Shown here piece after piece: positions 1 to 64,000 of a stretch of DNA of 64,000 nt. The notes under the pieces are model-generated. The model was not told the DNA's origin and did no database searches. It saw only the letters and a list, made by a program, of their open reading frames with translations. Positions within the stretch are counted from its first letter, which is position 1. Each line of letters begins with the position of its first letter. Source of the stretch: Methanoculleus caldifontis (GTDB lineage Archaea; Halobacteriota; Methanomicrobia; Methanomicrobiales; Methanoculleaceae); NCBI RefSeq assembly GCF_032842345.1, contig NZ_WBKO01000003.1, positions 1 to 64,000 of the forward strand. The letters are read 5' to 3'. The position numbers were made by a program, and so were the translations under genes.

Positions 1-21
1 CAATCGCGGGTTGGTTCTGAC

Positions 22-59
22 GTTGGCATTGGCAATGCGGAAATTTGTTCAGTAACCGC
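22..59 (+). other. pre-16S processing stem, 5' half (bulge-helix-bulge)
   Basis: This 5' leader segment pairs with 1589-1626 behind the 16S gene. Outer helix 22-36 pairs with 1612-1626, a central 4-bp helix 37-40 pairs with 1605-1608, and inner helix 44-59 pairs with 1589-1604. Two AAA bulges (41-43 and 1609-1611) lie on opposite strands, which is the substrate shape of the archaeal tRNA-splicing endonuclease. Pairing uses only Watson-Crick and G-U pairs. The rRNA promoter must lie upstream of the window. Confidence 0.85.
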
Positions 60-99
60 TAATTCCTCCCAAGTTTATCAGTAGTGTGCATACTTCAAA

Positions 100-1566
<1,467 letters not shown>

Positions 1567-1588
1567 AAGAAATTCGCTTGGGAACTAT

Positions 1589-1626
1589 GCGGTTGCTGGA
1601 CAAACTGTAAAATTGCCGATGCCAAC
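1589..1626 (+). other. pre-16S processing stem, 3' half (bulge-helix-bulge)
   Basis: Pairs with 22-59 to form a bulge-helix-bulge motif that would release the 16S precursor. The helices and AAA bulges are described for the 5' half. The segment sits between the 16S 3' end and tRNA-Ala. Confidence 0.85.
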
Positions 1627-1636
1627 ACGGAAACTC

Positions 1637-1709
1637 GGGCTCATAGCTCAGTTGGAAGAGCGCCGCCTTTGCGAGGCGGAGGCCGGGGGTTCAAATCCCC
1701 CTGAGTCCA
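1637..1709 (+). tRNA. tRNA-Ala (TGC)
   Basis: Cloverleaf in the 16S-23S spacer, the usual place in euryarchaeal rRNA operons. Acceptor GGGCTCA pairs with TGAGTCC, the anticodon stem CCGCC/GGCGG closes the loop TTTGCGA, so the anticodon is TGC at 1670-1672. The T-arm reads GGGGG-TTCAAAT-CCCCC. The discriminator is A and no CCA is encoded. No intron. Confidence 0.97.
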
Positions 1710-1804
1710 CTCGGCAGGACATTACAGTCCTGCCTTCCATGCACCCGGAGATGCAAGTCACCGGGGAAGGGCTGAAGGTCTTTGACCTGACGAGGCTGTG
1801 TATA

Positions 1805-1839
1805 GGTGCGTACTCTGGACGTTAAATGAGTTCAGCGGA
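1805..1839 (+). other. pre-23S processing stem, 5' half (bulge-helix-bulge)
   Basis: Outer helix 1805-1819 pairs with 4776-4790, central 4-bp helix CGTT (1820-1823) pairs with GACG (4769-4772), and inner helix 1827-1839 pairs perfectly with 4756-4768. AAA bulges lie at 1824-1826 and 4773-4775. This matches the canonical two 3-nt bulges separated by 4 bp. It brackets the mature 23S to between about 1840 and 4755. Confidence 0.88.
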
Positions 1840-1844
1840 GTGGC

Positions 1845-4750
<2,906 letters not shown>

Positions 4751-4755
4751 TGCCT

Positions 4756-4790
4756 TCCGCTGAACTCAGACGAAATCCGGAGTACGCACC
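4756..4790 (+). other. pre-23S processing stem, 3' half (bulge-helix-bulge)
   Basis: Complement of 1805-1839. The inner helix 4756-4768 is a perfect complement of 1827-1839. Cleavage in the two AAA bulges would free the 23S precursor before the 5S gene. Confidence 0.88.
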
Positions 4791-4809
4791 AACCACACAG
4801 CCCACTACT

Positions 4810-4937
4810 GGTAATAGCGGCCATAGCAGAGGGGAAACACCTGGACCCATTCCGAACCCAGCAGTTAAGCCCTCTCACGTGACGTGTGGTACTGAGGTAC
4901 GCGAGTCCTCGGGAAGCTCGACTCGCTGCTATTACCT
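4810..4937 (+). rRNA. rrf: 5S ribosomal RNA, copy 1
   Basis: Typical 5S core with GGGGAAACACCTGGACCCAT and CCGAACCCAGCAGTTAAGCCC, and complementary ends GGTAATAGC/GCTATTACC. It lies about 60 nt behind the 23S. A near-identical second copy lies 387 bp downstream; the repeated block is 4809-4945 against 5196-5332 with one difference (T4918 versus C5305). Confidence 0.96.
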
Positions 4938-5036
4938 CCTTTCCATTGGAACGCTGTTCTTCTATTGACCTACCCTGGTTAAGGTGGGTAATCCTTAAAT
5001 ACCTGGGTAGCAAACATATAGGAGGCAATATCCCTT

Positions 5037-5108
5037 GCCAAGGTGGCGGAGCGGCCACGCGGTTGACTGCAGATCAACTACACCCCGGTTCAAGTCCGGG
5101 CCTTGGCT
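5037..5108 (+). tRNA. tRNA-Cys (GCA)
   Basis: Acceptor GCCAAGG pairs with CCTTGGC, anticodon stem GTTGA/TCAAC closes CTGCAGA with anticodon GCA, the T-arm is CCCGG-TTCAAGT-CCGGG, and the discriminator is T, as expected for tRNA-Cys. It lies between the two 5S genes at the distal end of the rRNA operon. Confidence 0.96.
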
Positions 5109-5196
5109 TTTGTCCGGGTGCGTAAGCAGCCGGGCAAGGAGAGAACCCATCAGGGTTTTCGACTTCGGCTGGCATCCATCAGGGTGTTCAGCACAT

Positions 5197-5324
5197 GGTA
5201 ATAGCGGCCATAGCAGAGGGGAAACACCTGGACCCATTCCGAACCCAGCAGTTAAGCCCTCTCACGTGACGTGTGGTACTGAGGTACGCGAGTCCTCGGG
5301 AAGCCCGACTCGCTGCTATTACCT
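5197..5324 (+). rRNA. rrf: 5S ribosomal RNA, copy 2
   Basis: Second 5S gene, differing from copy 1 at one visible base and sharing about nine further 3' flanking bases. Its end-to-end complementarity is intact, so it looks functional. It lies after tRNA-Cys and probably belongs to the same transcript. The spacer 5109-5196 shows nothing recognisable beyond a short repeat of CCATCAGGGT. The following 5325-5503 also shows no gene. Confidence 0.93.
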
Positions 5325-5503
5325 CCTTTCCAAGACATCTACTGCTCTTCTCTGACTCTTTCACCAGGAGTCTCGACTATCCTGTTCCCGGTATCTTCAA
5401 GAACCGTCTCTTCTCCGGAACATGGTTTACTGCCGCGATGCGGCCTGGCAAAATACAAGGAAAGGGGGTCCGGAGGATCGCACTTCGCTCCTGCCCCTCA
5501 CGG

Positions 5504-5941
5504 CTACACTGTCACATAACGCGCTGCTTTCTCTTTCTCCTCCTGGAAGATCTCGCTGAGTTCAAAAAGGACGCCCGCATCGATATGCCGCTCCGCCAGG
5601 ACGAAGACGTCGGTCTCCTCCGTGGCGAAGTGCTCCTCGACCTCTCTCCTCAGGTTGACGAGCGCCGGCATCCAGTCCGCATCCCTGAGCGGGATCCGCT
5701 CGAACCGGGCAAGCGTATCGCGGACCCGCGCATGCTCGTCGAGCGATCGCCGGATCTCCTCCGGCACCGTGTCGCGGAGGTATGCATAGAGCGTGACCTC
5801 CTCCGCGTAGATATGGCCCGGCAACTCGCGCCGGAGCGTGATGCACCGCACGTCCCGCGCCTCGGGGCTGCTCTCGAGTTCGTCGAAGAGGCCCCTGATC
5901 AACTCGTGATCTTCACGTATCAACTCAAGAATCTGTGGCAT
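5504..5941 (-). CDS. hemerythrin domain protein
   Basis: Cytoplasmic four-helix hemerythrin-like (HHE) protein of 145 aa. Candidate di-iron ligands are visible at H12, H43, E47, H70, H104 and E108. Proteins of this family bind O2 or sense oxygen, NO or iron; the role here is inferred only from the fold. The start is well supported by GGAGGT seven bases upstream of the ATG. It is followed upstream by a second hemerythrin-type gene in the same direction, about 130 bp away, so the pair may serve oxidative defence in an anaerobe. Confidence 0.88.
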   Translation of the reverse strand: MPQILELIREDHELIRGLFDELESSPEARDVRCITLRRELPGHIYAEEVTLYAYLRDTVPEEIRRSLDEHARVRDTLARFERIPLRDADWMPALVNLRREVEEHFATEETDVFVLAERHIDAGVLFELSEIFQEEKEKAARYVTV

Positions 5942-6069
5942 CTGTCTACCTCCATCCGGACGAGCAATGGAGGGTGTGCCACTTAACCGTTTCGCCGGCA
6001 GATTCGGCGGGTTCCCGCCCGAAAAAATGGGGGCGCCGGTGCCTGTACACCCCGCCCCTTATCCCTGCT

Positions 6070-6519
6070 TCAGCGCGCCGCCATCGGCATTGCGCTCTTC
6101 TTCGACTCCTCGTACTTGCTTCCGATGCTTGAGAGCTCGTCGCTGCTCATCTCCTGTTGCATCTGCGGGAAGATGTGCTCCTCCTCCTCGCTGATGTGGT
6201 GCTCCACGTTCTCATGGATCACCTTGATCTTCGCAACCCAGACGTCCTCTTCGGAGGTCGACGCGCTGTCGAGCTGGGAGAGGAGCGACTTGACCGCGTT
6301 GTGCTCCTCGATCGCCTCAAGGGCCATGTCCCGCATCCCCGAATCCATGAGTTTCGGGTATACGGCCTGCTCTTCCCCGATCATGTGCGGCATGAGGTTC
6401 TCCTTTAAGGAGTTGTACTTCTGCTCGCGGTTGCTCGTGCCCTTGCTCGAGAGTTCCGAGAGCTGCGAGAGCACCATCTTGTGCTCCTGCTTCAGGATAT
6501 CGATAACATTCTGCGCCAT
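6070..6519 (-). CDS. hemerythrin domain protein
   Basis: Second HHE-type protein, 149 aa, not a close copy of its neighbour. Likely metal ligands are H13, H45, E49, H73, H107 or H108, and E112. The start has a long purine stretch GGGAGTGATC before the ATG, matching the 16S 3' end. A TATA-like ATATATAC lies near 6570-6577 on this strand. A role in O2 or NO binding, or iron sensing, is likely; no partner gene indicates which. Confidence 0.88.
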   Translation of the reverse strand: MAQNVIDILKQEHKMVLSQLSELSSKGTSNREQKYNSLKENLMPHMIGEEQAVYPKLMDSGMRDMALEAIEEHNAVKSLLSQLDSASTSEEDVWVAKIKVIHENVEHHISEEEEHIFPQMQQEMSSDELSSIGSKYEESKKSAMPMAAR

Positions 6520-6673
6520 CCGATCACTCCCCCCTTAATGGCAGGGGAGCCATCATGGGCAGGTCCGGTATATATGAATTATCCCGGCCCCGGACGCCAG
6601 CCCCTCCGCCCCCTTCACGCTCCCCCGATCGCCTGCCGGATACCATAAATGCTCCGGGTGCCTAGATACCCGT

Positions 6674-7987
6674 ATGCCGGAAGAGGGATCGGATGCCCCG
6701 GGCCGGGGAGGGAGACTCCGGCGCGAGCTCGGCCTGCCCGCCGTCACCCTGTCGGGGGTGGGGATCATTCTCGGGGCCGGGATCTACGCCCTGCTCGGCC
6801 AGGCCGCCGGAATGGCCGGGAACGCCGTCTGGCTGACCTTCGCCGTCGCCGCCGTCATCGCCGCGTTCAGTGCCCTGAGTTATGCGGAACTCTCGTCGAT
6901 GTACCCCCGGGCGGGCGCCGAGTTCGAGTACGTCTTCCATGCGTTCGGGGAGAGACTTGCGTTCGTCGTCGGGTGGCTGATCGTCTTCTCCGGCATCCTC
7001 GGGGCCGCGACCGTCTCGCTCGGCTTTGCCGGCTACTTCTCCGACTTCACCGGCTTCTCCCTCATCCCTTCCGCCATCCTCCTCCTCGCCTTCCTCGCCG
7101 GTATCCTCCTCTACGGCATCAAAGAGACCGCCCGGGCCGCGATCGCCATGACGCTCATCGAGGTCGGGGGGATCGTCATGGTCATCCTGATCGGCCTCCC
7201 CTACCTCGGCCGGGTGGACTACTTCGAGATGCCCTTCGGGGTCTCCGGCCTTCTGCAGGCGTCCGCCCTCGTCTTCTTCGCCTACATGGGGTTTGAGGAG
7301 ATGGTCAAACTCTCGGAGGAGACCCGCGAGCCGGAGAAGATCATCCCGCTCGCCCTGATCATCGCGCTCGCCGTCTCCATCTTCCTCTACGTCCTGGTCT
7401 CGCTTGCCGCCGTCTCGGTCGTCGGCTGGGAGCAGCTCGCCGCCTCCCGCGCACCGTTCGCCGAGGTCGCTTCCGTCGCCTTCGGCCCCGCGGCGTTCAC
7501 CATCATCTCCGTCATCGCCCTCTTCGCCACCGCAAACACCGCCCTCCTGATGATGATGGCCTCTTCGCGGATCCTCTACGGCATGGCCTCCTCTACCGCG
7601 CTCCCGCCGGCCCTCGCCCGGGTGCATCCGCGAACCCGGACGCCCTGGGTGGCGATCGTCGTCGTCGTCCTCGCCTCCATGGCGTTCCTCTTCGCCGGCG
7701 AGATCGACTTCGTCGCGAACGTCACCAACTTCACGCTCTTTGTGACGTTCGTCGTCATCAACGCCTCCGTCATCCTGCTCCGTTACCGGGCCCCCGATCT
7801 CGTGCGGCCCTTCCGGATCCCGGGAGCCGTCGGGACGCTGCCGCTCGTCCCGGTCCTCGGCGTGGTCTCAAGCCTCTTCCTTCTCGCCCAGCTGGACGCC
7901 CTGGTGCTCCTGGTCGGCGGGGTCCTGGTCGTCGTCGGGACCGGGATTGCGCTCGCCGGGCACCGCGGGCTCCGTGGTACGCAATAG
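6674..7987 (+). CDS. APC-family amino acid permease
   Basis: Integral membrane transporter of 437 aa with about 12 hydrophobic helices. The N-terminal helix carries the APC signature GVGIILGAGIYALLGQAAG, and YAELSSMYPRAGAEFEY in the next loop is the usual conserved block (AELxxxxPxxGGxY type). It probably moves amino acids or polyamines by cation coupling or exchange; the substrate cannot be read from sequence. A TATA-like stretch lies near 6642-6650 and no Shine-Dalgarno precedes the ATG, so the mRNA may be nearly leaderless. The gene stands alone. Confidence 0.9.
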   Translation: MPEEGSDAPGRGGRLRRELGLPAVTLSGVGIILGAGIYALLGQAAGMAGNAVWLTFAVAAVIAAFSALSYAELSSMYPRAGAEFEYVFHAFGERLAFVVGWLIVFSGILGAATVSLGFAGYFSDFTGFSLIPSAILLLAFLAGILLYGIKETARAAIAMTLIEVGGIVMVILIGLPYLGRVDYFEMPFGVSGLLQASALVFFAYMGFEEMVKLSEETREPEKIIPLALIIALAVSIFLYVLVSLAAVSVVGWEQLAASRAPFAEVASVAFGPAAFTIISVIALFATANTALLMMMASSRILYGMASSTALPPALARVHPRTRTPWVAIVVVVLASMAFLFAGEIDFVANVTNFTLFVTFVVINASVILLRYRAPDLVRPFRIPGAVGTLPLVPVLGVVSSLFLLAQLDALVLLVGGVLVVVGTGIALAGHRGLRGTQ

Positions 7988-7998
7988 TCTATATTGTT

Positions 7999-8010
7999 GA
8001 TATATATGAA
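7999..8010 (+). promoter_or_regulatory. TATA box for the PstS-like gene
   Basis: GATATATATGAA about 50-60 nt upstream of the ATG at 8060. The predicted transcript would start near 8030 with a short leader. No clear phosphate box was recognised. Confidence 0.5.
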
Positions 8011-8059
8011 TTGATTATCATTCGGGAATCTCTATACTTGATCTCTCTCACCCATATGT

Positions 8060-8941
8060 ATGAGAGACAACTCTTCTGCCCGGCGCGGCGGAGCGCTCCT
8101 CGCGATTCTTGCGCTCCTCGCCGTCGCCGTCATGCTCACTGCCGGATGCACGACAGGTACCGACGATGGAACGCCCGCTCCCGGGAACGGGCTCTCCGGG
8201 ACCCTCGCGGTCACCGGCTCGACGACCGTCCTCCCGATCGCCCAGCTGACCGCCGAGGCCTTTATGGCCGAAAACTCCGGCGCGGATATCCAGGTCAGCG
8301 GCGGCGGGTCCAGCGTCGGCATCCAGGCCGTCGGCGAAGGCACCGCGAGTATCGGCATGGCCTCCCGCGACCTGAAGGACGTCGAGAGAGAGAAATACCC
8401 CGAACTCGTCAGTCACGCGATAGCCATCGACGGGATCGCGCTCATCGTCAACCCGAAAAACGCCGTCGACAGCCTGACACCGGACCAGATCCGGGGCATC
8501 TACAACGGCACCTACACCGACTGGAACCAGGTCGGCGGAGCGAGCGGTCAGATCGTCGTCGTCGGCCGTGATAGCGCATCGGGGACCCGCGAGTACTTCC
8601 ACGAAGCCGTGATGCAGAAGGAGGACTTCGTCAGGACCCAGCTCGAGAAGAACTCGAACGGCGCCGTGGCCCAGACCATCTCGCAGACGCCGGGGGCCAT
8701 CGGCTACGTCGGGCTCGGCTATCTCGAGGGGAACGTGAAAGGCATCTCCGTTACCGTGAACGGAAACGCCGTCCCGCCCACGCTCGAGACCGTGAAGGCC
8801 GGGACGTACCCGATCTCGCGCGAGGTCTTCATGTTCACGAAGGGCGAGGCGTCCGATCTCGCGAAGGCGTACATCGAGTTCATCCTCAGCCCCGACGGTC
8901 AGGCGATCGTCGAGGAAGAGGGCTTTGTCCGGGTCGATTAA
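8060..8941 (+). CDS. PstS-like phosphate-binding lipoprotein
   Basis: Extracellular solute-binding protein of the PstS family, 293 aa. A signal peptide ends in the lipobox LTAGC with the lipid-anchored Cys at residue 30. Family motifs include GSTTVLPI, SGGGSSVGI, ASRDLK and GRDSASGTREYF; the Ser/Gly/Asp/Arg/Thr residues in these bind phosphate in PstS. The usual pstC, pstA, pstB and phoU genes are absent from the window, so it is an orphan. It may serve a transporter elsewhere or act in sensing. It ends convergently with the next gene. Confidence 0.9.
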   Translation: MRDNSSARRGGALLAILALLAVAVMLTAGCTTGTDDGTPAPGNGLSGTLAVTGSTTVLPIAQLTAEAFMAENSGADIQVSGGGSSVGIQAVGEGTASIGMASRDLKDVEREKYPELVSHAIAIDGIALIVNPKNAVDSLTPDQIRGIYNGTYTDWNQVGGASGQIVVVGRDSASGTREYFHEAVMQKEDFVRTQLEKNSNGAVAQTISQTPGAIGYVGLGYLEGNVKGISVTVNGNAVPPTLETVKAGTYPISREVFMFTKGEASDLAKAYIEFILSPDGQAIVEEEGFVRVD

Positions 8942-8954
8942 ACTCCCCGGAGCC

Positions 8955-8960
8955 TTTTTT
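8955..8960 (+). terminator. T-tract terminator between convergent genes
   Basis: Six Ts follow the pstS-like stop within 20 bp and run into the stop codon of the convergent gene. Archaeal termination commonly needs only such U-tracts. Confidence 0.45.
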
Positions 8961-10483
8961 CAGTTCCCTTTCGACTCTTTTGCCTGGTAGCGTTCGGTCG
9001 TGCCGACCGCTTCCAGTCTTCCGTCCGCCGAGAGGACCGAGACAGCGCCGTGGCCGCCCGCGACCAGGCACCGGCGGCCGCGCGGGGCGAGCTCTCCGTC
9101 TATCTCCCTGACCAGTTCGAGCAGCGCCCTGCGCTCCTGCCGCGCCCGCTCGCTGTCGACGTTGACCGACGTCACCAGGAAGTCCGCGAGCGAGTTGTAG
9201 CGTTTCCGGTCGTCGTCGAGGCTCCCGAAGTTGATCAGCGTATCAGCGGTGAAGATGATCCCGTGGTCGGGGCAGAAGAAGTAGACCTGGCCGTGCATGT
9301 GCCCGCCGAGCGACTCGAGCACCTCGAACTCGAGGTCGTGGACCCGGAATCGCGCGAGGATGGGGAAGATCGAGCGCATGCCGAGGTGCTCCCCCGAAAA
9401 GAGCGTCGGACTCCCCGGCGGGTTGAAACGCGAGAAGAGGTTGATGATCGTCGTGTAGACCTCTTCGAGGATCGAGGACTCGCTGCGCGAACCGTATGCC
9501 CGGTTCGCCTGTCGGATGATCTCAAGCGAGCCCGGGTGCATGAACGTCTCCGCGTCGAAGAACCCGCCCGCCCCGCAGTGGTCCGCGTCGGCGTGGGTGA
9601 GGTAGACCCGCCGGATCCGCTTGAGGTCGCCGAGGCCGTAGTGCTGGAACATCCGCACGGCGTCCTCGTGGTAACTCCCATACCCCGTATCGATCATGAC
9701 GGTCTCGTCCGGGGCTCTGAGCAGGAAGATGTTCCCCCCGCCCGGCATCTGGAAGCAGAAGACCTCGACGTCGTCGGTGAGCGGGATCCGCTGGACGTCC
9801 GCGTAGAACCGGTCTGTCGTGGTGTTTTTGAGCGTCCTCCCCGTGAGAAGGATGCACTCGAAGACCTCTTTTGGGTCCTGGCCGAGGCTGTTGAGCTCCT
9901 GGACGATATGGTTGACGTCCTGGAGGAGGGAGAGGAGGAAATCGTCCTCGGCCGTCCCGATCAACCCCCGCACCGTCTGGGCGAACCTGACGTAGAAGAC
10001 GGTGTCGTCGAGTTTCTCGCCTGTCGTGTCGTACTCCAGGATCTCGAGGCGGTAGCGCGACTTGAGGCGGTCGAGCAGGCTCTCTACGATCGTGCTCTCT
10101 TCGACGTTTAAGCTGATGGTGAGTCTGTCGGGGTCGCACCGCCGGTCGTCGAAGTCGATGTAGGCGATGTTCGCCCCGGCTCCGGTGATGTAGGTGAGGA
10201 GTTCGAAGAGAGACCCGGGCTGGGGAGCTACGTATACGGAGAACTTGAGGAACCCGAGCGTGGGGAGCGACTCCTGGAGGTAGCCGATGGCGTGGAGGTC
10301 TTCCTTCATCCGCGCGTAGGTCGCGGGCGTCGCGGTCACCTCAAAAAAGACCGTGGCGGGATCGATCCTGCGGTCGAACTGGATGCGGTTGATGTTGCCT
10401 GAGTAGGACTTGATGATCTCGGCCGCGCGGTGCAGCGCGCCAGGCTTGTCGGGCATCCTGGCGACAAAGGAGTATTTATTCAA
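8960..10483 (-). CDS. ACT-ACT-metallo-beta-lactamase fold protein
   Basis: Fusion protein of about 507 aa. Two ACT-like regulatory domains occupy roughly residues 1-150 (ARMPDKPGALHRAAE is the first ligand-binding loop), a helical linker follows, and the C-terminal half is a metallo-beta-lactamase hydrolase with HADADH, GGHMHG, FTADTL and GGHGAV as metal ligands. ACT domains usually bind amino acids, so activity may be amino-acid controlled; the substrate is unknown. The start used is TTG at 10483 with AGGTGA four bases upstream. A GTG at 10531 would add 16 residues, but TTATAG just inside that extension looks like the promoter. Confidence 0.85.
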   Translation of the reverse strand: MNKYSFVARMPDKPGALHRAAEIIKSYSGNINRIQFDRRIDPATVFFEVTATPATYARMKEDLHAIGYLQESLPTLGFLKFSVYVAPQPGSLFELLTYITGAGANIAYIDFDDRRCDPDRLTISLNVEESTIVESLLDRLKSRYRLEILEYDTTGEKLDDTVFYVRFAQTVRGLIGTAEDDFLLSLLQDVNHIVQELNSLGQDPKEVFECILLTGRTLKNTTTDRFYADVQRIPLTDDVEVFCFQMPGGGNIFLLRAPDETVMIDTGYGSYHEDAVRMFQHYGLGDLKRIRRVYLTHADADHCGAGGFFDAETFMHPGSLEIIRQANRAYGSRSESSILEEVYTTIINLFSRFNPPGSPTLFSGEHLGMRSIFPILARFRVHDLEFEVLESLGGHMHGQVYFFCPDHGIIFTADTLINFGSLDDDRKRYNSLADFLVTSVNVDSERARQERRALLELVREIDGELAPRGRRCLVAGGHGAVSVLSADGRLEAVGTTERYQAKESKGN

Positions 10484-10597
10484 CGGTTCACCTGATGATG
10501 CATCATCAATGGGGCGTCGTCCTATAAGCACCTTTTTGTGCGTATGTGAGGGCCGGAATGAGAAAATGAGGGGTTCCGGTGCCTGCCATGCGGATGG

Positions 10598-11104
10598 TTA
10601 CGCCGGTGCAATCTTTCCGCGCACCGCCTGTGCCCAGGCGCGGACGGCCGACCAGTTGCGGTAGTCCCCCGTCTTTGCCCGGATGAGCTTGACGATCGTC
10701 CGGTCCGTGAAGGAGAGGCCGTCGGTCTCAATCTTCCCGCGGAAGAGGCCGACATCTGCCGGCTTTACGAGCATCCTCACCTGGTCCATCGAGGCCTCCG
10801 CTTTCCTGAGGTATTCGGGTTTATCTTCTTCTATCGTGAGCCCCGCGGCGAAGTAGGCGACCGGCATCTCGCGCAGGCGCTGCTGGTTTCGCTCGATGAA
10901 GACCTGCGATTCCGGGAGCCACTTCCCCATGTAGATCGGGCTCCCGATGACCGCTGCGCGGTAGGGGGAGAGGTCGTCGACCTCGGTGACCGGCCGGACG
11001 TCGACCGCATCGCCGGCCTTCCTGAGTTCATCGCCGATCGCCTCCGCCACCTCTGCGGTCGAGCCGTAGCGGGTCGCATACGCAACAAGAATCCTGTCTG
11101 GCAT
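10598..11104 (-). CDS. flavodoxin domain protein (HemG/MioC-like)
   Basis: Short-chain flavodoxin-like protein, 168 aa. The N-terminal ILVAYATRYGSTAEVAEAIG is the FMN phosphate-binding loop, and GSPIYMGKW is the second FMN contact region; the pattern is like HemG-type protoporphyrinogen oxidase and related menaquinone-linked flavodoxins. A role in electron transfer or a heme-like pathway is possible but unproven. The start at the ATG before PDRILVAY is preferred over one 12 codons upstream, because the strand shows TTTAAGG near 11127 as a likely promoter element. Confidence 0.85.
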   Translation of the reverse strand: MPDRILVAYATRYGSTAEVAEAIGDELRKAGDAVDVRPVTEVDDLSPYRAAVIGSPIYMGKWLPESQVFIERNQQRLREMPVAYFAAGLTIEEDKPEYLRKAEASMDQVRMLVKPADVGLFRGKIETDGLSFTDRTIVKLIRAKTGDYRNWSAVRAWAQAVRGKIAPA

Positions 11105-11192
11105 ACGGGAGTAATCTCTCGCGCAACCGGCCTTAAACATTACCGGAGAGTACGGGTTATGTTCTTATGGGTTGGCCTCCCCTAAGGGTCCG

Positions 11193-11834
11193 ATGGCGAC
11201 CAGAGATGACGGTGCCGGAGCATGGTACCACAGAGGGCAGGTCTGCTGCACCAACAGAAAACTCGACGAAGCGCTTGCCTGCTACGATAAGGCGCTTGAA
11301 CTCTCTCCCGACAACCCTCTCCTCTGGAGGCGGAAGGGTTTTGCTCTCATCAAGGCCGGCCGTTACGCCGAGGCGACCGTCTGCTTCGACCGGGCGCTCG
11401 CCATCGACCCGGACGACGCGACGGCCTGGCAGCGGAGAGGGTATGCTCTCGCCTGCATGGGGAGAAAGGAGGGCGCCGTCGCCTGTTTCGATCAGGCGCT
11501 CGCCCGGGACCCGGAGCATATCCTCGCCTGGCAGAGCCGGGGATGGCTGCTCGGGACCCTCTGCCGCTACGACGAGGCGGCGGCCTGCTACGAGACGGTC
11601 CTCCGGATCGATCCCGACCGCGGGTCGGCTGCCTGGCACCGGGAGCGGATGCGGGAACGGCGGGATCTTGCGGCGCTCGCTTCCGAGGTCCGCGAGGCCG
11701 AGCGGTTCATGGAAGTGCCGGCCTGTATCCGCGAGGTCGTCCGTGAGCGGGACTACGGGAACGCCGAACTCGCGCGCGCGGTGCTCAGGGAGATGGTCGG
11801 GCAGGCGGAGAGGCCGGCGGTCCAGCACCGGTGA
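11193..11834 (+). CDS. tetratricopeptide repeat protein
   Basis: Cytoplasmic TPR protein of 213 aa. Four consecutive repeats of about 34 residues start near residues 10, 44, 78 and 112, each with the pattern W/A-x2-G...A...Y/F...A-L-x2-D-P. Such repeats are protein-binding scaffolds; no enzyme domain is present. The C-terminal 70 residues are charged and helical. The ATG at 11193 is used; a TTG at 11172 in frame is possible. Alone and divergent from the flavodoxin gene. Confidence 0.85.
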   Translation: MATRDDGAGAWYHRGQVCCTNRKLDEALACYDKALELSPDNPLLWRRKGFALIKAGRYAEATVCFDRALAIDPDDATAWQRRGYALACMGRKEGAVACFDQALARDPEHILAWQSRGWLLGTLCRYDEAAACYETVLRIDPDRGSAAWHRERMRERRDLAALASEVREAERFMEVPACIREVVRERDYGNAELARAVLREMVGQAERPAVQHR

Positions 11835-11907
11835 GCCCGAACTCTCTTTTTGGGCGGTATTCCTTTACGTGAAGGTGTGAAGGGAAGGCTGCGGCTATCG
11901 CCGGATT

Positions 11908-11979
11908 CCTTCGCGGCTTCGCGCCTTCACGTGGGATAGTTTACAGGGATAGTCGCAATGCCTGACGCGAAGCCGCGAC
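11908..11979. repeat. REP-like inverted repeat, degenerate copy
   Basis: Intergenic palindromic element with arms 11908-11933 (TTCGCGGCTTCGCGCC core) and 11961-11979 (GACGCGAAGCCGCGA core). It belongs to the dispersed CTCACGCGAAGCCGCGAA / TTCGCGGCTTCGCGTGAG family seen at 30263, 31857, 39244, 53834 and 54029. Here the arm order is reversed. The rest of the 150-bp gap holds a short T-run near 11846 and nothing else. Confidence 0.75.
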
Positions 11980-11984
11980 AGAGA

Positions 11985-13205
11985 TTACTCCGCCCGCAGC
12001 GCCTCGATCGGGTCGAGGTTCGAGGCCCGCCACGCCGGGTAGACCCCGGTGACGATGCAGATCGCGGCACCGACGGCCATCGCCATCGGGACGTAACCGA
12101 TGCTCGACGGCGCGAAGAAGTACTCCGCTGTGCCGACCATGCCGAGCACGACGATGTAGCCGATGACGATGCTCGCGACGGCGCCGATGGTCGCCCCGAC
12201 GAGGCCGAGGATCCCGGCCTCGTAGATGAACATCCGGAGGATCTCTGTCCGCTGCGTCCCGATGGACCGGAGGATCCCGATCTCCCGGACCCGTTCGTTC
12301 ACCGACATCATCATCACGTTGAAGATCGAGACCGCGGCGACGAGGAGGGAGATTCCCGCGATCGCCATCACGAACGTCGTCATCGTCGAGACCGTCGCGG
12401 TGATGCTCTCCATCATGCGGCTGCTGTCCTGGACGGTGACGGTATCCTCCTTCTTGTTGAGTTCGCTCTCGATCGCCGCCTTGACCGTGGCGATGTTGTT
12501 TAAGTCGTTCACGACGACGTTAACCTGGTTGAACTCCCCTTCGCCGCCGTAGATGCCGGTGAAGAGCTTATCCGTGCCGATGATCGCCATATCCGTGGAG
12601 AGGTCCATCGACATCCCCCGCTCCTCGAGGATCCCGACGACCCGGACGGTCGTGGTCGACCCTTTGTCGGGGTCGCCGATATCGATCTTGCTCCCTATCT
12701 TGAGGCCGCGCCGCTCGGCGAGCGTCGGCCCGACGACCACCGAGGTCGTGCTTTTCGGGTACTCTCCCGTCTCGACGGTGAGGATCTTGCGGATGATCTC
12801 CGCATCGAGGCCGTAGATCGTCGCCCTCCCGGTCTCCGACCCGATCTCGATCCTGTCGGACTCGGACCTTACGGTGTAGGCGGTCCCGTACTTCGCGACG
12901 ATCCGCTCGATAGTCCGGAACTGGTCGCGGGTGATCGTGTCGTCGTCGGAGGAAGAACCGCCACCTCCGCCGCCGGGCCCCATCATCATCCCGCCTCCGC
13001 CCCCGGTGTAGGGGGTGACGGTGAGCTTGTTTGCCATGTCGGAGAGCTGTTCCGTGACCGAGAGCGTCATGTTCGCCCCCATCATCCCGATCGAGGCGAT
13101 GGCGACGACGCCGATGACGATCCCGAGGGCGGCAAGGACCGACCGGAGGAGGTGAAGCCGGACACTCCTCATCGAGAGCGCGAGGACGATGTCGTTCCCG
13201 ATCAT
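11985..13205 (-). CDS. MacB/LolC-type ABC transporter permease
   Basis: FtsX/MacB permease of 406 aa: one transmembrane helix near residues 20-45, a large extracytoplasmic domain, then three C-terminal helices (about 275-400). It would work with the ATPase encoded just upstream, whose stop overlaps this start by 4 nt. Family members use ATP to drive extracytoplasmic work, such as efflux or lipoprotein handling, rather than classical import. The extracytoplasmic domain has an odd insert of Gly and Met (about residues 68-90) followed by SSSDDD. The substrate is unknown. Confidence 0.9.
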   Translation of the reverse strand: MIGNDIVLALSMRSVRLHLLRSVLAALGIVIGVVAIASIGMMGANMTLSVTEQLSDMANKLTVTPYTGGGGGMMMGPGGGGGGSSSDDDTITRDQFRTIERIVAKYGTAYTVRSESDRIEIGSETGRATIYGLDAEIIRKILTVETGEYPKSTTSVVVGPTLAERRGLKIGSKIDIGDPDKGSTTTVRVVGILEERGMSMDLSTDMAIIGTDKLFTGIYGGEGEFNQVNVVVNDLNNIATVKAAIESELNKKEDTVTVQDSSRMMESITATVSTMTTFVMAIAGISLLVAAVSIFNVMMMSVNERVREIGILRSIGTQRTEILRMFIYEAGILGLVGATIGAVASIVIGYIVVLGMVGTAEYFFAPSSIGYVPMAMAVGAAICIVTGVYPAWRASNLDPIEALRAE

Positions 13206-13873
13206 GCCACCCTCCCGTCCCGTATCGTGATCGTCCGGTCCGCGTATCCGGCGGTCTCCGGGTTGTGGGTCACCATCACGAGCGTCCGGCCCCGGCTATG
13301 CAGGTCTGCGAGGATCTCCATGATCTGCAGGCTCGTCTGCGAGTCCAGGTTCCCGGTCGGCTCGTCGCAGAGGAGGATCGCCGGGTCGTTGACGAGCGCC
13401 CGGGCGATCGCGACCCGTTGCTGCTGGCCGCCGGAGAGTTCGTTCGGCTTGTGGGTCGAGAGGGTTTCGTCGATCCCGACGAGGGCGAGGAGGTCCTGCA
13501 CCCTCCCGGTGTCGTCGTTCCTCCTGTGCTTCATGATGTAGGGATATTCGACGTTCTCGTAGCCGGAGAGGAGCGGGATGAGGTTGAACTTCTGGAAGAT
13601 GTAGCCGATGGACGTGAGCCGGAGGCTGGTCAGCTCCCGGTCGTCCATCTCCCGGATGTTCTTCCCGGCGAGGAGGAGGTCGCCCGAGGTGGGGCGGTCG
13701 AGGCACCCGATCTGGTTGAGGAGGGTCGACTTGCCTGACCCCGACGGTCCCATGATGGCGACGAACTCCCCCTCCTCGATGGTGAGGGAGATCCCGGCGA
13801 GGGCCGTGACGTCTCCCGAACGGAGGGGATATACTTTGGTGACGTCGTTGAGTTCGATGACCGGACTGCTCAT
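13202..13873 (-). CDS. MacB/LolD-type ABC transporter ATPase
   Basis: ATP-binding subunit, 223 aa. Walker A GPSGSGKST (about residues 42-50), Q-loop near FQKFN, signature LSGGQQQRVAIAR, Walker B ILLCDEPTGNLD and the switch His in VTHN are all intact. The GNLD sequence after Walker B is typical of the MacB/LolD/FtsE class. It lies between a secreted Ig-like protein gene (17 bp upstream) and the permease (4-nt overlap), so the three form one transporter operon. Confidence 0.94.
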   Translation of the reverse strand: MSSPVIELNDVTKVYPLRSGDVTALAGISLTIEEGEFVAIMGPSGSGKSTLLNQIGCLDRPTSGDLLLAGKNIREMDDRELTSLRLTSIGYIFQKFNLIPLLSGYENVEYPYIMKHRRNDDTGRVQDLLALVGIDETLSTHKPNELSGGQQQRVAIARALVNDPAILLCDEPTGNLDSQTSLQIMEILADLHSRGRTLVMVTHNPETAGYADRTITIRDGRVA

Positions 13874-13889
13874 GCATCTTCCTCCCGGG

Positions 13890-15143
13890 CTACTTCCGCA
13901 TCCGGTTGCGGATCTGTCCGAGATACCCCTTCCGCCATGCGACGACGACGGCCACGCCGCCGACGATCACGAGGAATATCTCAAGGAGGGGTATCTGAGA
14001 GAATCCGCCGCCGAACGAGCCGAACATGCCCATGCCGCCTCTCGCATTCTGGGGGCCGCCGGTGCCGCTGATGCGGGTCTGGCCCTGACCACCCGCGGCC
14101 TCCGGCGCCTGTCCCGCCGAGGCGAGGGAGACGGTCACGGTCTCCGTGAAGGTCTTCCCGTCCGCATCGCGGTACTGGACGACGAGCGGGATAGAAGATG
14201 TGCCCTGCGCGGTGCACGTGACCTCGAAACTCGCGAAGTCGTCGGGCTCCAGCCCGCCGACGACGTAGACCGGGTAGGGGTCCGTCGGAGTCGCCGGGCC
14301 GTCGACGGTGACCTTGACCGAGTAGGCGTCTTTGAGGCCGGCGTTGGTCACGTCTCCGGTCAGCGTGATCGCCCCGCCGCTCTGCGAGACCCCGATGTTG
14401 TTGACTACCATGTCGGGCTCGACCGCCCGCTCGCCGATCTCGACCGGGACGGCCAGGGTGGTGTGGTGCTCGTTGATCCCGTTCCGGTATGAGATGTCGA
14501 AGGTGAGTTCGGTCGATTGCGAAGCCGTGACCTCGAACGACGCGGTCTTCTCCTCGTCCGGTGCGAGGGCGCCGAGGAAGACGGCGGTCCGGGTACTCTT
14601 GACACCTTCGCCCGACGGGGTGATGGTGACGCCGTTTACGCTGCTCTCACGGGGGTTCCCGACGGAGAGGACGATGGTGTCCTTGCTGTTTGCCGGGTAG
14701 GTCTCCGGGGCGCTGACGACGGAGACCCGGATCCCCGTGCTCTCGACCGTCACCGGAACGGAGTAGCGGATGCTCCCGCTGTCTCTGAGGTCCAGGTAGA
14801 AGACCGGGTAGTAGATGCCGTCCTGGGTGCTGGCCTTCACGGTGAACGTGAACGACATCGTGTTGCCGGGGCCGATGGTGCCGACCGAGTTGTAGGTTTT
14901 GTCGTTGACGACGGCGATACCGTCGGAATAGAGTGCCGCCCTGCTGATGGCGACGCCGCTCGACCCGGTGTTCTTGATCTCGACCGTCACCGTACCGGTG
15001 TCGCCGCGCATGAGCGTGCCGGGGTTGACGGTGATCCCGGTGATCGCGATCTGCGCCTCCGCCGTCGTCGTCGTCTCCGCCGCGCTGGCGGCGCCCACGG
15101 TTGCCGAGAGGAGGAGGATCAGGATGCAGAGGTGCGGTTTCAT
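13890..15143 (-). CDS. secreted Ig-like (COG1361/CARDB-type) protein
   Basis: Surface protein of 417 aa. An N-terminal signal peptide (LCILILLLSATVGAASA) is followed by three Ig-like or CARDB-like beta domains (about 25-140, 145-245, 250-350), a Gly-rich stretch, and a C-terminal helix with a basic RNRMRK tail. It is anchored with the domains outside the cell. It is first in an operon with the ABC ATPase and permease, which suggests an adaptor or substrate-capture role like a periplasmic adaptor. The start at 15143 is chosen because translation there begins with the signal peptide; the 40 extra upstream codons look non-native. Confidence 0.85.
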   Translation of the reverse strand: MKPHLCILILLLSATVGAASAAETTTTAEAQIAITGITVNPGTLMRGDTGTVTVEIKNTGSSGVAISRAALYSDGIAVVNDKTYNSVGTIGPGNTMSFTFTVKASTQDGIYYPVFYLDLRDSGSIRYSVPVTVESTGIRVSVVSAPETYPANSKDTIVLSVGNPRESSVNGVTITPSGEGVKSTRTAVFLGALAPDEEKTASFEVTASQSTELTFDISYRNGINEHHTTLAVPVEIGERAVEPDMVVNNIGVSQSGGAITLTGDVTNAGLKDAYSVKVTVDGPATPTDPYPVYVVGGLEPDDFASFEVTCTAQGTSSIPLVVQYRDADGKTFTETVTVSLASAGQAPEAAGGQGQTRISGTGGPQNARGGMGMFGSFGGGFSQIPLLEIFLVIVGGVAVVVAWRKGYLGQIRNRMRK

Positions 15144-15195
15144 CGGTTCTGCCTCCGGCGCATCGGCCCGCCGGACCCTGTCGGGAGGAGCTGCG

Positions 15196-15211
15196 GTGCC
15201 TGTACAGGCAC
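15196..15211. promoter_or_regulatory. perfect 16-bp palindrome in the leader of the ABC operon
   Basis: GTGCCTGTACAGGCAC is a perfect palindrome about 55 nt upstream of the ATG at 15143. It could be an operator for a dimeric regulator or an RNA hairpin in the leader. No second copy was found near it. Confidence 0.45.
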
Positions 15212-15326
15212 ACGGCACCTGTGCTGTTCGGGTATTGTTCTTGCGGTTGTCATGGTCTTTCACGTACCCTTGATCTTATGCCGCGCCCCTCCTGCGATAT
15301 CGGTGAAGGGCTGGCTGGCATGTAAT

Positions 15327-15352
15327 GTATTGTTTACATATTGTTATATATT
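15327..15352 (-). promoter_or_regulatory. AT-rich promoter with shared AACA..ATGTA motif, ABC operon
   Basis: Reading leftward it contains AATATATAACAATATGTAAA, a TATA box followed by a motif AACA-N-WATGYA that recurs at 15726-15750 and 16561-16585. It would give a leader of about 170 nt for the Ig-like/ABC operon. Confidence 0.5.
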
Positions 15353-15725
15353 TTTTACTTTGCGTCGATGACTGCAGCACACAACCGGTACCTCCGGGAT
15401 GGCTCCCACGTGCCGCGCGAAAAACAGAACGGCCTTCCATGGCTATACCAATCACCCTCTAAAAGAGGAGAAGGAGGGATGCAGGGGGGGTGTTTCATGA
15501 GTATCGGGTGATCTGCTCGGACGGGATGGGTCGCGCGGCATGCCCGGGTTCCAGGCGGGCATGCCGCCCATACTGCTGTCCGCTCCCTCTCTGCCCGTCA
15601 CCGTCGGAGAAGCAGCGACGGGTCCCTCCTCTTCTGCTGCTTTCATTCCATCCGGGGATGCCTCCCCGTCGGTTCGGTTCGTAGTGGCGGTCCTCTGTGG
15701 GTGCGGGGCCGACTCGCTACGTTAA

Positions 15726-15750
15726 GTATGTTATACATTTTGTTATTAAT
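15726..15750 (-). promoter_or_regulatory. AT-rich promoter-like site with shared motif
   Basis: Reads ATTAATAACAAAATGTATAA leftward, close to the site upstream of the DUF2178 gene (ATTAATAACACAATGCACAA). It lies just after the XRE gene and before no convincing gene. Confidence 0.45.
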
Positions 15751-15856
15751 AAATTACGAACAGGGCAGCGACAGGTCGTCGGCGGGGGGAGCAGAGAGGG
15801 GAGCAAAAGCGGTACGGCAGGAATACGATGCTCGGCTACCGGACCGGATAGCCCGA

Positions 15857-16066
15857 CTACTTCGATCCTGCGGCGTTGTCGTAGGTGAAGACCTCCTCGA
15901 TCGCGACGCCGAAGAACCGGGCGATCTTGAAGGCAAGTTCGAGCGAGGGGTCGTACTTTCCCTTCTCGATGGCGAGGATGGTCTGCCGGGTGACCCCGAG
16001 CTCGTTCGCGAGCCCTTCCTGGGTCAGGTCGTGCATCGCCCGGTAGACTTTAATCTTGTTCTTCAT
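15857..16066 (-). CDS. XRE-family transcriptional regulator
   Basis: Small DNA-binding protein of 69 aa, almost entirely one helix-turn-helix: KVYRAMHDLTQEGLANELG then VTRQTILAIEKGKYDPSL with recognition helix, ending in FGVAIEEVFTY. This is the typical short XRE regulator paired with DUF2178-like membrane proteins. The start at MKNKIK is chosen; the gene overlaps the end of the upstream DUF2178 gene by 17 nt, so translation is probably coupled. It may control the neighbouring promoters that share an AT-rich motif (inference). Confidence 0.9.
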   Translation of the reverse strand: MKNKIKVYRAMHDLTQEGLANELGVTRQTILAIEKGKYDPSLELAFKIARFFGVAIEEVFTYDNAAGSK

Positions 16067-16544
16067 CTCTATCCCATTCTCCATACTTGCGGGCGTAGTA
16101 CACCCTGAACCCGACATAGAGGAAGATCACCAGACAGAGGAGCACCAGCTGGCCGACGGCGAACCTGCCGAAGAGATTGAAGGGCAGAACGTCGGGCTCC
16201 GTCAGCCGCATCACCAGGTGCGTGGCGTTCGGATCCAGTGGATGAGGCGGCCGCAGGCCGAGCGGCCTTGAGAACGCAACGACCGCGCTCCCCAGGCTGA
16301 GCGCGAAGAAGGCCACCCAGGAGACCTCAAGCGTGCGAAGTGCCGCCTTCTGGGTTATCATCGCCGTCCGTTCATCCTCTATCGTCTCTTCGACTCTCTT
16401 TCGTGCCATGTAGATAAGGAGGATGCCGAGGACGAACGCGACCTGGATCAGGAGCGGCTTCTCAAGCTCCACCGAGAGCCAGAAGATCCCGACCTCGATG
16501 AGCGCAACGATGCCGGCAAGAAGATAGAACGAGTTTCGTTTCAT
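16050..16544 (-). CDS. DUF2178-type membrane protein
   Basis: Integral membrane protein, 164 aa, with about four helices (roughly residues 7-25, 30-47, 72-92, 125-148) and the conserved cytosolic loop VEETIEDERTAMITQKAALRT, which is characteristic of this family. Function unknown. It is the first gene of a two-gene operon with an XRE regulator and probably acts as its membrane partner or antagonist. Two family hallmarks, the DERT motif and the pairing, support the call. Confidence 0.8.
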   Translation of the reverse strand: MKRNSFYLLAGIVALIEVGIFWLSVELEKPLLIQVAFVLGILLIYMARKRVEETIEDERTAMITQKAALRTLEVSWVAFFALSLGSAVVAFSRPLGLRPPHPLDPNATHLVMRLTEPDVLPFNLFGRFAVGQLVLLCLVIFLYVGFRVYYARKYGEWDRDEEQD

Positions 16545-16560
16545 GTGCAGCCGTTGTACA

Positions 16561-16585
16561 GGATCTTGTGCATTGTGTTATTAAT
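16561..16585 (-). promoter_or_regulatory. promoter of DUF2178-XRE operon with shared motif
   Basis: Reads ATTAATAACACAATGCACAA leftward, 17-41 nt upstream of the ATG at 16544. The TTAATAA part is a plausible TATA box; the rest matches the motif at 15327-15352 and 15726-15750. Autoregulation by the XRE protein is an inference. Confidence 0.5.
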
Positions 16586-16657
16586 GCGTAACCCCGGACG
16601 GAGGCGGCGATGAAGCTCGCGGCGGAGCCGGGACCAGAAATAGGGTGGGGATCTGTC

Positions 16658-18343
16658 TCACCGGTGCGCGAAGTAGGCGCTCACCCGGCCGCCGTCCGCC
16701 GAGTCGATCCGGGCAAACCCGATCCGCTCGAACTGGACGACGCGGTCCGCCTCGCCAGCGACCAGCGGTTCGCAGAGCCCGGAGAGATCCCCTTCCTGCC
16801 TGAGGATGGTGCAGGGGAGCCCCGTGCCCGCCGGCAGCCACTGGATGATCGGTGCCTTCTCGCGCCGGGCATCCTCAAGCGAGTCGCCGGCGTAAGAGAC
16901 CTCCAGCACGTCCCCGACCTGCTCGAGCCGGATATTGTAGAGGTCCTTTAGCCGGACCATGCTCCGCCCCTCGATATCCGCCTTCGGGAGGAGGACCCTC
17001 CCCTCGGCGACCAGGGTGCGGACCCCGCGGGAGGGGTCGGCCGGGTGGAGGGCCGCGTGGGCCGAATGGAGCGGTGCGCCCGCCACCGTCACCTCGACCG
17101 GGTCGGGCACGAAGAAGTAGCGGTTCGCCTTCGGGTCGACGAGTTCCTTGTTCTTGGCATACAGGTTCTCCCAGGAGAACGAGATGTCGGTCTCCCCGAT
17201 CCCGATATCGACCATGGCGTTCCGGACCGCCTCGGCCTCGATGCCCCGGCGCGCGATCGCCCGGAGCGTGCCGAGATGGACGTCGTCCCAGCCCGTATAA
17301 AGCCCGCTCTTGATCCCCTCGCGCATCCCCGAGGTCGAGAGGACGACGCCCGAGATCCCCATCCGCCCGTAGTGGCGGTAGACCGGCGGCTTCCAGCCGA
17401 AGTACTCAAAGATGTAACGCTGCCTTCCGGTGTTCGCGATATGATCCTTCCCGCGGATGACATGGGTGATCCCGAGCAGATGGTCGTCCACCGCGACCGA
17501 GAAGTTCATCAGCGGAAAGACCGTGGCGTCGACCCTCGGGTGGAGGGGCGCGTTCACGATCCGCATCGCCGAGTAGTCGCGCATCGCCGGGTCCGGGTGG
17601 GCGAGATCCGTCTTCACCCGGACGGTCACGTCGCCCTCGTAGAACCCGCCCTCAAGCATCCGCTGCCAGAGTTCCAGGTTCTCCTCCACCGTCTGCTCCC
17701 GGCAGGGGCACTCCTTCCCCTTGAGTTTGAGTTCGCGGAACCGCTCGGCGTCGCAGACGCAGACGTAGGCGCCGCCGATCTCGATCAGTTTCCTGCAGAG
17801 GTCGTAGTAGATATCGAGCCGGTCGCTCTGGTAGACGATATCGGTGATCCCGAGTCCGAGCCACTCGATATCCTCCCGCACCATCTCGTAGGCCTCGGGG
17901 TCGACCCTCTTTGGATCGGTATCCTCGATCCGGAGGACGTACCGGCCGCCGTAGCGCCTGACATAGTAATCGTTCAGGATGGAGGCGCGGGCGTGGCCGA
18001 GGTGCAGCGGCCCGCTCGGGTTCGGCGCAAACCGCATCACCACGCCGTTCTCGGCGCCCTCGAGAGCGGGGAGTTGCCGCACGTGCTCGTGCGTCTCGGA
18101 GAGTTCCGCGAGGAGTTCGGGGGCGATCGTCTCGAGACGGTTCTTCCTCTCCGCCTGGCTCATCGCCGCCACCTCCGCGATCGCCTTCCCTGCCAGGGGG
18201 CCGAGTTCCCGCGCCCGGCTCCGGAACTCGGGGTGCTTGCCGAGCACCGTGCCGATGACCGTCCCGCTTTTGGGGGCCGCATCGTGCTTCACGGCGTTCT
18301 GGAGGGCGTAGATGAGGAGCAGGTGCTCGAGATCGGCGTCCAT
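16658..18343 (-). CDS. gltX: glutamate--tRNA ligase, archaeal type
   Basis: Class I aminoacyl-tRNA synthetase, 561 aa, that charges tRNA-Glu. The Rossmann domain begins near residue 103 with PSGPLHLGHAR (HIGH-like) and the KMSKS-equivalent is VLSTSGM. An N-terminal helical extension of about 100 residues and a C-terminal beta-barrel anticodon domain fit the archaeal/eukaryotic GlnRS-like class. The start at MDADLEH places it 4 bp after the prenyl synthase stop; the 35-codon longer ORF would overlap that gene. Last gene of the long superoperon. Confidence 0.95.
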   Translation of the reverse strand: MDADLEHLLLIYALQNAVKHDAAPKSGTVIGTVLGKHPEFRSRARELGPLAGKAIAEVAAMSQAERKNRLETIAPELLAELSETHEHVRQLPALEGAENGVVMRFAPNPSGPLHLGHARASILNDYYVRRYGGRYVLRIEDTDPKRVDPEAYEMVREDIEWLGLGITDIVYQSDRLDIYYDLCRKLIEIGGAYVCVCDAERFRELKLKGKECPCREQTVEENLELWQRMLEGGFYEGDVTVRVKTDLAHPDPAMRDYSAMRIVNAPLHPRVDATVFPLMNFSVAVDDHLLGITHVIRGKDHIANTGRQRYIFEYFGWKPPVYRHYGRMGISGVVLSTSGMREGIKSGLYTGWDDVHLGTLRAIARRGIEAEAVRNAMVDIGIGETDISFSWENLYAKNKELVDPKANRYFFVPDPVEVTVAGAPLHSAHAALHPADPSRGVRTLVAEGRVLLPKADIEGRSMVRLKDLYNIRLEQVGDVLEVSYAGDSLEDARREKAPIIQWLPAGTGLPCTILRQEGDLSGLCEPLVAGEADRVVQFERIGFARIDSADGGRVSAYFAHR

Positions 18344-18347
18344 GGTA

Positions 18348-19313
18348 TCAGTAGCCCCGGGCGATGAAGTAGTCGGCGATCTCTCCAAGCAGACGCTTCT
18401 CCTCGGAGTCGGGAAGGATCGAGAGCGCCTCTTTGGCGATGGTGGCACGCTCGACGGCTTTTTCCCGGACGGTGTCGATGATGCCCGCGCCCTGCAACCG
18501 TGCGATGAGACCGTCGATCTCCTCGGCCGAGAGGCTCCGCCGGTAGGGAGCGAGGTCGATCCCTTTCTCGCGCGCGAGGATGGCGATCAGGGTCTGCTTC
18601 CCCTCCCGGATATCCGACGCCCGGTCCTTGCCGCTCTTCTCGGTGCTCGCGAGAAGGTCGATAAGGTCGTCCTGGATCTGGAAGGCGATACCGCTGTTCA
18701 CGCCGAACTGGTAGAGGGCGTCTGCCTGGACCGGCGTTGCGCCCGCAAGCATCCCGCCGATGGCGGCGGATGCGCCGTAGAGCACACCGGTCTTCTTGCT
18801 GACCATCTCGAGATACTCCATCTCCGAGACGTCGTCCCGCTTCTCGAACGCCATATCCATGCTCTGCCCCTCGCAGATCTCGGCACATGTCCGTGCGAGC
18901 ATCTTCGTCGCGTGGACCTTCGCGAGGTTGTCGGCCTCGGAGAGGCAGATGAACTCAAACGCCTTCGCGTAGAGGACATCGCCTGCAAGGATCGCGGTCG
19001 GCTCGTCCCAGACCGTGTGGACGGTCGGAACACCGCGCCGGGTGACGTCGCCGTCCATGATGTCGTCATGGATGAGGGTGAAGTTGTGGGTCAATTCCAG
19101 CGCGAGGGCCGCGGGGATCAGGTCGTCGGAGGAGCCTTTCCTCACCGCGTCCGCGGCGAGGATGACGACCACCGGGCGGAGCCTCTTGCCCCCTGCAAGC
19201 AGCAGGTGGGCGCTCGCCCGGAAGAGGTCGCCGTGGACATCTCCGAAGTAGCGGTTGATCACTTTGTCGATCCGATCGGCGTTCTTCTCCAGGTAGTCTT
19301 CAAGCGTCGTCAT
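18348..19313 (-). CDS. idsA: trans-prenyl diphosphate synthase (GGPP-type)
   Basis: All-alpha isoprenyl synthase of 321 aa that condenses IPP with allylic diphosphates to make the C15-C20 chains of archaeal lipids. The first aspartate-rich motif is DDIMDGD (about residues 79-85) and the second is DDLIDLL with FQIQ before it. It follows RNase J by 13 bp and precedes gltX by 4 bp. Chain length is not certain from sequence; geranylgeranyl is the likely product in a methanogen. Confidence 0.94.
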   Translation of the reverse strand: MTTLEDYLEKNADRIDKVINRYFGDVHGDLFRASAHLLLAGGKRLRPVVVILAADAVRKGSSDDLIPAALALELTHNFTLIHDDIMDGDVTRRGVPTVHTVWDEPTAILAGDVLYAKAFEFICLSEADNLAKVHATKMLARTCAEICEGQSMDMAFEKRDDVSEMEYLEMVSKKTGVLYGASAAIGGMLAGATPVQADALYQFGVNSGIAFQIQDDLIDLLASTEKSGKDRASDIREGKQTLIAILAREKGIDLAPYRRSLSAEEIDGLIARLQGAGIIDTVREKAVERATIAKEALSILPDSEEKRLLGEIADYFIARGY

Positions 19314-19326
19314 GCCGTCCTCTCTC

Positions 19327-20664
19327 TTACTTGATCAGCACCTTGTTCCCGTTCCTCACGACGTGGAGGTCGTTTCCGAGCGTGTACCCCATCTCCTCCG
19401 CGAACTTCGCGTACCCTCCGGTCATCCCGATGTCGCCGTGCGACGGGATGATGTGCTGGGGGTTCAAGAGGTGCAGGAACTCGTAGTGGTCCTCCCGGTA
19501 GGCGTGGCCCGAAACGTGCAGCTCGTCGAAGATCCGCACGCCCGCCATCTTGGCGCGTGCCTCGACCAGGTAGCGCTGCCCGTAGTTCATCGGGTTCGGG
19601 ATCACCTTCGCTGAGAAGAGGATCTTGTCGCCCTTCTCCAGTTTGTAGGGGGTGTCGCCCATCACGATCCTCGTGAGGATCGCGCCCGACTCTCCCTGGT
19701 GGCCTGTGACGATCGGGAGGAACTTGTCCTTCCCGGTCTTCATGATCCGGCGCAGCGTCCGGTCCACGGTCCGGCGGTTGCCGAACATCGAGAGGGTCTC
19801 GGGGAACCCGACCAGCTTGAGCTGCTCGGCCGCGGAGCTGTAGCGCTCCATCGACCGGCCGAGCAGGACCGGTTTTCTGCCGATCTCGTGGGCGCACTCG
19901 GCGATGGCCTTGACACGGGAGATATGCGAGGAGAACGTCGAGACGAAGAGAGCGCTCTTGTCGTCCTCGTAACTCGTGATGGTGTCTCTGACGAGGTCCC
20001 GCGCGATCCGCTCGCTCGGGCACCGCCCGTTATCGGCGATATTGACGCTCTCGGTGATGAGGGCGATCACGCCCTCCTTCCCGATCTGGCGCAGCCGCGC
20101 GAAGTCCGGGGGAGCCCCGAGCACCGGCGTCCGGTCGAGCTTGAAGTCGTTTGCGTAGATGACTGCGCCCTCCGGGGTGTGCAGGACCGGGAAGACGGTG
20201 TCGATGATCGAGTGCTGGGCCTGCACGAACTCGAGCGTCAGGTGCGGGGAGATGGTGTAGCGCTGCCCGGCCTTCAGGGCGAAGAGCTTATTGTTCACCC
20301 CGAACTTCTGCTCCCCGGCGATCTGCTGCCGGATCAGCTCCGAGGTATAGGGCGTGCTGATGATGGGCGCATTGTAGCGGTGCGCAAGCTTCGGGATCGC
20401 ACCGATATGGTCCAGGTGTCCGTGCGAACAGACGATCGCCTTGACACTCCCCTCTATTGCATTCATGATGGTGTCATCAGGAATGGCCTTCATCGCGATC
20501 AGGTCCAGGGAATGCATGTTCTCGATGTCAGCATCCTCGTGGATCATCACCTGGTCGAGACGCAGGCCCATATCAAAGATGACAATCTCTTTTCCGCAGC
20601 GGACGGCAGTCATATTTCTGCCGACTTCGTTATACCCGCCCACTGCTATGATCTCAATATCCAT
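19327..20664 (-). CDS. ribonuclease J, archaeal
   Basis: Beta-CASP metallo-beta-lactamase nuclease of 445 aa, a 5'-3' exonuclease/endonuclease in RNA turnover. Motif SHGHLDHIGAIP supplies most zinc ligands, with further ligands in VIYANDFK and the C-terminal SGHAYREDHY and PSHGDIGM. GGAGG precedes the ATG by 5 nt. It sits between the IPP isomerase and prenyl synthase genes, a gene order seen in many methanogens. Confidence 0.94.
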   Translation of the reverse strand: MDIEIIAVGGYNEVGRNMTAVRCGKEIVIFDMGLRLDQVMIHEDADIENMHSLDLIAMKAIPDDTIMNAIEGSVKAIVCSHGHLDHIGAIPKLAHRYNAPIISTPYTSELIRQQIAGEQKFGVNNKLFALKAGQRYTISPHLTLEFVQAQHSIIDTVFPVLHTPEGAVIYANDFKLDRTPVLGAPPDFARLRQIGKEGVIALITESVNIADNGRCPSERIARDLVRDTITSYEDDKSALFVSTFSSHISRVKAIAECAHEIGRKPVLLGRSMERYSSAAEQLKLVGFPETLSMFGNRRTVDRTLRRIMKTGKDKFLPIVTGHQGESGAILTRIVMGDTPYKLEKGDKILFSAKVIPNPMNYGQRYLVEARAKMAGVRIFDELHVSGHAYREDHYEFLHLLNPQHIIPSHGDIGMTGGYAKFAEEMGYTLGNDLHVVRNGNKVLIK

Positions 20665-20694
20665 GTAGCCTCCTTGTTGGATGGTTTTTTGTTG

Positions 20695-21747
20695 TTAGTC
20701 GCTGGTCTCAATCATCTGCCGGGTCAATCCGGTGATATACGTCCGTGCGTGCGCGAGACTCCCGACCGTGCGGGATCCCGTCAGGAACATCGCGACCGCG
20801 AGTTCCCGGTGTATCGCCTCGACGGCTGCAAAGAGAGCGTCGTCGCTCTCCATGGCCGGTTTCAAGAGAGGGAGCGCCATGCCCCCCAGATCCGCCCCGA
20901 GCGCAACGGCTTTTGCGATATCGATCCCCGATCGCAGACCGCCCGTTGCGATGATCGGGCCGCCGGTCTTCCGTACCTCACAGAGGCTCACCACGGTCGG
21001 TATGCCCCAGGAGAGGAATGCTTCGCCGAGATCGGCAAGGTCGGAGTCGTTCGCCCGCAGGCATTCGATCTTTGCCCAGGACGTCCCTCCGTAGCCGCCG
21101 ATATCAATGGCGCTTGCTCCTGCTCCCCAGATTGCCCTTGCAGTTCCGGCAGCTATGCCGGAGCCGGTTTCCTTCACGATGACCGGACGGGAGAACTCCT
21201 CACAGAGGCTCCGGAGCGCTTCAAGGCTCCCCTCCGCGTTGTGATCGCCCTCCGGCTGGATCGCTTCCTGAAGCGAATTGACATGGATGGCGATCGCCTG
21301 TGCGTCGATCATCTCGACGGCCCGTTCCGCCCACTCGATGCCGTGGTCGCGGAGCTGGATGATCCCCAGGTTGGCGCAGAGGAAGGCATGTGGCGCCTCC
21401 TCGCGCACGATGGTGAAACTCCCCTCCAGTTCGGGCTTCTCCAGTGCCGCTCGCTGAGAACCGACGCCCATGCCGAGGTTGAACCGTTCGGCCGCGCGTG
21501 CGAGCCGCCGGTTCACCTCCAGGGTGTCCGGGTGTCCTCCGGTCATCGCTGCAATGAAGAGAGGGGAGCCGAGTGTCGCGCCGAGGAACCTGGCTCTGGT
21601 ATCGATCGTGTCCATGTCGCATTCGGGAAGGGCGTTGTGGACCAGCCGGACGTCGGAGAACCCGGCATCGCCTGCCTCTATGGGCTTTTCGGCGCAGATG
21701 ACCAGGTGGTCCCGTTTCCTTGACGACGTGACGGTCTCTCCCGTCAT
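20695..21747 (-). CDS. fni: isopentenyl-diphosphate delta-isomerase type 2
   Basis: FMN-dependent enzyme of 350 aa that interconverts IPP and DMAPP. TIM-barrel with the type 2 features SRKRDHL at the N terminus, AAMTGGHP, the glutamine-rich HVNSLQEAIQPEGD, and the FMN phosphate loop ATGGLRSG with ALGADLGGMA. The start overlaps the stop of the isopentenyl phosphate kinase by 4 nt (ATGA), giving translational coupling within the mevalonate segment. Confidence 0.95.
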   Translation of the reverse strand: MTGETVTSSRKRDHLVICAEKPIEAGDAGFSDVRLVHNALPECDMDTIDTRARFLGATLGSPLFIAAMTGGHPDTLEVNRRLARAAERFNLGMGVGSQRAALEKPELEGSFTIVREEAPHAFLCANLGIIQLRDHGIEWAERAVEMIDAQAIAIHVNSLQEAIQPEGDHNAEGSLEALRSLCEEFSRPVIVKETGSGIAAGTARAIWGAGASAIDIGGYGGTSWAKIECLRANDSDLADLGEAFLSWGIPTVVSLCEVRKTGGPIIATGGLRSGIDIAKAVALGADLGGMALPLLKPAMESDDALFAAVEAIHRELAVAMFLTGSRTVGSLAHARTYITGLTRQMIETSD

Positions 21748-22505
21748 GGCGCATCCCTTCCGATGGTCGTTCCCCCGTGTCCGGTATCGTCCAGGAACCT
21801 GTCTATCTTTGATACGTGGAATATATGCGACTCGATCCCGGCGTCGGCAAGCTCGAGGAGTTCCATGATCTTTCCCCGCATGCCCCCGGTCACGTCGGTC
21901 TTCCCCGACCCGCCGATATCGAGCGTCGCAACATTCTCCCGGTCGATGCGCGGGACGACCGACCCGTTCTGGAGGACGCCGGGAACGTCCGTCGCAAGTC
22001 CCACGCGCCTGCTCGAGAGTTCGACGGCAAGCCGGGTCACGAGCTGGTCGCCCGACACGATGCAGGACCCCTGCAGACGGTCCATCACCACGTCGCCGTG
22101 CAGCACGGGCACAATCCCGTGTTCTGTCATCTCGACGATGTGGCGGGTCTCGAACGAGACCAGCCGTCCGCCTTCGGCGAGACCGAGGTCGAGCGGGTGG
22201 ATACCGATCGCTTCGACCCCTGCATCCCGCAGAGATCCGACGACCGCGGCGTTCAGGCGTGAGACGGCCGCGTGCGTCTCATAGATTCCGGGGACGTTCT
22301 CCCCGGTCAGGCCGTCGCCGATACGGTAGCGCCGGGCCTCCGGGTGCCCGCACGACCCCGCGCCGTGGACGAGGACGAGTGCCGCTGCTCCCCGCGCGGC
22401 AAGGTGTGCCGCGATCTCGCGCAGGCGGGCGTGATCGATGGCGCATTCACCGGATTTATCGGTGATCACGCTGCCCCCCAGTTTCAGTACCACGGTCTCA
22501 GTCAT
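21744..22505 (-). CDS. ipk: isopentenyl phosphate kinase
   Basis: Amino acid kinase-fold enzyme, 253 aa, that phosphorylates isopentenyl phosphate to IPP in the archaeal mevalonate route. LKLGGSVITDK binds nucleotide; HGAGSCGH (residues 47-54) carries the His that binds substrate phosphate, and VTGGMRGKI is the late conserved block. The start at MTETVVLKLGG overlaps the mevalonate kinase stop by 8 nt; the longer ORF would add 59 unrelated residues inside that gene. Confidence 0.94.
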   Translation of the reverse strand: MTETVVLKLGGSVITDKSGECAIDHARLREIAAHLAARGAAALVLVHGAGSCGHPEARRYRIGDGLTGENVPGIYETHAAVSRLNAAVVGSLRDAGVEAIGIHPLDLGLAEGGRLVSFETRHIVEMTEHGIVPVLHGDVVMDRLQGSCIVSGDQLVTRLAVELSSRRVGLATDVPGVLQNGSVVPRIDRENVATLDIGGSGKTDVTGGMRGKIMELLELADAGIESHIFHVSKIDRFLDDTGHGGTTIGRDAP

Positions 22506-23367
22506 GCTTCTCTTTTCTCGCGCCGTCCGTATCGATCGTCGTGATGATCGCCTTGCCTTCGCAGGCCTCGATGGCCCCGGCAACCCGGCTCTTCGAGCGC
22601 CGGGGACAGAGGGCGATGATGCACCCGCCGCCGCCGGCACCGGTGATCTTCGCGCCGTAGGCGCCGCTCGCCCTCGCCGCAAGCACGAGTTTGCTGCTCG
22701 CGGGGTGCCCCACGCCCAGCGCCTCCAGGAGGGCGTTGTTCATGTCCATATACTGCCCGAGCTCCTTCGGGTTATTGATGCTGTGCAGCGCGGCAAGCGT
22801 CAGGGCCCCGATGGCATCGAGTATCGGGTTTGCGACATCCGGGTGCTTCTTCTGCAGGCTTCCTACCTGCTCGACCATCTTTGCGGTGCTGTGCGGCACC
22901 AGGGTGTTTCCCACGACGACCTGCAGGCCCTGCGGCGGGAGACGGCGCTTGGAGTTCCCGGTGATGAGCACCATCCCGCCGTTTGTCGAGACGTAGGTGT
23001 CGGTAGGGCTTGCCCGCCCGTTCTGGACCTTCTTCTCGATATTGAACGCGATATCCGCGATCTCGTCCCGGCTGCGGCCGATCCCGAACTCGTCGTTGAT
23101 CGCGCAGAGCGTCGCCACCGTCACCGCGGCCGAAGAGCCGAGCCCCGACGAACTCTGGAGCTGGGAGTGGATGTAGACGCTGCCTCTGACGCCCATCCTC
23201 CGGAAGCATTCATCGATGTAGGGAGACTTCGCGCGTGTCGGATTTCGCGACTTCCTCACCGTGACGTAGACACGGGGTTTTATCGCCATCGCGACGCCCG
23301 GTTTCCCATAGACCACGGCATGCTCTCCAAAGAGGAAGACCTTGCCCGGCGCGCTCCACGTTGCCAA
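22498..23367 (-). CDS. mvk: mevalonate kinase
   Basis: GHMP kinase, 289 aa, making phosphomevalonate. SAPGKVFLFGEHAVVYG is the N-terminal motif, SSSGLGSSAAVTVA the ATP loop (about residues 80-93), and GAKITGAGGGGCI the third GHMP motif. It begins directly after the MEMO gene stop. Together with the next genes it supplies isoprenoid precursors; the decarboxylase and dehydratase steps are not in this window. Confidence 0.95.
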   Translation of the reverse strand: MATWSAPGKVFLFGEHAVVYGKPGVAMAIKPRVYVTVRKSRNPTRAKSPYIDECFRRMGVRGSVYIHSQLQSSSGLGSSAAVTVATLCAINDEFGIGRSRDEIADIAFNIEKKVQNGRASPTDTYVSTNGGMVLITGNSKRRLPPQGLQVVVGNTLVPHSTAKMVEQVGSLQKKHPDVANPILDAIGALTLAALHSINNPKELGQYMDMNNALLEALGVGHPASSKLVLAARASGAYGAKITGAGGGGCIIALCPRRSKSRVAGAIEACEGKAIITTIDTDGARKEKHD

Positions 23368-24156
23368 TCACACCACCGCTATCGCAGCATACCCCACTAC
23401 CTGATCGAGGTCTTCCGTCACGTCGCCGCTCGTCGTGTACCGCAACAGTTCCGCCCGTGTCGCACCGAGCGACCGGCAGGCGATGCACGTCGTTGCTATG
23501 GGGCCGTAACCGCAGGCTGTCGCTCCCGTCTCCTGGAGCCGCCGGTAAAACTCCGGCACGTCCAGGGTTCTGAGCGCCTCGATCGCGTAGAGGTCGTGTT
23601 GTCGGGCCGTCGCGTCCGGGACGTAATGCGAGAAGTCGCTTGAGGCGACGATGCGCACATCCCTTCCCGTGCGCTCGATCGCCCGGAGGACTTTCTCCGC
23701 AAGGGCAGCCGCCGCCTCGGAGCGCTGGTCCCCCATCAGGACGGGGGCGACCCGCGCCCGCGGGAACCGGTACTTGATGATCGGCATCTGGACCTCGACG
23801 GAGTGTTCGTTCCGGTGCGAGATCTCGTCGATCTCGATACCCAGTGCCTCGACGAACGCCGTATCGACGTCGACGAGTCCAAGCGGCGTCTCCCACGGCA
23901 CCGCGGAGGCACAGGTCATGTACCCCCGGTGGCTCGGGCCGATGACGACGAACGTGCCGTCAAAATCAGGCGGGATGGTAGAGAAAGCACAGGCCGCCGT
24001 CTCCCCCGAATAGATGTAGCCCGCGTGGGGGGAGACGATCCCCCGGGCGTCGAGGCCCGGGCCCCTCTTCTGGAAGAATGTCTCCAGCAGCTGCTCCAGA
24101 TGCCTGGGCTCGGCAGGATAGAACATTCCCGCTACACTGCATGGGCGCATATCCAT
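23368..24156 (-). CDS. MEMO1 family protein (AmmeMemoRadiSam B)
   Basis: MEMO-type protein, about 262 aa, related to aromatic ring dioxygenases. Conserved His and Cys motifs are visible: SPHAGYIYSG, IGPSHRGY, NEHSVEVQ and the late ATACGYGP. In bacteria and archaea the family often goes with an AMMECR1 protein and a radical SAM enzyme; neither is adjacent here. Function is not established. The ATG at 24156 is taken; a TTG one codon upstream is also open. It lies between S2 and mevalonate kinase in the superoperon. Confidence 0.88.
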   Translation of the reverse strand: MDMRPCSVAGMFYPAEPRHLEQLLETFFQKRGPGLDARGIVSPHAGYIYSGETAACAFSTIPPDFDGTFVVIGPSHRGYMTCASAVPWETPLGLVDVDTAFVEALGIEIDEISHRNEHSVEVQMPIIKYRFPRARVAPVLMGDQRSEAAAALAEKVLRAIERTGRDVRIVASSDFSHYVPDATARQHDLYAIEALRTLDVPEFYRRLQETGATACGYGPIATTCIACRSLGATRAELLRYTTSGDVTEDLDQVVGYAAIAVV

Positions 24157-24183
24157 CAAGGTCGGGCTCTTGTGCCTTCTATC

Positions 24184-24792
24184 TTATAACTCTGTCTCAA
24201 AGTCTTCAGGGGTGAGCGATGTGGTCACACCGCGCGCACGGAGCATCTCTTTGGTCAGGAGGTAGTAGATCATCGAGAGCGCCTTTCTGCCCTTATTGTT
24301 CGTCGGGATGACCACGTCGACGTACTTGGTCATGTTGTTGGTGTCGCAGAGGGCGACGATCGGGATACCCGCCTGCACCGCCTCGGTGATCGCCTGGGAG
24401 TCGCCGATGGGGTCGGTCACGATGACCACTTCGGGCTCGATGTATTTGTTCAGGCGCTGGTTGGTGAGCATGCCCGGGATGAAGCGGCCGATGACCGACA
24501 TGCCGCCGACGGCGTCGGCGAACTTCCGTGCCGGGTACTGGCCGTACTGCCGGGAGGTGACGACCAGGATCTTTGCCGGGTCATACTGCGAGAGGAACTT
24601 CGCCGCAGTCTTGATCCGCTCGTCGGTCGCCTGGATGTCCAGGATATAGAGCCCATCCCCGCGGACGCGGTAGATGAACTTCATCATGTCCTTGCTCTTC
24701 TGCTGGGTGCCGATGTGCACGCCTGCTGCGAGGTACTCTTCAACGGGCACCAGTGGTTCTTTCAGTTCAATCTCGAGTTCGTTTCCAGTCAA
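24184..24792 (-). CDS. rps2: 30S ribosomal protein S2
   Basis: Archaeal/eukaryotic-type S2 (uS2), 202 aa. [21 protein letters not shown] and the CDTNN near residue 150 are family hallmarks. The sequence lacks the bacterial coiled-coil insert. Its start lies 1 bp after the enolase stop, consistent with one transcript. Confidence 0.96.
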
Positions 24793-24793
24793 G

Positions 24794-25981
24794 TTAGATC
24801 AGCTCCTCTATACGAATCAGTTCATTCAGCTTTGCTATCCGTTCTCCGCCGACTGCGCCGGTCTTGATGAAGATGCATCCGAACGCGGTCGCAAGGTGCG
24901 CGATCGTCGCGTCGGTGGTCTCCCCTGACCGGTGGCTCATGACGGTCTCCATGCCGCTCTCCTGAGCGAGGCGGATAGCCTCGAAGGTGTCGGTGAGCGT
25001 TCCGATCTGGTTTGGTTTGATCAGGACGCAGTTTGCCGCGCAGGTCTCGATACCCCTCGTGATCCGCTCGACGTTGGTCACGAAGAGGTCGTCGCCGCAG
25101 ATCAGGCAGCGGTCGCTGACCTGGTCGGTCAGCTCGGCAAACGCCTCGAAGTCCTCCTCAAAGAGGGGGTCCTCGACGTAGACGAGGTTGTAGCGGTCGA
25201 CGAGGTCTGCCATGTAGGCGATCTGGTCCTCGCGGGTCCGCGCAGCGTCCCGATAGCGGTAGCGCTCGCCGTCCCAGAGTTCGCTCGCCGCGACGTCGAC
25301 GCCCATCCGGACCTCGACGTTCGTCTCGTCGGAGACCGTGGCGATCGCCTCGCTGATGATCTCGAACGCCTCGACATCGGAGATTGCAGGTGCCCAGGCA
25401 CCCTCGTCTCCTTTGCCGGAGAGTTTGCCCCGCTCCTGCAGGATCTTCTTTACGGTCTTGTGAACGGCAGCGTTCACGAAGACGCCTTCCGTCGCGCCGG
25501 ATGCCCCGGTGGGAACCACCAGGAACTCCTGGATCGACGTGGCGTTCGGGGCGTGCGCGCCGCCGCCGATGACATTGCCGAGCGGCAGGGGCGTCTCGCT
25601 CGCGAACGCGCCGCCCAGATACCGGAAGAGCTCCAGGTTCAGGGACGATGCGGCCGCCTTTGCACAGGCAAGGGAGAGTGCCACGGCGACGTTCGCGCCG
25701 ATGCCACTGAAGTCCGGCGTGCCGTCGCTCTCGCGGAGCAGTGCGTCGAAAGTGATCTGATCGCGGGTGTCTTCACCGATGAGCGATGGAATCAGGGTTC
25801 TTTTTGCATCCTCGATAGCCTCGCGCGGCGACCGCACCTTCGCTTCATAGGTCCCGGTGCTCGCGCCGCTGGGTGCCGCTGCCCGCCCGAAGCCGCTCTC
25901 CGTGTAGATCTCGGCCTCGACGGTCTCATTCCCGCGGCTATCCAGGATTGTTCTCAGAGTTATCTGTTCGATGGTCGTCAT
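24794..25981 (-). CDS. eno: enolase
   Basis: Phosphopyruvate hydratase, 395 aa, interconverting 2-phosphoglycerate and phosphoenolpyruvate. N-terminal [24 protein letters not shown] loop, Mg-binding region [12 protein letters not shown] and GDDLFVTN, catalytic Lys in [11 protein letters not shown], and SHRSGETTD are present. Slightly shorter than the usual 410-430 aa through loop losses. The enolase-S2 pairing is common in archaea. Confidence 0.96.
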
Positions 25982-25988
25982 CAGATCA

Positions 25989-26156
25989 CTACTTTCTCTT
26001 CACCGTAATAGGGATCACGTCTAGATCGAACTCGGCGAGTGCGATCTCAAGCGGCTCTGTCCGGGTCGTGTTAACCAAAACCGGTGCACCCATCGATATC
26101 TGCAGAGCACGAGCCCCTATGATCCGCGCTCGTTCATACCGGGTATACGATTCCAT
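25989..26156 (-). CDS. rpoK: RNA polymerase subunit K
   Basis: Small assembly subunit of the archaeal RNA polymerase (omega/Rpb6 homologue), 55 aa. The conserved block [20 protein letters not shown] is followed by a basic end. The ATG before ESYTRY is used; the earlier start would add six residues. It lies between tRNA-Pro and enolase, 7 bp from the latter. Confidence 0.95.
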
Positions 26157-26184
26157 CGTGCGCCTCAAAATCATTAATAATAAA

Positions 26185-26258
26185 TGGGGTCGCTGAGATT
26201 TGAACTCAGGTCACAGCATCCCGAACGCCATAGGATGGCCAGGCTACCCCACGACCCC
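26185..26258 (-). tRNA. tRNA-Pro (CGG)
   Basis: Reverse-strand cloverleaf. Acceptor GGGGTCG pairs with CGACCCC, T-arm CTGAG-TTCAAAT-CTCAG, and the anticodon loop TTCGGGA gives CGG. The anticodon stem TGGCG/TGCTG uses wobble pairs. Discriminator A. It lies directly after rpoN (start of tRNA one base from the rpoN stop) and before rpoK, so it is embedded in the ribosomal superoperon. Confidence 0.9.
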
Positions 26259-26447
26259 TCATTGGTACGGATTCAGGTCCTCCACAAGTTCTTTGTGTGT
26301 CAGCAGCATCCGCCTGCAGCAATAACGCTCCAGGCCGAGATCGTCGAGGATCCGTCTTGGATCCTCGCCTGCATCTCGTCGCTCCTTGAACTCCTTCCAG
26401 GTTGTAGAGACGACCTTACCGCATGTAAAACATCGTACTGGTATCAT
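26259..26447 (-). CDS. rpoN: RNA polymerase subunit N
   Basis: Rpb10 homologue, 62 aa, a zinc-binding subunit of archaeal RNA polymerase. [13 protein letters not shown] provides the first CxxC and RYCCRRM the vicinal Cys pair, with [11 protein letters not shown] at the end. Length and motifs match the family. Confidence 0.96.
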
Positions 26448-26483
26448 ATAAGTTGTCCTGCATCCCTTATATGTTTTTCGGCC

Positions 26484-26885
26484 TCACCGGTAGGACTTCT
26501 GGAACTTTGCGCGTGCACCGCGGCCGTGCGGCTTCTTGGTTTCCTTCTGCCGCGAGTCATTGACGAGCAGCGTCCGGTCGTACGCGACGAAGGCTTCCTT
26601 GATCTGGGGGTCGTTGTGCCATTCCACAATCCCGCGCGCAAGCGCCGTCCGGATTGCCTCGGCCTGGCCCATCGTACCGCCGCCTGCGACGTCGATTGCC
26701 GCGTCGACACCGTCGAGCGCGTTCGGCATCAGCAGCAGCGGCTCGGCGATCTTCAGGCGAATCAGCTCGGTCCCGAAGATCTCGAGAGGTACGGAGTTGA
26801 TGCGGACCCGGCCGTTGCCGGGCTTTAAGGTCGCGCGGGCGATTGCCGTCTTTCTCTTACCGCTTGTATTGATAACCTTTGCCAT
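26484..26885 (-). CDS. rps9: 30S ribosomal protein S9
   Basis: uS9, 133 aa. [19 protein letters not shown] at the N terminus, [20 protein letters not shown] in the middle and the basic C-terminal tail FQKSYR, which reaches the P-site tRNA. It follows L13 by 13 bp, the usual L13-S9 pair. Confidence 0.96.
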
Positions 26886-26898
26886 TCCATCACCCTGT

Positions 26899-27321
26899 TT
26901 AATACTTTGCTCCGAGGTTGGTGCTTATCGCCCCGACGGTCACGTATCTCGGGCTGCTCAGCCGGCTGAAGTGGGCGGACTCGAGAGACTCCGTCTCCAT
27001 TCCGACGAGGTCCACCGGAACGCCGACGTAGGTCTTGATCCGCTTGAACGCGGCGATACCGCGCTCGCGCTTGTAGGGAAGCATTCCGCGGATGGTGCGC
27101 TTGACGATATGGTCGGGCCTGCGCGGGAAGAACGGGCCGCCCTCGCGGGATCCGCGCTCGCGCTTCGTGGTGTAATTCTCAATTACCTGCGCCCTGCTGC
27201 CGGAGATGATTGCCTTCTCCACATTCACGATGGCGATCTCTTCGCCCGCGAGCGCACGCTGCGCGACGATGCTGGCCATTCTTCCGAGCAGTAGTCCGTC
27301 TGCATCGATTACTGTAACCAT
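26899..27321 (-). CDS. rpl13: 50S ribosomal protein L13
   Basis: uL13, 140 aa, with [34 protein letters not shown] and KTYVGVP. The ATG at 27321 has AGGTGA five bases upstream; this Shine-Dalgarno overlaps the L18e stop codon. A GTG three codons upstream is less likely. Confidence 0.95.
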
Positions 27322-27326
27322 CCGTC

Positions 27327-27692
27327 TCACCTGAGGATCCGTATTCTGCTCCCCGCCGGGTTATCCCGGACGAGGTCCTCGATAGTCATGCACGTCCCGT
27401 TCGCACCCGTGATCTTGCTCACGGCGGCCTCAGAGAAGTCCAGCGCGGCGATCTTCACCGGCAGGTTGAGCGCACCGCTGCCGAGCACCTTGCCCGGCAC
27501 CAGGATCGTCTCGCCTTCGTTCGCGTAGCGGTCGATCTTGCTGAGGTTCACCTCGGCGTAGTTCTTCCGGGGCGCATCGAGTCTCCGTGCGATCTCGCGC
27601 CAGATCTTAGCTTCGTTCACCCGCGACGCGTCTTTCAGCGTCACGATGAGGGCGGCCAGCCGGGGGTTTGATTTATCGGTTGTCTTGGTCAT
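27327..27692 (-). CDS. rpl18e: 50S ribosomal protein L18e
   Basis: eL18 (archaeal L18e), 121 aa. [34 protein letters not shown] and [19 protein letters not shown] are characteristic. Its ATG overlaps the RpoD stop by 4 nt. Confidence 0.95.
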
Positions 27693-28519
27693 TCAGTCCC
27701 CTCTCCCGTTATCTCGTTCATCACGTCTACCAGGTCGTCTGATGCTTTCTGGATATACTGTAGCGCTCTCTCGATGATCTCCCGAACGGGCATCGATCCG
27801 TCGCCTTCCACCACAAAGATGAATTTCCCTGCCTCGGTGCCGATGTGGATGGCTGCTTCAGAGCCGATCCCGCCGGCGAGGCATGCCCGCTCGCAGAGCC
27901 TGCAGAGGGAGCAGAATTCTTCCTGCCCTGCTTTGACCCTGACTCTGCCCTGTCCCGCTTCAAGGACATGGCGCGGGCACTCTTCGACGCACATGCCGCA
28001 CCCGTCGCACCGCTCGTCGATGGCGATCACCGGGTAGTTCTTGTAGCCGCAGGCGGTCGTCGCCTGCCACTTGGCATGCTCTTTTCCGGTGCCGACGGTT
28101 GCCTGGGCCTCGAGCACGATCTTCTGGTCCTCGGCGAGGTCGATGATGGGGATCTTCTCCTCTGCCGGTGCGGCGTCGGGGTCCTGGGGTATGAGGTCGC
28201 TTGAGCAGACCGTCCTGGGACCCTCGACGGAGAGCGTGTAGGTGGCGGTGCAGGCTGAGCACCCGGCGCCCTCGCAGGAACACTCGCTGCGCGGTTTGTA
28301 GACCTTGAGGTCGGTCCGCAGGGGGATGAGCCCCAGCCGGTGCGTCAGCATCTCGTCGAAGAGGACGCTTGTGTTGTCGTAGATGCGGACATCTTCGATG
28401 GCGAGCGTCGGCACCTCGCTGATCATCGCCCGCCTAAACATGTTGGCGAACGATGTGGAAACGCCGCTGATGGTGAATTTGGCGACTCTCTCATCCAGTC
28501 GAGAAAACGCTAACTCCAT
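27689..28519 (-). CDS. rpoD: RNA polymerase subunit D with two Fe-S clusters
   Basis: Rpb3/alpha homologue that starts RNA polymerase assembly, 276 aa. The dimerisation domain is seen at ANMFRRAMISEVPTLAIEDV and IGLIPLRTD-like sequence. An inserted ferredoxin-type domain has Cys 171, 174, 177, 181 and Cys 203, 206, 209, 213, enough for two [4Fe-4S] clusters as known in Methanosarcina. A further Cys group at 80, 82, 87 and 90 may bind zinc. It overlaps rps11 by 1 nt and L18e by 4 nt. Confidence 0.95.
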   Translation of the reverse strand: MELAFSRLDERVAKFTISGVSTSFANMFRRAMISEVPTLAIEDVRIYDNTSVLFDEMLTHRLGLIPLRTDLKVYKPRSECSCEGAGCSACTATYTLSVEGPRTVCSSDLIPQDPDAAPAEEKIPIIDLAEDQKIVLEAQATVGTGKEHAKWQATTACGYKNYPVIAIDERCDGCGMCVEECPRHVLEAGQGRVRVKAGQEEFCSLCRLCERACLAGGIGSEAAIHIGTEAGKFIFVVEGDGSMPVREIIERALQYIQKASDDLVDVMNEITGEGTE

Positions 28520-28908
28520 TACACTCTCCTTCCTCTCCGGCCGCCCTTTCCGCGGATGCTGTCGTGGGGGACCGGGGTGACGTCTTCGATGCGGCCGATC
28601 CGCATTCCGGCACGGGCCAGAGCGCGGATGGCTGCCTGAGCGCCGGGACCGGGGCTCCGCTGCTTGCCGCGTCCGGGTGCGCGCACCTTGACGTGGACAC
28701 CGACGATCCCCTTGTCGCGGGCGTTCTGTGCGACCTGGATTGCCATCTGCATGGCTGCGTAAGGAGAGCTCTCGTTTCTGTCCTGCTTCACGACCATGCC
28801 GCCGCTGCTCTTGGTGACCGTCTCGGCCCCGGAGAGGTCGGTGATGGTGATGATGGTATTGTTAAAGGAGGCAAAGATGTGCGCGATGCCCCATTTCTCT
28901 TCTGCCAT
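28519..28908 (-). CDS. rps11: 30S ribosomal protein S11
   Basis: uS11, 129 aa. [50 protein letters not shown] and the C-terminal [20 protein letters not shown]-type tail identify it. The S13-S4-S11-RpoD order is the archaeal alpha-operon arrangement. Confidence 0.96.
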
Positions 28909-28912
28909 GGTT

Positions 28913-29458
28913 TTACCTCACTCCTGCGCGGGCGATCCGGCTTCTCTCGGGGTGGACGTCGTTCATGAGCGGGGAGGGGCCGTAGTAGGTGATCTCCTGC
29001 TCCTCTGCCCGTGCGACCCGGTATCCCGGGATGGTTACCCGGCGGCCGCCGATCGCGATGTGTCCGTGGACGATGAACTGGCGGGCCTGCTTGGGGGAGC
29101 GGGCGAATCCTCTGCGGAGGACCAGCGTCTGGAGGCGGCGGTCGAGCTGCTGCTCGACTTTGAGCGCGAGAACTTCGCCGATGTCGGCACCCTCGCCGAC
29201 GAGGCCGTAGCGGTAGAGGTGGTTGACGAGCTCGTCCCGCTTCTTCTGGTAGTCCTCTGAGAGGCCTCCCGACCGGAGCGCTACAAGCTCACGGGCGGCG
29301 GCGCGGTACTTCCGCAGCACGCTCTGGGCCTTCCAGAGTTCGCGCTTGTTCCGCAGGCCATAGTCGATGAGGAGCCGCTTCTCGTCCTCAAGTCTCGTCT
29401 TCTCGAACCGCCGCTTGGGCGTCGCGTACTGCTTGTGGTTCTTTCCGGGGTATCCCAT
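28913..29458 (-). CDS. rps4: 30S ribosomal protein S4
   Basis: uS4, 181 aa, archaeal form. The S4 RNA-binding domain is near residues 108-155 ([21 protein letters not shown] region and [19 protein letters not shown]). N-terminal [17 protein letters not shown] is typical. Early 30S assembly protein. Confidence 0.96.
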
Positions 29459-29470
29459 TCAATCACCCAA

Positions 29471-29920
29471 TTAGTCCTTCTTTCTCTTGACGCCGACGGT
29501 CGTGCCCGTTCTGCCGGTGGACTTGGTGCGCTGGCCACGGACCTTCTGTCCCGTCTCGTGCCGGATGCCGCGGTAGCTGCGCATCTTCCTCATGCGGTTG
29601 ACGTCGTCCTCGTTCATCATGGAGAGGTCGGTGCCGAGGAGGTGCCGAACTTCTCCGGTGTAGACGTCTTTCTTGCGGTTGGCCATCCAGGCGGGCACCT
29701 GCTCAAGGTAGGTGTCGACTACGTTTGAGATCCGGGCGACGGACTCGTCGTCCATCTTACCGAGCACGGCAAGGGGATCGACCTTGGCGAGGGCGGCGAT
29801 GGTGCGCGAGGTGTGCGGACCGATGCCCATGATGCCGGTCAGTGCGATGTGCACCCTCTTGGTGCCGTCGAGATCGGTGTTCCTGACTCGAACAAAGTAC
29901 TTTATCTCTTCTTCATCCAT
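29471..29920 (-). CDS. rps13: 30S ribosomal protein S13
   Basis: uS13, 149 aa. [32 protein letters not shown] helix-two-turn-helix, and the C-terminal [20 protein letters not shown] tail. First protein gene of the superoperon; GGCGATCAC precedes the ATG. tRNA-Ser lies 34 bp upstream on the same strand. Confidence 0.96.
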
Positions 29921-29954
29921 GTGATCGCCTCATCATCGACGTTGTCGGTGAAAG

Positions 29955-30039
29955 CGCTGAGGGAGGGATTTGAACCCTCGAGTCCCAGGGGGACACAGGT
30001 TTAGCAAACCTGCGCCATACCAGGCTTGGCTACCTCAAC
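29955..30039 (-). tRNA. tRNA-Ser (GCT)
   Basis: Reverse-strand class II tRNA of 85 nt with a long variable arm. Acceptor GTTGAGG pairs with CCTCAGC (one wobble), anticodon stem CAGGT/ACCTG closes TTGCTAA with anticodon GCT, T-arm GAGGG-TTCAAAT-CCCTC, discriminator G. No intron. It leads the S13 operon. Confidence 0.95.
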
Positions 30040-30358
30040 ATAGAACTTCGCATCTTTCGATACTCGCAACACACAGGTGTTGCTCCAGACACAGCATTCT
30101 ATGACTTGTGCCTATAGATTTTGGTACGGCAGACTAATAATAATTGTGGTGGCCCGGGACCGGGATGGCAGGTGGCGCCGGCCTCCAAAGGCATCCTTCG
30201 CGAGCCGTAACCTGCACCTGACGGGCATGAGCCCGTGCCGTCGTCACCCCTTGCACCAATGCCTCACGCGAAGCCGCGAAGCCGCGAAAGGGCTGCTAAC
30301 CCTGACTTCGCGTTCTTCGCGGCTTCGCGTGAGCCCGAGAATCAACCCGCGGTTTCCG
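30040..30358. other. 319-bp gap: tRNA-Ser promoter side and REP-like element
   Basis: The part next to tRNA-Ser is AT-rich and includes CTATAG and TAATAATAATTG near 30113-30141, likely leftward promoter elements for the tRNA-Ser/S13 superoperon. The rest holds one full REP-like element (30263-30333). No gene was seen. Confidence 0.5.
30263..30333. repeat. REP-like inverted repeat, full copy
   Basis: Left arm CTCACGCGAAGCCGCGAA (30263-30280) is the perfect reverse complement of the last 18 bases of the right arm, TTCGCGGCTTCGCGTGAG (30316-30333). The right arm begins with TTCGCGTTC at 30307. A 26-bp spacer separates the arms. It lies just behind the deoxyhypusine synthase stop and may act as its 3' structure. 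Confidence 0.85.
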
Positions 30359-31324
30359 TCAGGGCGACCGGGGGGCCCGCTCGACACCGCTGCCGATCAA
30401 CCCCGACGCGACGATGGGGAGCGCGATCGTGGCGTCGCAGAAACACTGGACGCGCGGGCACGCCGGCGCCTCCTTGCCCCAGCTGATCGCCTCTTCAAAC
30501 GTGCACCCGGAGAGCCCGCCCCAGTGGGGGGCGTCGGTGGTGTACTGGATGGCGTAGGCGTGGCCGCCGAGGTGCTGCTCGTGGATCGAGGCGATGACCT
30601 GGGTCTGCTGGATGAAGTTCTTCGGGACGCCGCCGCCGACGTAGATGACCCCGGTCTTCTTCGACTCCTCGACCATCCGCGTGATCTCGTCGGTGTCGGC
30701 GAGCTGGTCGATGTCGACGTCGACCCCGCGCCGGCGGGCCATGACGAGGCCGATCCCGATGGAGGAGTCGCCGAGGGCGGGGATGAAGATCGGGACGCCG
30801 TACTCGGCGCAGGTGGCGACGAGCGACTGGCCTTCCGGCCGCCGTTCGCGGAGCCACTCCCCGAGGAGCCGGATGAACTCGCGCGACGAGCCCCTGAACG
30901 GTGCAATCTCGTCGGCGAACTTCGAGATCTCGGCGTCGATGCCCCTGAACTCCTCTTCATACGCGAAGACGTCGTAGATGCGGTCGATCCCCTTCTCGAG
31001 AAGCGCGGCATCGTCGGCGTGGTGGTGGCCGAGGTAGTGGCGGACGCCGAGGTGCTCGCAGGTGTCGTGGAAGATGTTTGCGCCCGTCGAGACCAGGACG
31101 TCGATGTAGCGGTGCCTGACGAGTTCGATCAGGATGTTCTGCATACCTGCCGGGATCATCGCTCCCGACAGCCCCATGAAGATCGTGCAGTCCGGATCTC
31201 TGACCATCCCGGTCCAGATGCCGAGCGACTCCCCGAGCTTTCGCCCCTGAAAGCCGGTCTTGCTCATAGACTCAAGGAGTGCCGTTACATCCCTGTTCGG
31301 TTTGACTGGCTGCGTTGGTTTCAT
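30359..31324 (-). CDS. deoxyhypusine synthase
   Basis: NAD-dependent enzyme, 321 aa, that moves the aminobutyl group of spermidine onto the hypusine lysine of aIF5A. FMGLSGAMIPAG, STGANIFHDT, the WGGLSGCTFEEAISWGK block and GGGVPKNF with the catalytic lysine are all present. It stands alone; the translation factor itself is not nearby. The start ATG is clear and no alternative is needed. Confidence 0.94.
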   Translation of the reverse strand: MKPTQPVKPNRDVTALLESMSKTGFQGRKLGESLGIWTGMVRDPDCTIFMGLSGAMIPAGMQNILIELVRHRYIDVLVSTGANIFHDTCEHLGVRHYLGHHHADDAALLEKGIDRIYDVFAYEEEFRGIDAEISKFADEIAPFRGSSREFIRLLGEWLRERRPEGQSLVATCAEYGVPIFIPALGDSSIGIGLVMARRRGVDVDIDQLADTDEITRMVEESKKTGVIYVGGGVPKNFIQQTQVIASIHEQHLGGHAYAIQYTTDAPHWGGLSGCTFEEAISWGKEAPACPRVQCFCDATIALPIVASGLIGSGVERAPRSP

Positions 31325-31567
31325 GGAAAATCCTGGTATCCGTTTCTGGCTATGGTGTATTAATGGTTGGGGGGCGGCTCGCTCATCGGGGAAGGAGCTC
31401 GAGCACCGGCGGGTGCGAGCGGGGGTCGGGGTTCTGGAACTATCTTATATTGTAGGTGGGGGCGCGGTGAGGGAGACCTGCCTCCGGGCCGCCCCCTGTC
31501 GCCATCCCCGGCGTCGCCCTGTCTACGATGATGCTCCCGCTCAACGGACCTACCTGACTTCGCGTTC

Positions 31568-31855
31568 TTCGCACCTGGCGGTGCTCATGCTCGCTTTGCT
31601 CGCAAGTCGCACCTCCGGTGCTCCAACTCCGCTCCGCAGGAGCGTCGTTCTTCGAAGCCTGAGGGCTTCTCATGCTCACTTCGTTCACGCTTCGAAGCCT
31701 GAGGGCTTCTCATGCTCACTTCGTTCACGCTTCGAAGCCTGAGGGCTTCTCATGCTCACTTCGTTCACGCTTCGAAGCCTGAGGGCTTCTCATGCTCGCT
31801 TTGCTCGCACTTCGCACCTGACGGTGCTCATGCTCCTGCCCTGCAGGCAGTCGCA
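31568..31855. repeat. tandem array of hairpin modules, 40-bp period
   Basis: Four units start at 31651, 31691, 31731 and 31771 with an exact 40-bp period. Each begins TTCGAAGCCTGAGGGCTTC, a hairpin GAAGCC-TGAG-GGCTTC, followed by TCATGCTCACTTCGTTCACG. The fourth unit diverges in its second half. Related modules with other stems flank it at 31568, 31607 and 31811, for example GCACC-TGGC-GGTGC, GCACC-TCC-GGTGC and GCACC-TGAC-GGTGC. The array is bracketed by 14-bp direct repeats CTTCGCGTTCTTCG (31558-31571 and 31856-31869). Confidence 0.9.
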
Positions 31856-31856
31856 C

Positions 31857-31943
31857 TTCGCGTTCTTCGCGGCTTCGCGTGAGTGAAAGTACGGGATACT
31901 GACGGGGTCTCACGCGAAGGCGCGAAGCCGCGAAGCCGCGAAG
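31857..31943. repeat. REP-like arms in outward order
   Basis: Right-type arm TTCGCGTTC plus TTCGCGGCTTCGCGTGAG at 31857-31883 is followed by a left-type arm CTCACGCGAAGGCGCGAAG... at 31909-31943. The arms are the same as in the full element at 30263-30333 but in reverse order, so these may be halves of two neighbouring elements. Confidence 0.8.
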
Positions 31944-32120
31944 GAAACTCCGGAGTGCGACCGAAGGTCTTTGAGGCGCGAACGGAGTGAGCGTGAGCCC
32001 CGTCAGGTGCGCAGTCCGATAAGAACCCGTGCGTGGGCTTGTAGTAACACAGCTAGATGAGCGAATCAGAATATCGCGGCCGGCCGCCCGAAAAAAAGAG
32101 TTGATATGGGAGGCCCCGTC

Positions 32121-32903
32121 TCACAGGGCCTGGACAAGCGAGTTCCGGGTCACGAGGCCGGCAATTTTGCCGTTCTGCATGATCGGGACGGAGCTGATGC
32201 TCTTCTTGAGCATCAGGTCGATGACGTCGGAGACGTCCGTGCTCGCATCCATCGAGATCAGGGGCGAGGTCATGATGTCCCGCACCAGGAGGTTCCGGAT
32301 CCGGTAGTCCTGGTGGGTCCCCTCCACGAGGTCCTTGATGGCGTGGAGCGCCTTTGCGACGTCGGTCTCCGTGACGATACCGAGAACGGTGTCGCCGTCC
32401 TCGACGATGAACCGGTTGATCTCGTTGTCGAGCATCCTCCGGCGGAGGTGGACGGCCCGCTCCTCGACCTGGATGGTGTGCACCGGCTCCATGACGTCCA
32501 GGGTGCCGCCGGCCGGCCGGAGCACCTTCAGGAGGTCCCCTGCAGTCACCTGCCCGATCAGGCGGTGGTCGGCGTCCAGCACCACAACGAGTTTGTAGCG
32601 CTGGAGCAGCGGCACCAGGACGTCGATGCCCTGGTCCGGGTATGCGGAGGTGAAGTTCTCCTCGACCGTGTTCGCGACATGGATGGATGTGGCTTTCAGC
32701 GCCTGGGTCTTCCTGCTCCCGAGCGTCTCGGCGATAGCCGCCCTCGACGTGGTGCCGATGACCGCGCCGTTATTGGTCACGATCAGCGGGTCGACACCCT
32801 CGCCGAGCATCTTATCGAGCGCTTCGCTGATAAAGGCGGATTTTGCGATGGTGACGGGTTTTGCCATCACGTCCTTGACAAGTAACTGAAATTTCTCGCT
32901 CAT
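32121..32903 (-). CDS. CBS-domain protein (four CBS)
   Basis: Cytoplasmic protein of 260 aa built only of four CBS motifs, two Bateman modules. Repeats are recognised by DVMAKPVTIAKS, the PLIVTNNGAVIGTTS type strand-helix, IGQVTAGDLLK, VLGIVTETDVAKAL and IMTSPLISMD/GLVTRNSLV. Such modules bind adenosine nucleotides or S-adenosyl compounds and regulate partners, but no partner domain is fused. Last gene of the five-gene CBS operon, overlapping the previous gene by 4 nt. Confidence 0.92.
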   Translation of the reverse strand: MSEKFQLLVKDVMAKPVTIAKSAFISEALDKMLGEGVDPLIVTNNGAVIGTTSRAAIAETLGSRKTQALKATSIHVANTVEENFTSAYPDQGIDVLVPLLQRYKLVVVLDADHRLIGQVTAGDLLKVLRPAGGTLDVMEPVHTIQVEERAVHLRRRMLDNEINRFIVEDGDTVLGIVTETDVAKALHAIKDLVEGTHQDYRIRNLLVRDIMTSPLISMDASTDVSDVIDLMLKKSISSVPIMQNGKIAGLVTRNSLVQAL

Positions 32904-33739
32904 TTTGCCACTTCCTTGATGATATCATCTCTCTTGAGCATGCCCCGCATATCGTCGCCCTCCGTGACGACGAGGCTGTTGATGCCGTTCTCAAGCATCA
33001 GCCCGACCGCATCCTGGAGGGACGCGTCGGGACGGATGGTGACGACCGGGCGGCTCATGATGTCCTCTGCGACTGCCGATACCTCTACGACGTACCTGAA
33101 GCGTTTCTGGCCTGCCGGCTCCTCCTTCCGGAGGTGCGTCACATCCCTGCGGGGCAGGTTCGTCCGCTCGTCCTGGTACTCGTAGAATGCAAGGTTACTC
33201 TCAGTGATAATGCCCGCAAGGCTACCATTGTCGTTAACAACAATAAGTTTATCGTTTTTTCCCTTAATCGTGTCAATGACGTGGTCTAACGAGTGATAGC
33301 GGTTCACCGTGGCCGCATCTTCCATGGTCTCGTCGACCCGGGCGGAGAGCCCTCCCACGTGGGCCGACCGCATGACGTCCCTCTTCGTCACGATGCCGAC
33401 CACCTTCCCCTCTTCGACGACCGGCAGCCCCGAGATGTCGCGGTCGAGCATCGTCGCCGCAATGGTCCGGACGCTGGTCTCCGGCGCGACGGTGATCACC
33501 CCCTGTGCCATCAGGATACTGACCGGGATCCGGTCGATCGGGCGCCGCCGCCACATCGGCTCCGTCTGCCTGAGTCGGTAGGCGATATCCTTCTTGGTGA
33601 GGATACCCTTCAGTTCGTCTCCTTCCATCACCGGCAGCCTCGATACGCGGTGCTTCAGCATCAGCCGCCGCGCGTAGGCGACGTTGTCGCCCGGTGCAAC
33701 GACGTACACCGGTGCGGACATCACATCTATGGCACGCAT
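32900..33739 (-). CDS. CBS-domain protein (four CBS)
   Basis: Second-to-last gene of the CBS operon, 279 aa. Four CBS motifs are visible: DVMSAPVYVVAPGDNV...GILTKKDIAYR, ITVAPETSVRTIAA...GIVTKRDVMRSA, a degenerate third with IIVV-like KLIVVNDNGSLAGIITESNL, and IMSRPVVTIRPDASL...MLKRDDIIKE. No catalytic domain. GAGGAG lies upstream of the ATG. It lies 7 bp behind its upstream neighbour. Confidence 0.92.
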   Translation of the reverse strand: MRAIDVMSAPVYVVAPGDNVAYARRLMLKHRVSRLPVMEGDELKGILTKKDIAYRLRQTEPMWRRRPIDRIPVSILMAQGVITVAPETSVRTIAATMLDRDISGLPVVEEGKVVGIVTKRDVMRSAHVGGLSARVDETMEDAATVNRYHSLDHVIDTIKGKNDKLIVVNDNGSLAGIITESNLAFYEYQDERTNLPRRDVTHLRKEEPAGQKRFRYVVEVSAVAEDIMSRPVVTIRPDASLQDAVGLMLENGINSLVVTEGDDMRGMLKRDDIIKEVAK

Positions 33740-33746
33740 GCTCTTC

Positions 33747-34697
33747 TCACTCCTCGGAAAATGCTTTCACAAGGTCGTACTCCGTCACGAGCCCGACGAG
33801 GTGGGCGTCTTCGATGACGGGCAGCGCCCCGACGCGCCGCCGGATCATATCGACGGCAATCTCGTGGATGTTCCGGTCCGGCGTGGTGGTGTGGAGTTCT
33901 CCTGAGAGGAGCGACCGCACCGGCGTTCCCATCACCTCGGCGGAGTCGCCGGTCGTCAGCCGCTCAAAGACCTTGCCCTTCCCGAGGTAGGTCATGATAT
34001 CGGTGGCGGTGACGATCCCGCAGAGGACGTCGTCAGCAACGACCGGGAGTCGCCGGAACCGGCACTTCACCATCTCCTTGCAGACGCTCTCGATCGAGGC
34101 GTTGGGGTTCGTGACCCGGACCGAGGCCCTCATGACATCTTCGACCTTGCGGGTCGAGTTCTCGGTGGTGAGTACCCTGAGCACGTCACGCTCGGTCACG
34201 ATGCCTTTTAAGTCCTCCTCCCCGTTGACGATGGGGATCCCGCCGATATTCCGGTTGATGATGACGTCGACGGCGTCGGCGATGCTCCCGGTGACGGGCA
34301 TGGTGACCAGCTGCGGGGTCATGATCTCGCGCAGCCCCTCGTTGATGGCCGCAAGGAAGTTCCCCCCGTGCTTCACCTGTACCAGGTTGAACTTGTCGCC
34401 GCCGCCCATGAAGTTGATGATATCGCCGACGGTCACGATCCCCCGAAGGCGGTGGGTCCCGGCGTCGACGACCGGCAGCCTGCGGAACCCTTCGCGAGTC
34501 ATGATCTCGACCGCCTGGATGATCGGGGTGGTCTGTTGCGCCGTCACGACGGAGCGCGTCGCGATCGCCATGATCTCGCCCTCGTTCCCGGCTATCCGTG
34601 TCTTGAAGTTGACAGGCCCGCGATCGCGTCTGCCCGGCATCTTCAGGAGCCTGTCGGCCGGGTTTCTCTCAGCGTTATTGTTGTTCGGTTGCATCAT
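33747..34697 (-). CDS. CBS-domain protein (four CBS)
   Basis: Protein of 316 aa with a polar, basic N-terminal tail of about 40 residues (NNNN, GRRDRGP) and four CBS motifs, ending GLVTEYDLVKAFSEE. Motifs such as RLRGIVTVGDIINFMGGG, LKGIVTERDVLRVL and LCGIVTATDIMTYLGKG are well conserved, so nucleotide binding is likely. The tail could bind nucleic acid, but this is only a guess. Two ATGs start it (34697, 34694) behind GAGGAGTGAT. Confidence 0.92.
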   Translation of the reverse strand: MMQPNNNNAERNPADRLLKMPGRRDRGPVNFKTRIAGNEGEIMAIATRSVVTAQQTTPIIQAVEIMTREGFRRLPVVDAGTHRLRGIVTVGDIINFMGGGDKFNLVQVKHGGNFLAAINEGLREIMTPQLVTMPVTGSIADAVDVIINRNIGGIPIVNGEEDLKGIVTERDVLRVLTTENSTRKVEDVMRASVRVTNPNASIESVCKEMVKCRFRRLPVVADDVLCGIVTATDIMTYLGKGKVFERLTTGDSAEVMGTPVRSLLSGELHTTTPDRNIHEIAVDMIRRRVGALPVIEDAHLVGLVTEYDLVKAFSEE

Positions 34698-34748
34698 ATC
34701 ACTCCTCTGGAAGTATTCCTCTGGAAGTTATGGCACCCGGAGAAAAAT

Positions 34749-35504
34749 TCAACGGGTGAAGCTGCTCAGAACATCGTGACGGTCGATGACGCCGACGAGA
34801 TGCCTCCGCTCGTCGATGACGGGGAGGAGGCTGATGTCGTGTTCGACCATCAGCCTGCTCGCCGTCGCGATCGGGTCATCCGGCGTCACCGAGATGACGG
34901 GCGTCGTCATCACCCGCTCCACGGTGGTATCTGCCTGATTCTTCACCGTGCTGCGGATGCCCCCGGCGCGCAGGAGGTCCCGGCGGGAGAGGAGTCCGAT
35001 GACCTCCTTCTTCTGCACCACCGGGAACGCGACAAAACCGCTCGTGACGATCAGGCTGTAGATCTTGAGGACGGGGTCCTCCGGCGTGCAGGTGACGGGG
35101 TCCTGCGACATGACATCCCCGACCCTGCCGGTGATCGCGTGGCGGGAGATCAGGACGGGAAAGAGCTCCGAGAAGAGAACCCCGCCGAGGAGCGCCCCGT
35201 CTTCATCGACGATCGCAGCGCTGTTCGTGCGGGCGTCCAGTATGGCGAGGCCGACCTCGTGGAGGGAGGTCTCCGGGGCGACCGTCGCGGCCTCCCGGAC
35301 GAACCCCCCGATGGTGACGTTCGACTTGGTGTCCACCACCCGGAGAACATCGGAGATATCGAGATAGCCTTTCAGGCGGTTCCGCTCATCCACGACGAAG
35401 AGCTCGCGAAAGACGTCGTCCCGCAGGACGCTCCGTGCTTTCGTGGCATACTCGTCGTAACGCAGGGTGGGAATGACCCTCATGAGGTTTGTGGCCACTT
35501 TCAT
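34749..35504 (-). CDS. CBS-domain protein (four CBS)
   Basis: Protein of 251 aa with four CBS motifs, including FVVDERNRLKGYLDISDVLRV, AIVDEDGALLGGVLFSEL, FPVVQKKEVIGLLSRRDLL and LPVIDERRHLVGVIDRHDVL. The start at MKVATNL overlaps the stop of the preceding gene by 4 nt. A much longer reading frame continues upstream but its extra part is antisense-free arginine-rich frame shadow of the neighbouring gene and is rejected. Confidence 0.92.
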   Translation of the reverse strand: MKVATNLMRVIPTLRYDEYATKARSVLRDDVFRELFVVDERNRLKGYLDISDVLRVVDTKSNVTIGGFVREAATVAPETSLHEVGLAILDARTNSAAIVDEDGALLGGVLFSELFPVLISRHAITGRVGDVMSQDPVTCTPEDPVLKIYSLIVTSGFVAFPVVQKKEVIGLLSRRDLLRAGGIRSTVKNQADTTVERVMTTPVISVTPDDPIATASRLMVEHDISLLPVIDERRHLVGVIDRHDVLSSFTR

Positions 35505-36064
35505 AGCAACTGCTCCTCCTCCCGACAGACGGGGCAGAGCATAAGGTTGTCGACCCTTGACAGGTTGTCCGACATATCCCCGCACCGGTCGCAGACGCCC
35601 ATCGCGTACTCCTCCTCGCGGTTGATCTCGATGAGATCCGCGAGCAGTTCGTTCACCTCGGTTGCGACGGTGAGGATATCGCGGACCGTGACGATCCCGA
35701 TGACCATCTGGTTCTCGACGACAGGGAGCCTGCGGACACGGTGCTTCACCATCATCGCCGCAGCATCTCCGACGAGCCTGTCGGATCCGATCGTGATAAG
35801 CGGGGTGCTCATGATCTCGCTGACCTGAATGCTGCTCGGCTTTATGTCTTTTGCCACCACTTTGCAGTTGATATCCTCCTCCGTAACGATCCCGGTGGGC
35901 AGGTTGTTTTGCAGTACAATACAACTCCCGACCTCGTCGCGGCACATGATCTGTGCCGCCCCGGCGACGGTCTCGCCCACATCGACGGTGGTTGGATGGC
36001 TCTGCATGACCTCCCTGACTGGTACGCGTGTCTCGAAGTGGATCGCATCGCTATTATTCATCAT
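35501..36064 (-). CDS. CBS-domain protein with zinc ribbon
   Basis: First gene of the CBS operon, 187 aa. Two CBS motifs (about residues 15-75 and 80-140; TGIVTEEDINCK and IGIVTVRDILTV) are followed by a C-terminal zinc ribbon with CDRCG and CPVC. This combination resembles CBS-zinc ribbon regulators of archaea; the ribbon may contact DNA, RNA or protein. AGGAG stands six bases upstream of the first ATG. A TATA box lies at 36131-36140 on this strand. Confidence 0.9.
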   Translation of the reverse strand: MMNNSDAIHFETRVPVREVMQSHPTTVDVGETVAGAAQIMCRDEVGSCIVLQNNLPTGIVTEEDINCKVVAKDIKPSSIQVSEIMSTPLITIGSDRLVGDAAAMMVKHRVRRLPVVENQMVIGIVTVRDILTVATEVNELLADLIEINREEEYAMGVCDRCGDMSDNLSRVDNLMLCPVCREEEQLL

Positions 36065-36130
36065 GGGATTCTCCTAATCTGGTCGCTATAAGGTCCGATT
36101 CTCCAGGTGCAAGTGTATCTAGGTTTCAAC

Positions 36131-36140
36131 ACTATAAAAG
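36131..36140 (-). promoter_or_regulatory. TATA box of the CBS operon
   Basis: CTTTTATAGT read leftward, about 70 nt upstream of the first ATG. It shares the intergenic gap with the rightward TATA-rich segment at 36201-36217. Confidence 0.5.
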
Positions 36141-36200
36141 AATTCTCACGCTCGGGAATTCCCATTTTCTCCGATTTCCGGAGCATGCGCCGGATGGAAC

Positions 36201-36217
36201 ATATAATTATATTTATT
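36201..36217 (+). promoter_or_regulatory. AT-rich promoter of the GTPase cassette
   Basis: ATATAATTATATTTATT lies about 56-72 nt before the ATG at 36273, in an otherwise GC-rich gap. It is the likely rightward TATA box, giving a short leader. Confidence 0.55.
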
Positions 36218-36272
36218 CCCGGGTTCCATACTCACCTGGGTGTAGGTGAATCGGCCTATCCGAGGGAGCTTA

Positions 36273-36914
36273 ATGACGTTCTTAGTTCGTACGAAACAGA
36301 AGATCTCGCGGCTCTTGAGTGCTTTCTTTAAGAAGCGGACCTGCCGCATCGGGATATACGGGCCTCCCAATGCAGGCAAGACGACGCTCGCGAATAGAAT
36401 TGTCCGTGACTGGGCCGGCGATGCGGTCGGGCCGGTCAGTGAGGTGCCCCACGAGACCCGCCGCGTGCGGCGCAAGGAGGACATCACCATCAAGGCCCAG
36501 AACGGCAACTCGGTCACCATGGATATCGTCGATACGCCGGGCGTGACGACCAAGATCGACTACAACGAGTTCGTCGAGTACGGTATCGAGAAGGACGAGG
36601 CGATCAAGCGGGCACGCGAGGCGACCGAGGGGGTGGCCGAGGCGATGCACTGGCTCCGCGAGGATATCGACGGCGTCATCTACATGCTTGATTCGACGCA
36701 GGATCCGTTCCAGCAGGTGAACATCATGCTGGTGGGGATCATCGAGAGCCGGAAACTCCCGGTCCTGATCGTCGCAAACAAGAACGATCTGCCCGACGCG
36801 TCTCCTGCGCGGATCAAGAGCGCGTTTCCCCAGCATCCCGTGATCGCGATATCCGGTCTCGAAGGGACCAACGTGGACGAGTTGTACGAGAAGATGACAT
36901 CGTATTTCGGGTGA
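36273..36914 (+). CDS. Era-like small GTPase (ArvA/OapA type)
   Basis: Stand-alone GTPase, 213 aa. G1 GIYGPPNAGKTTLA (about residues 27-40), G3 DIVDTPGV, G4 NKND (around 170) and an ISG near G5 are present. A hydrophobic, basic N terminus (ISRLLSAFFKK) may bind membrane. With the next two genes it matches the euryarchaeal cassette whose GTPase has been reported to drive extracellular vesicle formation in haloarchaea (ArvA, formerly OapA); that function here is inferred. GAGGGA precedes the ATG; a GTG nine codons upstream is in frame. Confidence 0.85.
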   Translation: MTFLVRTKQKISRLLSAFFKKRTCRIGIYGPPNAGKTTLANRIVRDWAGDAVGPVSEVPHETRRVRRKEDITIKAQNGNSVTMDIVDTPGVTTKIDYNEFVEYGIEKDEAIKRAREATEGVAEAMHWLREDIDGVIYMLDSTQDPFQQVNIMLVGIIESRKLPVLIVANKNDLPDASPARIKSAFPQHPVIAISGLEGTNVDELYEKMTSYFG

Positions 36915-37289
36915 ATGGAGATGATACAGGGTGTACAAATTGACCTGATCTCGGCAGAACGCCTCGATCGGCTGACGGCGATGGAGAAGGTCCGCCTGAT
37001 CCTCGACGATGTGATGGAAGGGAACATCGTTGTCCTGGAGAAGGGCCTTGCGCCTGACGAGCAGAGCAAGCTCATCGAGATCACGATGCGTGAGATCGCG
37101 CCGGACGGGTTCTCCGGGATCGAGATGGAGACCTACCCGGTCAAAGAGGCGTCAACCGGGTTTTTCGGGAAACTTCTCGGCGGGAAGCGCTCCGAGACCC
37201 GCCTGACCGTGATCGGGCCCGCAAACCAGCTCAAGACGCTCAAGAAGGAGAAAGATCTCATCAGTGCGTGGGTCTCTTCCTCGCGGTGA
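36915..37289 (+). CDS. DUF2073 protein (ArvB/OapB type)
   Basis: Small protein of 124 aa placed directly after the GTPase stop, with no gap. It shows the DUF2073 pattern: GVQIDLISAERL at the start, SKLIEITMREIAPDGFSGIE, and VKEASTGFFGKLLGGKRSETRLTVIGP. No enzyme motif. It is the constant partner of the upstream GTPase and downstream zinc ribbon in euryarchaea. Confidence 0.82.
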   Translation: MEMIQGVQIDLISAERLDRLTAMEKVRLILDDVMEGNIVVLEKGLAPDEQSKLIEITMREIAPDGFSGIEMETYPVKEASTGFFGKLLGGKRSETRLTVIGPANQLKTLKKEKDLISAWVSSSR

Positions 37290-37312
37290 ACGGGTAGCGG
37301 GGGTGATACACG

Positions 37313-37687
37313 ATGCCTCATAAGTGTACCCAGTGCGGCAGAGAGTTTGAGGACGGCTCGACGAAGATACTGAAAGGGTGTCCGAGTTGCGGCGGCAAGA
37401 AGTTCCTCTACATCCGTGAGGCCGAGCGGCACGACGACGTGCTCAAGGAGAAGACCATCGACGAGATCGCCCGCGAGACGGGGGAGGACGTGCTTGAGGT
37501 CCGCGAGGGCCGGCGGCGGGAGGAGATCGAGGTCTTTGAGCGGATAGAGAGCATCCGGATCCTGGGTCCGGGTTCGTACGAACTGAATCTCGATAAGATG
37601 GCCCGGTCGGACGAGGTCGTCGTCGGGCTGGAGAAGGAGGGGAGATACGTGGTGGATATCCTCTCCATGGCCCGGAAGAAGAAGTGA
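37313..37687 (+). CDS. zinc-ribbon protein (OapC/ArvC type)
   Basis: Protein of 124 aa. The N terminus is a zinc ribbon with CTQCG and CPSCGGKKF (Cys near residues 5, 8, 25 and 28), followed by a charged linker and a C-terminal beta-rich segment GPGSYELNLDKMARSDEVVV. It belongs to the zinc-ribbon family found beside the DUF2073 gene and Era-like GTPase. Its ATG lies 23 bp behind the DUF2073 stop. Confidence 0.83.
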   Translation: MPHKCTQCGREFEDGSTKILKGCPSCGGKKFLYIREAERHDDVLKEKTIDEIARETGEDVLEVREGRRREEIEVFERIESIRILGPGSYELNLDKMARSDEVVVGLEKEGRYVVDILSMARKKK

Positions 37688-37752
37688 TCCGTGTCTGCCG
37701 GACTGAGCGGGGAGTCCGGCGGATCTCCTGCAAATTCTGTCATCCGACCGAA

Positions 37753-37764
37753 AATTTAAATATC
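37753..37764 (+). promoter_or_regulatory. TATA box of the KamA-type gene
   Basis: AAATTTAAATAT would set a start near 37785-37790 and leave a leader of about 175 nt before the ATG at 37966. Confidence 0.5.
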
Positions 37765-37773
37765 CTCAGGCCC

Positions 37774-37779
37774 TTTTTT
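37774..37779 (+). terminator. T-tract
   Basis: CCCTTTTTTC lies about 85 bp behind the zinc-ribbon stop. It also sits just after a TATA-like AAATTTAAATAT (37753-37764), so it could be near a transcription start rather than a terminator. Confidence 0.3.
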
Positions 37780-37789
37780 CAGGTACAAA

Positions 37790-37950
37790 ACGTAACCCGA
37801 CACTCCATGAAGCATGTCGGGGCGACGGTTTCCTGCATGAGAGCATGAACCTTTCATGAGCCTTTACGTGGATCGGGTCTCTCGATCTCGCTCTCGTGCA
37901 CCCTGGCCCCGAGATGCTGGTCTGCCTGTATCCCTTAGCAGAGAGTGTCG
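37790..37950 (+). promoter_or_regulatory. structured mRNA leader of the KamA-type gene
   Basis: The leader holds the 7-bp stem CCCGACA/TGTCGGG (37796-37802 and 37815-37821, 12-nt loop) and GATCG/CGATC (37871-37875 and 37883-37887). Several CATGA triplet-like repeats occur in 37805-37860. No known riboswitch class was recognised. A lysine- or S-adenosylmethionine-linked control is only a guess from the gene behind it. Confidence 0.35.
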
Positions 37951-37965
37951 ATCTGGAGGTATATC

Positions 37966-39135
37966 ATGAGAACAACGTATCTATCATCGCTCGACAAGGT
38001 TCCCGGCATCAGCCCGGAGGAGCGTGCCGACCTCGCGCCGGTAACGGACCTCTTTGCGTTCCGATCCAATGACTACTACCTCTCGCTGATCGACTGGGAG
38101 GATACGAAGGATCCCATCCGCCGGCTGATCATACCCTCCCGCGAGGAGCTCGAGGTCTGGGGGGATGCCGACCCGTCGTCGGAGCACCGCTACACCCGGG
38201 CGCCGGGGCTGCAGCACAAGTACCGCGAGACGGCGCTCCTGCTCGTGAGCGACATCTGCGGCGGCCTCTGCCGCTACTGTTTCCGCAAGCGCCTCTTCAT
38301 CGACGATGCGCGGGAGGTGAATAAGGACGTCTCCGGGGGGCTTCTCCACATCCGGGACCACCCGGAGATCACGAACGTCCTCCTGACGGGAGGCGATCCC
38401 CTCTGCCTCGATACCGGCAGGCTTGCGGATATCGTCCGCCGGCTCAGGGAGATCGAGCATGTCGGGATCATCCGGATCGGGACGAAGATGCCCGCATACG
38501 ACCCCTACCGGATCATCGACGATCCGGCGCTTCTTGAGATGATCCGGGAGTTCAGCGCGGGCGAGAAGAAGATCTACATCATGGCGCAGTTCAACCACCC
38601 GCGGGAGTTGACCGACGTGGCCTGCCAGGCGATCCGTCTCCTGCAGGAGGCCGGAGCGGTCGTGATGAACCAGACGCCGCTGATCCGGGGGATCAACGAC
38701 GACCCGGAGGTGCTTGCGGCGCTCTTCGATAAACTCTCGTTCATCGGGGCGAACCCCTACTACGTCTTCCAGTGCCGCCCGACGACCGGCAACCGGACGT
38801 TTGCGGTGCCGGTGGAGGAGTCCTACCGGATCTTCGAGCAGGCCCGGTCGAAGTGTTCGGGGCTTGCGAAGCGGGCACGGTTCGTGATCTCCCATGCGAC
38901 AGGCAAGATCGAGGTCGTGGGGCGGACCGGCGAGCTGACGTTCTTCAAGTACAACCAGGCGGCGAGCCCGGAGGACCTCGGCCGGTTCATGGTCTACAAG
39001 AGCAACCCGGAGGCCTACTGGTTCGATGACTACACGGATCTGGTGGACGAGGGACGGGTCTGGGGGCCGGACGAGCCGGTGCGTGATGTTCCGGAACTCT
39101 CGGTCTCGCCGGATACGGGGTGCACGCTGGGGTGA
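37966..39135 (+). CDS. KamA-family radical SAM protein (lysine 2,3-aminomutase-like)
   Basis: Radical SAM/PLP enzyme family member, 389 aa. Motif CGGLCRYCFRKR gives Cys 98, 102 and 105 for the [4Fe-4S] cluster, followed by TNVLLTGGDPL for SAM. In this family the enzyme converts L-alpha-lysine to beta-lysine, the precursor of the osmolyte N-acetyl-beta-lysine in methanogens, but the partner acetyltransferase (ablB) is not adjacent. Alternative substrates are possible. GGAGGT lies six bases before the ATG. Confidence 0.87.
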   Translation: MRTTYLSSLDKVPGISPEERADLAPVTDLFAFRSNDYYLSLIDWEDTKDPIRRLIIPSREELEVWGDADPSSEHRYTRAPGLQHKYRETALLLVSDICGGLCRYCFRKRLFIDDAREVNKDVSGGLLHIRDHPEITNVLLTGGDPLCLDTGRLADIVRRLREIEHVGIIRIGTKMPAYDPYRIIDDPALLEMIREFSAGEKKIYIMAQFNHPRELTDVACQAIRLLQEAGAVVMNQTPLIRGINDDPEVLAALFDKLSFIGANPYYVFQCRPTTGNRTFAVPVEESYRIFEQARSKCSGLAKRARFVISHATGKIEVVGRTGELTFFKYNQAASPEDLGRFMVYKSNPEAYWFDDYTDLVDEGRVWGPDEPVRDVPELSVSPDTGCTLG

Positions 39136-39243
39136 GGGGGGTTCCCGGGAGTTTCCATCCAGGGATCAGGTCCCTATCCTTTGTCGGCGGGGGCGCTCTC
39201 CGGGGATTGTGCCGGGCGGCTCCCCGGAGCGGCCTATCATCGT

Positions 39244-39271
39244 CTCACGCGAAGACGCGAAGTACGCGAAG
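39244..39271. repeat. REP-like element, single left arm
   Basis: CTCACGCGAAG then ACGCGAAG and TACGCGAAG: one arm of the dispersed family, without the matching right arm nearby. It lies in the gap between the KamA-type gene and the HicB relic; the rest of 39136-39321 and 39542-39697 shows nothing recognisable. Confidence 0.65.
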
Positions 39272-39321
39272 TGTGTACGGATGTTGACCGGATGTGCCGG
39301 CTTATGAAAAGGGGTCTGAGC

Positions 39322-39541
39322 CTATGCTCCGGCAAGCGGGGGGATCCGGAGCCCGCACCGGAGCCGCAGGATCAACCATTCGTCGATGACGCCGGCAAGG
39401 TTTCTCCTGCACTCCTCAAGTGTCTTCCCTGTTGCCCAGACCCCGGGAAGGTCTGGGACTTCCCCGTAGCATGGGTTCGGTGTCCTCGATGAGTTCGTAA
39501 CGGGCGTGTTCAAGTGCCGCGTTGATGTATTCAGGGATCAT
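39322..39541 (-). pseudogene. HicB-like antitoxin relic with a frameshift
   Basis: Two reading frames join to make one HicB-type protein. The first codes MIPEYINAALEHARYELIED-TEP from the ATG at 39541; the second continues YGEVPDLPGVWATGKTLEEC and on to LRLRCGLRIPPLAG. A single inserted base near 39472 breaks the frame between them. The intact family member is about 70 aa and usually pairs with HicA, of which no trace was seen. It is probably inactive, unless this is a sequencing error. Confidence 0.7.
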
Positions 39542-39697
39542 TCTATCTATAGGATTGGTTCCATCTATTGGGTTTTCGTTCACCGGTTTGGGGTGGGGGT
39601 TACTTACCCCCCGATGCAGTTGCCATAGTCCCGTGCCGGAGCGAGGGTTATGGGCCTGTGATCGGTCATACAACCCTGCCGCCCCGGTTGCCATCCA

Positions 39698-41053
39698 TTA
39701 GAACGGGTAGTCATTGGGGTTGCTGATATACTCCTCGATGTTCCTGAAGGTTACGTCCGTTCCGCCGCTGGTGACAAAGAATCCATCGCGGGCGATCACG
39801 ACCCCTTCGAAGAATTCACCGTTGAAGGTCACCTTCCCGTTGGGGGCGAAGAAGACACCGGTTACGCCGCTCCCTCCCATTCCGGTTATGGTGATGTCGC
39901 CGGTGCGTGCGATGATGACGACGTTGGTTGCGGTAGGTCTCCAGGATGTGGAGGTGTAACTGTCGGCGAACACCTTCATATTGCTTGTCAGGGCTCCCCC
40001 CGAGACGTAGCCTCTTGCTGCATACCAGTCGGCGGACTTCACGGCAGGTAGATCCTTGTCGGGCATCTTGAACCCCGGTACTGTTGCTCGGTGGATGCAT
40101 TTTGCAAGAATCCCGGCATTGTAGTAGTCGGGAGTTGTGATCCCGCCGGTGTAGTAAATGCGTGCATCATCAGCGATCCATGGGGTCCAGCCCAACGTGA
40201 GATCCCCATCGACGTAGACGTTCCCGTGGATCCGCGCGTCCTTCAGGCGGAAGTTGCCGTTGACATAGACGTCGCCATAGATCTCCCTTGCTCCCGACCA
40301 TAACTCTAAATTGCCGTTGACATAGATGGAGCCGGGTTCTTCCGTCGACCCGAGGCCGGCGCTTCCATGGTTGAGAGCAACATCCCCATCGAAATAGATG
40401 TCCGAGACGGCGATGGAGGCGCCGAGATTGGTATCCGCCGTGTCCAGACCTCCGGTGATGATGACCGTTGCTCCCGGACCGTAGACGCTGTCCCCACTGA
40501 ACCGAAGGACGTTACCGTAGACGAAGACGTTCTCGTCGATGACGAAGTCGATGAAGGACTCAGGTTTTGTGGTCGGCACCGGGACCCGGCCCCGCCACCC
40601 CTCGGAGACGTGGACAAGATAGTCCCCGCCGCTACGGTCAGAGTAGACCATCAGGACCTCCGCTTTTGGGGGCGCCCCCGTTGCTCCGGGAGAAGACGCT
40701 GGCGGAGTGTAGACGAGGATATCCCCGATGCCCCAGGCCGTCCAGCCCGCGCCGTCGCCATTTGTAGAGAGCGCCCGGATGTCGTGCACCGCGGCCCCGT
40801 CGTCGATGTAGATTCGGAGCTGGTCCCGCGGTATCGAGTCTCCCCCGAGGTGACGGATGGCGACGCTCCCGTCATTGCCGTAGGTCACGTTGAAGGTGAT
40901 CGACGGGAGGACCGGGGCCGCCTGCTGGGAGAGGAGGGCGACCGTGAAGACGCCGATGCCAAGCGCGATGACCGCTATGAGGAGGATGGGCCCGAGGGAC
41001 TCGGCGATCCCCCGGTCGTTCTCGGTGGGCTGTGTTTTCGGCGATTGGATCAT
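39698..41053 (-). CDS. pilin-signal surface protein with polymer-type beta domain
   Basis: Secreted or surface protein, 451 aa. The N terminus (RGIAESLGPILLIAVIALGI) is an archaeal type IV pilin signal with helix. A beta-rich Ig-like region follows, then from about residue 190 a run of short repeats such as YVNGNLELWSG, YVNGNFRLKD and YVDGDLTLGW, resembling a beta-helix or bactofilin-like fold. It overlaps the next upstream gene by 4 nt. Role in a surface fibre or adhesion is inferred. Confidence 0.8.
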   Translation of the reverse strand: MIQSPKTQPTENDRGIAESLGPILLIAVIALGIGVFTVALLSQQAAPVLPSITFNVTYGNDGSVAIRHLGGDSIPRDQLRIYIDDGAAVHDIRALSTNGDGAGWTAWGIGDILVYTPPASSPGATGAPPKAEVLMVYSDRSGGDYLVHVSEGWRGRVPVPTTKPESFIDFVIDENVFVYGNVLRFSGDSVYGPGATVIITGGLDTADTNLGASIAVSDIYFDGDVALNHGSAGLGSTEEPGSIYVNGNLELWSGAREIYGDVYVNGNFRLKDARIHGNVYVDGDLTLGWTPWIADDARIYYTGGITTPDYYNAGILAKCIHRATVPGFKMPDKDLPAVKSADWYAARGYVSGGALTSNMKVFADSYTSTSWRPTATNVVIIARTGDITITGMGGSGVTGVFFAPNGKVTFNGEFFEGVVIARDGFFVTSGGTDVTFRNIEEYISNPNDYPF

Positions 41054-42168
41054 CCTGTCGCCCTCGTTCCTATTAACTCTAAGGTGTCCTCATCAATCTC
41101 GGCGTCCCCGACAAAGTAGCACGGGTCATTCTTCGAGATGTCCAGGATTAACAGGGTGGGATCTGCCGGTCTGATGTTGGTGAGGGTGATAGGGTGATCC
41201 GACTTGCCGTTAATAATTTGGAAGTTGTTGACGTAGAACTCTGTCTGGACTTCTTTCTTGGAGGGGGTTGTCATGACGATTGAGGAGTCAAAGTTGCTGT
41301 ACTCGTAGATCCGTCCTCCGACTATGGTTCTATCCCCCAGAGAGAAGCCGTTCTTGGTGATTGTCACGTCGGTTGCGGAGATGTGCCATCCGCCGTGCCC
41401 GATGGCAAAGAACCGCATTGCGCAGTTTGGGCCACTGTTGAGCCCGATCTTCAGTTTATCGTTTTTGGCAAAGGTAACCTGGCCCGTGTCGAGGTCGAGA
41501 TACGTATTGCTGTCGCTAAGGATAAATTCAAAGGAACCGCTGTACGTCCAGGTCGTCGCACCGCCACTGCTTTTTCCATCCTGGCTGAGGTAGATCGAGT
41601 TGTTCGCCAGCATTCCGACAAAGTGGTTGACCACCCAGGCATCCCGCTCCTCGGTTGTGTCAAAGGAGATGTTCAGCTCGCTCTCTATCCATCCCCCTCC
41701 TCCCGGTCCGGCCGGCACGTCCGGTCCGGCCGTCCCGGCCGTCCCGGAGAAGGTCGCGGACTTCAGCAGGACCGCACCTCCTCCGCCGTCGTAGACGACC
41801 TGCACCCGTCCGGGAGCGGAGGTTACGCCGTACTGCAGCACCTCGCCGATCGACCAGGGCCAGGCGCCGCCGGAAAGGCTGGGGGGATCTTCGAGGCGCA
41901 TCCCGTCGGCCAGGATGTAGAACGAGCCTTCCGCAAGGGAGTCTCCGCCGTTGTGGGTCAGGCGGACGGCGGTATCGGTCTCTGAAACAAGGATATCTAC
42001 CTGCGGCGTCCCCTCCGGCGCCGGCTGGGAGTAGATCGTGACGGCGACGATCCCGACGCCCACCACGACGACCGCGAGGAGGAGGACGATGCTGACGACC
42101 TCGGAGACCGCATGGTGGTTATGCCGGATACCGCGGCCGGATTCGTGCTGCATTGCCTTGCCGTTCAC
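41050..42168 (-). CDS. pilin-signal surface protein
   Basis: Protein of about 372 aa with the archaeal pilin signature HAVSEVVSIVLLLAVVVVGV near residue 22-41, then beta-rich extracellular sequence, ending in KNDPCYFVGDAEIDEDTLEL. The start chosen is GTG at 42168, with AGGTGA seven bases upstream; TTG at 42192 and ATG at 42153 are alternatives. The C-terminal region is not recognised. Middle gene of a three-gene pilin-type operon. Confidence 0.78.
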   Translation of the reverse strand: MNGKAMQHESGRGIRHNHHAVSEVVSIVLLLAVVVVGVGIVAVTIYSQPAPEGTPQVDILVSETDTAVRLTHNGGDSLAEGSFYILADGMRLEDPPSLSGGAWPWSIGEVLQYGVTSAPGRVQVVYDGGGGAVLLKSATFSGTAGTAGPDVPAGPGGGGWIESELNISFDTTEERDAWVVNHFVGMLANNSIYLSQDGKSSGGATTWTYSGSFEFILSDSNTYLDLDTGQVTFAKNDKLKIGLNSGPNCAMRFFAIGHGGWHISATDVTITKNGFSLGDRTIVGGRIYEYSNFDSSIVMTTPSKKEVQTEFYVNNFQIINGKSDHPITLTNIRPADPTLLILDISKNDPCYFVGDAEIDEDTLELIGTRATG

Positions 42169-42204
42169 TCTTGACTCACCTGCTCTCTCCAACCTTCTCC
42201 TCTC

Positions 42205-43173
42205 CTAAGCCATGATCGACTGCTGGAGCCCGACGCTGAGTCCGACGCGGGTGACGTCGAGATCGACGTATTGGATCCGGGTGGGCTCCGCTCCTGTCTC
42301 CGGGCGACAGGTCATGCTCACCTGATTCCCCGTCTGGACGATCCTGACCGGGAGTGCGTCATCCCCGGCGCCCCATACCACGCCCTCACGTTCCGTGGCG
42401 TCGATGAAAGCCTGCCGCCACGCCGTTGCGGTCGCCTCGTCGTGCGCATTCACCGTCACCGTGATATCTCCCCCGGCTTCGGCAGTGGCGGAGACCTTCG
42501 TCACACCCTCCCGGAGCCGGGTGTCCACCCGGGCAACCCCCTGTCCCCAGGTCTCCTGGCCGCCGAAGATCTGGACGGCGGCGATCTTTACCCGCAACCG
42601 ATACTCCAGGTCCGTCGAAGTGCTGCTGTTGACACTGTATACCGACACCAGGGGAGAGAGCCGGACGGCTGTTCCCGAATCCTGTTCGAGGAAGAGGCCC
42701 CCCATCTGGTAGACGTAGCGCTGCCGTATCCAGTAGTTGTTCGAGGACTCGTAGGCGATCTCACCCATCGTGTATGGTGCGATCACGTTCCCCCCGTTCC
42801 TGGTGATCGTGAGGGTATCCTGGTGCTCGTTCACCGAGACCTTCCCTCCCGATGCGATGGGGGCGAGCACCGGGAAGAGAACGCCCCCGCCCTGCGTGTA
42901 ACCCCCGCCTGTCCCGAGGTCGAACGCGGTGCTGAGCGTCACGCCCTCAGCGGATCGCGTGGTATTCAGAGAATTGATCCAGAGCGAATCCAGAGCAATC
43001 TTATAGTCCACGAACCGGCCCTTCACCGCGTTCATGTGCGCGATCTCGTCCTCCCTCCCCGCCGCCGGCACGCCGTAGAGCTGGTACAGCGAGAGGGCCA
43101 CGACGATAACCCCCAGTATCAGCACGAATCCGACAACTTCCGAGAGGCCGTCGTCACGCGCGCGGGATGGCAT
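42205..43173 (-). CDS. pilin-signal surface protein
   Basis: Protein of about 322 aa, first in the operon. Its N terminus DDGLSEVVGFVLILGVIVVA is the pilin-type signal and hydrophobic helix; the rest is secreted beta-rich sequence without a recognised domain. The ATG at 43173 lies about 30 bp behind the TATA-like GATAGATATA, so the message is likely leaderless. Related in organisation to archaeal pilin-like proteins; no assembly ATPase is present in the window. Confidence 0.78.
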   Translation of the reverse strand: MPSRARDDGLSEVVGFVLILGVIVVALSLYQLYGVPAAGREDEIAHMNAVKGRFVDYKIALDSLWINSLNTTRSAEGVTLSTAFDLGTGGGYTQGGGVLFPVLAPIASGGKVSVNEHQDTLTITRNGGNVIAPYTMGEIAYESSNNYWIRQRYVYQMGGLFLEQDSGTAVRLSPLVSVYSVNSSTSTDLEYRLRVKIAAVQIFGGQETWGQGVARVDTRLREGVTKVSATAEAGGDITVTVNAHDEATATAWRQAFIDATEREGVVWGAGDDALPVRIVQTGNQVSMTCRPETGAEPTRIQYVDLDVTRVGLSVGLQQSIMA

Positions 43174-43200
43174 AGTCAAAGTAATTCTCTGTCAGAGGGC

Positions 43201-43210
43201 TATATCTATC
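43201..43210 (-). promoter_or_regulatory. TATA box of the pilin-type operon
   Basis: GATAGATATA read leftward, centred about 32 bp before the ATG at 43173. This spacing suits a leaderless archaeal transcript. Confidence 0.5.
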
Positions 43211-43354
43211 TATTGCTCCCCGTCGCCGCCGTGCTGCCGGGAAAACTCAAAACCGGTGGATATCCCTCGCGTTCCGGCCCATGCTGAGCCCCTTTGCCCT
43301 TCCTCCCCCCACCATCAAACCTTTTCACCTTGGCCCGCCCATAATTACTCCAGT

Positions 43355-44365
43355 ATGCAACAGGAGTCGGGAGTATCCCCGGATGGAATAGCCCTCTCGC
43401 CGGGGTGCGTCCTCTGCCACCAGGGTGCAAAGATGGTCCTCTTCGTGACCGGCCGGTGCCACCGCACCTGCTGGTACTGCCCGCTCTCCCGCGAGCGAAA
43501 GAATCTCGACGTGGTCTACGCAAACGACCGGAAGATCTCCTCGCCGGCAGACGCCATCGCCGAGGCCGAGAAGATGAGCGCCCTCGGCACCGGGGTCACC
43601 GGCGGCGAACCCCTCCTCGAGCTCGACCGGGTGGTGGAGTACTGCAGGGCGCTCAAGGAGCGCTTCGGCCCGGACCACCAGATCCACCTCTACACGGCCC
43701 TCGCCCCGAACGAGGCCATGCTCCGGCGCCTGCAGGGGCTCGTCGACGAGATCCGGCTCCATCCACCCCACGAGGTCTGGCCGCGCATCCTCGAGACCGA
43801 TTACGCCCGCTCCGCCGTCCTCGCCCGCGAGATGGGCTTTGTCATCGGGATCGAGGTCCCGGCGCTCCCCGGCATCGGGGCCCTCGCCGCCGCCCTGCCG
43901 CTCCTCGACTTCCTCAACATCAACGAGCTCGAGTGGGGCGAGACCTGCGCCGCCGCCATGCGCGAGCGTGGACTCGAACTCGAGGACGGGATGCACAACG
44001 CGGTCCTCGGCGCCCGCCGGTGGGCGGAAGAACTCCCCCGCGACCCGAAAGTCCACTTCTGCTCGTCGGTCTTCAAGGACTCGGTCCAGTTACGGGAACG
44101 ATTAAAGCGGATCGCCGCCAACACTGCGCGACCGTTCGAAGAGGTGACGGATGACGGGACTGTCGTATACGGCGTGCTCGAGCCTGCAGGCGCCGTCGAC
44201 GAGTTCCTGGAGATGCTCGATGAGGACGATTACGCAGTCTGCGACGGAAGGATCGAGATGGCGTGGTGGATGCTTGCCGGGGACGGCGCCGCGCTGCCGG
44301 GCAGGAAGTACGTCGTCGAGCGCTACCCGGGCGGCGGCATGGTGGTCGAGGTGACGCCGCTCTGA
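43355..44365 (+). CDS. radical SAM protein (COG2108-like)
   Basis: Radical SAM enzyme, 336 aa, of uncertain substrate. CHRTCWYC (Cys 35, 39, 42) binds the [4Fe-4S] cluster and GTGVTGGEPLLELD the SAM. Two further Cys near residues 18 and 21 (CVLC) may bind metal. The gene is rightward and its end overlaps the following cis-prenyltransferase. The ATG at 43355 is preferred; the upstream 33 codons look unlike protein. Confidence 0.85.
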   Translation: MQQESGVSPDGIALSPGCVLCHQGAKMVLFVTGRCHRTCWYCPLSRERKNLDVVYANDRKISSPADAIAEAEKMSALGTGVTGGEPLLELDRVVEYCRALKERFGPDHQIHLYTALAPNEAMLRRLQGLVDEIRLHPPHEVWPRILETDYARSAVLAREMGFVIGIEVPALPGIGALAAALPLLDFLNINELEWGETCAAAMRERGLELEDGMHNAVLGARRWAEELPRDPKVHFCSSVFKDSVQLRERLKRIAANTARPFEEVTDDGTVVYGVLEPAGAVDEFLEMLDEDDYAVCDGRIEMAWWMLAGDGAALPGRKYVVERYPGGGMVVEVTPL

Positions 44366-45138
44366 CGCTCAGAACCGGGATAGACGCCCTCTACGAGCGC
44401 TACCTGCGGTGGCAGGTGAAGCACATCCCCCGGCACGTCGCCGTGATCCAGGACGGGAACCGCCGGTTCGCCCGCAACCAGGGTATCGAGACGGCGACCG
44501 GCCACCGGCTCGGTGCCGATACCACGGAGCAGGTCCTCGACTGGGCGTGCGACCTCGGCGTCCGGCACATCACGCTCTACACCTTCTCCACCGAGAACTT
44601 CCGGCGGGACCAGGGCGAGCTCGCCTCGCTCTTCGCGCTCTTCCGCGAGAAGTTCACCGCCATCATCAAGGACGAGCGGGTGCACCGGAACCGTATCCGG
44701 GTCCAGATGATCGGCGACCGCTCCCTCCTCCCCGACGACCTCCTCGCGACGATCGACGCGGCGGAGGAGGCGACGGGGGCGTATGACGACTATTTCATCA
44801 ACGTCGCGCTCGCCTATGGCGGCCGGAACGAGATCGTCCACGCCGCCCGGTCGATCCTCGGCGAGGTCCGGCAGGGCGCCCTCGACCCCGCGGCCATCAC
44901 CCCCGACACCGTCGAGAGCCACCTCCACCGGGGAGCCCCCATCCCCCCCGTCGACCTGATCATCCGGACCGGCAACGACTCCCGGACCTCGAACTTCCTC
45001 CCCTGGCTCGCGAACGGCCACGAGTCGGCCGTCTACTTCTGCGCCCCCTACTGGCCGGCGTTCAGGAAGATCGACCTTCTCCGGGCGATGCGGGTCTACG
45101 ACCAGCGCATGCGCTTGAAAGAGCGTCTGGCCCGGTAG
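44362..45138 (+). CDS. uppS: cis-prenyltransferase (UppS-type), catalytic
   Basis: Polyprenyl diphosphate synthase for glycosyl carrier lipid, 258 aa. The catalytic block AVIQDGNRRFARNQG (Asp near residue 31) and the C-terminal RTGNDSRTSNFLPW are intact. No ATG, GTG or TTG lies between the end of the radical SAM gene and the conserved sequence. The best start is CTG at 44362, forming a CTGA overlap with the upstream stop and preceded by GAGGTGA seven bases away; an ATG at 44263 would overlap 100 bp. It probably works with the degenerate paralogue encoded next. Confidence 0.88.
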   Translation: MTLRTGIDALYERYLRWQVKHIPRHVAVIQDGNRRFARNQGIETATGHRLGADTTEQVLDWACDLGVRHITLYTFSTENFRRDQGELASLFALFREKFTAIIKDERVHRNRIRVQMIGDRSLLPDDLLATIDAAEEATGAYDDYFINVALAYGGRNEIVHAARSILGEVRQGALDPAAITPDTVESHLHRGAPIPPVDLIIRTGNDSRTSNFLPWLANGHESAVYFCAPYWPAFRKIDLLRAMRVYDQRMRLKERLAR

Positions 45139-45142
45139 GCTC

Positions 45143-45733
45143 TCACCTTCCAAACCGCCGCGCCCGCGACTGGAAGTCCCTGAGCGCCCGGAGGAAGTCC
45201 ACCTTCCGGAGCAGCGCCCAGTTGACGTCGAGGAAGAAGAGTTCCGAGTAGACCGACTGCCAGATCAGGAAGTCGGTCAGGTGGTCGCCGCCGGTCTTGA
45301 TGACCAGATCCGGCTCGTACTTGAAGGTGAGGTAGGACTCGAGCACGTCCTCGTCGACGGAGTCCGGGTCCATGCCGTCCTCGGCCATCCGCCGGACGCA
45401 GCAGGCGATCTCCTCCCGCCCGCTCTTTCCGATCGCGACCGTCACGTTCATCCCCTCGCCGCGGACCTCCTTTGTCTCGCGGTAGTGGAGCGTCAGGCGT
45501 GCGATCGAGGAGATTGTGCGGATACGGGGGAGGCAGCGCTCCAGCCGGGCCGGGTCGGGGGTGCTGATATGGAACATGGCGCTCCGGATCCCGAGGTCGC
45601 GGCACCACTCCGCGGCGCGGTAGAGGTTGTCCGGGGCATCGAGCATGTCCTGGCCGGTGATCATGAAGCAGATCTGCTCGGGAAGCGTGTGGAGGTCCGA
45701 GAGCAGGATCCTCTCGTAGAGGCGGTAGATCAA
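45143..45733 (-). CDS. degenerate cis-prenyltransferase-like subunit
   Basis: UppS-fold protein of about 196 aa, convergent with the intact enzyme and ending 5 bp from it. Where the catalytic Asp-Gly-Asn-Arg-Arg should be it reads FMITGQDML, so the Asp and substrate Arg are lost. The late motif is also altered (KTGGDHLTDFLIWQ). This resembles the non-catalytic subunits NgBR/Nus1 and the heteromeric enzyme reported in Methanosarcina. Start TTG at 45733 overlaps the PolX stop by 4 nt; GTG at 45742 is possible. Confidence 0.82.
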   Translation of the reverse strand: MIYRLYERILLSDLHTLPEQICFMITGQDMLDAPDNLYRAAEWCRDLGIRSAMFHISTPDPARLERCLPRIRTISSIARLTLHYRETKEVRGEGMNVTVAIGKSGREEIACCVRRMAEDGMDPDSVDEDVLESYLTFKYEPDLVIKTGGDHLTDFLIWQSVYSELFFLDVNWALLRKVDFLRALRDFQSRARRFGR

Positions 45734-47367
45734 GACCGCCACTCCAGCAGCCCGGATAGTGAGAGGGCATTTAAGATCTCGTCCGGAGCGCACCAGCCCC
45801 GGCGTGCCAGCATGATCCCGTTACGCATATTTGCAAACTCGCCGGTGCGGTGAGCGTCGGTCCCTGCAGCCAGTTTCACTCCTCTCTTCTTCGCTTGCTG
45901 AATATAAATATCCTCAAGATCGAGCCGGTGGGGCGACGAGTTGATCTCGAGCGCGGTCTCCGTCTCCGCCGCGTGCGCCATGACGCGTTCGAGGTCGACC
46001 GCGTAGGGGGGCCGCCGGTCCAGAAGCCGGCCGGTGGGATGGCCGATGATATCGACGTGCTCGTTCTCCATCGCGGTGAGGATGCGCCGGGTCAGGACGT
46101 CCTGGTCCTGGGCGAACCCCGAGTGGACCGAGGCGATCACCAGATCGAGATCGGCGAGGACCCGGTTCTCGTAGCCGAGGCTCCCGTCGCTCCTGATATC
46201 CACCTCGCTCCCGCAGAGGAGCTCGCAGTCGTGCCCCCGGTTGATCTGCTCGATCGCGGCCCGCTGCTTTGCGAGGGCCTCCGGGCTCACCTTTGAAGAA
46301 TGGTCGGTGATCGCGATGTACTCGTAGCCCCGCTCGTCCCCCGCCTCCGCCACGTCCTCAAGCGACTGCCTCCCGTCGCTCCAGACGGTGTGGGAGTGAA
46401 GGTCGCCCCGCACGTCGCAAAGGTCGATGAGGTCGGGGAGGGCGTGCCGGAGGGCGAGTTCGACCTCGCCGCGGTCCTCGCGGAGTTCCGGGGGGACGGC
46501 CTCCATGCCGAGGAAGGCGAAGACCTCTTCCTCGCTCGCGAAGGTGTGGAGCCGGCCGTCGGCGTCGACGAGGCCGTCGGGCGAGAGCCGGTAGCCTCTC
46601 GCGAGCGCCGCCTCCCCGAGCCTCTCCAGGAACCCGGCCGACCCCGTGGCGCAGAGGAGCGCGGTGCCGTACCGGGCAGGCTCGGTGAACCGGACCGAGA
46701 GAGGCGCTCCTCCGGCGACGGCGGCGATCCGGTCCGCGAGGCCGTCCGGGGCGGCGGTCGTCACGATTGCGACCCTCCCGATCGTGGGGGCGCCCCGGCG
46801 GTAACTCCCTGCAACGGCGTGCTCTCCGTCCAAAAAGAGCGCCGCGACCCTCGCGACCAGCGCCCCGGCCTGCGGCCGGGTCATCCGGTCCGGCCGGTCG
46901 CGGGACTGCCGGATCCCGCGTGCGATCATCTCCTCCTTCTTCGCCCCGAAACCGGGGAGCTTCCGGACCCGGCGGCTCTTCACCGCCCGCTCGAGATCGT
47001 CGAGCGTCAGGATGCCGAGCCTCTTCCAGAGGAGGTGCAGGGTCCGGGGTCCCACCCCGCTGATCTCGAGGAGGGCGATGAGCGATTCTGGGACGACGGC
47101 CCGGAGGTCGTCGAGTTCCTGAAACGACCCGGTCTGTGCGATCTCGCGGATCTCTCCGGCTATCCTCTCGCCGATCCCCGGGATGCGGATGAGTTCCTCC
47201 TCGCCGAGCCCCGCGACCGGGAGGGCGAGCCGCTCGACCTGCCGTGCCGCCCGCTCGTAGGCCCCGCTCCGGTGCCGGTCGTCCCCCGCGATCACGAGCA
47301 GGCGGCTCATCGATGCAAGCCGGTCGGCGATGGCCTCGTTTGTGACCTGCTCCTCCTCGCTCACCAT
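45730..47367 (-). CDS. PolX-PHP family protein with degenerate polymerase site
   Basis: Family X-like protein, 545 aa: helix-hairpin-helix segments (IPGIGERIA, ISGVGPRTL, LPGFGAKKEE), nucleotidyltransferase fold, and C-terminal PHP domain from about residue 320. The PHP metal ligands look complete (HSHTVWSDG, TDHSS, GSEVD, HSGF, GHPTG, GTDAHR), so exonuclease or phosphoesterase activity is likely. The polymerase loop GSYRRGAPTIG is followed by RVA where active enzymes have Asp-x-Asp, so polymerase activity is probably lost. It leads the operon with the degenerate cis-prenyltransferase. Confidence 0.88.
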   Translation of the reverse strand: MVSEEEQVTNEAIADRLASMSRLLVIAGDDRHRSGAYERAARQVERLALPVAGLGEEELIRIPGIGERIAGEIREIAQTGSFQELDDLRAVVPESLIALLEISGVGPRTLHLLWKRLGILTLDDLERAVKSRRVRKLPGFGAKKEEMIARGIRQSRDRPDRMTRPQAGALVARVAALFLDGEHAVAGSYRRGAPTIGRVAIVTTAAPDGLADRIAAVAGGAPLSVRFTEPARYGTALLCATGSAGFLERLGEAALARGYRLSPDGLVDADGRLHTFASEEEVFAFLGMEAVPPELREDRGEVELALRHALPDLIDLCDVRGDLHSHTVWSDGRQSLEDVAEAGDERGYEYIAITDHSSKVSPEALAKQRAAIEQINRGHDCELLCGSEVDIRSDGSLGYENRVLADLDLVIASVHSGFAQDQDVLTRRILTAMENEHVDIIGHPTGRLLDRRPPYAVDLERVMAHAAETETALEINSSPHRLDLEDIYIQQAKKRGVKLAAGTDAHRTGEFANMRNGIMLARRGWCAPDEILNALSLSGLLEWRS

Positions 47368-47453
47368 TCCCGATCAAACCCCGGTTCTGTTGGCGCCTGA
47401 TCCCATGGCACCATACAAACTCATAAACTGCTACAGGTAAAAAAGAATGTAGC

Positions 47454-48086
47454 ATGCTTCCCTCCGCATTCGAGGATTACCTTGAAGCAATCCTCACGAT
47501 CACGGGAGACGGCGGACGGCCGGCGACGCTCGCAGAGATAGCGGCGGCGCTCGGCACCGGGGCGGCGGCGGCCGAGACGACCGTCGATTCGCTCGCGGAA
47601 GAAGGATACCTGGAGCGGGTATCCGGCGACGCCGTCAGGCTGACCGCGAAGGGATCCACGGTGGCATCAACGGTGGCGCGGAAACACCGGGTCCTCCAGT
47701 GTTTCCTGACCGAGATGCTCGGCGTCGACGAGGCTGCGGCGGATAAAGAGGCCTGCACGCTCGAGCACGGCATCTCCGATGAGACGATCGAACGGCTCTC
47801 CTCCTACATGGGCGGCACCCGGTGCCCGCCGGGGCATCAGGGATGCTGCCGGGGTCGCGAAGCCTGCACCCTCCTCGACTGCAAGGAAGGGGATCTCGTC
47901 CGGGTGGCGATGGTCCGGGGAGCCCGGCGGAACCGCCGGCTCCTCGACCTCGGCATCTTCCCTGGCGAGGTCGTGGAGATCCGGCGCAAACTCCAGAACA
48001 AATCGGTCGTCGTCAGGGTAAAGGATTGCGACATCGCCATCAGCCCCGAGATCGCGGCGTCGATCCTCGTGGAGTCGTGTCCATGA
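47454..48086 (+). CDS. DtxR-type regulator with FeoA domain
   Basis: Metal-dependent repressor, 210 aa. A winged helix (YLEAILTITGDGG...LAEEGYLERV) and dimerisation helices with Cys/His/Glu metal candidates (CFLTEML, CTLEHGIS) are followed by a C-terminal FeoA/SH3-like domain (GDLVRVAMVRGAR...LGIFPGEVVEI). It probably senses ferrous iron or manganese and controls feoB, whose start overlaps its stop by 4 nt. A Cys-rich linker CPPGHQGCCRGREACTLLDC is typical of DtxR-FeoA fusions. Confidence 0.9.
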   Translation: MLPSAFEDYLEAILTITGDGGRPATLAEIAAALGTGAAAAETTVDSLAEEGYLERVSGDAVRLTAKGSTVASTVARKHRVLQCFLTEMLGVDEAAADKEACTLEHGISDETIERLSSYMGGTRCPPGHQGCCRGREACTLLDCKEGDLVRVAMVRGARRNRRLLDLGIFPGEVVEIRRKLQNKSVVVRVKDCDIAISPEIAASILVESCP

Positions 48087-49933
48087 AGTTCGCCCTGATC
48101 GGCAACCCCAGCGTGGGCAAATCCCTGATCTTCAACCAGCTCACCGGTCTCGGGGTCGAGGTGAGCAACTACCCCGGCACCACCGTCGAGCTGCAGCGGG
48201 GCAACACCTGCTTCCAGCGCGAGATCGTCGAGTTGATCGACCTCCCCGGCGTCTACTCGCTCGACGGGAGTTCGGACGAGGAAGCCCTGGCCCGCCGGCT
48301 CCTTGAAGCGCAGGAGGCCGACGCGGTCATCGCGGTCGTCAACGTCACGCGCCTCGAGCGCAACCTCTACCTCCTCCTCCAGGTGGCGGAGTACGGCATC
48401 CCGATGGTCGTCGTCCTGAACATGGCCGACGACGCCGCGCGGCAGGGGCTCGAGATCGACCCCGGCCCGATCCGCGACCTCCTCGGCGTCGAGGTGATCC
48501 AGGCGGCCGCAGCGCAGGGGAAGAACATCGACCGGATCATCCCGGCGGCTCTTGCCGCTTCCCCGCCGCGGATGGTCGAGATCCCCTACGACCACCATGT
48601 GGAGGCGGCCGTCAGGAGCCTTGAGAAGATGTTTGCGGCCGACCGGCGTGAGAGCCTCTTCGCGCTCCAGGGGCTCGGCGACAACCCGGACCTCCTCGAA
48701 GCGGCCGGCACGATCGCCGACGAGATCGAGTCCCGGCACCGGATGACGGTCGCTCAGATCATCGCGACCAACCGGCACAACTTCGCCCGCCGGATCGCCG
48801 ACCGTGTCATCACGAAGGAGGCGCCGGCCCCCCGGACCGACCCCGACAGCATCCTGACACGGTTGATACCCGGGATCCCGATCCTCCTCTCGATCCTCAT
48901 CGGGATGCTCCTCTTCGTCTTCGTCGTGGGTTCGTTCCTCGAAGGGATCATCGTGGAGCTCTTCGACCTCTTCGCGATAGAACCGTTCCTCGCGCTCTCG
49001 CTGCCTCCTCTCGCCGAAGAGCTGGGGATCTCCATCCTGCTCGCCCTCCAGGCCGGCCTGGGGATAGCCTTCCCCTACGTCTTCCTCTTCTACATCATCA
49101 TCTCGATCCTCGAGGACTCAGGGTACATGACGCGGGCGGCGTTCCTCGCCGACAACGCGATGCACCGGGTCGGGATGCACGGGGGAGCGGTCATCCCCCT
49201 CACCCTGGCGTTCGGGTGCAACGTCCCGGCCGTGATGAGCATCCGGCTTCTCCGCTCCCGGCGGGAGCGGATCATCGCCTCGTTCCTGGTCACGATGGTC
49301 CCCTGCTCGGCGCGGACCGTCATCATCGCCGGGATCGTGGGGAGTTTCGTCGGTATCGGGGCGGCGTTCAGCGTCTACGGGATCGTCTTTGGCCTGATCC
49401 TCGCAACAGGCCTCGTCCTCTCCCGCGTGACCCCCGGCGATCGGTTCGGGATGATCATGGAGATGGTGCCCCTCCGGCGGCCCGACCCGAGGCTGGTGAC
49501 GAAGAAGGCCTGGGCGCGCCTCTCGGAGTTCCTCTTCATCGCCATGCCCCTCCTCCTCGCAGGAAGCGTCGTCCTCGGCCTGCTCGAGTTCTTCGGTATC
49601 ATGGCGATCTTCGGGAGCCTGATGGAGCCCTACACCACGGCCCTCCTCGGCCTGCCCGGCTACACGGCGACGGCGCTCATCTTCGGGATCCTCAGAAAGG
49701 AGATGGCGTTTGAGACCCTTGCGATCCTCGCGGGAACCGCCGATCTCGGTTCGGTCCTCACGTCCCTCCAGCTCTACATCTTTGCGGTCGTGACGGTCCT
49801 CTTCGTCCCCTGCCTCGCGACGATCACGGTCCTCCTGCGCGAAGTCGGCTCGAAGATCACGCTGGCGGTCACTGTCTATACCGTGGCGCTCGGCCTCCTC
49901 ATCGGAGGCCTTATCTACCGTCTCCTGGCATAA
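48083..49933 (+). CDS. feoB: ferrous iron transport protein B
   Basis: Membrane GTPase for Fe(II) uptake, 616 aa. The N-terminal G domain has GNPSVGKS, NYPGTTVE, DLPGVYSL and NMAD; the C-terminal part has about eight helices with the two gate motifs containing FGCNVPAVMSIR and MVPCSART. The start is at MKFALIGN, overlapping the regulator stop by 4 nt. It lacks the usual N-terminal extension and carries the FeoA role in the fused upstream regulator. Confidence 0.94.
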   Translation: MKFALIGNPSVGKSLIFNQLTGLGVEVSNYPGTTVELQRGNTCFQREIVELIDLPGVYSLDGSSDEEALARRLLEAQEADAVIAVVNVTRLERNLYLLLQVAEYGIPMVVVLNMADDAARQGLEIDPGPIRDLLGVEVIQAAAAQGKNIDRIIPAALAASPPRMVEIPYDHHVEAAVRSLEKMFAADRRESLFALQGLGDNPDLLEAAGTIADEIESRHRMTVAQIIATNRHNFARRIADRVITKEAPAPRTDPDSILTRLIPGIPILLSILIGMLLFVFVVGSFLEGIIVELFDLFAIEPFLALSLPPLAEELGISILLALQAGLGIAFPYVFLFYIIISILEDSGYMTRAAFLADNAMHRVGMHGGAVIPLTLAFGCNVPAVMSIRLLRSRRERIIASFLVTMVPCSARTVIIAGIVGSFVGIGAAFSVYGIVFGLILATGLVLSRVTPGDRFGMIMEMVPLRRPDPRLVTKKAWARLSEFLFIAMPLLLAGSVVLGLLEFFGIMAIFGSLMEPYTTALLGLPGYTATALIFGILRKEMAFETLAILAGTADLGSVLTSLQLYIFAVVTVLFVPCLATITVLLREVGSKITLAVTVYTVALGLLIGGLIYRLLA

Positions 49934-49947
49934 TACTCTGTAGCGCT

Positions 49948-50667
49948 ATGTACCTCTACGAGACCGGCATCCCGGTGATCGACAGGGATTTCCGCGGCCT
50001 GCGGGCTGCGACGAACATCCTCCTTCTCGCGCCCCCCCTCTCCTACGCCGAACATCTCGCATACCGGATCGCCTACCCCCGCGACGGGGAGTGGACGGTC
50101 GTCCTCTCGACCGACGAGCGTGCCTCCGATGTCGCCGGGGCGTTCCGGCGGCAGGGGCCGGGCATGAACCGGGTCGGGATCATCGATGCCGTCACGAAGA
50201 GTTCGGTGCCGAACCTGCGGGACACGCCGAAGGCGAAGTTCGTCACGAGCCCCCTCGACCTGACGAGCATGGGGATCAAGTTCTCGCGGATGGTCGAGGA
50301 TATGTGGAGAGAGGCGGTGATAGCCGAGCCGCCTGGCCCGATGCCCCCGCCGGTCCGGCTCTGCCTCAACTCGGTCTCGACGCTCCTCATGTACGCGCGG
50401 CTGGAGGTGACCTTCAAGTTCCTCCACGTCATCACGAACCGGGTCAAGAAACTCGAAGGGGTCGGGATCTACGTCCTCAACAGCGAGTCGTTCGATGAGC
50501 GGACGGTCTCGACGATCAAGCAGTTGATGAGCATGGTCATCGAGGTGAGGACGGACGACGGGCGGCAGTCGGTGGAGCGGGACTTCCGGGTCACGGGGAT
50601 CCACGGCAGGACGACCCCCTGGATCCGTTACTTCTACGAGGATGGAGCGCTCACGATTGAGGGATGA
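49948..50667 (+). CDS. RecA/RAD55-like ATPase-fold protein without P-loop
   Basis: Protein of 239 aa that follows the pattern of archaeal RecA/KaiC-like (RAD55) proteins: a core strand near [40 protein letters not shown], and [12 protein letters not shown] with [14 protein letters not shown]. The Walker A GxxGxGKT is replaced by APPLSYAEH, so ATP binding is doubtful. It lies 14 bp behind feoB and overlaps in operon with Dph5. Function unknown. Confidence 0.65.
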
Positions 50668-50707
50668 CGATGACACTCTTCTCGCCGCGTCCGGGGGCGG
50701 ACCGGCC

Positions 50708-51460
50708 ATGCTGACGTTCGTGGGCCTCGGCCTCTACGACCTCGGGGACATCTCGGTCAAAGGCCTTGAGTGTGTAAGGAATGCCGACGCCGTCTTTCTC
50801 GAGGCCTACACCTCCCGGCTGATGGGGACGGACGTCCCCGCGATGGAGGCGTTCTTCGGCAAAGAGGTCCGCGTGCTCGGACGCGAGGACGTCGAGCAGG
50901 ACCCCCGCGAGATCCTCGATGCCGCCGCCACGGGCCGGGTGGCGTTCCTGACCGGGGGAGACCCGATGGTCTCGACGACGCACGCGGATCTCCGGATGCG
51001 GGCGGCAGCCGCGGGGATCGAGACCTCGATCATCCACGCCTCGTCGATATCGAGCGCCGTCTGCGGCCTTTCCGGCCTCCAGAACTACCGGTTCGGGAAG
51101 TCCTGTTCGGTGCCGTTCCCGGCGAAAGGCTGGTTCCCGACGGCCCCCGTCGAGACGGTCGCGGCGAACCTGGCCTTGAATCTTCATTCGCTCGTCTACC
51201 TCGACATCCAGAAAGACCGCTACATGCGCGTCTCAGAGGCGATCGCGATCCTCGAGGAGATGGCGGAGAAGGCCGGGATCGAGCCGCCCGCGCTCTACGT
51301 GGGGATCGCCCGGGCGGGCTCGGCGCAGCCGGTCGTCCGCGCGGGGACCGGCGCGAGACTGAAAGAGACGGACTTCGGGCCCCCGCTCCATATCCTCGTC
51401 GTGCCGGCGGAGCTCCACCCGGTGGAGCGGGAGTACCTGGAGGCCTTCGCCGGCCTATGA
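50708..51460 (+). CDS. dph5: diphthine synthase
   Basis: SAM-dependent methyltransferase, 250 aa, that makes diphthine on elongation factor 2. [20 protein letters not shown] is the tetrapyrrole-methylase fold start, followed by [29 protein letters not shown] and [13 protein letters not shown]. The start at 50708 gives the correct N terminus; the longer ORF adds unrelated sequence inside the previous gene. It overlaps the DUF357 gene by 4 nt. Confidence 0.95.
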
Positions 51461-52026
51461 TCCTTGAGGCGTACGGGGACCTCTTCTCCGCAGCTCTCCG
51501 CCGGACCTCCATCACGGTTCCGGGGGGGACCCTCCTCTACCTGGTGGCCGGCGAGGTGCTCGAGATGGCCGCCGCCTACCGGAGCGACGGCTTCTCGTTC
51601 CTTCATGGGGATGACCCGGTGAACGCGCTTGCCGCGTTTGCCTACGGGCTCGGCTGGCTGGACGCGGGCTCGCAGCTCGGTCTGCTCGGCCGCGAGGCTG
51701 CCCACTCCCCGGATACCGTCGACGCGGAGATCCCGGCATCACGGCAGGCCCACCTTGTCGAGAAGACCCACCGCTACCGGCGGATGCTCTCTGCCGCCCT
51801 CGCGGCGGCCGAAGTGGGGCCGGACGTCGCGAGCCCGCTCCACGCCGGGGCCCGGGCTTTCCACGCCGCGGCTGAATCCTGGTACGCGGAGGGCGTCGAG
51901 CACCTCGAGGGCGGCGACCTCCCCGGCGCCCTCGCCCGGTTCAGTTACGGCTACGCCTGGCTCGATGCCGGCGTCCGTGCGGGGCTCTTTGCGATCGCCG
52001 GCGACCGGGGACTCTTTACGGTATGA
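51457..52026 (+). CDS. DUF357 protein
   Basis: Helical protein of 189 aa. The family pattern is seen in [21 protein letters not shown] near residue 56 and again [17 protein letters not shown] near the C terminus, two related segments. The DUF357 helix Y-x-R-M-L ([11 protein letters not shown]) lies in the middle. ATGA overlap with the Dph5 stop couples translation. Function unknown; the pairing with dph5 is common in methanogens. Confidence 0.75.
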
Positions 52027-52088
52027 GGCTCCGGGGGATATCTTTTCTCGCCCGGAATAAACTCATCGTTAAATAGTTGCTGCACGAT

Positions 52089-52098
52089 ACTTTATTAG
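52089..52098 (+). promoter_or_regulatory. TATA box of the UPF0104 gene
   Basis: TACTTTATTA, about 62-71 nt upstream of the ATG at 52160. A short leader follows. Confidence 0.4.
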
Positions 52099-52159
52099 TC
52101 CGATTTCGGGTGTTTTTTCGTGAAATCGCCCGAAGGTCTGCCGGCCGGGGAACGTGGTG

Positions 52160-53203
52160 ATGAAGAAGTCTCAGTGGAAGTGGCTGCTCGTCTCGATCGG
52201 GTTCAGCACTCTCGTCATGGCCGGCGTCCTGTACTTCACCGTCGACGAGACGACGATCGAGTACCTCAGCCGCGTGAGCCCGTTCTACCTGGCTCTTGCC
52301 GTCCTCCTCCACATCCTCTCGCTGGTCTTCTGGGCGATGCGGATCAAACTGATGTCGGCGTCGCTCGGCTACCGGGTGGGCTTGAAACACTGCCTGAACC
52401 TGGTCCTCGCCAACATGCTCGTCGCGGCGGTCACCCCGTCGCAGGCGGGCGGGGAGCCGGTCAGGGTCCACGAGCTCTACCGGGCGGGCGTCCCGGTCGG
52501 CGACGCCACCGCCGTCGTCGTGATGGAGCGGATCCTTGATGGGATCGTCCTCGGAGCCCTCGGCGCCTTCTCCATGCTCTTCCTCGGGAGGTACTGGAGC
52601 AGCCTCACCTCCGGCTTCAGCGGCGCGAGTCTCCTGATGTACTCCGCCTGGATCTTCGTCATCCTCGGCGTGCTGGCCTTCGTCTACTCGGTGAAGAACC
52701 CCGACAAGCTCAAGCGTGCCCTCAAGGGGATCTCCCGGTGGGTCGACCGGCGCCGGCGCGTCAAGAGACTCGATAGCCTCTTTGAGTCGATCGACCGCGA
52801 GGTGGACAACTTCAACTGCGGTCTCGTCAAGTTCGTGAACCACGGCAAGGTCGGCCTCGTCTGGGGATTCATCTTCACGGCGCTCTTCTGGTTCTCGGAG
52901 TTCGCCATAGCCTCGATGCTTCTTATGGGCCTCGGCCAGTCGCCCTTCATCATCGAGTCGTTCGTCGTCCAGCTCGTCCTCGCCGTCATCATGATGATCC
53001 CGCTCACGCCGGGCGGGTCGGGGGTCGCGGAGCTCGGCGCCACGTCGCTCTACAGCCTCTTCGTCCCGTCCGCGATCGTCGGCGTCTTCGTCCTCCTCTG
53101 GCGGCTGATCCTCTACTACCTCAACGTTTTCCTCGGCCTGCTGCCGGGTCTCTCCATCGTGCGGCGCGAGTTCCTCGCCCGGGCCGGAAAGCAGCGGCGG
53201 TGA
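52160..53203 (+). CDS. UPF0104/MprF-type flippase-like membrane protein
   Basis: Integral membrane protein, 347 aa, with about eight helices. VLANMLVAAVTPSQAGGEPVRV is the conserved segment of the lysylphosphatidylglycerol synthase transmembrane (LPG_synthase_TM, UPF0104) family, and VVVMERILDG follows. The family moves lipid headgroups or acts in lipid remodelling. No synthetase domain is fused. The start is taken at the ATG 52160; GTG codons lie just upstream. Confidence 0.82.
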   Translation: MKKSQWKWLLVSIGFSTLVMAGVLYFTVDETTIEYLSRVSPFYLALAVLLHILSLVFWAMRIKLMSASLGYRVGLKHCLNLVLANMLVAAVTPSQAGGEPVRVHELYRAGVPVGDATAVVVMERILDGIVLGALGAFSMLFLGRYWSSLTSGFSGASLLMYSAWIFVILGVLAFVYSVKNPDKLKRALKGISRWVDRRRRVKRLDSLFESIDREVDNFNCGLVKFVNHGKVGLVWGFIFTALFWFSEFAIASMLLMGLGQSPFIIESFVVQLVLAVIMMIPLTPGGSGVAELGATSLYSLFVPSAIVGVFVLLWRLILYYLNVFLGLLPGLSIVRREFLARAGKQRR

Positions 53204-53250
53204 TTGACCCCAAGGTTTAAACACTATCAGGCTGATGGTCACAGGATCAC

Positions 53251-53697
53251 ATGACTGCTCAAAGTTGCAGGGTGCAGGGCGTCTTCATGTCGGTGAGCGA
53301 GATGGGAGCGGCGCCGACAGTCGTCCTGGACGCCGGGGCCGACAGCACCGTACCAATCTACGTCGGGCTCTGGGAAGCGATCTCGATCAATAACGCCTTA
53401 AATAGCGAGATGCTCCCCCGCCCCATCACCCACGACCTGATCATCGAGCTCTTCCGGAACTTCGATATCTCCCTCGACGGCCTGCACATCGACTCCCTGG
53501 AGGAAGGGGTCTTCTACGCCAAACTCCTCCTCCGGCAGGGGACCCGGACCGAGATCATGGACTGCCGGCCGAGCGACGGGATAGCCATCGCTCTCCGCTA
53601 CCGGGCACCCATCATGATCGAGGACACGGTCGTCGAGTCCGCGGCGGTCAAAAAGGACGATCTGCCGAAGATGGTGGATCTAAAGGAGTATCTTTAG
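53251..53697 (+). CDS. bifunctional nuclease family protein (DUF151)
   Basis: BFN/DUF151 protein, 148 aa, cytoplasmic. VPIYVGLWEAISINNAL and the C-terminal AKLLLRQGTRTEIMDCRPSDGIAIAL-type block, here seen as DCRPSDGIAIALRYRAPI, are the family signature. Plant and bacterial members have been reported to have nuclease activity; role in archaea unclear. It lies 47 bp behind the UPF0104 gene and is followed by the repeat-rich gap. Confidence 0.88.
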   Translation: MTAQSCRVQGVFMSVSEMGAAPTVVLDAGADSTVPIYVGLWEAISINNALNSEMLPRPITHDLIIELFRNFDISLDGLHIDSLEEGVFYAKLLLRQGTRTEIMDCRPSDGIAIALRYRAPIMIEDTVVESAAVKKDDLPKMVDLKEYL

Positions 53698-53833
53698 CGG
53701 TCGAAAGGCCGCTGAATGCCGGTGAACCGGGCCGCGACTCCCCGGGTGGGACTCCATAATCGCCTGGTACCACTCGATGTGAGTGGAGGCCGCCTCCTCG
53801 CGTGAGATACGGCTGTAGAGGCAGCAATTTGGT

Positions 53834-53911
53834 CTCACGCGAAGGCGCGAAGCCGCGAAATCCGGTCAGACATTGGTGAGCCCCTTCGCGTTCTTCGCGG
53901 CTTCGCGTGAG
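53834..53911. repeat. REP-like inverted repeat, full copy
   Basis: Left arm CTCACGCGAAGGCGCGAAG at 53834 and right arm ending TTCGCGGCTTCGCGTGAG at 53911 with the TTCGCGTTC prefix. Same family and arm order as 30263-30333. Confidence 0.85.
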
Positions 53912-53961
53912 GCATGAGCCGGGTCCGGCCTCCCGGCGGCAACCCTGTTCTTGAAAAATAT

Positions 53962-54168
53962 GGCTCTGTTGAAATGGTCTACACCCTCTGGAGAACACTC
54001 AGTTACGTGGAGAGGGTACTGGTGTGACCTCACGCGAAGCCGCGAAGGCGCGAAGCCTGAAATGGGTGTTGACAGCCTCTTTCGCGTTCTTCGCGGCTTC
54101 GCGTGAGTCAAGATGTATGGATAATCCTGCAATGGACTCGATCTCAGGGAGAGGGTTTCAACAGAGCC
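53962..54168. mobile_element. 207-bp MITE with IS6-type terminal repeats
   Basis: Terminal inverted repeats GGCTCTGTTGAAA (53962-53974) and TTTCAACAGAGCC (54156-54168) are perfect over 13 bp. They are flanked by an 8-bp direct repeat AAAAATAT (53954-53961 and 54169-54176), a target duplication. The ends GGCTCTGTTGAAA and 8-bp duplication are those of IS6-family elements. There is no transposase; the interior carries a REP-like element. It lies against the hisE stop: the last duplicated base is in the TAA. Confidence 0.82.
54029..54107. repeat. REP-like inverted repeat inside the MITE
   Basis: Left arm CTCACGCGAAGCCGCGAAG from 54029 and right arm ending TTCGCGGCTTCGCGTGAG at 54107. Same family as 53834-53911. 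Confidence 0.85.
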
Positions 54169-54175
54169 AAAAATA

Positions 54176-54469
54176 TTACTTCCGGCGCGACGCCAGTTCC
54201 GCGAGCACGTCCTCGACATCCGTGCCCGAGGCCTTGAGCGCCACCAGGAAGTGGAAGAGAAGGTCGGCGGCTTCCGAGACCGTCCGTTCCGGGACCTGAT
54301 TCTTTGCGGCAAGGATGAACTCGACCGCCTCTTCCCCGACCTTCTCGAGGGACTTGTCGACCCCCTTCCGGTGGGTCAGGACGGAGCTGACGTAGCTCTC
54401 GGCCGAGGGGTGCTCCGCACGGTCGAGGATGACCTCCCAGACCTCTTCGAGGACGGCCCAGTCACGCAT
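54176..54469 (-). CDS. hisE: phosphoribosyl-ATP pyrophosphohydrolase
   Basis: Second step of histidine synthesis, 97 aa. EKVGEEAVEFILAAKN and SEAADLLFHFLVAL carry the Glu and Asp residues that bind Mg in this MazG-like fold. Its ATG overlaps the end of the NusA-like gene by 8 nt. Other his genes are not in the window. Its last codon region abuts the MITE target duplication. Confidence 0.93.
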   Translation of the reverse strand: MRDWAVLEEVWEVILDRAEHPSAESYVSSVLTHRKGVDKSLEKVGEEAVEFILAAKNQVPERTVSEAADLLFHFLVALKASGTDVEDVLAELASRRK

Positions 54470-54905
54470 GGGTCTCCTCCTCCCGTGCCAGGACCTCGCC
54501 GAGGTCGGTATCGAAGTAGCGGGAGAGCAGAAGCCGCGCTTTCTCGATGGTGCATCCCCCTTTCCCGATGGCTATGCCGAGATCGCCCTTGTTGATATAG
54601 ATGGTGAGCCTCCCGTCCTCCTCGCGGCGGGTGCCGACCACCTGGGCCGGTTTGAAGACGTTCCGGGTGAACGTCTCGACCTCCGAGGAGTACTCGACCA
54701 TCTCGGTCCGCCTCCCGAGGACCCGCTGCATCTTGCGGATGTTGCTTCCCTTTCTTCCGATGGCGAGGCCCATATCTCCTTCTTTTATGATGTATACGAT
54801 GCGGTCGAAGCGCTCGTCGATGATGCAGTCGAGCGCCGTCGCCCTGGTAAGAATTCTCAGCTCTTCGATGTATCTTCGTTCTTTAAAACATATTGTTCGT
54901 ATCAT
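54462..54905 (-). CDS. NusA-like KH-domain protein
   Basis: Archaeal NusA-like protein, 147 aa, with two KH domains: GDMGLAIGRKGSNIRKMQ (about residues 45-62) and GDLGIAIGKGGCTIEKAR (about 112-129). Both GXXG loops are intact, so RNA binding is likely. It lacks the bacterial N-terminal RNA polymerase and S1 domains. The start at MIRTICF is preferred over a longer ORF; a TATA box lies near 54953-54965. Usually found beside rpoA genes in archaea, but here with hisE. Confidence 0.9.
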   Translation of the reverse strand: MIRTICFKERRYIEELRILTRATALDCIIDERFDRIVYIIKEGDMGLAIGRKGSNIRKMQRVLGRRTEMVEYSSEVETFTRNVFKPAQVVGTRREEDGRLTIYINKGDLGIAIGKGGCTIEKARLLLSRYFDTDLGEVLAREEETHA

Positions 54906-54952
54906 TAGAGAAGTCCCCGATGGGAATGATGCGGTATGATATAGTCGCTCGG

Positions 54953-54965
54953 GGAATATATATCT
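54953..54965 (-). promoter_or_regulatory. TATA box of the NusA-like gene
   Basis: AGATATATATTCC read leftward, about 50-60 nt upstream of the ATG at 54905. Confidence 0.5.
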
Positions 54966-54988
54966 AGGTTCCTTTCGTTCCTGCCGGG

Positions 54989-56440
54989 CTAGCACTTCTG
55001 CAGGATCACCTTGATGGCCGCTCCTTCTCCCGGTCTGCCGGGTATGCGGTCCGCCGCCCAGACGCGGCCGCCGTACCGGGCGACGAGGGTCTTGACGATA
55101 TGGAGGCCGAGTCCCCTGCTCCCCGACGCGGACGCGGTCTTGTTCCCCCGGTCGAACCGGTCGAAGATGTTGGGCTTTAAGTGGTCCGGTATGCCGATAC
55201 CGTTGTCGGCGATCGTCATCGTCACGGTATCGGCGGTCTCCGTGACGGAGATCTCGACCCTGACCTTCATCCCCCCGAACTTGACGCTGTTGCTGATCAG
55301 GTTCGATACGACGTCTTCGAGGAGGGGGCTCGCCCAGACCATGCGGCTCTCCGGCTCGTAGCGGATGTCGATCCCGGCGTAGCGCCGGATCTGACTCTCG
55401 ACGATCCTGTTCAGGTCGACCGGTTCGAGTCGGATCCGGTGCTCGTCGAGCGCATTTAGGAGTTCGACGTTCTTGATGACGGTGATCCCCTGCTCGACCG
55501 TGTTCTTGACCCTCTGCGCGAGTTCCGCCTCCTCGCCGGAGAGCCGCTCGCGGAGCATCTCGATGACCGTCGCCGCGACCATGCTGGTGTTGTAGATATC
55601 GGTCCCGAGCAGGTCGAGGTAGAGGCCGGCTTTCCGGCCGGTCTCCTGGAGGGCCCGATCGCGGAGGAGGTCGCCGGAGATGTCGCGGCAGACCCCGGCG
55701 GCCGAGGCGATCTTCCCCGCCGAGTCGTGCAGGGGGTGGATGATGATCTGGAACGGCCGCCGGTCGCCGCCCCAGGTCAACGACCGGGTCTCCGTGATGA
55801 CCTCTCCCCCGGCGATCGCTCTCTGCGCGGCCCCGACCAGGAACTCCGCCTCATCGGCCGGGAAGAGGGCGCGGGCGCTCCTGCCCACGACCTCTTCGGT
55901 ATCGGGGGCGCCGGTCCGGAAGAACCGGGTGAAGATGCCGTCCCCGTCGAGGGTGAAGATCATGCCGGGCAGGGAGGCCGCGAGGATCCGGACCTGCTCC
56001 TCCGGGATGCCGGGGTCCGTCTCCGCAGAGGCGTCCCGGAAGGTCTCGAGCACCCCGGCGAGCCTGCCGGCTTCGTCGTGGAGGGGGGCCGCCATGCAGA
56101 CGACGGCTCTCCCGGACGCGAGGGGGATCCGCGACTCGGCGAGCATCCCTTCGCCCTCGTGGGGCAGCAGACGGTAGTCGCCGCTCCCGGGCTCGTCCCG
56201 GGCCAGGACGCAGTCCGCAAGCGTGGGGCGCTTCTCGCCGAAGAGCGCCTGCCCGTGGGCAAAGCCGTCTCTCCCGACGATCTCCTCCGCGGAGACGCCC
56301 GTATACTGTTCCATGCCGTTGTTCCAGACGACGACCCGCCCTGCGCAGTCGAGGACAAGTGCCGGCTGCTCCAGGTGGTTGAAGATACTCATGGGTATTC
56401 GGCTGCAGTTCGTGGACTCGCTGAATCGTTTCTGGTTCAT
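54989..56440 (-). CDS. PAS sensor histidine kinase lacking the phospho-acceptor His
   Basis: Cytoplasmic sensor, 483 aa. Two PAS-like domains (about residues 20-130 and 145-255) precede an ATPase domain with N box NLISNSVKF (about 380), DNGIGIP and GSRGLGLHI. In methanogen kinases the dimerisation helix reads L-x-HDI-x-N; here it is LLGTDIYN (Thr near residue 280), so the usual His is missing. No response regulator is adjacent. Start 56440 follows GGTGAT; ATGs at 56452 and 56392 are alternatives. Confidence 0.85.
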   Translation of the reverse strand: MNQKRFSESTNCSRIPMSIFNHLEQPALVLDCAGRVVVWNNGMEQYTGVSAEEIVGRDGFAHGQALFGEKRPTLADCVLARDEPGSGDYRLLPHEGEGMLAESRIPLASGRAVVCMAAPLHDEAGRLAGVLETFRDASAETDPGIPEEQVRILAASLPGMIFTLDGDGIFTRFFRTGAPDTEEVVGRSARALFPADEAEFLVGAAQRAIAGGEVITETRSLTWGGDRRPFQIIIHPLHDSAGKIASAAGVCRDISGDLLRDRALQETGRKAGLYLDLLGTDIYNTSMVAATVIEMLRERLSGEEAELAQRVKNTVEQGITVIKNVELLNALDEHRIRLEPVDLNRIVESQIRRYAGIDIRYEPESRMVWASPLLEDVVSNLISNSVKFGGMKVRVEISVTETADTVTMTIADNGIGIPDHLKPNIFDRFDRGNKTASASGSRGLGLHIVKTLVARYGGRVWAADRIPGRPGEGAAIKVILQKC

Positions 56441-56473
56441 CTTCACACGCATCACCCGGGAACGGCTCTCGCC

Positions 56474-56483
56474 CCCTATAAAG
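56474..56483 (-). promoter_or_regulatory. TATA box of the sensor kinase
   Basis: CTTTATAGGG read leftward, about 30-40 nt upstream of the candidate ATGs at 56452 and 56440. A nearly leaderless transcript is likely. Confidence 0.45.
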
Positions 56484-56877
56484 CCGCCAGCCGATCCACC
56501 GGATCTCGCGGGTGTCTCTCGTGCTGGCGGGTGCCGCGTCATGCACTCTTGCCGGCCCCGGCCCCGGGGATCGCCCTGCCTTTCTGCGGCTGCTTCGGCG
56601 GCCGTCATGAAGACAGGGCGATCCCGGGGTCCGGGACGAACGCGCTGGAAAAAGTGTCTGGAAGCGCCGGTTAAAAGGGTGTCTGTTTATTCCTTCAGGT
56701 ATATATCTCCCGTGGGATGTAATATTTATACTTTGCCTGATGACTCCGGTGCATATCCGCCACTGTTTGATCTATCGCTCCGTTTTACACTTTCCCGGGC
56801 TTAACGGCCCACTCACAGTACCCTTTTGCCCGCGGGTGCGGGAACGCGGGAGAGGCCGTCTGGGGCCGGTGAAGTAA

Positions 56878-56887
56878 CTTAATATTT
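56878..56887 (+). promoter_or_regulatory. TATA box of the DUF432-MscS operon
   Basis: CTTAATATTT centred about 25 nt before the ATG at 56907, so the mRNA is probably leaderless. Confidence 0.5.
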
Positions 56888-56906
56888 GAGTATTTGCAGA
56901 TCATAG

Positions 56907-57614
56907 ATGATGTTCGGGCGCTACATGGGCTCTTTTCATCGGGAATACGGCGATATTATGGTGGAGGCCGAGCGGGCTAACGGTCTTCTCACCTACCGGC
57001 GCAGGTGCGGGGAGCAGACGTTCGAGCGGATCCTGGTCACGAAGACGGGCGAGATGATCATCAACCCGGTGGAGCCGGTCAATCTCCCCAAAGAGATCAC
57101 GAACTACCTCCAGGTGGAGTTCTCCCCGATGGTCCTCGAGCCCGGCACCACCCAGACGGTCTACCTGAAGTTCCCCGTTGAGATCGGCGTCTTCCTCGAG
57201 TCTGCAAAGGACATCGAGGTGCTGGACGTCTTCGCCAACGGCAGCCAGAAGTACACGCTCTACGGTCCCCAGACGAACGGGGTCATCGCCCGGTACCACC
57301 GGAGCGCGGTCTACTCCGAGATCCCCTCAGTCGAGTGCTTCTGCGAGGGCGTGATGGAACTCTCCATCACGAACGCATCCCGCGAGTGGGTGGAGGTCTC
57401 GCAGGTCGTCTTTGACAGCACCGATATGAAGATCTACTACAACGACTTCGTGACGACCACCGCCACGATGAACATCATCAGCGCCAACCTGGCGGAGACG
57501 GACTTCGTCGACGCGCCCCTCCGGCCGGGGATGGTGAAGTCCGTCGAGCTCTATGCGGCCCGCAAGATCCCGGTGATCAACCGGGGCTACCTGATGGAGT
57601 GGGGATTCACATGA
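56907..57614 (+). CDS. DUF432 protein
   Basis: Protein of 235 aa with the DUF432 pattern (FGRYMGSFHREYGDIMVEA, LVTKTGEMIINPVEPVNLPK, LEPGTTQTVYLKFPVEIGVF). It is cytoplasmic and beta-rich, without membrane helices or enzyme motifs. It is paired with a mechanosensitive channel gene by an ATGA overlap, an association seen in many archaea, which suggests it helps or regulates the channel. A second ATG at 56910 is equally possible. Confidence 0.8.
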   Translation: MMFGRYMGSFHREYGDIMVEAERANGLLTYRRRCGEQTFERILVTKTGEMIINPVEPVNLPKEITNYLQVEFSPMVLEPGTTQTVYLKFPVEIGVFLESAKDIEVLDVFANGSQKYTLYGPQTNGVIARYHRSAVYSEIPSVECFCEGVMELSITNASREWVEVSQVVFDSTDMKIYYNDFVTTTATMNIISANLAETDFVDAPLRPGMVKSVELYAARKIPVINRGYLMEWGFT

Positions 57615-58471
57615 ACTTCAACGTGACCGAGATCCTGGAGATGCCCGTCGGCATCGGGGATATCACCCTCGAGCATCTCGTCTACTTCATCGTCATCCTC
57701 ACCCTCGGCGTCACCGTCGCGAGGATCGTCTCAAAGAACGTCCGACGAGCCCTCACGGACAGGTTGCCCAAGAGCGAGCGCGAACTGGTGACGAAACTGA
57801 TCTACTACGTCATCGTCGTCTGGGCCTTCGTCTTCGCCCTCCCGCAGCTCAACGTCGACCTCTCCGGTCTCCTGGTGGCCGGAGGAATCGTCGGTCTGGT
57901 CATCGGTTTCGCAAGCCAGAGCGTCGTCTCGAACCTGATCTCCGGTCTCTTCCTGATGTTCGAGCGCCCGATCAAGATCGGCGACAACATCAACGTATCG
58001 GGCGTCACCGGCAGCGTCGAGGACATCCGCGTCCTCTCGACCGTCGTCAAGATGTACGACGGGATCTATGTCCGGATCCCGAACGAGAAGATCTTCACCT
58101 CGAACATCACGAACTACGTCCAGAACGCGGCCCGGAGGTTCGAGTACGAGATCGGGATCCGGTACCAGGACGACGCGGACAAGGCGATCCGGATCACCAG
58201 AGGGGTCATCGCGAGCCACCCCTTCGCGCTGAAGAACCCGGCCCCCTCGGTCTACGTCGACAACCTCGGTGACGACGGGGTCAACCTGATGGTTCGCATC
58301 TGGGCGCCGGCCCGGGAATGGTGGGATGTCAGGACCGACCTCCTCTGGAGGATCAAGCAGGAACTCGAAGCGAACGGCATCGAGATGCCCTTCCCGCAGC
58401 GCACTGTCTGGTTTGCCGACGGACTCGAGGTGAAGAACCGGGCTGCCCGAAAGAACGAGAGGGAGGAGTAA
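57611..58471 (+). CDS. MscS-family mechanosensitive channel
   Basis: Small-conductance mechanosensitive channel, 286 aa. Three N-terminal helices are followed by the pore helix and the beta domain: GLLVAGGIVGLVIGFASQSV, then ISGLFLMFERPIKIGD and VSGVTGSVEDIRVLSTVV, as in MscS. The C-terminal alpha/beta domain ends in FADGLEVKNRAARK. It overlaps the DUF432 stop by 4 nt. It protects against hypo-osmotic shock by releasing solutes. Confidence 0.92.
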   Translation: MNFNVTEILEMPVGIGDITLEHLVYFIVILTLGVTVARIVSKNVRRALTDRLPKSERELVTKLIYYVIVVWAFVFALPQLNVDLSGLLVAGGIVGLVIGFASQSVVSNLISGLFLMFERPIKIGDNINVSGVTGSVEDIRVLSTVVKMYDGIYVRIPNEKIFTSNITNYVQNAARRFEYEIGIRYQDDADKAIRITRGVIASHPFALKNPAPSVYVDNLGDDGVNLMVRIWAPAREWWDVRTDLLWRIKQELEANGIEMPFPQRTVWFADGLEVKNRAARKNEREE

Positions 58472-58474
58472 CCC

Positions 58475-58481
58475 TTTTTTT
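58475..58481 (+). terminator. T-tract between convergent genes
   Basis: Seven Ts follow the MscS stop within a few bases and touch the stop codon of the convergent MBL-fold gene. Confidence 0.45.
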
Positions 58482-59143
58482 CAGACCCGGTGCACCCTCC
58501 CGGCCCCACCCGGCCGGAAGGAGTCCGGGTAACGCCCCGCGAGGTCCCCTATCCTATCGGTGCAGTGGGATGCGGAGAGGTACTTCACCCCGGCGAGGGC
58601 CCCGACGTCCTCGTCGGTGACGGTGTGCAGCCCGCCGATGACGCCCCATACCGGCCCGACCTCTGAGACCCGATCGACTATCCGGCCGACGTGGGGGTGG
58701 GCGCACCCGGTGACGACCAGGTAGCCGTCCGGCACGGCGATCGCGAGCGACTGTTCGCGGATATCGGTCCCGAGCGGTCCGGTCGCCGCGATCCCCTCAG
58801 CGATCCCGGTCCAGCCGGCCGTGATCCGGGGCTCGGTGTACTCCCGGATGAGCGCGAGCGTCTTTTCGGAGAAACCGTCGTGGACGTAGACCTCCATCGA
58901 CGGGTTTGCCGCGAGGATCGCCGCGATGCCGCCGATATGGTCGTGGTGGTCGTGGGAGAGGACGAGCGTTCCCACGGCCGCGGGATCGATGCCGAGCGCC
59001 TGCATGTTCCTGAGGAGGACGTCGCCGCGCTCCCCGGTATCGAAGAGCAGCCCCGCCTCCTCTACCAGGCAGGAGAACCCCCAGTCGGGGGTGAGCCCCT
59101 CCCGGCAGGGGATGTTGTTGTAGACCTCGATGATGGTGGGCAT
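58481..59143 (-). CDS. MBL-fold metallo-hydrolase
   Basis: Cytoplasmic hydrolase, 220 aa. SHDHHDHIGG (metal ligands near residues 64-70), VTGCAHPHVGR and GGLHTV are the ligand motifs. The pattern is that of COG1237-type proteins, related to 7,8-dihydropterin-6-methyl-beta-ribofuranosylaminobenzene 5'-phosphate synthase-like enzymes of methanopterin synthesis, but that assignment is not safe. It stands alone and ends convergently with MscS. Confidence 0.83.
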   Translation of the reverse strand: MPTIIEVYNNIPCREGLTPDWGFSCLVEEAGLLFDTGERGDVLLRNMQALGIDPAAVGTLVLSHDHHDHIGGIAAILAANPSMEVYVHDGFSEKTLALIREYTEPRITAGWTGIAEGIAATGPLGTDIREQSLAIAVPDGYLVVTGCAHPHVGRIVDRVSEVGPVWGVIGGLHTVTDEDVGALAGVKYLSASHCTDRIGDLAGRYPDSFRPGGAGRVHRV

Positions 59144-59266
59144 AGAAGAGACTCCACCTACCTGATCATCCCTCGGGGGCGATTATCCTTCCCGATGAGG
59201 CAGGAGGCCGGGTCCGGGGCTCGGAGCACCCCGGACCTGCAGACGAAAAATGGGTTTGCGAGAGGG

Positions 59267-60004
59267 TTACACGATGACGTAGGAGATGGAGACGCTCGCG
59301 GTCACGTCGATCTCACCGGCCTCGAGCGGGGTCGGGACGGCGCTGCCCACCGCCTTCTCCATGCCCATGTAGCGGCTGTCGTAGGCCATGGGGATGTAGT
59401 TGTTCCCGACGTTGACCTCTTTGACGTCGACGATCCTCTTGCCGAGGGCCGCGGCGACCGCGTCCGCGTCGCCCCGCGCCTGCGCCACGGCGGCGGTCAG
59501 GGCCTGGGAGCGGAACTCCTGCTGCCTTGCGTCGCTTAAGGTGAACGCGAACCGGTCGACCCGGTTTGCACCGTTCGCGACGGCGATGTCGACGATCTCG
59601 CCGGCACGGTTGACGTCGTTTAGCGTGACTTCAAGGGTGTTGGTGACGCGGTAGAACCTGACCTTTGAGTCGCCGAAGGGCCGGCTGTCGCTCTCGGTCA
59701 CCGGGTAGATGCTGTAGGCGGCGGTCCTGATGTCCCTGGCCGGGATGCCGGCGTTCTTCAGGGCGTTGATCACGGTGTCCATCTTCCGGGCGTTCTCTTG
59801 CTGCGCCGTCTTGACGTCGGCGTGCTCGGTCTCGACCGCGAAGACGATGACGGCCTGGTCGGGCGTGGTCGTCACTTTGCCGGTGCCGAAGACATAGATC
59901 AGTTTGTCTTTAGATTCCTCCGGGAGCTGGGCGGTGACGTTCCCGATCACCGCTGCGCAGAGGACCATCAGGGCGATCCCCAGAAGTGCTGTCTTTCCTC
60001 GCAT
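59267..60004 (-). CDS. SIMPL-domain secreted protein
   Basis: Secreted protein of 245 aa with signal peptide (LLGIALMVLCAAVIGNVTA) and a SIMPL/DUF541 domain: VFGTGKVTTTPDQAVIVFAV, ALKNAGIPARDIRTAAYSIYP, and VTNTLEVTLNDVNRAGEIVD. The family is periplasmic or extracellular in bacteria with poorly known roles, linked to oxidative stress. The ATG at 60004 is used; one three codons upstream is possible. Confidence 0.85.
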   Translation of the reverse strand: MRGKTALLGIALMVLCAAVIGNVTAQLPEESKDKLIYVFGTGKVTTTPDQAVIVFAVETEHADVKTAQQENARKMDTVINALKNAGIPARDIRTAAYSIYPVTESDSRPFGDSKVRFYRVTNTLEVTLNDVNRAGEIVDIAVANGANRVDRFAFTLSDARQQEFRSQALTAAVAQARGDADAVAAALGKRIVDVKEVNVGNNYIPMAYDSRYMGMEKAVGSAVPTPLEAGEIDVTASVSISYVIV

Positions 60005-60125
60005 AAGTATCAATCATCTCTTGGTTCGGTCAAAATAAATATCTTGCTTTAGCTACGAGAATTTTCGTAACTTTACTTTGAGGAATCGCTAAACGGGGTG
60101 TTTATATTTGGATTTGAGTCGCCGC

Positions 60126-60797
60126 TCACTCCCCGCCGCTCTCCGGGATCAGCCCGGCCGCCGCCACCAGCCGGGCGATCAGGACCGCGATATAGAGGGT
60201 CCCGCTCACGGTCTCGAGCAGGGCAAGCGACCGGGCCTGGTCGGTGAGCGGCGTGATGTCGCCGTAGCCCAGCGTCGCGAGGGTGACGAAGCTGTAGTAG
60301 ATGAACGTGGGGAAGGTGAAGGCCGCGTCCGGCTGGCTGCTCGCAAACGATCCGGGGTTGACGGTCTCGACGAGGCTGTAGGCGGTCGCCCAGGTGAGGC
60401 CCATGAGGAGGTAGACGGAGACCGCTCCGGAGATGGTGTCGGAGGTGACCCGGCGTGCACTGACGACCCGCAGGAGGCAGATGAGTGCGGTGAAGGCGTA
60501 GAAGAGGAGCGTGAAGATGCTCTCGGCAGTGCCGAGGGCGGGGACCCCGGTGATGATATAGAGCCAGCCCAGGCCGAAGGCGGGGACGGCGAGGAGGGCG
60601 GCGATCACGACCTGCCGCCGCCGGTTGCTCACGGCGTAGACGCCGGTGGTCAGGACAAACCACGAGAGCACTTTCAGGGCGATCGGGTCTGCGCCCACGT
60701 AGGGGTAGACGGCGAGCAGGAGGATGAGGGCGGCGAGGAGGTAGTGGAACTGCATGGCCCTGGCGCGGGCGAGGTACCGGGCGAGAGGCCCTCTCAT
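60126..60797 (-). CDS. potassium channel, two-TM pore type
   Basis: Membrane protein of 223 aa with about six helices and a K+ filter TLGYGD at residues 175-180 in VTLATLGYGDITP. The pore helix and last helix are in the C-terminal third; the N-terminal helices could be a voltage-sensor-like or other domain but lack the usual Arg series. It overlaps the kinase stop by 4 nt. The kinase and FHA protein upstream may regulate it. Confidence 0.86.
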   Translation of the reverse strand: MRGPLARYLARARAMQFHYLLAALILLLAVYPYVGADPIALKVLSWFVLTTGVYAVSNRRRQVVIAALLAVPAFGLGWLYIITGVPALGTAESIFTLLFYAFTALICLLRVVSARRVTSDTISGAVSVYLLMGLTWATAYSLVETVNPGSFASSQPDAAFTFPTFIYYSFVTLATLGYGDITPLTDQARSLALLETVSGTLYIAVLIARLVAAAGLIPESGGE

Positions 60798-62041
60798 GCT
60801 CCGGCCTCCAGGGCCCTGATCGCGTCGAGCATCTCCCCGGCGGACCGGTAACGGTCGGCGGGGTCTTTTGCGAGGCAGCGGAGGATGACCGCATCAAGCC
60901 CCGCGAGGGCGGGGTCGAGCGCCGACGGGGGAGCCGGCTCTGCGTTCCTGACGGCGAGGGCAAGTTCCCCGGCCCCTTCGCCGGCAAACGGGGTTTTGCC
61001 CGTCGCCATCTCATAGAGGACGGCGCCGAGCTGGTAGATGTCGGTCGCGGCCCCCGTCCGCCCGAACCGTTCCGGGTCTATCTGTTCGGGGGCCGCGTAG
61101 GCGAGGGTGAACCCGGCGGCACCGGTCTCCCGGGTCTCCGCCGGCCTCGTGCTCGTCCCCCAGTCGGCGATCTTCGGCGTCAGGTCGTCGGCAAGAAGGA
61201 TGTTGCCGGGCTTGATGTCGCGGTGGACGATACCCCGCCCGTGGGCGTAGGCGAGCCCGGCGGCGATCCCGGCAGCGATCCGGAGGGCTTCGGCCGGCGG
61301 GAGGGGTTTTTTCAGGCTATCGAGGCTCCGGGGCAGGTACTCCATCTCGACGAACGGGATGGGGAGGATGTTGACCGAGCGGACCCGGACGATGTTCGGA
61401 TGGACCAGGTCCTCCTGGAACCGCATCTCCCGCATGAAGGTCTTCCCGGTCGCCTCGTCGTAGGAGACCGGGACCTTGACCGCCACGGTCATGCCGTCGT
61501 CGCCTCTCATCGCGGAGAAGACCTGGCCGAGCCCCCCTCTCCCGACGAAGGCGACCCGGTCGTAGCGGCCGGCAAGTTCCGCCGGGAACCCTGGCGGGTG
61601 GAGGGGCGGCATCGTCTGATATGCGTCGGGCGGGACGGTGGCCGCCGCCGCCTCTTCCTGCGGCCTCCTGAGGTGCATGCCGATTGCGGCGCCGGCGCCG
61701 ACCAGGAGGAGGGCGAGGAGAACCCCCGGCCAGGGGGACCCGTCCTGGCCGGGGCTTGCAACGGTCTCCGTCGGCACCGGGGTGACGGTCGCTTCCGGTG
61801 ACGGAAGGGCGGTCGGGGTTGTCGCCGGCGTGACGGTCGGTTCCGGCGAGGGGACTGTCGTGGGCGTGGGCTCCGGCGTGGTGCCGCCTTTGCCGTTGTC
61901 CGGCTTCTTTGTGGCCTCGAGAGCCTTCTCTGAGGCGCTGGAGTGCTCCGGGGGGCCTCCCGCGCCGGCTACCGCGGGGACGAGGGCGGCGAGAAGGAGG
62001 GCGGCCGCGAAGAGGAGGGCCGCCATCCGGTCAGGCCGCAT
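60794..62041 (-). CDS. membrane-anchored Ser/Thr protein kinase
   Basis: Hanks-type kinase, 415 aa. The signal peptide is followed by a Pro/Thr-rich extracellular stretch (about residues 50-100) and a helix at 105-122, then the cytosolic kinase: FVGRGGLGQVFSA, Lys 189 in VAVKVP, HRDIKPGN (273-280), DWG (293-295) in place of DFG, and APEQ. All catalytic residues are present. Its start overlaps the FHA gene by 11 nt. It may phosphorylate the FHA protein or the channel. Confidence 0.9.
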   Translation of the reverse strand: MRPDRMAALLFAAALLLAALVPAVAGAGGPPEHSSASEKALEATKKPDNGKGGTTPEPTPTTVPSPEPTVTPATTPTALPSPEATVTPVPTETVASPGQDGSPWPGVLLALLLVGAGAAIGMHLRRPQEEAAAATVPPDAYQTMPPLHPPGFPAELAGRYDRVAFVGRGGLGQVFSAMRGDDGMTVAVKVPVSYDEATGKTFMREMRFQEDLVHPNIVRVRSVNILPIPFVEMEYLPRSLDSLKKPLPPAEALRIAAGIAAGLAYAHGRGIVHRDIKPGNILLADDLTPKIADWGTSTRPAETRETGAAGFTLAYAAPEQIDPERFGRTGAATDIYQLGAVLYEMATGKTPFAGEGAGELALAVRNAEPAPPSALDPALAGLDAVILRCLAKDPADRYRSAGEMLDAIRALEAGA

Positions 62042-62828
62042 CCGGCGGTCGCACCCCCCCGGGCAGGACGAAGACGAGCGTCGCCCCCGAAGGCCCCTTC
62101 GCGAGTTCGACGAGGTCGCCGTCGCAGAGCTCCCGCTTCGCCCCCCGCCCGACCTCGTTCCCGTTCACGAAGGTCCCGCCCGTGCTGCCGGAGTCCTCGA
62201 TGAACCAGGCGCCCTGCCGCCGGGTGAGCCGGGCGTGCGGGCGCGAGACCCGGGTGACCGCCGCGTACTCCTCGCCGAGCACGATCTCCTGCCCGGACCG
62301 CGGGGGCGCGTCCGGGTCCGCCCGGCCCAGGGCGACACTCTCCTCCCCGACCGGGAAGACCTTCCCGTCGTCCGCCCCCCCAAGGAGGATGAGGGCCGGG
62401 CTCTGGTCGGCGAACTCGCCCGAGAACGTCTCCCGGACACCGGCAAGCTTCTCTGCGAGCACGGCGTCCGTGAGCGTCAGGTTCAGGTTCGCAAACAGTC
62501 CGAGACTCCTCGTGATCGCCTCAAGCCCCCCCGGCACGAGCGAGTACTTCCAGACCGGGTGGACTCCCTTCGCCGTCGGCCGCGAGAGGCCCGCCTCCTT
62601 CCGGACGACCCCGATGCCCATCAGTTTGTCGAGGTGCTTCTTGGTGTTCTCGTAACTCGTCTCGATCTCGTGGGAGATCTGCCGGACGTCCTTGGGTTTC
62701 CGCTCGATCACCTTCAGGATCTTCAGGCGCGTGCTGCTGCTCAGCACGTCCAGGTATTCGGAGAGTTCCTGTAAGTCGTCGGTGCTGGTATCGAGGATCA
62801 GTGTCCTTGAGTCGTCGTCGCGGGTCAT
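62031..62828 (-). CDS. winged-helix/FHA protein
   Basis: Protein of 265 aa, first in the operon. An ArsR-like winged helix (SSSTRLKILKVIERKPKDVR, ISHEIETSYENTKKHLDKL) fills residues 25-95, and a FHA domain fills about 165-260 with SRPHARL and the NGNEVG loop after SGSTGGTFVN. FHA binds phosphothreonine, so the kinase encoded next is the likely phosphorylator. It could be a phosphorylation-controlled transcription regulator. Confidence 0.87.
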   Translation of the reverse strand: MTRDDDSRTLILDTSTDDLQELSEYLDVLSSSTRLKILKVIERKPKDVRQISHEIETSYENTKKHLDKLMGIGVVRKEAGLSRPTAKGVHPVWKYSLVPGGLEAITRSLGLFANLNLTLTDAVLAEKLAGVRETFSGEFADQSPALILLGGADDGKVFPVGEESVALGRADPDAPPRSGQEIVLGEEYAAVTRVSRPHARLTRRQGAWFIEDSGSTGGTFVNGNEVGRGAKRELCDGDLVELAKGPSGATLVFVLPGGVRPPDAA

Positions 62829-62988
62829 GGCTCTCCTGCCGGCCTCCTATAGTGGTATGGTTTCGCGAGGCCGCTGATGAAGGTTGTGCACCGGGGCGGG
62901 GCGGGCTGCCGCTCCAGCGGGAACCTGCAGAACGGGGGAGTTCCGGCCTGGATCATGTTTATACCGGAGGACCGATCAGGAGGGGGAC

Positions 62989-63273
62989 ATGCTTGGCGAT
63001 ATCGAGGCGGTGCAGCAGCGGGCCGTGATGGTGGAGATCGAGGAGATGATCCAGTCGACCCCCGACCATGCCGACATCCGGAAGGCGCTCACGGCGCTCG
63101 ACTTCGTGCCGAAACAGGACGACGCCGAAGTCGCAATCTGGGTGCATCCCGTTCTGCGGATCTTCGTCCTGCTCCAGATGAACGTCGGGGGCGGCTACGC
63201 GGGCTACAAGGTCGCGACCTACGAGGACCTTGAACGCCCCGGAAGGGAGTTCGTCGGCTACAACGCCCGGTGA
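62989..63273 (+). CDS. small protein, paralogue of the next gene
   Basis: Protein of 94 aa with no recognised domain. It shares IRKAL and F...K.DD/DN...W...L-F-V and overall layout with the 88-aa product of the next gene. A TTTATACC box lies 31 nt before the ATG, the same distance as the TTTATCC box before the next gene. AGGAGGGGG also lies just before the ATG. Function unknown. Confidence 0.7.
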   Translation: MLGDIEAVQQRAVMVEIEEMIQSTPDHADIRKALTALDFVPKQDDAEVAIWVHPVLRIFVLLQMNVGGGYAGYKVATYEDLERPGREFVGYNAR

Positions 63274-63350
63274 CGCCTTCGTCCCCCCTCCCCCACCCGC
63301 CGTCCCTGGCCGGGTCAGGTTTATCCGGGTGTACGCAGTATCCCGTCCGC

Positions 63351-63617
63351 ATGCGAGAACAGATACTGGTTGACCGGGAGCAGCAGGAGGCCATGAGGGG
63401 CAGGGTCCGGGAGGCGATCGCCGGCGGCGAGACTTACGACGAGATCCGCAAGGCGCTCAAAGATCTCGGTTTCCAGGCGAAGGAGGACAACCCCGCCCTC
63501 GGCCTCTGGGAGAACCCCGAGCACGAGCTCTTCGTCATGGTCCACATGGACCCCCAGACCGGCAGGCTGCGGGACTCCGATGTCCGGACGTTCGAGGAGA
63601 CCGAAGGGGACGAGTGA
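63351..63617 (+). CDS. small protein, paralogue of the previous gene
   Basis: Protein of 88 aa, unrecognised. The block YDEIRKALKDLGFQAKEDN matches the first paralogue (ADIRKALTALDFVPKQDD). It has its own TATA-like GTTTATCC 31 nt upstream, pointing to a leaderless message. The ATG at 63351 is well placed; the longer ORF is not supported. Unknown role. Confidence 0.68.
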   Translation: MREQILVDREQQEAMRGRVREAIAGGETYDEIRKALKDLGFQAKEDNPALGLWENPEHELFVMVHMDPQTGRLRDSDVRTFEETEGDE

Positions 63618-63626
63618 CCGCCAACT

Positions 63627-64000
63627 TCAGGGATCGGCGACGAGCATGATGTAGCCGCCGATGAGGACGACGACGAAGACGAGGATGGTGACGGGTATCG
63701 CAAGCGTCCGTTCAAGCACGGCAAAGAATTCCACGCCCGTGATCTCCCCGACGAGCACGAAGAGCCGGAAGAGGAACGTGACCAGGAAGACGGCGCCGAA
63801 GGCGTTGAAGACCGGGGCCGGCAGGTTCAGCGGGAAGACGAGGACGCCGAAGAGGTCGCCGAGGAGGAAGAGCGCCGTGATCAGGAAGAGGAGGCCGAGG
63901 CTGGCGTTGAGGAACTCCACGATCCGGATAAAGATCGGCGACTGGACGTAGTCGCCGGAGAGGATGTTCAAGACGGCGAGGAGGATCAGGAAGACGATGA
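63627..64000 (-). CDS. membrane protein, cut by the window end
   Basis: C-terminal part of a small membrane protein with about three or four hydrophobic segments (IVFLILLAVLNILSGDY, FLNASLGLLFLITALFLLGD, ILVFVVVLIGGYIMLV). The frame stays open to the window end, and the first residues seen are already hydrophobic, so the start lies beyond 64000. The TTG at 63971 is unlikely to be the true start. No family recognised. Confidence 0.7.
   Translation of the reverse strand, partial: IVFLILLAVLNILSGDYVQSPIFIRIVEFLNASLGLLFLITALFLLGDLFGVLVFPLNLPAPVFNAFGAVFLVTFLFRLFVLVGEITGVEFFAVLERTLAIPVTILVFVVVLIGGYIMLVADP

Follow-up and report, generated by a model that had tools for sequence, protein, structure and literature searches.

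Within the 64,000-nt window of Methanoculleus caldifontis DNA that was analysed, ORF calling located five consecutive open reading frames on the minus strand at 32121-36064, transcribed in the order A-B-C-D-E, and these are set out below with the features that surround them.

36064-35501, minus strand: gene A, first gene of the operon, a CBS pair with a four-cysteine zinc ribbon, 187 aa (Pfam)
35504-34749, minus strand: gene B, orthologue of SriA and probably of CM-5, a four-CBS module protein, 251 aa (PDB match)
34697-33747, minus strand: gene C, orthologue of SriB and probably of CM-4, an MJ1225-like four-CBS module, 316 aa (PDB match)
34587..34697, minus strand: N-terminal tail of gene C, residues 1-37, basic and predicted to be disordered
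33739-32900, minus strand: gene D, orthologue of SriC and probably of CM-1, a four-CBS module protein, 279 aa (PDB match)
32903-32121, minus strand: gene E, orthologue of SriD and probably of CM-2, a four-CBS module protein, 260 aa (PDB match)
36065..36245, no strand: intergenic region of 181 bp between the operon and the divergent arvABC/oapABC operon, with TATA-like boxes on both sides
36246-37687, plus strand: arvABC/oapABC operon, encoding a GTPase, OapB (PF09846) and OapC (PF09845)
30359-31324, minus strand: deoxyhypusine synthase, a translation-factor modification enzyme

CBS was the sole Pfam family returned for genes A to E (2, 3, 4, 4 and 4 domains, respectively), with 17 domains above the Pfam cut-off and one degenerate copy in gene B, a putative fourth CBS deduced from the four-CBS homologue of that gene. 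Two CBS pairs (four CBS) were found in each of genes C, D and E, with gene B holding three and the degenerate fourth, and gene A terminating in a CxxC...CxxC ribbon. These 3.9 kb account for 17 of the 45 CBS matches in the whole genome. The A/B and D/E junctions are both 4-nt overlaps (ATGA), while 51 nt separate B from C and 7 nt separate C from D; this spacing, together with a TATA-like element that is conserved ahead of A, suggested that the five genes form a single operon read as one transcript. The original prediction, of one operon comprising five genes with about 18 CBS domains and one zinc ribbon and no enzyme or transporter, was borne out in these respects, with every open reading frame lying where it had been placed.

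Searching the sequences against solved structures gave each of genes B to E a different best-matching chain, one-to-one. Gene B matched 9znf chain 4 (E=7.7e-39, or 8.3e-53 with a profile), gene C matched 9znf chain 5 (E=6.5e-70, or 3.3e-99 with a profile), gene D matched 9zni chain 6 (E=2.3e-61), and gene E matched chain 7 of both 9zni (E=4.6e-41) and 9zng (5e-41). These 2026 entries, on whose titles our statements about Sri proteins rest, are titled, as returned by a structural comparison of the gene C model, 'M. acetivorans 70S ribosome in complex with SriA and SriB' (9znf) and, for the same 70S particle, 'with SriD' (9zng) and 'with SriC and SriD' (9zni). SriD is the only Sri protein in 9zng, where it is chain 7, which leaves chain 6 as SriC; from their order chain 4 would be SriA and chain 5 SriB, although the two could be swapped. 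No paper on SriA-D or 9ZNF was found in the literature reached. SriA-SriD of Methanosarcina acetivorans (9ZNF, 9ZNG, 9ZNI) are like B-E in this one-to-one match and in the four-CBS module, but identity is moderate across families, and the Methanoculleus operon opens with gene A.

A second line of comparison came from the CBS-module families CM-1 to CM-6 defined in PMC13324472, in which a CM-5/4/1/2 gene cluster of environmental methanogens was described as encoding candidate archaeal ribosome-hibernation factors, and in which CM-1 and CM-4 proteins were detected by mass spectrometry in dormant M. acetivorans ribosomes. The gene B profile matched the N-terminal half of Dri (9e6q) and gene D matched its C-terminal half (E=5.4e-20), the PDB titles of 9e6q and 9e7f being those of the Pyrobaculum 50S and 70S ribosome with Dri. 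Judged from these Dri halves and from gene order, B, C, D and E probably represent CM-5, 4, 1 and 2, and the B-C-D-E order agrees with the published one. Dri of Pyrobaculum calidifontis (9E6Q, 9E7F), a CBS-module hibernation factor with an N-terminal half like gene B and a C-terminal half like gene D, is nevertheless one protein of two fused modules, whereas Methanoculleus has separate open reading frames and, in addition, modules C and E and gene A.

HibA, of Thermococcales and others, is like B-E a CBS-module ribosome hibernation factor, but it requires a fused HPF/RaiA domain, whereas A-E contain only CBS in Pfam and neither the genome nor its relatives carry HPF/RaiA. This domain (PF02482), the mark of HibA, was found in none of 61 genomes (Methanoculleus caldifontis and 60 relatives) by a search that was positive in 11 of 14 control genomes, and identity with HibA was rejected on this result. 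Its absence is as expected from the exclusion model, CM-1/2/4/5 being largely exclusive with HibA (PMC13324472). In gene D, CBS1 and CBS2 are joined by a near-invariant WRRRPID loop, in which the W, the second and third R and the D were invariant in 33/33 sequences. The HibA residues that touch the ribosome are not specially conserved (PMC13324472), and therefore sequence conservation cannot prove ribosome binding.

Taken as a whole, we consider it highly likely that this operon represents, in Methanoculleus, the sri (CM-5/4/1/2) locus for ribosome hibernation of archaea. It is very probably another member of an already described system, in which genes B-E are no longer undescribed; the original prediction had called the complex undescribed, a label that falls away for four of the five proteins, with relatives solved on the 70S ribosome and the cluster published (PMC13324472). 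The first gene is the sole part of the locus still undescribed in the literature reached. Presence on the ribosome is known for relatives, from the PDB titles and from the mass spectrometry reported in PMC13324472, and by analogy the Methanoculleus proteins would bind in the same way.

Co-occurrence was surveyed in 110 genomes of the phylum, which are mutually related so that the Fisher values are not independent tests. Wherever both members were present, D and E were adjacent (44/44 genomes), as were B and C (49/49) and, within 5 kb, A and C (72/72). The gene patterns were ABCDE in 40 genomes, A-C only in 21, A only in 15, ABC in 5 and others in 10. Order-level loci examined were collinear as A-B-C-D-E with some losses (of B and D in loci L060-L064, and of D in L053), and ten named genomes, including Methanoculleus, Methanocalculus and Methanospirillum, had the arrangement seen in M. 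caldifontis. The A-B-C-D-E order recurs in other families of the phylum, where two loci of one genus are A-D-E, and because of this recurrence within and beyond the order the arrangement is not due to chance. Where the original prediction had named genes that were not co-conserved as the outcome to count against it, strong co-conservation was found across the 110 genomes. Gene content, orthology, synteny, the pattern of co-loss and the absence of HPF/RaiA are established in this analysis. A second copy of the locus was seen in one genome (L080:7992-9890), where a single unbroken frame of 633 aa encodes both the SriB and the SriC module; this fusion recalls Dri.

Gene A had no close solved homologue in the search of solved structures; its nearest relatives were distant, and in a fold search the alignment covered the CBS pair only. 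In the CBS-rubredoxin-like protein Ta0289 (1PVM, 2QH1) a metal-binding ribbon comes after a CBS pair, as appears to be so in gene A from its CBS pair and four putative metal-binding cysteines, although the two are distant (E about 1e-10). Among 56 sequences from across the phylum, the four cysteines were kept in 55 and the aspartates of both nucleotide sites in all 56, with the [ST]xxD sites largely kept. The published CM survey was restricted to four-CBS modules, leaving out proteins with a single CBS pair (PMC13324472), and gene A lies outside it because it has one CBS pair only. A single 422-aa open frame with two CBS-zinc-ribbon matches (G151:C3:22959-24146) probably reflects duplication of gene A in tandem.

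Whether gene A belongs functionally with its neighbours bears on a separate explanation for this gene alone, compatible with the hibernation reading of B-E, in which gene A, as an ordinary CBS-zinc-ribbon gene, lies upstream by chance and has no functional link to sri. Its homologues are indeed widespread (90/110 genomes), 15 of the 110 genomes hold it without any sri gene, and no mention of it was found in the published sri or CM work reached. We nonetheless regard this explanation as unlikely, as gene A lay no more than 5 kb from gene C in every genome with both, including the 21 of these 72 that hold only A and C and lack B (SriA), D (SriC) and E (SriD), and just one genome had gene C without gene A above threshold. 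This near-constant CBS-zinc-ribbon gene beside SriB is new, as far as the literature reached shows.

The N-terminal tail of gene C provided a further association. It carries the basic, conserved motif ...LLKMPG(K/R)xDRGPVxFK(S/T)R..., and in the AF2 model pLDDT was below 50 over nearly all of residues 1-37, suggesting that the SriB tail is probably disordered. Among the tails listed, the motif occurred in lineages with gene B and was lost in lineages without it (39/46 with gene B vs 1/14 without), the lone match without gene B lying upstream of the only ATG. The correlation between SriA presence and the SriB tail, which is new as far as the literature reached shows, is a lead rather than a test, because the motif was picked after inspection of the data and the B-less genomes belong to a few clades only. 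We tentatively propose, at somewhat less than even likelihood, that gene A is the missing fifth hibernation component, an adenylate-responsive protein that loads, releases or restrains SriB; A and SriB would then form the core of the locus, and SriA would act with SriB through the SriB N-terminal tail, lost where SriA is absent.

The nucleotide sites were considered with a second alternative, that of an AMPK-gamma-like free energy sensor, in which a soluble adenylate-sensing complex of five proteins regulates a separate enzyme or kinase and has no ribosome role. The AF2 model of gene C (pLDDT 82.7) was nearest in fold to MJ1225 of Methanocaldococcus jannaschii (Z 36.2 to 3lfz), titled a putative archaeal homologue of gamma-AMPK; MJ1225 (3KH5, 3LFZ) is a relative of gene C in fold and sequence, its solved chain of 280 aa being without the N-terminal tail of gene C. 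Gene C also kept the [ST]xxD motif in all four CBS domains (the third in 40/51 sequences), and its model has the predicted four-CBS adenylate-binding fold. AMPK-gamma structures themselves scored below MJ1225 (Z about 25, about 17% identity), however, the operon holds no kinase, enzyme or transporter, kinase and beta subunits are absent from the adjacent genes examined, and B-E orthologues have been solved on the 70S ribosome. We judged a free-standing sensor or AMPK-like kinase complex very improbable, down-weighting it on the evidence of the PDB titles.

The [ST]xxD motif was also present in both CBS domains of gene A and in two of gene D, with fewer in B and E, and adenylate binding is plausible for the kept sites, with which it is compatible. 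The AMP/ATP reading of the original prediction stays plausible; HibA showed no clear AMP or ATP effect on ribosome binding (PMC13324472). A free-standing five-protein sensor, as had been predicted, is not indicated, the partner by analogy being the ribosome, probably bound by pairs. Of the proposed hetero-oligomer, hetero-pairs are plausible from the PDB entries with SriA+SriB and SriC+SriD.

Similarly improbable, in our estimation, is regulation of transcription in the manner of HhpR/CM-3, by the CBS modules or by the zinc ribbon that gene A carries. A stand-alone CBS-module regulator is known in HhpR (PMC13324472), to which gene C gave a sub-threshold NCBIfam match, but this reached 85.5 bits at best against a curated cut-off of 520, on which ground HhpR-type regulation was rejected, and the B-E orthologues are ribosome-bound. 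The promoter region bears on the same question. When 23 intergenic sequences of Methanoculleus and its near relatives were aligned, they showed conserved TATA-like boxes on both sides of 36065-36245 and a conserved 25-nt block, AAACCTAGATANACTTGCACCTGGA, 3' of the operon-side box. This block is single-copy in the genome and was not found beyond Methanoculleus and close relatives; it was rejected as a regulon box on both counts, and with no second genomic copy of the block near the operon promoter no regulon is visible.

The weakest alternative, which we consider barely credible, is that the locus works in DNA replication or in the formation of vesicles together with oapABC/arvABC, its divergent neighbour: the two are divergently adjacent in Methanomicrobiales and several other families, and Thermococcales HibA pull-downs yielded replication and recombination proteins (PMC13324472), but oapABC/arvABC is a separate unit, transcribed oppositely, and is not next to the operon in families f8 and f21 or in the A-C-only loci examined. 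The arvABC/oapABC genes, which adjoin the CBS operon in many families, have been tied to vesicle formation in Haloferax (PMC10927574). On the other side, most order-level loci have deoxyhypusine synthase downstream of the operon. At 31650-31835 a 40-bp unit is repeated in tandem (4.7 copies), and this unit is scattered on contigs C1, C2 and C3, with a long regular array at C1:731534-732003.

Returning to the ribosome-hibernation reading, the Sri proteins would most likely settle, once energy or nutrients run low, on functional sites that stand vacant in idle ribosomes, and by analogy with Dri and HibA these sites may be the tRNA/peptidyl-transferase site and the mRNA channel. SriA would load together with SriB, and SriC together with SriD, and the genomic pairs B-C and D-E correspond to the pairs in the PDB titles. 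Again by analogy with Dri and HibA, the Sri proteins may inhibit translation and preserve idle ribosomes, the particle being protected until growth returns. AMP, ADP or ATP in the well-kept sites (all four of SriB, both of gene A and two of SriC) would couple loading or release to the energy state, and from its context gene A most likely responds to nucleotides as a partner or regulator of SriB.

Through the analysis, an anonymous CBS operon becomes a defined and very probable locus of ribosome dormancy in Methanoculleus and its order, in which SriB has as its best-conserved neighbour a zinc-ribbon protein not covered by the published CM survey. If gene A senses adenylates, it would offer a direct experimental handle on how the energy state leads to ribosome shutdown in archaea.

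Follow-up and report, generated by a model that had tools for sequence, protein, structure and literature searches.

A probable two-gene phospho-relay of a membrane Ser/Thr kinase and an FHA/winged-helix regulator in Methanoculleus caldifontis and other Methanomicrobiales

A membrane Ser/Thr kinase and the FHA/winged-helix transcription factor encoded beside it in Methanoculleus caldifontis probably form a two-gene phospho-relay similar to PknH-EmbR (a likelihood of about 60%, judging from sequence comparisons), with the placement of a kinase gene beside a phosphothreonine-reading DNA-binding protein suggesting a simple outside-to-gene relay. We favor this reading because the pair is conserved, the evolutionary distances of its two members co-vary, the phosphothreonine (pThr) pocket and Thr9 of the regulator are invariant, the catalytic residues of the kinase are kept, a PP2C phosphatase lies nearby, and the regulator matches the fold of EmbR. 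Counting against it is the ectodomain of this particular kinase, which is predicted to be only a disordered stalk.

The pair lies within the last 4 kb of the DNA analyzed here (the window; 64,000 nt, positions 1 to 64,000 of contig NZ_WBKO01000003.1), part of a host genome of 2.6 Mb in four contigs. As an earlier note on this DNA correctly described, three overlapping genes on the reverse strand encode a winged-helix/FHA protein (nt. 62828-62031), a membrane Ser/Thr kinase (nt. 62041-60794), and a K+ channel (nt. 60797-60126), and the Pfam domains match these assignments. The FHA and kinase genes overlap by 11 nt, an arrangement seen again in Methanoculleus loci L004-L008, and the kinase and channel genes overlap by 4 nt, as they also do in L005-L008 (with a GTG channel start, vs. 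ATG here). Given that the same overlaps recur in Methanoculleus relatives, which are the nearest relatives (80-85% identity), they go beyond chance. The FHA gene is the sole FHA match in the host genome; no other kinase there passes the Pfam cut-off, and one more weak match lies below it.

Beside the FHA gene, on the forward strand, lie two genes for small proteins of 94 and 88 a.a (nt. 62989-63273 and 63351-63617) that appear by eye to be mutual paralogues; neither matched a Pfam or NCBIfam family over the cut-off (weak PG_binding_2 only), and both genes stay beside the FHA gene in Methanoculleus. Downstream of the operon (nt. 57599-60013), genes encoding a SIMPL-domain protein, a metallo-beta-lactamase-fold protein, and an MscS channel occur in an order kept in L004-L008.

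The regulator (265 a.a) joins a DNA-binding and an FHA domain in one chain, both over the Pfam cut-off: an ArsR-like winged helix (HTH_5, a.a 31-77, E 3e-6; nt. 62598-62738) that includes the conserved helix TSYENTKKHLDKL (a.a 57-69), and an FHA domain (a.a 168-242, E 1e-12; nt. 62103-62330) with a pThr pocket of R169, S195, H198, and N222. Its homologues share 42-85% identity (n = 40 aligned), and the AlphaFold model has a mean pLDDT of 74 with a pTM of 0.48, so the domain arrangement is not fixed by the model. Across an alignment of 76 FHA homologues, paralogues included, 11 columns are invariant (T9, Y25, L26, L35, K64, G168, R169, R193, H198, S215, and N222), five of which (G168, R169, H198, S215, and N222) fall inside the phosphothreonine-binding FHA motifs. 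The pocket is kept throughout, with R169, H198, and N222 each present in 76/76 and position 195 occupied by S in 63 and T in 12 of the 76. Foldseek matched the regulator to FHA-phosphopeptide structures, including EmbR with phosphopeptide (2ff4). One report on an archaeal FHA protein names three conserved phosphothreonine-recognizing residues (PMC10470591).

Also invariant is Thr9 (codon at nt. 62802-62804), a candidate phosphosite that is T in all 75 homologues covering the position, the 76th being a divergent copy with a later start. It sits in an N-terminal tail predicted to be flexible (residues 1-14 at pLDDT <50), its neighbors are highly variable (2.7 bits at position 8), and its spacing to the LSEYL helix is constant, with no alignment gaps separating the two. 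The position +3 from Thr9 is L, I, or V in 57/76 homologues, and the surrounding tail mostly reads [R/K]-T-[ILV]-x-[LIV]. The regulator thus combines a conserved Thr in a flexible tail with an FHA domain and, by analogy, displays what looks like the N-terminal phospho-switch pattern of GarA/OdhI. GarA and OdhI are not known to have a DNA-binding domain, unlike the regulator here, whose tail also lacks their ETTS motif. As described in PMC8546545, GarA/OdhI are FHA proteins with a phosphorylatable N-terminal Thr tail, the FHA domain serving as the kinase docking site. The invariance of Thr9 could also have another cause, such as structure or DNA contact.

The kinase (415 a.a) comprises a signal/transmembrane segment, a P/T-rich stalk, a second transmembrane segment, and a cytoplasmic Hanks kinase domain (Pkinase, a.a 161-398, E 4e-38; nt. 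60848-61561). The loop glycines, K189, E205, the HRD motif (H273-R274-D275), K277, N280, and the DWG motif (D293-W294-G295) are present in 33/33 aligned kinases, giving the Gly-rich loop, VAxK, Glu, HRDxKxxN, and DxG features of Hanks kinases, with DWG replacing DFG; APE is found in 32/33, with one gap. In four further modules the HRD Arg is replaced (HCD in L050 and L059, HLD in L053 and L061). We considered DWG as a hallmark of FHA-linked kinases and rejected it, as it also occurs in 4/5 kinases not adjoining an FHA gene. The best NCBIfam match was NF033483 (E 1e-55, far below the cut-off), and the Hanks domain is shared with PASTA kinases (PknB/Stk1); however, a PASTA kinase identity was rejected, since no PASTA repeats were found in the window kinase or in 10 scanned relatives. 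The topology is the reverse of that of PknB. Elsewhere in the order, at two loci (L057 in G100, L056 in G006), two or three large kinases are clustered with no FHA gene, and an additional kinase pair in G006 adjoins a PP2C gene.

Outside the cell, the kinase would expose the residues between two hydrophobic stretches (a.a 3-30 and 102-125), 77 in number and holding 17 P and 15 T (the Pro/Thr-rich stretch at a.a 28-104, nt. 61730-61960). The earlier note had called this an extracellular Pro/Thr-rich sensor; it is rich in Pro and Thr, but no Pfam domain was matched in the stretch and most of a.a 22-103 is at pLDDT <50, as predicted for a disordered stalk and not a folded sensor domain. Pfam was run on 10 of 30 full-length relatives: four have a PEGA ectodomain, two a NosD/beta-helix one, and four none that matched, the folded ectodomains belonging to kinases of other genera. 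As the ectodomain differs in this way among relatives, the outside part appears to have been exchanged while the catalytic part and the regulator stayed constant.

Of 150 Methanomicrobiales genomes, 99 encode the FHA/winged-helix protein, representing 29 of 35 genera; in a phylum-wide draw it occurs in 43/55 genomes of the order vs. 0/239 others (E 1e-15). A genome scan with this protein returned 44 loci, all assigned to Methanomicrobiales groups or to 'Euryarchaeota archaeon', and the kinase lies 3' of the FHA gene on the same strand in 34 of them, the other 10 having less than 1 kb of contig past the FHA stop or being cut within the gene. Similarly, for at least 119 of the 150 FHA matches listed, a kinase domain is encoded no more than 4 kb downstream on the FHA strand; eight of the 31 apparent exceptions were inspected, and six had the kinase downstream, one was convergent (L052), and in one a PP2C gene and a second FHA gene intervened (L053). 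In this last locus (nt. 2619-9073), the FHA gene is followed by the PP2C gene, 2.5 kb of further sequence, another FHA gene that is divergent and lacks the Thr9 tail, and then the kinase. Within the window's genus, 24 of 29 genomes have both the FHA protein and the kinase and the other five have neither, and across the order two FHA-bearing genomes (G090 and G104) gave no kinase match at E 1e-10.

The two proteins also appear to have evolved together. Their distance matrices correlate with r = 0.89 over 45 pairs that include paralogous modules (permutation maximum 0.23, n = 2000), a correlation that common species history explains in part, and their trees have 30 of 42 splits in common. Paralogous modules pair as wholes, for instance L048 with L060. 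The conserved core is therefore the FHA protein and the kinase, as the adjacency and joint occurrence of the two genes indicate, and of the conserved neighborhood that had been envisaged for all three genes, the FHA-kinase pair held up while the channel proved to be present only in some lineages. Together with the invariant pocket and one candidate phosphosite, the adjacency and co-evolution support the view that kinase and FHA transcription factor are a lasting pair.

A candidate third partner is a PP2C phosphatase (PF13672), matched once in the host genome, on the same contig at ~160 kb from the module. PP2C matches occur in 109 of the 150 genomes of the order, and among the 150 PP2C matches listed, at least 26 have an FHA gene no more than 7 kb away, in every case on the strand of the PP2C gene. 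At least 20 of the matches listed are upstream of the FHA gene on the same strand, at least 19 of them at 400 nt or less, which places PP2C just 5' of the module in at least 19 genomes. The nine PF00149 matches in the host genome were uninformative on a phosphatase partner.

In the proposed relay, a surface cue or clustering of the kinase would activate the cytoplasmic kinase domain, which would phosphorylate Thr9 on the regulator's flexible N-terminal tail. The FHA domain of the same chain, or of a neighboring subunit, would then bind the phosphothreonine and alter how the winged helix binds DNA; docking of the regulator on the autophosphorylated kinase is probably a further role of the FHA domain. 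PP2C, which adjoins the module in some lineages and is encoded elsewhere in this genome, would reset the relay, and the K+ channel gene would have joined the transcript as an accessory in Methanoculleus and its sister genus. With this scheme we infer kinase activity, Thr9 phosphorylation, FHA binding, a set of regulated genes, and a signal. The invariant FHA pocket, as well as the S/T residues found in the activation loop of most kinase relatives, would also suit an FHA protein that is recruited to the autophosphorylated membrane kinase and sequestered there, its own phosphorylation not being the switch. We consider this unlikely, as it leaves the invariance of Thr9 (75/75) unexplained while the activation-loop threonines vary. 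A role of the genes in defense was rejected, as in PADLOC the kinase matched mostly generic Ser/Thr-kinase models (PD-T4-6, mad6), the FHA protein matched HTH parts (Csa3, CARF), and the channel gave no match.

The channel (223 a.a) carries an Ion_trans_2 domain (E 1e-13) with a TLGYGD filter of the TxGYG pore type and stops just past its final membrane helix; neither an RCK nor any other cytoplasmic domain was found. Channel homologues occur in 43 of the 150 genomes of the order. Of the 45 matches, 20 are no more than 4 kb 3' of an FHA gene (18/18 in the genus and 2/2 in the sister genus g2), the other 25 being elsewhere or on separate contigs. The channel is missing from 6 of the 24 FHA-bearing genus genomes (four at least 95% complete, two only 80 and 88%) and from L004, the nearest full-length relative; it is carried by none of the five genus genomes lacking the FHA protein. 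Being part of the operon only in the genus and its sister genus, the channel is best described as a lineage-specific accessory that is probably co-transcribed with the FHA and kinase genes. The earlier note had proposed that an outside signal controls K+ flow, and a kinase that phosphorylates both regulator and channel, setting K+ flux and transcription jointly, would agree with the 4-nt overlap of the kinase and channel genes, with the finding that every one of the 20 channel-bearing genomes of the two genera has the channel gene 3' of the FHA gene, and with the absence of the channel from genus members lacking FHA. We nonetheless find such joint control very improbable, given the FHA-bearing genomes and L004 that lack the channel, the 25/45 matches not near an FHA gene, and the missing cytoplasmic regulatory domain; neither phosphorylation control of the channel nor control of K+ flow by the signal is supported.

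Transcriptional control of the channel gene is another matter, and is compatible with the two-gene phospho-relay. Here the FHA regulator would govern transcription of the channel as well as of its own operon, with channel activity not phospho-regulated and K+/osmotic balance as one output, a reading we regard as possible rather than probable. It draws on the common transcript suggested by the gene overlap and on the element GCACAACCTTCATCA (nt. 62875-62889), ~50 nt 5' of the FHA start. With up to one mismatch, 22/24 FHA-bearing genus genomes carry this element 46-54 nt upstream of the FHA match (G080 and G148 being the exceptions) and have few other copies of it, as autoregulation would give. 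However, it is also present in the channel-less genomes G004, G010, G022, and G132 and could be part of a core promoter. In its own genome, GCACAACCTTCATCA has 78 sites with up to three mismatches, while the reversed control has 22+29. The FHA site alone is an exact match, and the one site that differs by a single mismatch falls within an open reading frame. The suggested search for an operator of the FHA protein thus yielded a conserved candidate for autoregulation or for a promoter part, but no regulon was found by searching the own genome with it. In 19 Methanolinea-side loci (L009, L017, L026, L038, and 15 others), a AGAATRTTTTTG-like element at -49 to -53 of the FHA gene is strongly conserved; it was rejected as an operator and read as a core promoter.

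By analogy, the closest known system to the proposed phospho-relay is PknH-EmbR, followed by the Sulfolobus kinase/FHA pairs. PknH has an N-terminal kinase domain and a C-terminal ectodomain, an order reversed in the kinase here, where the ectodomain is N-terminal and the kinase domain C-terminal. As in the Mycobacterium tuberculosis pair, a membrane Ser/Thr kinase gene stands beside that of a winged-helix regulator with a C-terminal FHA domain, and PMC4601284 describes phosphorylation as stimulating promoter interaction in PknH-EmbR, with the FHA domain required. Unlike EmbR, which has an OmpR-type HTH and a bacterial transcriptional activation (BTA) domain, the regulator here has an ArsR-like HTH and no BTA domain in Pfam or NCBIfam. 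Archaeal kinases with FHA proteins are also seen in the Sulfolobus St0829/St1565 and ArnA/ArnB with ArnC/ArnD systems. According to the respective reports, the St0829 kinase phosphorylates the promoter-binding FHA protein St1565, inhibiting its binding (PMC5300886), and ArnA works with the vWA protein ArnB (PMC4858521). Those pairs belong to another phylum, and the module described here was found in 0/239 same-phylum genomes outside Methanomicrobiales. Given the ArsR-like HTH, the lack of a BTA domain, the reversed topology, and the confinement to one order, we view the module as a variant of the kinase/FHA-regulator theme and not as a new kind of system.

Our literature searches did not find this module, although coverage was thin for subscription papers, so its absence is not proven. 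Archaeal Ser/Thr phosphorylation has been studied mainly in Sulfolobus. For Methanomicrobiales as a whole, we tentatively suggest, at somewhat less than an even chance, a dedicated Ser/Thr analogue of two-component signaling, in which a receptor kinase with an exchangeable ectodomain (PEGA, NosD/beta-helix, or stalk) that phosphorylates one invariant tail Thr, a cognate regulator whose own FHA domain reads this Thr, and a PP2C would make up a unit present in up to four insulated copies per genome. An often single-copy methanogen pair with a candidate phosphosite, a reader pocket, and an eraser would make archaeal outside-to-gene Ser/Thr signaling testable using only a pair of proteins and a single point mutant and, if the relay holds true, would show one-to-one pairing of receptor kinases and FHA readers outside bacteria and eukaryotes.
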